A stretch of 10,823 nucleotides of DNA from Bacteroidales bacterium (GTDB lineage: Bacteria; Bacteroidota; Bacteroidia; Bacteroidales; SM23-62): positions 1 to 10,823 of the forward strand of contig JADHVS010000152.1 of the NCBI GenBank assembly GCA_016783865.1, given 5' to 3'. Made by a program: the position numbers and the translations under genes. The number at the start of each line of letters is the position of its first letter. Position 1 is the first letter of the stretch. Shown piece by piece: positions 1-10,823 of the stretch. The notes beneath the pieces were generated by a model. It was given only the letters and a program-made list of their open reading frames with translations. It ran no database searches and had not been told where the DNA came from.

Positions 1-90
1 GATGTTGAGCAGGTATCCGACACCCTCCGTCTCTACTACAGCGTAAGCCGGATTCCGCTCGGTCAGTTTGCCTTTGATGTAGTCGTACAT
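1..90 (-). CDS. ruvA: Holliday junction branch migration protein RuvA, N-terminal fragment
   Basis: The first 30 codons, read leftwards from the ATG at 90, give MYDYIKGKL followed by a [25 protein letters not shown] OB-fold start. This matches the highly conserved beginning of RuvA (M-Y/I-x-Y-I-K-G, then a conserved G-x-G-Y). RuvA binds the four-way junction as a tetramer and loads the RuvB motor during recombinational repair in the cytoplasm. The gene is cut by the left window edge, so completeness cannot be judged. The ATG at 90 is preferred because it matches the family start; the frame stays open only about ten codons further upstream. A -7 box lies about 25 bp upstream, and the S23-protein element begins right behind it. 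Confidence 0.88.
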
Positions 91-114
91 GAAACGGGCG
101 ATTTCAAAAGGAGG

Positions 115-122
115 CAAAGATA
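115..122 (-). promoter_or_regulatory. Putative -7 box of the ruvA promoter
   Basis: On the minus strand this reads TATCTTTG, an exact match to the Bacteroidota -7 consensus TAnnTTTG, 24 bp before the ruvA ATG. No clear TTTG is present at the -33 position, which falls inside the heptamer array starting at about 131. The element may therefore have replaced the original -33 region. The consensus match is seen; promoter activity is inferred. Confidence 0.45.
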
Positions 123-130
123 AGAATTAA

Positions 131-192
131 AGTCAGAAGTTAGAAGTACGAAGTACGAACGTAAGTAGGAAGTACAAAGGACGAAGTTCGAA
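131..192 (+). repeat. Degenerate heptamer array A1 (3' arm of S23 element 1)
   Basis: On the plus strand this is a run of 7-bp units such as GTCAGAA, GTTAGAA, GTACGAA (twice), GTACAAA, GGACGAA and GTTCGAA. The 7-bp rhythm is broken by the internal motif GAACGTAAGTAGGAAG at 157-172. It abuts the stop codon of the four-helix-bundle gene and faces array A2 in opposite orientation: 139-179 matches the reverse complement of 638-664 apart from extra heptads and a few mismatches. GTCAGAAGTTAG at 132-143 recurs in array A4. Confidence 0.8.
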
Positions 193-567
193 CTATTTTT
201 TTGAATTCCGAAGTATCATATTTGATTTCACCGTTTTGATGCTGGTTACAAAAATCGCCAGTAATTCATGAGCTTCCTGAATTAGAGAGGCGAGAACCGT
301 GCCGGAGCCAATTCTTCTTTTTTCCAGTATTTCAAGCCAGTAAAGGGTTTCATCGGTTTCCTCCTCCACAATTTTCAATTTATTAAGAAAATCTCTTGCA
401 GATTTTGATCTAATTGCAGCACGATAGTTTGCACCAATGGATGAGGAGGATCGTAGAACCTGATCTGAAATTATCCAGATCGCTCTGCTATCTGAAAGAC
501 TTTCAACAAAATCCATGATTCTGACGGTGAACATGAACGTGCGATTTTTAAGGTCGGTTGTTTTCAT
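193..567 (-). CDS. Four-helix-bundle protein, 23S rRNA intervening-sequence (S23) family, copy 1
   Basis: The product is 124 aa and looks entirely helical. It has the family hallmarks LLRSSSSIGANYRAA-like (38-51), the basic stretch RSKSARDFLNKLKI (53-66) and the acidic EEETDETLYWLE (68-79). The family (TIGR02436/PF05635) was first seen as the ORF inside intervening sequences of 23S rRNA; it is related to the Avd accessory protein of diversity-generating retroelements and is thought to bind nucleic acid. Its precise role is unknown. The frame stays open far upstream, but the ATG at 567 is chosen because copy 2 aligns with it without gaps over all 124 residues (91 identical by my count). The gene is flanked by inverted heptamer arrays and preceded by a 46-bp leader shared with copy 2. 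The gene is not inside an rRNA here. Confidence 0.85.
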   Translation of the reverse strand: MKTTDLKNRTFMFTVRIMDFVESLSDSRAIWIISDQVLRSSSSIGANYRAAIRSKSARDFLNKLKIVEEETDETLYWLEILEKRRIGSGTVLASLIQEAHELLAIFVTSIKTVKSNMILRNSKK

Positions 568-613
568 ACGTGTTTTACACATTAATCCGGAAAAATGCCC
601 AAAGGTTATACGT
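568..613 (-). promoter_or_regulatory. Conserved 46-nt leader of S23 gene copy 1
   Basis: Read on the minus strand, the 46 nt before the ATG align without gaps to the 46 nt before copy 2 (1453-1498), with 33 identical by hand count. The best conserved block is ATAACCTTTRGGC, followed by GATTAA and GTAAAAC. TAACCTTTG resembles the -7 consensus with one extra base between its halves. The conservation is as high as that of the coding region, so the leader seems to travel with the gene. Whether it is a promoter, a translation signal or an RNA structure cannot be told. Confidence 0.5.
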
Positions 614-637
614 CTAAGTAAAAAATCTTCAATCCAA

Positions 638-688
638 CTTTGTACTTCGTATTTACATTCTAACTTTGTACTTTGTACTTTGTACTTT
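638..688 (-). repeat. Degenerate heptamer array A2 (5' arm of S23 element 1)
   Basis: On the minus strand this reads three GTACAAA units, GTTAGAA, then the internal motif GAATGTAAATACGAAG (645-660), then GTACAAAG. It is the inverted partner of array A1 across the S23 gene. It ends 11 bp before the sirtuin start codon, and on the plus strand it contains promoter-like boxes. Confidence 0.8.
639..668 (+). promoter_or_regulatory. Putative promoter of the sirtuin gene embedded in array A2
   Basis: TTTG at 639-642 and TAACTTTG at 661-668 are separated by 18 bp, matching the Bacteroidota -33/-7 arrangement (TTTG, roughly 19 bp, TAnnTTTG). The sirtuin ATG follows 31 bp after the -7 box. Both boxes are made of heptamer-array sequence, so the mobile-looking element may now drive the neighbouring gene. 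The arrangement is seen; activity is inferred. Confidence 0.45.
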
Positions 689-699
689 ATCATTTTGTT

Positions 700-1404
700 A
701 TGAAAAAACTTGTCGTTTTTACCGGTGCCGGGATCAGCGCTGAAAGCGGGATCAAAACCTTCCGTGACGCCGATGGTTTGTGGAACAACTACCGCATCGA
801 AGAGGTAGCCAGTCCGGTTGCCTGGGAACGGGATCCCCAGATGGTTCTTGACTTTTATAACATGCGCCGCAAACAACTCTATGAGGTGGAGCCCAACGCG
901 GCTCATGACGCACTGGTGGAGCTGGAAAAGGACTTTGACGTGGAAATCGTTACGCAGAATGTGGATGATTTGCACGAACGGGCCGGGTCAACAAAAGTCC
1001 TGCACCTGCATGGGGAAATGAAGAAGGTACGGTCAACCGTCGATCCCTCACTGGTATTTACCCTCGACGGATGGGAGCTGAATCTGGGTGATCTATGTCC
1101 AAAGGGTTCCCAGCTCCGGCCGCACATTGTCTGGTTCGGTGAAGAGGTCCCCAATATCATGATTGCCGGTACGATCGTCCGGAATGCAGATATACTGGTA
1201 GTCATCGGTACCTCTCTCCAGGTTTACCCGGCAGCCGGCCTGTTGCATCACGCTCCGCATACCATCCCGAAGTACCTTATTGATCCGAATGCAGAACCAG
1301 ATCGCTATATTATGAATCTGACGGTGATCAGGGAGAAGGCGACGGTTGGGGTAGTACAACTGGTAAACCAGTTGAGAAGTACGAATTACGAAGGACGAAG
1401 TTAA
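700..1404 (+). CDS. cobB: NAD-dependent protein deacylase, Sir2/CobB family
   Basis: This 234-aa cytoplasmic sirtuin removes lysine acyl groups using NAD+. The NAD-binding motif GAGISAESGIKTFRD is at 9-23, TQNVDDLHERAG at 85-96, catalytic His104 in HLHGE, and RPHIVWFGE at 140-148. Y53-x-x-R56 (FYNMRR) is the pair that lets SIRT5/CobB-type class III enzymes accept succinyl or malonyl groups. The zinc-binding module is reduced: only one cysteine (Cys133) is visible between 106 and 150, as I recall for related Bacteroidota sirtuins. I chose the ATG at 700 because MKKLVVFTGAGIS is the family start; nine more upstream codons would come from the heptamer array. The last eight residues (227-234) and the stop codon are encoded by heptamer array A3, so the original C-terminus was probably replaced. 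Confidence 0.93.
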   Translation: MKKLVVFTGAGISAESGIKTFRDADGLWNNYRIEEVASPVAWERDPQMVLDFYNMRRKQLYEVEPNAAHDALVELEKDFDVEIVTQNVDDLHERAGSTKVLHLHGEMKKVRSTVDPSLVFTLDGWELNLGDLCPKGSQLRPHIVWFGEEVPNIMIAGTIVRNADILVVIGTSLQVYPAAGLLHHAPHTIPKYLIDPNAEPDRYIMNLTVIREKATVGVVQLVNQLRSTNYEGRS

Positions 1405-1440
1405 AACGCAACTACGAAATACGAAGGTAGATTTACAAAG
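1377..1440 (+). repeat. Degenerate heptamer array A3 (5' arm of S23 element 2)
   Basis: Heptads GTACGAA, TTACGAA, GGACGAA and GTTAAAA run from 1379 to 1406. They are followed by the register-breaking motif AAACGCAACTACGAAA (1404-1419), then ATACGAA and GGTAGATTTACAAAG. The array overlaps the sirtuin 3' end, and its GTTAA supplies the stop codon. Apart from one extra heptad, the middle is nearly the same as array A5 at 7757-7818. Confidence 0.8.
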
Positions 1441-1452
1441 TTTTTTCTTGGG

Positions 1453-1498
1453 ACATATAACCTTTAGGCTAATTCGCCGATTAAGTGGTAAAACCCAT
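1453..1498 (+). promoter_or_regulatory. Conserved 46-nt leader of S23 gene copy 2
   Basis: This is the counterpart of the leader at 568-613: equal length, no gaps, about 72 percent identity, with the shared block ATAACCTTTAGGC. It links array A3 to the start codon of copy 2. An in-frame ATG at 1448 would extend the protein by 17 residues across the leader, but that ATG is not matched in copy 1. Confidence 0.5.
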
Positions 1499-1873
1499 AT
1501 GAAACCAATAGACCTAAAGGAAAGGACCTTGAACTTCACTGTTAGGATTATGAATTTCGTTGAAAGTCTTCCGCAAACACAAGCTGTCCGGATAGTTTCA
1601 AATCAGCTTTTGCGATCCTCCTCTTCTCTGGGAGCAAATTACAGGGCAGCAAGGCGATCAAAGTCGGGAAGAGATTTTATCAATAAACTGAAAATTGTGG
1701 AAGAAGAAACGGATGAAACCCTGTATTGGCTTGAGGTTCTGGAAAAAAGAAAAATTGGTTCCAAGGAAGTTCTAAGTCCATTGCTAAAAGAAGCCCATGA
1801 ATTGTTGGCAATCTTTGTGACCAGTATTAACACTGCTAAATCAAACTTATCTTTACAAAATCTGAAGAAATAG
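1499..1873 (+). CDS. Four-helix-bundle protein, 23S rRNA intervening-sequence (S23) family, copy 2
   Basis: This 124-aa all-helical protein is collinear with copy 1 (193-567), with 33 substitutions and no gaps. The core LLRSSSSLGANYRAA, SKSGRDFINKLKIVEEE and TDETLYWLEVLEKR is almost unchanged, and so is the late helix EAHELLAIFVTSI. Differences cluster in residues 25-37 and 89-97. The family is known from ORFs in excised 23S rRNA intervening sequences and is related to DGR Avd proteins, but free-standing members have no established role. The start at 1499 follows from alignment with copy 1. The gene lies between two converging neighbours (sirtuin and nucleotidyltransferase remnant), with heptamer arrays on both sides. 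Lack of disruption and the conservative changes suggest that both copies are under selection. Confidence 0.86.
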   Translation: MKPIDLKERTLNFTVRIMNFVESLPQTQAVRIVSNQLLRSSSSLGANYRAARRSKSGRDFINKLKIVEEETDETLYWLEVLEKRKIGSKEVLSPLLKEAHELLAIFVTSINTAKSNLSLQNLKK

Positions 1874-1910
1874 TTTCTGACTAACTTCTGACCTCCGGCT
1901 TCCGGCTTCG
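1874..1910 (-). repeat. Degenerate heptamer array A4 (3' arm of S23 element 2)
   Basis: On the minus strand this reads GCCGGAA, GCCGGAG, GTCAGAA, GTTAG. It is in the opposite orientation to A3, on the other side of the S23 gene. It shares GTCAGAAGTTAG with A1 (132-143). It encodes the last residues and the stop codon of the nucleotidyltransferase remnant. Its match to A3 is much weaker than that of the A1/A2 pair. Confidence 0.65.
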
Positions 1911-2091
1911 ATAAAAACTGATCCCTACCCGTGTGATATGATCCAATAAATCAATGTTTTCGATTTGCCGGTAAATGGAAAGATCGAAAATATAGGTCAG
2001 TAAGAGTTCATCAAGTTTCAGTTCAATCCGGTTCAGGAGGTGAAGATTCATGGAGGGGCCTTTGATGGTCTTTGATGGTCAGGTTCAGTTG
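1881..2091 (-). pseudogene. Remnant of an MNT-type nucleotidyltransferase (C-terminal part)
   Basis: From the ATG at 2051 the frame gives 56 residues, including LNRIELKLDELLL, YIFDLSIYRQI and DLLDHITRVGISFY. This is the C-terminal half of small MNT nucleotidyltransferases, which transfer nucleotides and often pair with HEPN or substrate-binding partners. The preceding strand (QLNLTIKG, normally D-x-D-L-T-x-K-G) is readable up to 2091 only if one copy of a 10-bp tandem repeat at 2061-2080 is removed. The GS...DxD catalytic half is missing, and the second catalytic Asp position reads Asn. The last residues (SRKPEVRS) and the stop come from heptamer array A4. Loss of the active site makes enzymatic function very unlikely. 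Confidence 0.75.
2061..2080. repeat. 10-bp tandem duplication
   Basis: TTTGATGGTC occurs twice in direct succession. It lies in the nucleotidyltransferase remnant and shifts its frame between QLNLTIK and GPSMNLHLL. It looks like a replication-slippage duplication. Confidence 0.85.
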
Positions 2092-2465
2092 GTATTCTCC
2101 TTTATCCACTTCCCCCACCATTCCACTACGTAGAGTATTTTGGCAATCTTTGCGGTCAGGATCTGTTCACTGGGCATTAATCCCGGATAGTGTTCCTCCA
2201 TGTAACTCAACATTTCCTCCAACATCGCGAATTCATCTGAATTACTATAGTTCAGCATCAGCAAATGGATGTATAATAGCACTTCTTCCCGGCAAAACGA
2301 GGAACGCCCTGGGCAAAAGTTTTTCAGATAAAGCTCATCAGAGATGGTTCGTGAAGTATTGCGTGGTCTGTTCAGGAGAAAAGACATGGCATACATATAA
2401 GCGAAGGGGAGATAATCAGGATCCCGGTCGGCAAACTTTTTAAGTTGTGGCAGGAGTTTTTTCAA
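2085..2465 (-). CDS. Helical, TPR-like protein fragment (probable 3' part of a split gene)
   Basis: Starting from a TTG at 2465, this frame gives 126 residues of alternating amphipathic helices, for example KKLLPQLKKFADRDPDYLPF and MLEEMLSYMEEHYPG, which look like tetratricopeptide-type repeats. I do not recognise a named family. There is no ATG. The TTG overlaps the TGA of the frame to its left (GATTGA). I therefore read it as the C-terminal portion of the gene starting at 3285, separated by frameshifts, rather than as an independent gene. Translation through the TTG by coupling remains possible. It overlaps the start of the nucleotidyltransferase remnant by a few bases. Function unknown. 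Confidence 0.55.
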   Translation of the reverse strand: MKKLLPQLKKFADRDPDYLPFAYMYAMSFLLNRPRNTSRTISDELYLKNFCPGRSSFCREEVLLYIHLLMLNYSNSDEFAMLEEMLSYMEEHYPGLMPSEQILTAKIAKILYVVEWWGKWIKENTN

Positions 2466-2605
2466 TCCAGTCTTTCGGCATGTTTCCTGATCTCCCTGCT
2501 GTCTGCAGGGGGCACCGTCTTCCCGAAAAGAATCTCATCGGATAAGAGCTCTCCGCTGATGCTGAGGTCGAAAAGTTCGCCAATGGCTACCGAAGCTTTT
2601 TCGGA
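2462..2605 (-). pseudogene. Linking coding segment between two frameshifts
   Basis: A 47-codon frame without any ATG, GTG or TTG near its beginning reads SVAIGELFDLSISGELLSDE, then ILFGKTVPPADSREIRKHAERLD. It overlaps the end of the upstream hypothetical gene and ends exactly where the TTG of the next frame sits. Restoring one base near 2588 and one near 2466 would give a single frame, NPKKL(R)VAIGELF...ERL-x-LKKLLPQ, with natural-looking composition throughout. This indicates either a true pseudogene or two single-base sequencing deletions. Confidence 0.6.
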
Positions 2606-3285
2606 TTACCTGTGTGGGCGATGAAATCCAGGATCAGGTTCCTTTTAACCTCCGGGTCATGGTAATCAATCGCATCGCTTTCATCCTCCTCTTCCCGTTC
2701 AAAGAATTCCTCTGCCTCCGCCTCGGTGATGAAATGGAAATTGCCGTGTCCTAGCCTTTTTTCCAGGTGTGCAAGCACCCTGTTTTTTTCGCCGGGGTTT
2801 TCGGGACTGGAGACGTAAAGCGGTTTCCCTTTATATCCGAATTCTATATCAATAAGTTTTACATTCTCCGTATCTTCCTCCAGGATATATTTTGTCAGTT
2901 CAAACGATTTATGAGGGTGAAAACCAAATTCCTCCGCGAATTCAATGGCCCCATAGATAATGTTATGCGCCAGCGGGTAATCCACTTTCCTGATCCGGAT
3001 CCCGGAATCATTGGCCCATTGCTGCTTGTCGAGGAATTCACGGAAATCCAATGGATGCTGGTTGAAGTTCCAGAAAGTATCTTTCACTCCAAGGCAGTAT
3101 AGATCAACCATAAAGGCTCCGTGGGTGACGTTGCCGTTGATGTGTAGCCTGGTCACAAGGATCATGGCAAATCCCGATTCTATCCAGTTATCGTTGATAT
3201 AACAAGTTCCGATGGGCAGCGTTCTGGTCCGTGTGCGGATGTATTTTTCAGGGGTTAAGGGAGGTTGTTTGTGATGTTTGTTCAT
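2587..3285 (-). CDS. Conserved hypothetical protein (probable 5' part of a split gene)
   Basis: The frame of 232 aa begins MNKHHKQPPLTPEKYIRTR. It has conserved-looking blocks LPIGTCYINDNW (23-34), ILVTRLHINGN (42-52), DLYCLGVKDTF (61-71), AHNIIYGAIEFAEE (106-119) and TKYILEEDTE (131-140). A very acidic stretch lies at 187-206. I recall similar unnamed proteins in Bacteroidota, but no function is established. There are no signal peptide or membrane segments, so it is probably cytoplasmic. The stop at 2587 seems premature, because coding-like sequence continues in two other frames to 2085. It starts 51 bp after the helicase stop codon and is likely co-transcribed with it. Confidence 0.7.
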   Translation of the reverse strand: MNKHHKQPPLTPEKYIRTRTRTLPIGTCYINDNWIESGFAMILVTRLHINGNVTHGAFMVDLYCLGVKDTFWNFNQHPLDFREFLDKQQWANDSGIRIRKVDYPLAHNIIYGAIEFAEEFGFHPHKSFELTKYILEEDTENVKLIDIEFGYKGKPLYVSSPENPGEKNRVLAHLEKRLGHGNFHFITEAEAEEFFEREEEDESDAIDYHDPEVKRNLILDFIAHTGNPKKLR

Positions 3286-3336
3286 CGTGTATAAAGATTA
3301 CCGAATTTGATCATGAAAGCATCCGGAATGTATTGA

Positions 3337-6198
3337 TCAGTAAGGGTCTCTGTGCCACCCGTAGCCCTGCCGTCTCAGCTCCTCTTCCCGTTCTCGTTTT
3401 TTCCTTTCTTTCTCCCACTGCCGCCGTAATTCATCCATTTCTTTCTTTTGTTTATCCACAGAGTGGTCTATCAGCTCCCTCAGGCTGATCTGGCTGTCTA
3501 TAATATCTTTTACAGGCGTCCATGAATCGCGATAACGAATCAGCATGCGCGGGTTCAGTATGTACGCCCCACGTCCGATGCGCCTGAACAGTTTTTTATT
3601 GTATGGATTATGGCTGTCGGTCTCATGTTTTGCCAAAAGGGCAAGCCAGTATCCCCGTTTCTTGCGGTAATCGGGGAGGATGTTTTCAGGAAAACCTTCA
3701 AGATTCAGCAGGAAGTCGTCGACCCGGATCCCGTATGCCTCGTAATGGCGTTTGGATTGAAGTATGGCGGATTCTACGGCGATGAAAAGGTGCACCATGA
3801 GGAATTCGATCTTATGGGGATCGATCTTGATAAGCTGCCCATCTACCTGTACGCTCAGGGCATCGGATAGCAGCATCGGGTAAATCTTTCCAAGCCGGTG
3901 TTTCGCGTACTCAATGCTCACATATGCCTGTTGAAGGGCGATCTGTACCGGAGTCTTATGGAAAGTATCAGGCAGGTCGGGGTTCGCCCCGTTTTCGAGC
4001 AGGGAGGTGGTGATCTTCACCGCTCCTGAAAAGACGGCTGCATGAAGCGGGGTAAAATTATGGATATCACGGTAATCAATTCCGTACTTGTTAACTTCCT
4101 GCACCACCATTTTCAGGTTTTCATCGCGGTAATAGTGGTAATACCTGCGGAAGATGGAACCGCGTTCATTCTCGTATTTTTCGGCCCGGCGGTAATTCAA
4201 TCCGGCCAGTTTCTCCAGGATGTAGGTTTGATTATGGATAAGCGCAAAATCAAACAGATGGTCCTTTGCTTTTTTATTGAAATGTTCCGGGTCGAGGGCC
4301 TCGTTCCTTAGAGCCATGTATTTCTCAAGGGTCATGGGTTCCCAGTTCGGTACCTCGGTAACCAGGATGTTTTTCCGGATGGATTCAGCCTGCTCCGATT
4401 TGCCCATTCTCTCCAGCCTTCGCGCTTCCCGTTTCCAGTCATCTGCAGAGGAGATATCCTCTTTGAAGACTGTCTCCCGCGCCTCTTCCGAAATCCCTAA
4501 CAGATGGATCAGTTTATGCCCGCGGGTTTGTTCCACGATGTAAACGTTCTTCACAGCCCTTGTGATGGCCACGTACAGGGAGTTGCTATAGAATTTGTAG
4601 GCATCCAGAGATTTATCGCTCTTGTCCCTGCTCCGGGAGTATGCCGGATTTTCCCCGTTTACATGCTCAGCGTTCACCCCCTCGCAGATGCTGTTGAATT
4701 CCGCGGCATTGTCCGATATGAAATTGTATAGAATGATGTTCTCGTATTCCAGCCCCTTGGATTCCTGCACCGAGAAGAGCAGGGGGGAACGAAAAATGTT
4801 TCCGGCCCGGGCTTTGTCTTCATTCCGCAATACCAAAACGGCATAATTGACCGATTTGCCGGTTTTGCGTGCCAGTTCAGCAACCGTCTTATGCTTCTCA
4901 TCAAGGAACACCATCTCGCCTTCCGCCTGTGAAACAGTGGTCAACAGGTAATTGCTCTCCTTGTCCAGCGATCCGAATCGGGCAATTTTAATCTTTAAAA
5001 GGCGGTTGGCGAGTTCGGAAACAGCAGGTGTGTTGCGGTAATTGGCATGAAGAATGCGGATGTCGTCGCTCCGGAAATCATTCCGGTAGAACATGCTCTT
5101 CAGGTGCGACCAGGAAAAGAAGTTGGGATGAACTACCTGGTTGGCGTCCCCGCAAAGGATGAAATTCCCTGCCTTGGTTAATGACTTCAGGATAAGAAAA
5201 AGCTGAATATTCGTGAAATCCTGCACCTCATCCACAACGATGAAATCATAGCGGGGTTGGCAAACCTCCAGCAGGTTATGGGAATAGATATTGATGTCAT
5301 AAAATCCCTCCTCCTTCAGGAAGAGCAGGTATTTCTCAAACAGGGTATACACCGTTTCCCTTTCGGTGGAAAGGAAAATGGATTGCTTCACCCCGAGGGA
5401 GGTGTAGTCGGCGGCTAAAAGGTATTCTTTCGTGATGTCCATCCCTGTGATCACCCCCCGGAACTCCTCATACACTTTGTGGGCATCCTTCAAACGGGTA
5501 GATTGTCTGAAACCGAAGAACCAGCGCTCAAATGACCTGAAATCCATCTCTTTGTTTTCCGGGATCCGGATGGTCTCAATGAATTCGCGGTAGGAAAGAA
5601 AATCGACCTCCTGGTTCTCGTTCTCGTACTGGTTTGAATAATACCAGCGCGAGGAGTTCTCAGCAAGGTAAGCAGAAAGGGTTACATACAGGATGCGCCC
5701 CTTCAGGGTTTTGATTTTTTCAAGTGTCAGCGCTGTTTTACCGCTCCCGGCCGATCCTATGATGATCTGGGGCAAGGGATAGTGGAGGATCTCTTCCTGG
5801 TTGTCGTCGAAGGAGAGAAATTTATCGAGCAGGTGGAATTTAGGATAGCGTTTATTGATGTATTGCATCGCAACCACATCCTCCGCCGGGGGTGCTGTAT
5901 TGCTCAGAGGCACCAGCTTTGATTGATCAATTGTCGCTCCGTGCAGAAAACGGGAACCTGCGTAATTGTGGTTCAGGATCAGCTCAAGGATCAGCAGGTA
6001 AATTTTTTCCTGATGGCGGCCGAAGCGGAAAAGCAAACGGTTTTCCTGATCAAGCCGGGCACGGTAAAATCCCGTACCGGTCATTTTCTTTACTTCGGCT
6101 GCAGTAAAATTCCCCGAAACCAGTTCTTCCAGTGTTTTATCGAACTGTTTGCGGAGTTTCCCGGGATTCAGATCGTTAAGCAGGAGGATCTCGTACAT
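3337..6198 (-). CDS. UvrD-like SF1 helicase with RelE/ParE-like N-terminus and ankyrin repeats
   Basis: The product is a 953-aa, probably cytoplasmic, multidomain protein. Residues 1-85 resemble a RelE/ParE-fold module, with K-M-T-G-T-G-F-Y-R-A-R-L-D (38-50), NRLLFRFG and LILNHNY. The helicase core has Walker A G148SAGSGKT155, Walker B VVDEVQD (321-327), GDANQ (350-354), NYR (386-388), QESKGLEYENIIL (478-490) and VAITRA (543-548). These are the SF1A motifs of ATP-driven 3'-5' translocases. An insert lies between motifs V and VI (about 496-535). Residues 711-770 form ankyrin-like repeats (NFTPLHAAVFSG, LLENGANPD, KTPVQIAL). The tail at 910-945 is a highly charged coiled coil. The architecture recalls eukaryotic TRANK1-like proteins. 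Cellular role unknown; repair, RNA metabolism or defence are all conceivable. Confidence 0.85.
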   Translation of the reverse strand: MYEILLLNDLNPGKLRKQFDKTLEELVSGNFTAAEVKKMTGTGFYRARLDQENRLLFRFGRHQEKIYLLILELILNHNYAGSRFLHGATIDQSKLVPLSNTAPPAEDVVAMQYINKRYPKFHLLDKFLSFDDNQEEILHYPLPQIIIGSAGSGKTALTLEKIKTLKGRILYVTLSAYLAENSSRWYYSNQYENENQEVDFLSYREFIETIRIPENKEMDFRSFERWFFGFRQSTRLKDAHKVYEEFRGVITGMDITKEYLLAADYTSLGVKQSIFLSTERETVYTLFEKYLLFLKEEGFYDINIYSHNLLEVCQPRYDFIVVDEVQDFTNIQLFLILKSLTKAGNFILCGDANQVVHPNFFSWSHLKSMFYRNDFRSDDIRILHANYRNTPAVSELANRLLKIKIARFGSLDKESNYLLTTVSQAEGEMVFLDEKHKTVAELARKTGKSVNYAVLVLRNEDKARAGNIFRSPLLFSVQESKGLEYENIILYNFISDNAAEFNSICEGVNAEHVNGENPAYSRSRDKSDKSLDAYKFYSNSLYVAITRAVKNVYIVEQTRGHKLIHLLGISEEARETVFKEDISSADDWKREARRLERMGKSEQAESIRKNILVTEVPNWEPMTLEKYMALRNEALDPEHFNKKAKDHLFDFALIHNQTYILEKLAGLNYRRAEKYENERGSIFRRYYHYYRDENLKMVVQEVNKYGIDYRDIHNFTPLHAAVFSGAVKITTSLLENGANPDLPDTFHKTPVQIALQQAYVSIEYAKHRLGKIYPMLLSDALSVQVDGQLIKIDPHKIEFLMVHLFIAVESAILQSKRHYEAYGIRVDDFLLNLEGFPENILPDYRKKRGYWLALLAKHETDSHNPYNKKLFRRIGRGAYILNPRMLIRYRDSWTPVKDIIDSQISLRELIDHSVDKQKKEMDELRRQWEKERKKREREEELRRQGYGWHRDPY

Positions 6199-6215
6199 GG
6201 AATCGTTTTACGCCT

Positions 6216-6223
6216 CAAATTTA
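6216..6223 (-). promoter_or_regulatory. Putative -7 box of the helicase promoter
   Basis: The minus strand reads TAAATTTG, an exact TAnnTTTG match, 17 bp before the helicase ATG at 6198. No clean TTTG occurs about 19 bp further upstream; the nearest T-rich sequence is CTTTATTT. The leader would be about 10-13 nt. Confidence 0.4.
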
Positions 6224-6288
6224 CTGCTTGTGAGGACCGGAAATAAAGTTTGTTGAAAACAATTGAATAATAGTTCGGCTACCACTTT

Positions 6289-6472
6289 CTAATTTCCTTC
6301 CAGGAATTTCTCCAGCTTCCGGATATTCAGCAACGGGATCTTAAAACAATACTCTTTCCCCTCTTTATGAAGGATGGCGACACGTTTTTTCCGGCATCTG
6401 GATGTCGGTGAAAACCAAATCTGGTTTTAGCTGCTCGATCTGTTCAACTGCATCAGGACCGGAACCAGCTCT
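6289..6472 (-). pseudogene. Remnant of a response regulator (receiver-domain piece) with a frameshifted tail
   Basis: Directly after the ATPase stop the same frame continues as GPDAVEQIEQLKPDLVFTDI then QMPEK and stops at 6365. This is the alpha2-beta3 region of a receiver domain, including the phospho-acceptor Asp of F-T-D-I-Q-M-P. A second frame then runs KKRVAILHKEGKEYCFKIPL, NIRKLEKFLEGN to a stop at 6289, joined at a six-A run where one added base would fuse the two. The start of the receiver domain, its remaining strands and most of any output domain are missing. I cannot assign the tail to a family. This is a decayed and internally deleted gene, not a functional regulator. Confidence 0.6.
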
Positions 6473-7696
6473 TCAACCTGCCAGTAAAAAATCGCGCACA
6501 TGCAACTGTTGGATGCCCTGATACGTATTCCCATGAATCTCATCCATTGATACCACATATTTGGGATAATTGTCTTTGATCTTCAACAGGTTCCCAAATT
6601 CCCTTTCAATGGTATTTTCATCAGTTAACAAATATGCGACTTGAACATATATCTTCTCGCCATTTTTTCTCCCGACAAAATCAATCTCCGTGTTGCCCGA
6701 AACCCCGATGTTCACTTCATAACCAGAAATCAACAGATGAAGGTACACTACATTCTCAAGTAACTTGCCAATATCTGCTTGCCGGTACCCGCTTATGGAA
6801 TTACGTAACCCAAGATCTTCAAAATAGTACTTCTCCGAGCTCTCGAATATTTTTTTACCATATAAATCGGCCCGGCTTACTTTGAATAGCATGAAGGCAT
6901 TCGTTAAATGCGTCAAGTAGTTTAAAACAACCTGGGTGGAGATGTCGGTACGCTGGGATTTTAGAAAATCGCTGATCCGTTTCGCCGAAACAATGTTTCC
7001 AATGTTATCGGCGACATATTTCACCAGGGTTTCGAGAAAATAGGTATTACGTATATGTTGTCTTCCAACAACATCCTTGTACAGAATGGTGGCATAAATA
7101 TTCTTCAGGTAATCAAAAATAATATGGTCTTCAAGCGGCAAATTAATCAGGTAGGGCAGCCCTCCGTATTTTATATACTTCTCAAGGCTTCCGGCATTGT
7201 CATCCATCTTATGAAACTGAAGGAATTCCTTGTAGGAGAGGGAAAATATTTTTACTTCAAGCGCTCTTCCGCTTAAATGTCCGGCTATGTCTGCCGATAG
7301 GAACTGCGTATTACTTCCTGTACAAAAAATATCATATCTCCCGAGTGCCAGTAAACTTCGGAGAGCCTTTTCAAAATGTTTAATGTCCTGAATTTCATCA
7401 ATAAACAGATAGGTTTTCTGATCTCTGGAATTAACTCTGACAAATTCATTTAAATCGTTGTGGTCCCTGATAAAATCAAAATCCTCCAGCTCCTTATTGA
7501 TATAGATGATATGAGCCCCGGGATTGCGTTCCACAATGTAGCCTATTAACTGATACAGCATATAGCTTTTTCCTACCCTTCTCTGCCCCACCAATACTTT
7601 AATTATATCCTTATCTATAAAAGGGATCAGCTTCTCTATGTACTCCCCCCTTGAAATATAAGGCTTCAGGTAAGATTTATAACTGGACGCTTTCAT
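6473..7696 (-). CDS. AAA_14/DUF4143-family ATPase
   Basis: The 407-aa protein has Walker A G37QRRVGKS44, Walker B YLFIDEIQD (96-104) and a polar sensor CTGSNTQFLS (125-134), so it is a P-loop ATPase of the AAA_14 type. The C-terminal half is DUF4143. It has a winged-helix-like part (about 225-270, SAKRISDFLKSQ and VVLNYLTHLTNAFML) and a PD-(D/E)xK-like core EIDFVGRKNGEKIYVQVAY (337-355), in which Gln352 takes the acidic position, as is common in this family. Such genes are abundant singletons in Bacteroidota and archaea with no established role. Length is typical. It is preceded by a promoter flanked by two palindromic sites, the nearer one next to the start codon. A response-regulator remnant follows at its 3' end. 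Confidence 0.85.
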   Translation of the reverse strand: MKASSYKSYLKPYISRGEYIEKLIPFIDKDIIKVLVGQRRVGKSYMLYQLIGYIVERNPGAHIIYINKELEDFDFIRDHNDLNEFVRVNSRDQKTYLFIDEIQDIKHFEKALRSLLALGRYDIFCTGSNTQFLSADIAGHLSGRALEVKIFSLSYKEFLQFHKMDDNAGSLEKYIKYGGLPYLINLPLEDHIIFDYLKNIYATILYKDVVGRQHIRNTYFLETLVKYVADNIGNIVSAKRISDFLKSQRTDISTQVVLNYLTHLTNAFMLFKVSRADLYGKKIFESSEKYYFEDLGLRNSISGYRQADIGKLLENVVYLHLLISGYEVNIGVSGNTEIDFVGRKNGEKIYVQVAYLLTDENTIEREFGNLLKIKDNYPKYVVSMDEIHGNTYQGIQQLHVRDFLLAG

Positions 7697-7752
7697 TCAA
7701 TTATAATTTAAATTTTACGCAAAAATAGTAATTTTTTCAATTATAATTGAAA
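7697..7752 (-). promoter_or_regulatory. Promoter with two palindromic operator-like sites before the ATPase gene
   Basis: TTTCAATTATAATTGAAA at 7735-7752 is a perfect 18-bp palindrome. A near copy, TCAATTATAATTTAAATTT, begins at 7697, adjacent to the start codon. Their centres are exactly 40 bp apart on the same face of the helix, near four turns. Between them, on the minus strand, lies TATTTTTG (7727-7720), an exact TAnnTTTG match. This layout is what an autoregulated promoter with cooperative repressor sites looks like. The ATPase's own winged-helix region is one candidate binder. Confidence 0.6.
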
Positions 7753-7756
7753 TTTC

Positions 7757-7818
7757 ATACTTCGTCGTTCTACCTTCGTACTTGCGTTCTAACTTTGTGC
7801 CTCGTACTTCGTACTTTA
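7757..7818 (-). repeat. Solitary degenerate heptamer array A5
   Basis: On the minus strand, right from the TlpA stop codon, it reads GTACGAA, GTACGAG, GCACAAA, GTTAGAAC, the motif GAACGCAAGTACGAAG (7774-7789), GGTAGAA and GACGAAG. It matches array A3 best, lacking one heptad. No S23 gene, leader or second arm accompanies it. Confidence 0.78.
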
Positions 7819-9189
7819 CAGCAAGCCGTTTCCCCGCAGCGCCGTCTCCAGTTCCCTGTAATTGATCGGTTTGGCGATGATCTTTTTGTTGCGGTCGAGC
7901 AGGAACATGGTGGGGGTGGCGTAGATGTTGTACAGATCGGCCGATTTGCCATCAAATCCCTGGAGTTCGGAAGCGTTGATCCAGTTCAGCTTTTCCTGGT
8001 CCACCACCTGCATCCAGGCCATGCGGCTGGTGTCAATCGATACTGCCAGGACCTCATACCGTTTTGGTTTCTGGGAATCATAGAGGGTTTTGACTTTGGG
8101 CAGCAGGTCGGTGCAGTGACCGCATTCGCTCGACCAGAAGATCAAAAGGGTATATTCCGATGCGATCTCAGAGAGTTTCACCGGGTGGCCCCGGGTGTCC
8201 GGGACTTCAACATCGGGAGCCGGCTGCCCAATAGCAATCTTCTTGAAGGTCTCCAGTTTCTTCTGAAGGGCTGATTTCTTTTCCTGGTCTTCACAGGCAT
8301 ATGGATCCTGGAAATTTTCAGCAATGTAAGTGATTACATCTTCAAAATGATACTTGTCAAAGCCACTCACCAGGTAGTCGAGCAGAAATTTGAACACATC
8401 CGTGTTTTCACCGGCAGCATTGAGTATCACGGTGACCGCTTTGATAAATTCCGTCTCCAGCTGTTTTTGCGTGAAGCGGCTGTTGCCGTATAACGCCAGG
8501 TAGGAGATTGCCTTGTTGGGCCAGGCGTTGGACCGTAACAGGGCGGTATCGTTGAAATCAACATGATCGAAATAGTGTTGTTTCAGGAACGCCAGTCGCG
8601 CATTGGGTGCCAGTGAGGCCGACAAAAATGGGCTGCTGTAAAGCGAAAGGATCTTTACTGCATAGGAATCTGGGTAATCTCTTTTTAACGAATCCAAAAG
8701 GATCTCCTGTTTCCGTTGGATGCTCTCATAGTATGCCACTGCGTTGAAAAAAAAACGATCTTGTTCAGGATAATAATCCACCACCGGCTGAATTAATTCG
8801 AGTTTGGTCTGACTGATCCTGTCAGCCTTCAGGAAATCATAATAGATTCTGTTTTCTAATGATTCCCTGATCTCAAGACTGTCGGCCGGATAAGCGGCAT
8901 CTGTCCGGAAACGGATATTTTCCCGGTTAAAGATCAGCTCCACAAATTTCTCTTGCCCCCAACTGATCCGGTACATGCCGTTAGCCAGCGTAGCAGGCAA
9001 TTGAAAGGAAAAAATACCGGTTTTATCCGTCAGGGTTGAATCGAGGAGTGCATTCTTCTCCCCATAGAAATTCAGAAGATAAACCTGCTGGTAAGGAAGG
9101 TTATCCAGTTGGCCCTGAAGTGTATATGTTGATTGGGCCATCCCGGAAAATGGCCCAATCAACAAGAGGAAAAGCAGTACTCTTCTCAT
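7816..9189 (-). CDS. Periplasmic TlpA/thioredoxin-fold protein with CGHC motif
   Basis: The 457-aa protein has a Sec signal peptide (MRRVLLFLLLIGPFSGMA, cleavage near residue 18-19). It then has a DUF4369-like beta-rich region (about 20-115), a helical middle (115-310), and a TlpA/AhpC-TSA-type thioredoxin domain (about 318-450). The active site is C356GHC359 within FWSSECGHC, and the cis-Pro is P426 in ATPTMF. Such proteins act as periplasmic thiol-disulfide reductants in Bacteroidota, for example in cytochrome or stress-related thiol repair; the partner is not known. The gene follows a related lipoprotein gene by 22 bp, probably in one operon. Its signal-peptide codons contain a perfect 15-bp hairpin. 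Its stop codon merges into heptamer array A5, although the last coding residues (GNGLL) are not array-derived. Confidence 0.85.
   Translation of the reverse strand: MRRVLLFLLLIGPFSGMAQSTYTLQGQLDNLPYQQVYLLNFYGEKNALLDSTLTDKTGIFSFQLPATLANGMYRISWGQEKFVELIFNRENIRFRTDAAYPADSLEIRESLENRIYYDFLKADRISQTKLELIQPVVDYYPEQDRFFFNAVAYYESIQRKQEILLDSLKRDYPDSYAVKILSLYSSPFLSASLAPNARLAFLKQHYFDHVDFNDTALLRSNAWPNKAISYLALYGNSRFTQKQLETEFIKAVTVILNAAGENTDVFKFLLDYLVSGFDKYHFEDVITYIAENFQDPYACEDQEKKSALQKKLETFKKIAIGQPAPDVEVPDTRGHPVKLSEIASEYTLLIFWSSECGHCTDLLPKVKTLYDSQKPKRYEVLAVSIDTSRMAWMQVVDQEKLNWINASELQGFDGKSADLYNIYATPTMFLLDRNKKIIAKPINYRELETALRGNGLL
9127..9164 (-). other. Perfect 15-bp inverted repeat inside the TlpA signal-peptide codons
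   Basis: TGTTGATTGGGCCAT (9127-9141) and ATGGCCCAATCAACA (9150-9164) are exact reverse complements separated by 8 nt. In the mRNA this forms a stable stem-loop covering about codons 9-21 of the CGHC protein, shortly after its start codon. There is no U-tract after it, so it does not look like an intrinsic terminator. It may limit translation or mark an mRNA processing site between the two TlpA genes. Confidence 0.8.
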
Positions 9190-9211
9190 GGCATCAGATC
9201 GGCATCAACGT

Positions 9212-10315
9212 TTATTTTTTCGTTTCGAATATCTCATCCAGTTTGGCTATCAGCTCCTCGCCGCGCAGGTTCCGGGCGATGATGATCCCCTCCCGATCCA
9301 ATAATACGCTGGAAGGGATGGAGCGTATCCCATAAAGGTCGGATGCTTCATTGTTCCAGTACCGGAGATCCGAAACGTGATTCCAGGTGAGGTTGTCCGC
9401 ATGGATGGCTTCGATCCACTTTTCGCGGTCTTTGTCCAGGGAGACTCCCAGTACATCAAATCCCTTTTTGTTATATTTCTTCCAGGCTTTCACAATATTC
9501 GGGTTCTCGGACCGGCAGGGCCCGCACCAGGCGGCCCAAAAATCGACCAGCAACACCTTTCCCTTCAGAGAGGAGAGGGTAAGGGGATTTCCGGCCGTAT
9601 CGGCCTGGGTGAAGTCGGGGGCAGGTTGTCCGATCTGAACCGCTTTCAGGATTTCGACTTGTTTGGTGAGGTCCTGCATGTATGACGAGGCGTTCAGAAC
9701 AGTGTCCATCTCCTGGACTGCCTCTTCCAGATCAGGCAGATCAAACATATAGGCATTGCGGATGATCAGGTAAGGAGCTACCACACTGCTGTTATTCTCC
9801 TTTGCAAAGGCGAGGATCTGCTTCTTCTGCTTTGCTTCAACAACCTCATACATCGAGTCGGCTTTTGCCATCGCTACTTCATCCTCTGTTTCACTGGCTT
9901 TGCGATATTTCTTGTAAATCGCATTCATCTCCTCATCGATCGGCTCCATCTGCTTCAGGTAATCCTGGTATAAATCCTGCGAAAAGGAACCTTTTATGGC
10001 AGTGCCTTCCAGACTGTCAGCCAGCATATCCACGGTAATCACTGAGCTCTCCACAAAGAGTGGGACATAGATTTTGGCGTCTTTTACTGTCAGGTACCAC
10101 AACTCCGGCATCTCAATGGTTCCCTGGAAGGTGAATGTTCCCGCCTTGATCTCGCTGGAGTCAAGCTTGTTCCATTCACCGGCTTCCCGCTTCTGCAGGT
10201 AAATCGTGCCGGAATCCATCCCGGTAATGGTTCCGGTGATCCTGTACTGGTTTTTCGGACCACAGGAGGTCAGAGCCACAATAACCGATATAAAAACTAT
10301 CAGTAAATTTCTCAT
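9212..10315 (-). CDS. TlpA-type thioredoxin-fold lipoprotein with CGPC motif
   Basis: This 367-aa lipoprotein has signal peptide MRNLLIVFISVIVALTSC, with the lipobox L15TSC18. It then has a DUF4369 beta domain (about 23-115, YRITGTITGMDSGTIYLQKR), a charged helical linker (115-225) and a TlpA/AhpC-TSA domain (226-365). The domain contains FWAAWC264GPC267 and cis-Pro P334 in SIPSS. It is probably anchored in a membrane facing the periplasm and reduces disulfides in exported substrates; the electron donor is not in the window. It is the first gene of a two-gene minus-strand unit with the CGHC protein, 22 bp apart, and is divergent from the GH38 gene. Architecture and length are typical of the Bacteroidota DUF4369-TlpA group. 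Confidence 0.9.
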   Translation of the reverse strand: MRNLLIVFISVIVALTSCGPKNQYRITGTITGMDSGTIYLQKREAGEWNKLDSSEIKAGTFTFQGTIEMPELWYLTVKDAKIYVPLFVESSVITVDMLADSLEGTAIKGSFSQDLYQDYLKQMEPIDEEMNAIYKKYRKASETEDEVAMAKADSMYEVVEAKQKKQILAFAKENNSSVVAPYLIIRNAYMFDLPDLEEAVQEMDTVLNASSYMQDLTKQVEILKAVQIGQPAPDFTQADTAGNPLTLSSLKGKVLLVDFWAAWCGPCRSENPNIVKAWKKYNKKGFDVLGVSLDKDREKWIEAIHADNLTWNHVSDLRYWNNEASDLYGIRSIPSSVLLDREGIIIARNLRGEELIAKLDEIFETKK

Positions 10316-10444
10316 GTGTTTCTCTTTTTGTTTTGATAAACTAGGTTGATTTGGCTGGCAAATTTCGTAAACTTTCCGGTATACTCCTCCGAAACTGCCG
10401 AAAAAATCAGGAATTCAATGGTTTTCTGTACTTTTGCTTTTCTT
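10316..10444. promoter_or_regulatory. Divergent promoter region between TlpA lipoprotein and GH38 genes
   Basis: This 129-bp gap must hold both promoters. On the plus strand TACTTTTG at 10429-10436 is an exact TAnnTTTG match, only 8 bp before the GH38 ATG, which would leave an almost absent leader. No clear -33 TTTG accompanies it. On the minus strand I see only a weak candidate (TAGTTTAT near 10350). Confidence 0.4.
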
Positions 10445-10823
10445 ATGAAAAGATGGCGCCGTATTTTAATTATGGCTTCTGGCATTGGCCTGACCTTGCC
10501 GGGTGTTTCCCAATCCCAGCAACAGCCCCTGTATGACCTTTCCCGCACACCGGTGCTATACACCGTTGGCTATGCCCATCTCGACACCGAATGGCGGTGG
10601 GATTATGAAGAAACCATCAACGACTTCCTCAAAGCCACCCTTGACGAAAACTTCAGCCTGTTTCAAAAATATCCGCCATACGTGTTCACCTTCACCGGAG
10701 CCCGTCGGTACCGGATGATGAAAGAGTATTATCCGCTTCGATACCAGGAGCTGAAAAAATGGATATACCACGATCGTTGGTTTGTGGGGGGATCCTCTGT
10801 GGATGAGTGCGATCCGAATATTC
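10445..10823 (+). CDS. Secreted glycoside hydrolase family 38 (alpha-mannosidase type), N-terminal fragment
   Basis: The gene starts at ATG 10445 and runs off the right edge; 126 codons are visible. Residues 1-22 are a signal peptide (MKRWRR, hydrophobic ILIMASGIGLTLPG, cleavage near VSQ-S). The catalytic domain starts with VGYAHLDTEWRWDYEETI (41-58). H45-x-D47 is the GH38 zinc-binding pair, followed by W50. Further on come FTFTGARRYRMMKEYYP and WFVGGSSVDECDPNI, the region that in GH38 enzymes reads G-G-x-x-V-x-x-D-x-N. The family removes alpha-mannose from glycans with retention of configuration. The signal peptide points to envelope or extracellular glycan breakdown. Completeness cannot be judged. 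Confidence 0.85.
   Translation, partial: MKRWRRILIMASGIGLTLPGVSQSQQQPLYDLSRTPVLYTVGYAHLDTEWRWDYEETINDFLKATLDENFSLFQKYPPYVFTFTGARRYRMMKEYYPLRYQELKKWIYHDRWFVGGSSVDECDPNI

Follow-up and report, generated by a model that had tools for sequence, protein, structure and literature searches.

The window analysed here, a DNA stretch of 10,823 nucleotides, holds two small genes of the S23 family set among short tandem repeats, and the question it raises is whether genes and repeats belong together and, if so, as what. Both ORFs encode S23/four-helix-bundle proteins of 124 aa each and are located at positions 193-567 on the minus strand (copy 1) and 1499-1873 on the plus strand (copy 2). They were matched by PF05635 with 55.6 and 53.4 bits (cut-off 33.8) and by TIGR02436 with 80.9 and 78.9 bits (cut-off 24), respectively, which bears out the two genes of the preliminary description. 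The solved structure nearest to copy 2 by sequence is 2rld. As had also been described, copy 1 lies on the minus strand between ruvA (1-90, minus strand, a RuvA_N match of 30 aa) and a Sir2/cobB gene; copy 2 follows cobB. No Rfam match was found in the window, and its S23 genes are not located inside a 23S rRNA helix. Viral carriage was rejected, two viral-contig scans with copy 1 and a 232-aa neighbour as queries having yielded no confirmed relative.

Period-7 arrays were detected by Tandem Repeats Finder at 143-192, 637-688, and 1376-1401 of the window. Over 42-base windows, the lag-7 maximum was 30/42; none of 200 mononucleotide shuffles exceeded 25, and lags 2-6 and 8-15 gave at most 23 of 42. 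Downstream of its stop, copy 1 has an arm of degenerate GAAGTAC/GTACGAA heptads (143-192, plus strand), which pairs with positions 637-690 of a second arm, located upstream of the leader at 631-690 on the minus strand (heptads reading ACTTTGT on the plus strand; lag-7 region 631-711). The array upstream of copy 2 (1376-1430, plus strand, GAAGTAC; lag-7 region 1375-1426) has no match in the weak array after the gene (1883-1910, plus strand, GACTAACTTCTGAC). The latter had been taken for a fourth heptad array of the same kind and turned out to contain only 2.3 copies of a different word, TCCGGCT (1894-1909). The inverted score of the arms was 22.5 for copy 1 and 8.0, the chance level, for copy 2; IVS-like complementary ends forming a stem are present in copy 1 and absent from copy 2. 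Since the arms match in copy 1 and mismatch in copy 2, the common layout claimed for both copies is true for position and not for matched arms. A leader common to both copies was recovered, with a length of 43 nt instead of 46 nt: it runs from TATAACCTTT-N-GATTAA to the ATG at 568-610 (minus strand, conserved) and 1456-1498 (plus strand). The strict leader occurs three times in the 343 kb examined of genome G001, all three upstream of S23. With lengths of 551 and 535 bp, the window units are identical at 390 of 519 aligned bases. Overall, the window layout confirms the earlier observation in part.

PF05635/S23 matches numbered from 1 to 20 per genome in 15 genomes. The arms were compared across 48 S23 loci from six genomes that belong to a single genus close to the window, the score of the own arms of each locus being set against percentiles of cross-locus arm pairs. 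Own inverted arms were at or above the 99th percentile in 36 of the 48 loci, and own arms in direct orientation reached it in none (0/48). The other twelve loci, including window copy 2, fell below this level, which counts against the explanation preferred below. The array unit in the genus is 7-9 bp long, mostly 7, varying by locus and identical on both arms of a locus; a strict heptamer rule was rejected, as 8- and 9-bp units exist. The same inverted-array plan was found in other Bacteroidota and in Chloroflexota, with own arms at the 95th percentile at 17/18 loci of G011, 8/9 of G015 (Chloroflexota), and 4/7 of G013. Cyanobacterial plasmids carry array-flanked S23 loci with mixed arm orientations, the direct match exceeding the inverted one at 7 of 16 loci and equalling it at one, which is again unfavourable to the preferred explanation. 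Insertion of the gene into a direct array, from which equal orientation on both sides is expected, was rejected on the genus data, these plasmid loci notwithstanding. Among 75 entries from many taxa, period-7 arrays were found upstream in 48, downstream in 44, and on both sides in 37, and lags 4-6 and 9-12 gave arrays in 0-2 per side; the 99th percentile was passed by 19 inverted versus 6 direct matches, the direct ones weighing against that explanation. S23 genes elsewhere (in the genus, other Bacteroidota, Chloroflexota, and plasmids) carry inverted arrays, as the preliminary description had expected. The gene-in-hairpin layout is real and general.

At orthologous sites of related genomes, S23 is either present or absent; at the C158 and C159 sites it is absent in 5/5 congeners each. 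The empty sites sought by the preliminary description do exist, but several are not clean. Some retain an array or hairpin of the own site's unit, and others carry unrelated units. At three of 13 S23-free sites, the arms of the site itself were a better match than the arms of any of the 58 other loci; the own-site unit did not stand above all others at the remaining 10, which speaks against the preferred explanation. When folding was compared with shuffles, only one of four S23-free hairpins was far beyond them (z -5.7), and the others ranged from z -0.9 to -1.9, a further point against that explanation. Decayed remnants of S23 elements were also observed. Sister S23s are oppositely oriented at one locus in three pairs. 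Non-orthologous S23 pairs with at least 70% identity share the upstream array unit in 5/5 cases, and sharing drops immediately below 70%, the next four pairs (67-69%) having a unit score of 16 in one and 8-10.5 in three. Concerted evolution of the arms among orthologues was probed with an own-versus-cross arm test on 15 orthologous pairs, a sixteenth having been excluded because its flank was too short. Own arms scored above cross arms in 10/15, with no overall advantage (Wilcoxon p 0.59); flank homology inflates three flipped pairs, and the post hoc count without them was 10/12. In 18 pairs, S23 dN was 0.09-0.42, and synonymous sites were saturated or nearly so. Purifying selection acts on S23.

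These data suggest that an S23 gene between arms of one repeated word, which varies by place, represents a type of very small mobile element that has been overlooked. With a probability of about 0.6, both window genes belong to a widespread class in which the S23 gene is the loop of a hairpin and two inverted arrays of one locus-specific word are its stem, the members being free-standing relatives of the 23S rRNA IVSs and spreading through the arrays. An S23 copy may enter or leave the tip of a hairpin with a matching unit, the route possibly being homology or template switching between arrays, without a transposase of its own; neither a transposase nor a direct transposition event was seen among the loci compared. 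The S23 oligomer might aid this step by binding structured nucleic acid, a role that the related protein Avd may have when DGRs retrohome to hairpin targets. By analogy with the 23S rRNA IVSs, an RNA stem would permit excision of the insert by RNase III, which would make the S23 element harmless within operons. No title or abstract start among the literature matches listed connects arrays with the S23 genes that they flank outside rRNA, which is weak evidence of absence with the subscription literature largely outside the scope.

Arrays also occur away from S23: G001 has 31 S23-free arrays in 343 kb, of which 23 match S23 flanks of G001 and none (0/31) those of G011 and G013, a sharing of units within one genome that favours the preferred explanation. 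The abundance of S23-free arrays favours the view that arrays are intergenic repeat hairpins of an ordinary kind (e.g., terminators) growing by slippage, where S23 survives as a harmless small gene with no functional link. This view, which we consider unlikely, would also allow arrays of unrelated units at S23-free sites, and heptamer arrays have been described without S23, the terms 's23' and 'four helix' occurring 0 times in the PMC4679880 text. However, the two sides of an S23 gene share a unit that changes from locus to locus, and inverted array pairs with a gene-sized gap cluster at S23. An initial lag-7 search for inverted pairs was insensitive, marking one S23 gene, and was superseded by a gapped-pair scan of 743 kb. 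It gave 13 such pairs, six of which enclose an S23 gene, with only 8 S23 genes in those 743 kb and the four top-scoring pairs all at S23. The preliminary description had named arrays equally common away from S23 as evidence against itself; such arrays do occur, but the gene-gap inverted pairs are strongly enriched at S23. Slippage also fits poorly with G007 and G012, where lag-7 regions are rare (3 in 300 kb), yet the tested S23 genes carry arrays, on both sides in two of the three G007 genes (L013) and upstream only in the third (L070) and in the one gene tested in G012 (L038).

The arrays might instead be two operators for S23 autoregulation, the gene not being mobile. They adjoin a promoter-like, S23-specific leader (3/3 strict occurrences in 343 kb), and MacGregor suggests regulatory roles for heptamer repeats (PMC4679880). 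Regulator sites are expected to be conserved, yet the sister S23s G017:C36 and G016:C52 differ in unit at one locus (at an incompletely supported fork, 81/92), and many orthologous sites lack S23, so that this explanation is quite improbable. Copies at multiple sites, empty sites, and inverted ends would also fit a non-autonomous transposon, a MITE that carries S23 and is mobilised in trans by a hairpin-recognising transposase or reverse transcriptase. We regard it as very improbable, since the end sequence is not conserved across copies and no target duplication is visible by eye between the filled and empty C158 sites, where arrays obscure the junction. Y1 transposase (PF01797; this family only) was not matched in G001 despite 16 S23 matches and was weakly matched in two of six genus genomes, and RVT_1 was not matched in G018, G019, and G020, holding 15, 9, and 6 PF05635 matches, although draft genomes weaken both points. 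Fixed terminal inverted repeats, as in a classical transposon or MITE, were rejected because array units differ between loci. The preliminary description had likened the arrays to the terminal inverted repeats that bound a mobile unit: close, inverted arrays do flank S23, but they have no fixed sequence and are also found without S23, and a locus-specific unit (mostly 7 bp, also 8-9 bp) sets them apart from the terminal inverted repeats of a transposon. Its interpretation is thus supported in part.

The reading of S23 genes as loops of locus-specific hairpins can be widened, in a possible but doubtful form. S23 genes would head cross-phylum, transposase-free 'hairpin-tip' elements that home to a DNA/RNA shape (a stem of any short repeated word), not to a sequence, and that create or spread 7-9 bp arrays; a single system would have left cyanobacterial heptamer repeats, Bacteroidota arrays, and 23S rRNA IVSs as its footprints. 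After more than 25 years, rRNA intervening sequences are still described as unclear in function and origin (PMC4990558), and where heptamer arrays come from is likewise treated as an open matter (PMC4679880). If arrays and S23 form one system, S23 function, rRNA IVS function and origin, and heptamer-array origin become jointly testable, and mobility would be guided by hairpin shape without a known transposase.

In REP/REPIN systems with RAYT transposases, short hairpin repeats are dispersed and a linked gene lies between inverted copies. The S23 elements are similar in their dispersed hairpin repeats and in the gene between inverted copies, but this gene encodes a four-helix bundle (S23) and not a Y1 (HUH) transposase, which separates them from RAYT/REP, and the flanking unit is tandem and locus-specific. 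Like TAACTGA repeats and cyanobacterial STRRs, the Nostoc S23 loci studied here bear tandem heptamer arrays, which we take to be the STRRs described in 1990. Tandem 7-bp arrays, including TAACTGA repeats, are known from intergenic DNA of Cyanobacteria, Bacteroidetes, and Beggiatoaceae (PMC4679880); unlike the arms flanking S23, they are, in the available text of that source, mainly direct repeats and not paired inverted arms, with no S23 link. PF05635 resembles the DGR accessory protein Avd (PMC10053308), and DGR retrohoming requires a DNA hairpin, the structure of the stem and not its sequence being important, in a study that leaves open whether Avd makes contact with the hairpin (PMC3240598). 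Unlike in a DGR, Pfam identified no reverse transcriptase in any of the nine window ORFs submitted to it, and RVT_1 is not matched in three of the six genus genomes. The Coxiella 23S rRNA IVS has a 28-bp terminal stem with the S23 ORF in its loop; 2-3 tandem heptamers immediately precede the ORF, and 23S rRNA IVS inserts take the place of a hairpin tetraloop (PMC4990558). Unlike these IVSs, the window-type elements are free-standing between protein genes, often with their own leader, and are many per genome with a locus-dependent stem word; like the IVSs of the helix 9/25/45 type, they hold an S23-family ORF in a loop that is closed by a terminal inverted stem.

The window carries two S23 (PF05635) genes, each encoding a 124-aa S23-family four-helix-bundle protein, namely copy 1 (193-567, minus strand) and copy 2 (1499-1873, plus strand), with a Sir2/cobB gene between them and the start of ruvA (RuvA_N match) at 1-90 on the minus strand. 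The two proteins are identical at 91 of 124 residues (92/125 with the stop included). Period-7 arrays were located using Tandem Repeats Finder at 143-192, 637-688, and 1376-1401, together with only a 2.3-copy piece at 1894-1909; the lag-7 signal was the sole one among lags 2-15 in the window, exceeding 200 mononucleotide shuffles. The Rfam search of the window gave no matches. The arrays on either side of a gene are referred to as its arms; they pair with each other at copy 1 (inverted score 22.5) but not at copy 2 (8.0). The positions of the one layout ascribed to both copies in the preliminary description were thus correct, but the layout was overstated for copy 2, given its unpaired arms and short terminal piece. 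A fifth array, with a GAAGTAC-like word as at the S23 genes, is located at 7753-7818, without S23 and immediately beyond the stop codon of a gene for a thioredoxin-like (AhpC/TSA) protein. Its sequence aligns with the array at the S23 gene of L001, copy 2's closest relative.

In total, 61 PF05635 matches were found in genome G001, which holds L001, and five other genomes of its genus. The compiled set comprised 61 loci, including the two window genes and leaving out the contig-end matches G020:C9 and G020:C211. Seven array-less loci of one operon-bound lineage were excluded from the arms test, and 48 of the remaining 54 had both flanks. Compared with non-orthologous cross pairs, own arms in inverted orientation reached the 99th percentile in 36/48 and the 95th in 39/48 of these loci, which include orthologues and are therefore not independent; in direct orientation, the 99th percentile was reached in 0/48. 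The repeated unit is 7 bp long at most genus loci and 8 or 9 bp elsewhere, and its word varies from locus to locus. Outside the genus, own arms were compared with cross pairs inside each genome at the 95th percentile, which was reached inverted and direct in 17/18 and 5/18 loci of G011 (from a Niabella locus), 8/9 and 1/9 of G015 (from a Chloroflexi locus), and 4/7 and 0/7 of G013 (from a Winogradskyella locus). The expectation that inverted arrays accompany S23 genes elsewhere was thereby borne out at most of the loci compared. The array-less lineage (G001:C138, G016:C208, G017:C49 and C75, G018:C147, G019:C110, and G020:C356) occurs in all six genus genomes as a single clade with constant neighbours and is possibly a domesticated S23.

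In a scan with one genome per species, relatives of copy 2 were encoded at 56 loci; according to record titles, most belong to Bacteroidota and others to Omnitrophota, Chloroflexi, Acidobacteria, and one Fimbriimonadaceae record. The flank survey included 75 rows with full flanks after removal of identical cores, the broken-frame loci L048, L051, L053, and L055 being counted twice. Of these rows, 48 have a period-7 array upstream and 44 have one downstream, with 37 having both; per side, lags 4-6 and 9-12 gave 0-2 and lag 8 gave 9 and 4. When the upstream flank was aligned with the reverse-complemented downstream flank of its own locus, the median score was 17.0, compared with 9.5 between different loci. 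In 31 rows, this downstream flank was the best of 75 partners, and the 99th percentile was reached by 19/75 rows in inverted and 6/75 in direct orientation. An unbiased scan of 742,567 bases from four genomes for inverted pairs separated by 200-1000 bp yielded 13 pairs above the score limit, of which six enclose S23 (eight S23 genes present) and seven do not; each of the four top-scoring pairs contains S23. Among the six is G001 C110 2981-3524, which encloses the S23 gene at 3072-3371.

S23 was carried by 26 plasmid records (11 from Nostoc), 16 of which were analysed for arms, two being near-copies from Planktothrix. Inverted arms reached the 95th percentile of cross pairs in 10/16 loci, with near-perfect arrays in Nostoc C052 and N6 (words AATTCGT and AATTCGC). 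The direct match was better than the inverted one in 7/16 (L246, L247, L249, L250, L255, L259, and L253, the sole Spirochaetota plasmid locus), and the two tied in L251; arms of some of these loci combine both orientations. Defence genes (drmD with mmeI, DUF1156 with Swt1, and cas1 with cas2) were frequent beside plasmid S23. In Cyanobacteria and Chloroflexota, S23 genes are repeatedly located within defence operons (plasmid loci L247, L248, L250, L255, L259, and L260), next to cas1 and cas2, between the DUF1156 and Swt1 genes, or between drmD and the MmeI gene; S23 genes within cas loci are mentioned in an earlier report (PMC3936711).

S23 was missing from orthologous sites in relatives, as the preliminary description had anticipated: in 5/5 other genus genomes at each of the G001 sites C159 and C158, with 0-160 bp between the aligned flanks, and at the ruvA-cobB site of G016, G017, and G018, where both flanks aligned. 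The sites were not always clean, however. The ruvA-cobB site of G016 retains the hairpin GGCAAGTACAAACTTGTACTTGCC, folding far beyond shuffles (z -5.66). At the window's site after cobB, both flanks occur in G018 only, which has a one-way array and no S23; G016, G017, and G020 also lack S23 after cobB, but a different gene comes next, and they do not count as true empty sites. The 13 S23-free sequences were compared with the arms of 58 other loci, using own-site arms cut by eye and adjoining the aligned flank. Own-site arms were best against all 58 in 3/13 (G018 at C159, G019 and G017 at C158) and outscored 56/58 in G016 at ruvA; own-site preference was absent in 9/13. Judged by eye, S23 is present at the C82 site in G001, G018, and G019, and the leader plus at most gene pieces are left in G016, G017, and G020, representing decay in place. 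In locus L306 (G016:C117), a C82-type S23 is internally deleted with both arms kept, and a stretch of ~3.7 kb lies between it and the next conserved block. In G001, the counterpart of window 1-192 directly adjoins that of 1377-1875, the segment with copy 1 and cobB being gone between two same-direction arrays, and no cobB orthologue was found in G001 (best match 37% identity); this loss is consistent with deletion between arrays.

Sister S23 genes lie in opposite orientation in three orthologous pairs, G017:C232/G001:C220 (support 97/45), G018:C70/G019:C69 (97/91), and G016:C101/G017:C193 (100/100), as recombination between inverted arms would produce. The htpG-side locus, labelled by eye, holds S23 of several lineages in five genomes, with four changes on the tree, at least three of them forced, and has therefore been refilled or replaced. 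The upstream array was common to 5/5 non-orthologous S23 pairs of at least 70% identity (scores of at least 17), two of which pair copy 1 with copy 2 or with the latter's counterpart in G001 and are thus not independent; it was common to only one of the next four pairs (67-69% identity; 16.0), and 0.4% of 911 pairs below 30% identity reached 18. Arrays are not confined to S23: 343 kb of G001 contain 31 S23-free arrays, and 23/31 match S23 flanks of G001 itself. The same 31 matched S23 flanks of the genus genomes G018, G019, and G017 in 8, 12, and 7 cases and those of the distant G011, G013, and G015 in 0, 0, and 3; at equal locus numbers, the lead of G001 over genus genomes shrinks (0.34 versus 0.17, 0.30, and 0.15). 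In G011, 5/12 S23-free arrays match own S23 flanks and 0-1 those of other genomes.

The S23 gene is under purifying selection. The strict leader, a motif between the upstream array and the ATG (TATAACCTTT-N8-16-GATTAA, with A or T accepted at one base), was encountered three times in 343 kb of G001 when both strands were read, every time directly upstream of S23; this stretch contains six S23 genes. A relaxed leader precedes 31/61 compiled S23 genes. The leader is a putative promoter of the S23 element, as leaderless S23 genes, from reading of the loci, often closely follow a co-directional gene.

The arrays had been likened to degenerate terminal inverted repeats of a mobile or formerly mobile unit. 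Arms are indeed inverted at most loci, but a classical mobile element of this type was rejected because the array word changes from locus to locus. Among the genus genomes, which are fragmented into many contigs, a Y1 transposase had no match in 4/6 and an RVT_1 reverse transcriptase in 3/6; neither of these two partner enzymes is a constant companion of S23. At L099 (G001:C4), which lacks a downstream arm, the S23 gene is followed by an RVT_1 match (18635-18991), perhaps marking an intron that inserted next to the element. A chance feature was also rejected, as was, by location, membership in the 23S rRNA intervening sequences (IVS).

According to PMC4990558, an IVS takes the place of a hairpin tip and has a terminal stem whose loop contains an S23 ORF; the Coxiella IVS has a 28-bp stem with 2-3 tandem heptamers before the ORF and is excised by RNase III. 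PF05635 resembles the DGR accessory protein Avd (PMC10053308), which DGR retrohoming requires; retrohoming also depends on a DNA hairpin with free stem sequence (PMC3240598). On these grounds, S23 elements may enter or leave the tips of hairpins with a matching unit, by insertion or precise loss, through array homology or template switching, which an S23 oligomer would aid; RNase III may cut S23 elements as well. A tentative unifying reading, with a probability of about 0.3, is that cyanobacterial heptamer arrays, Bacteroidota arrays, and 23S rRNA IVS would be traces of one S23 hairpin-tip system across phyla. By analogy, the S23 element probably works like the rRNA IVS, the closest described object, from which the elements found here differ in their location.
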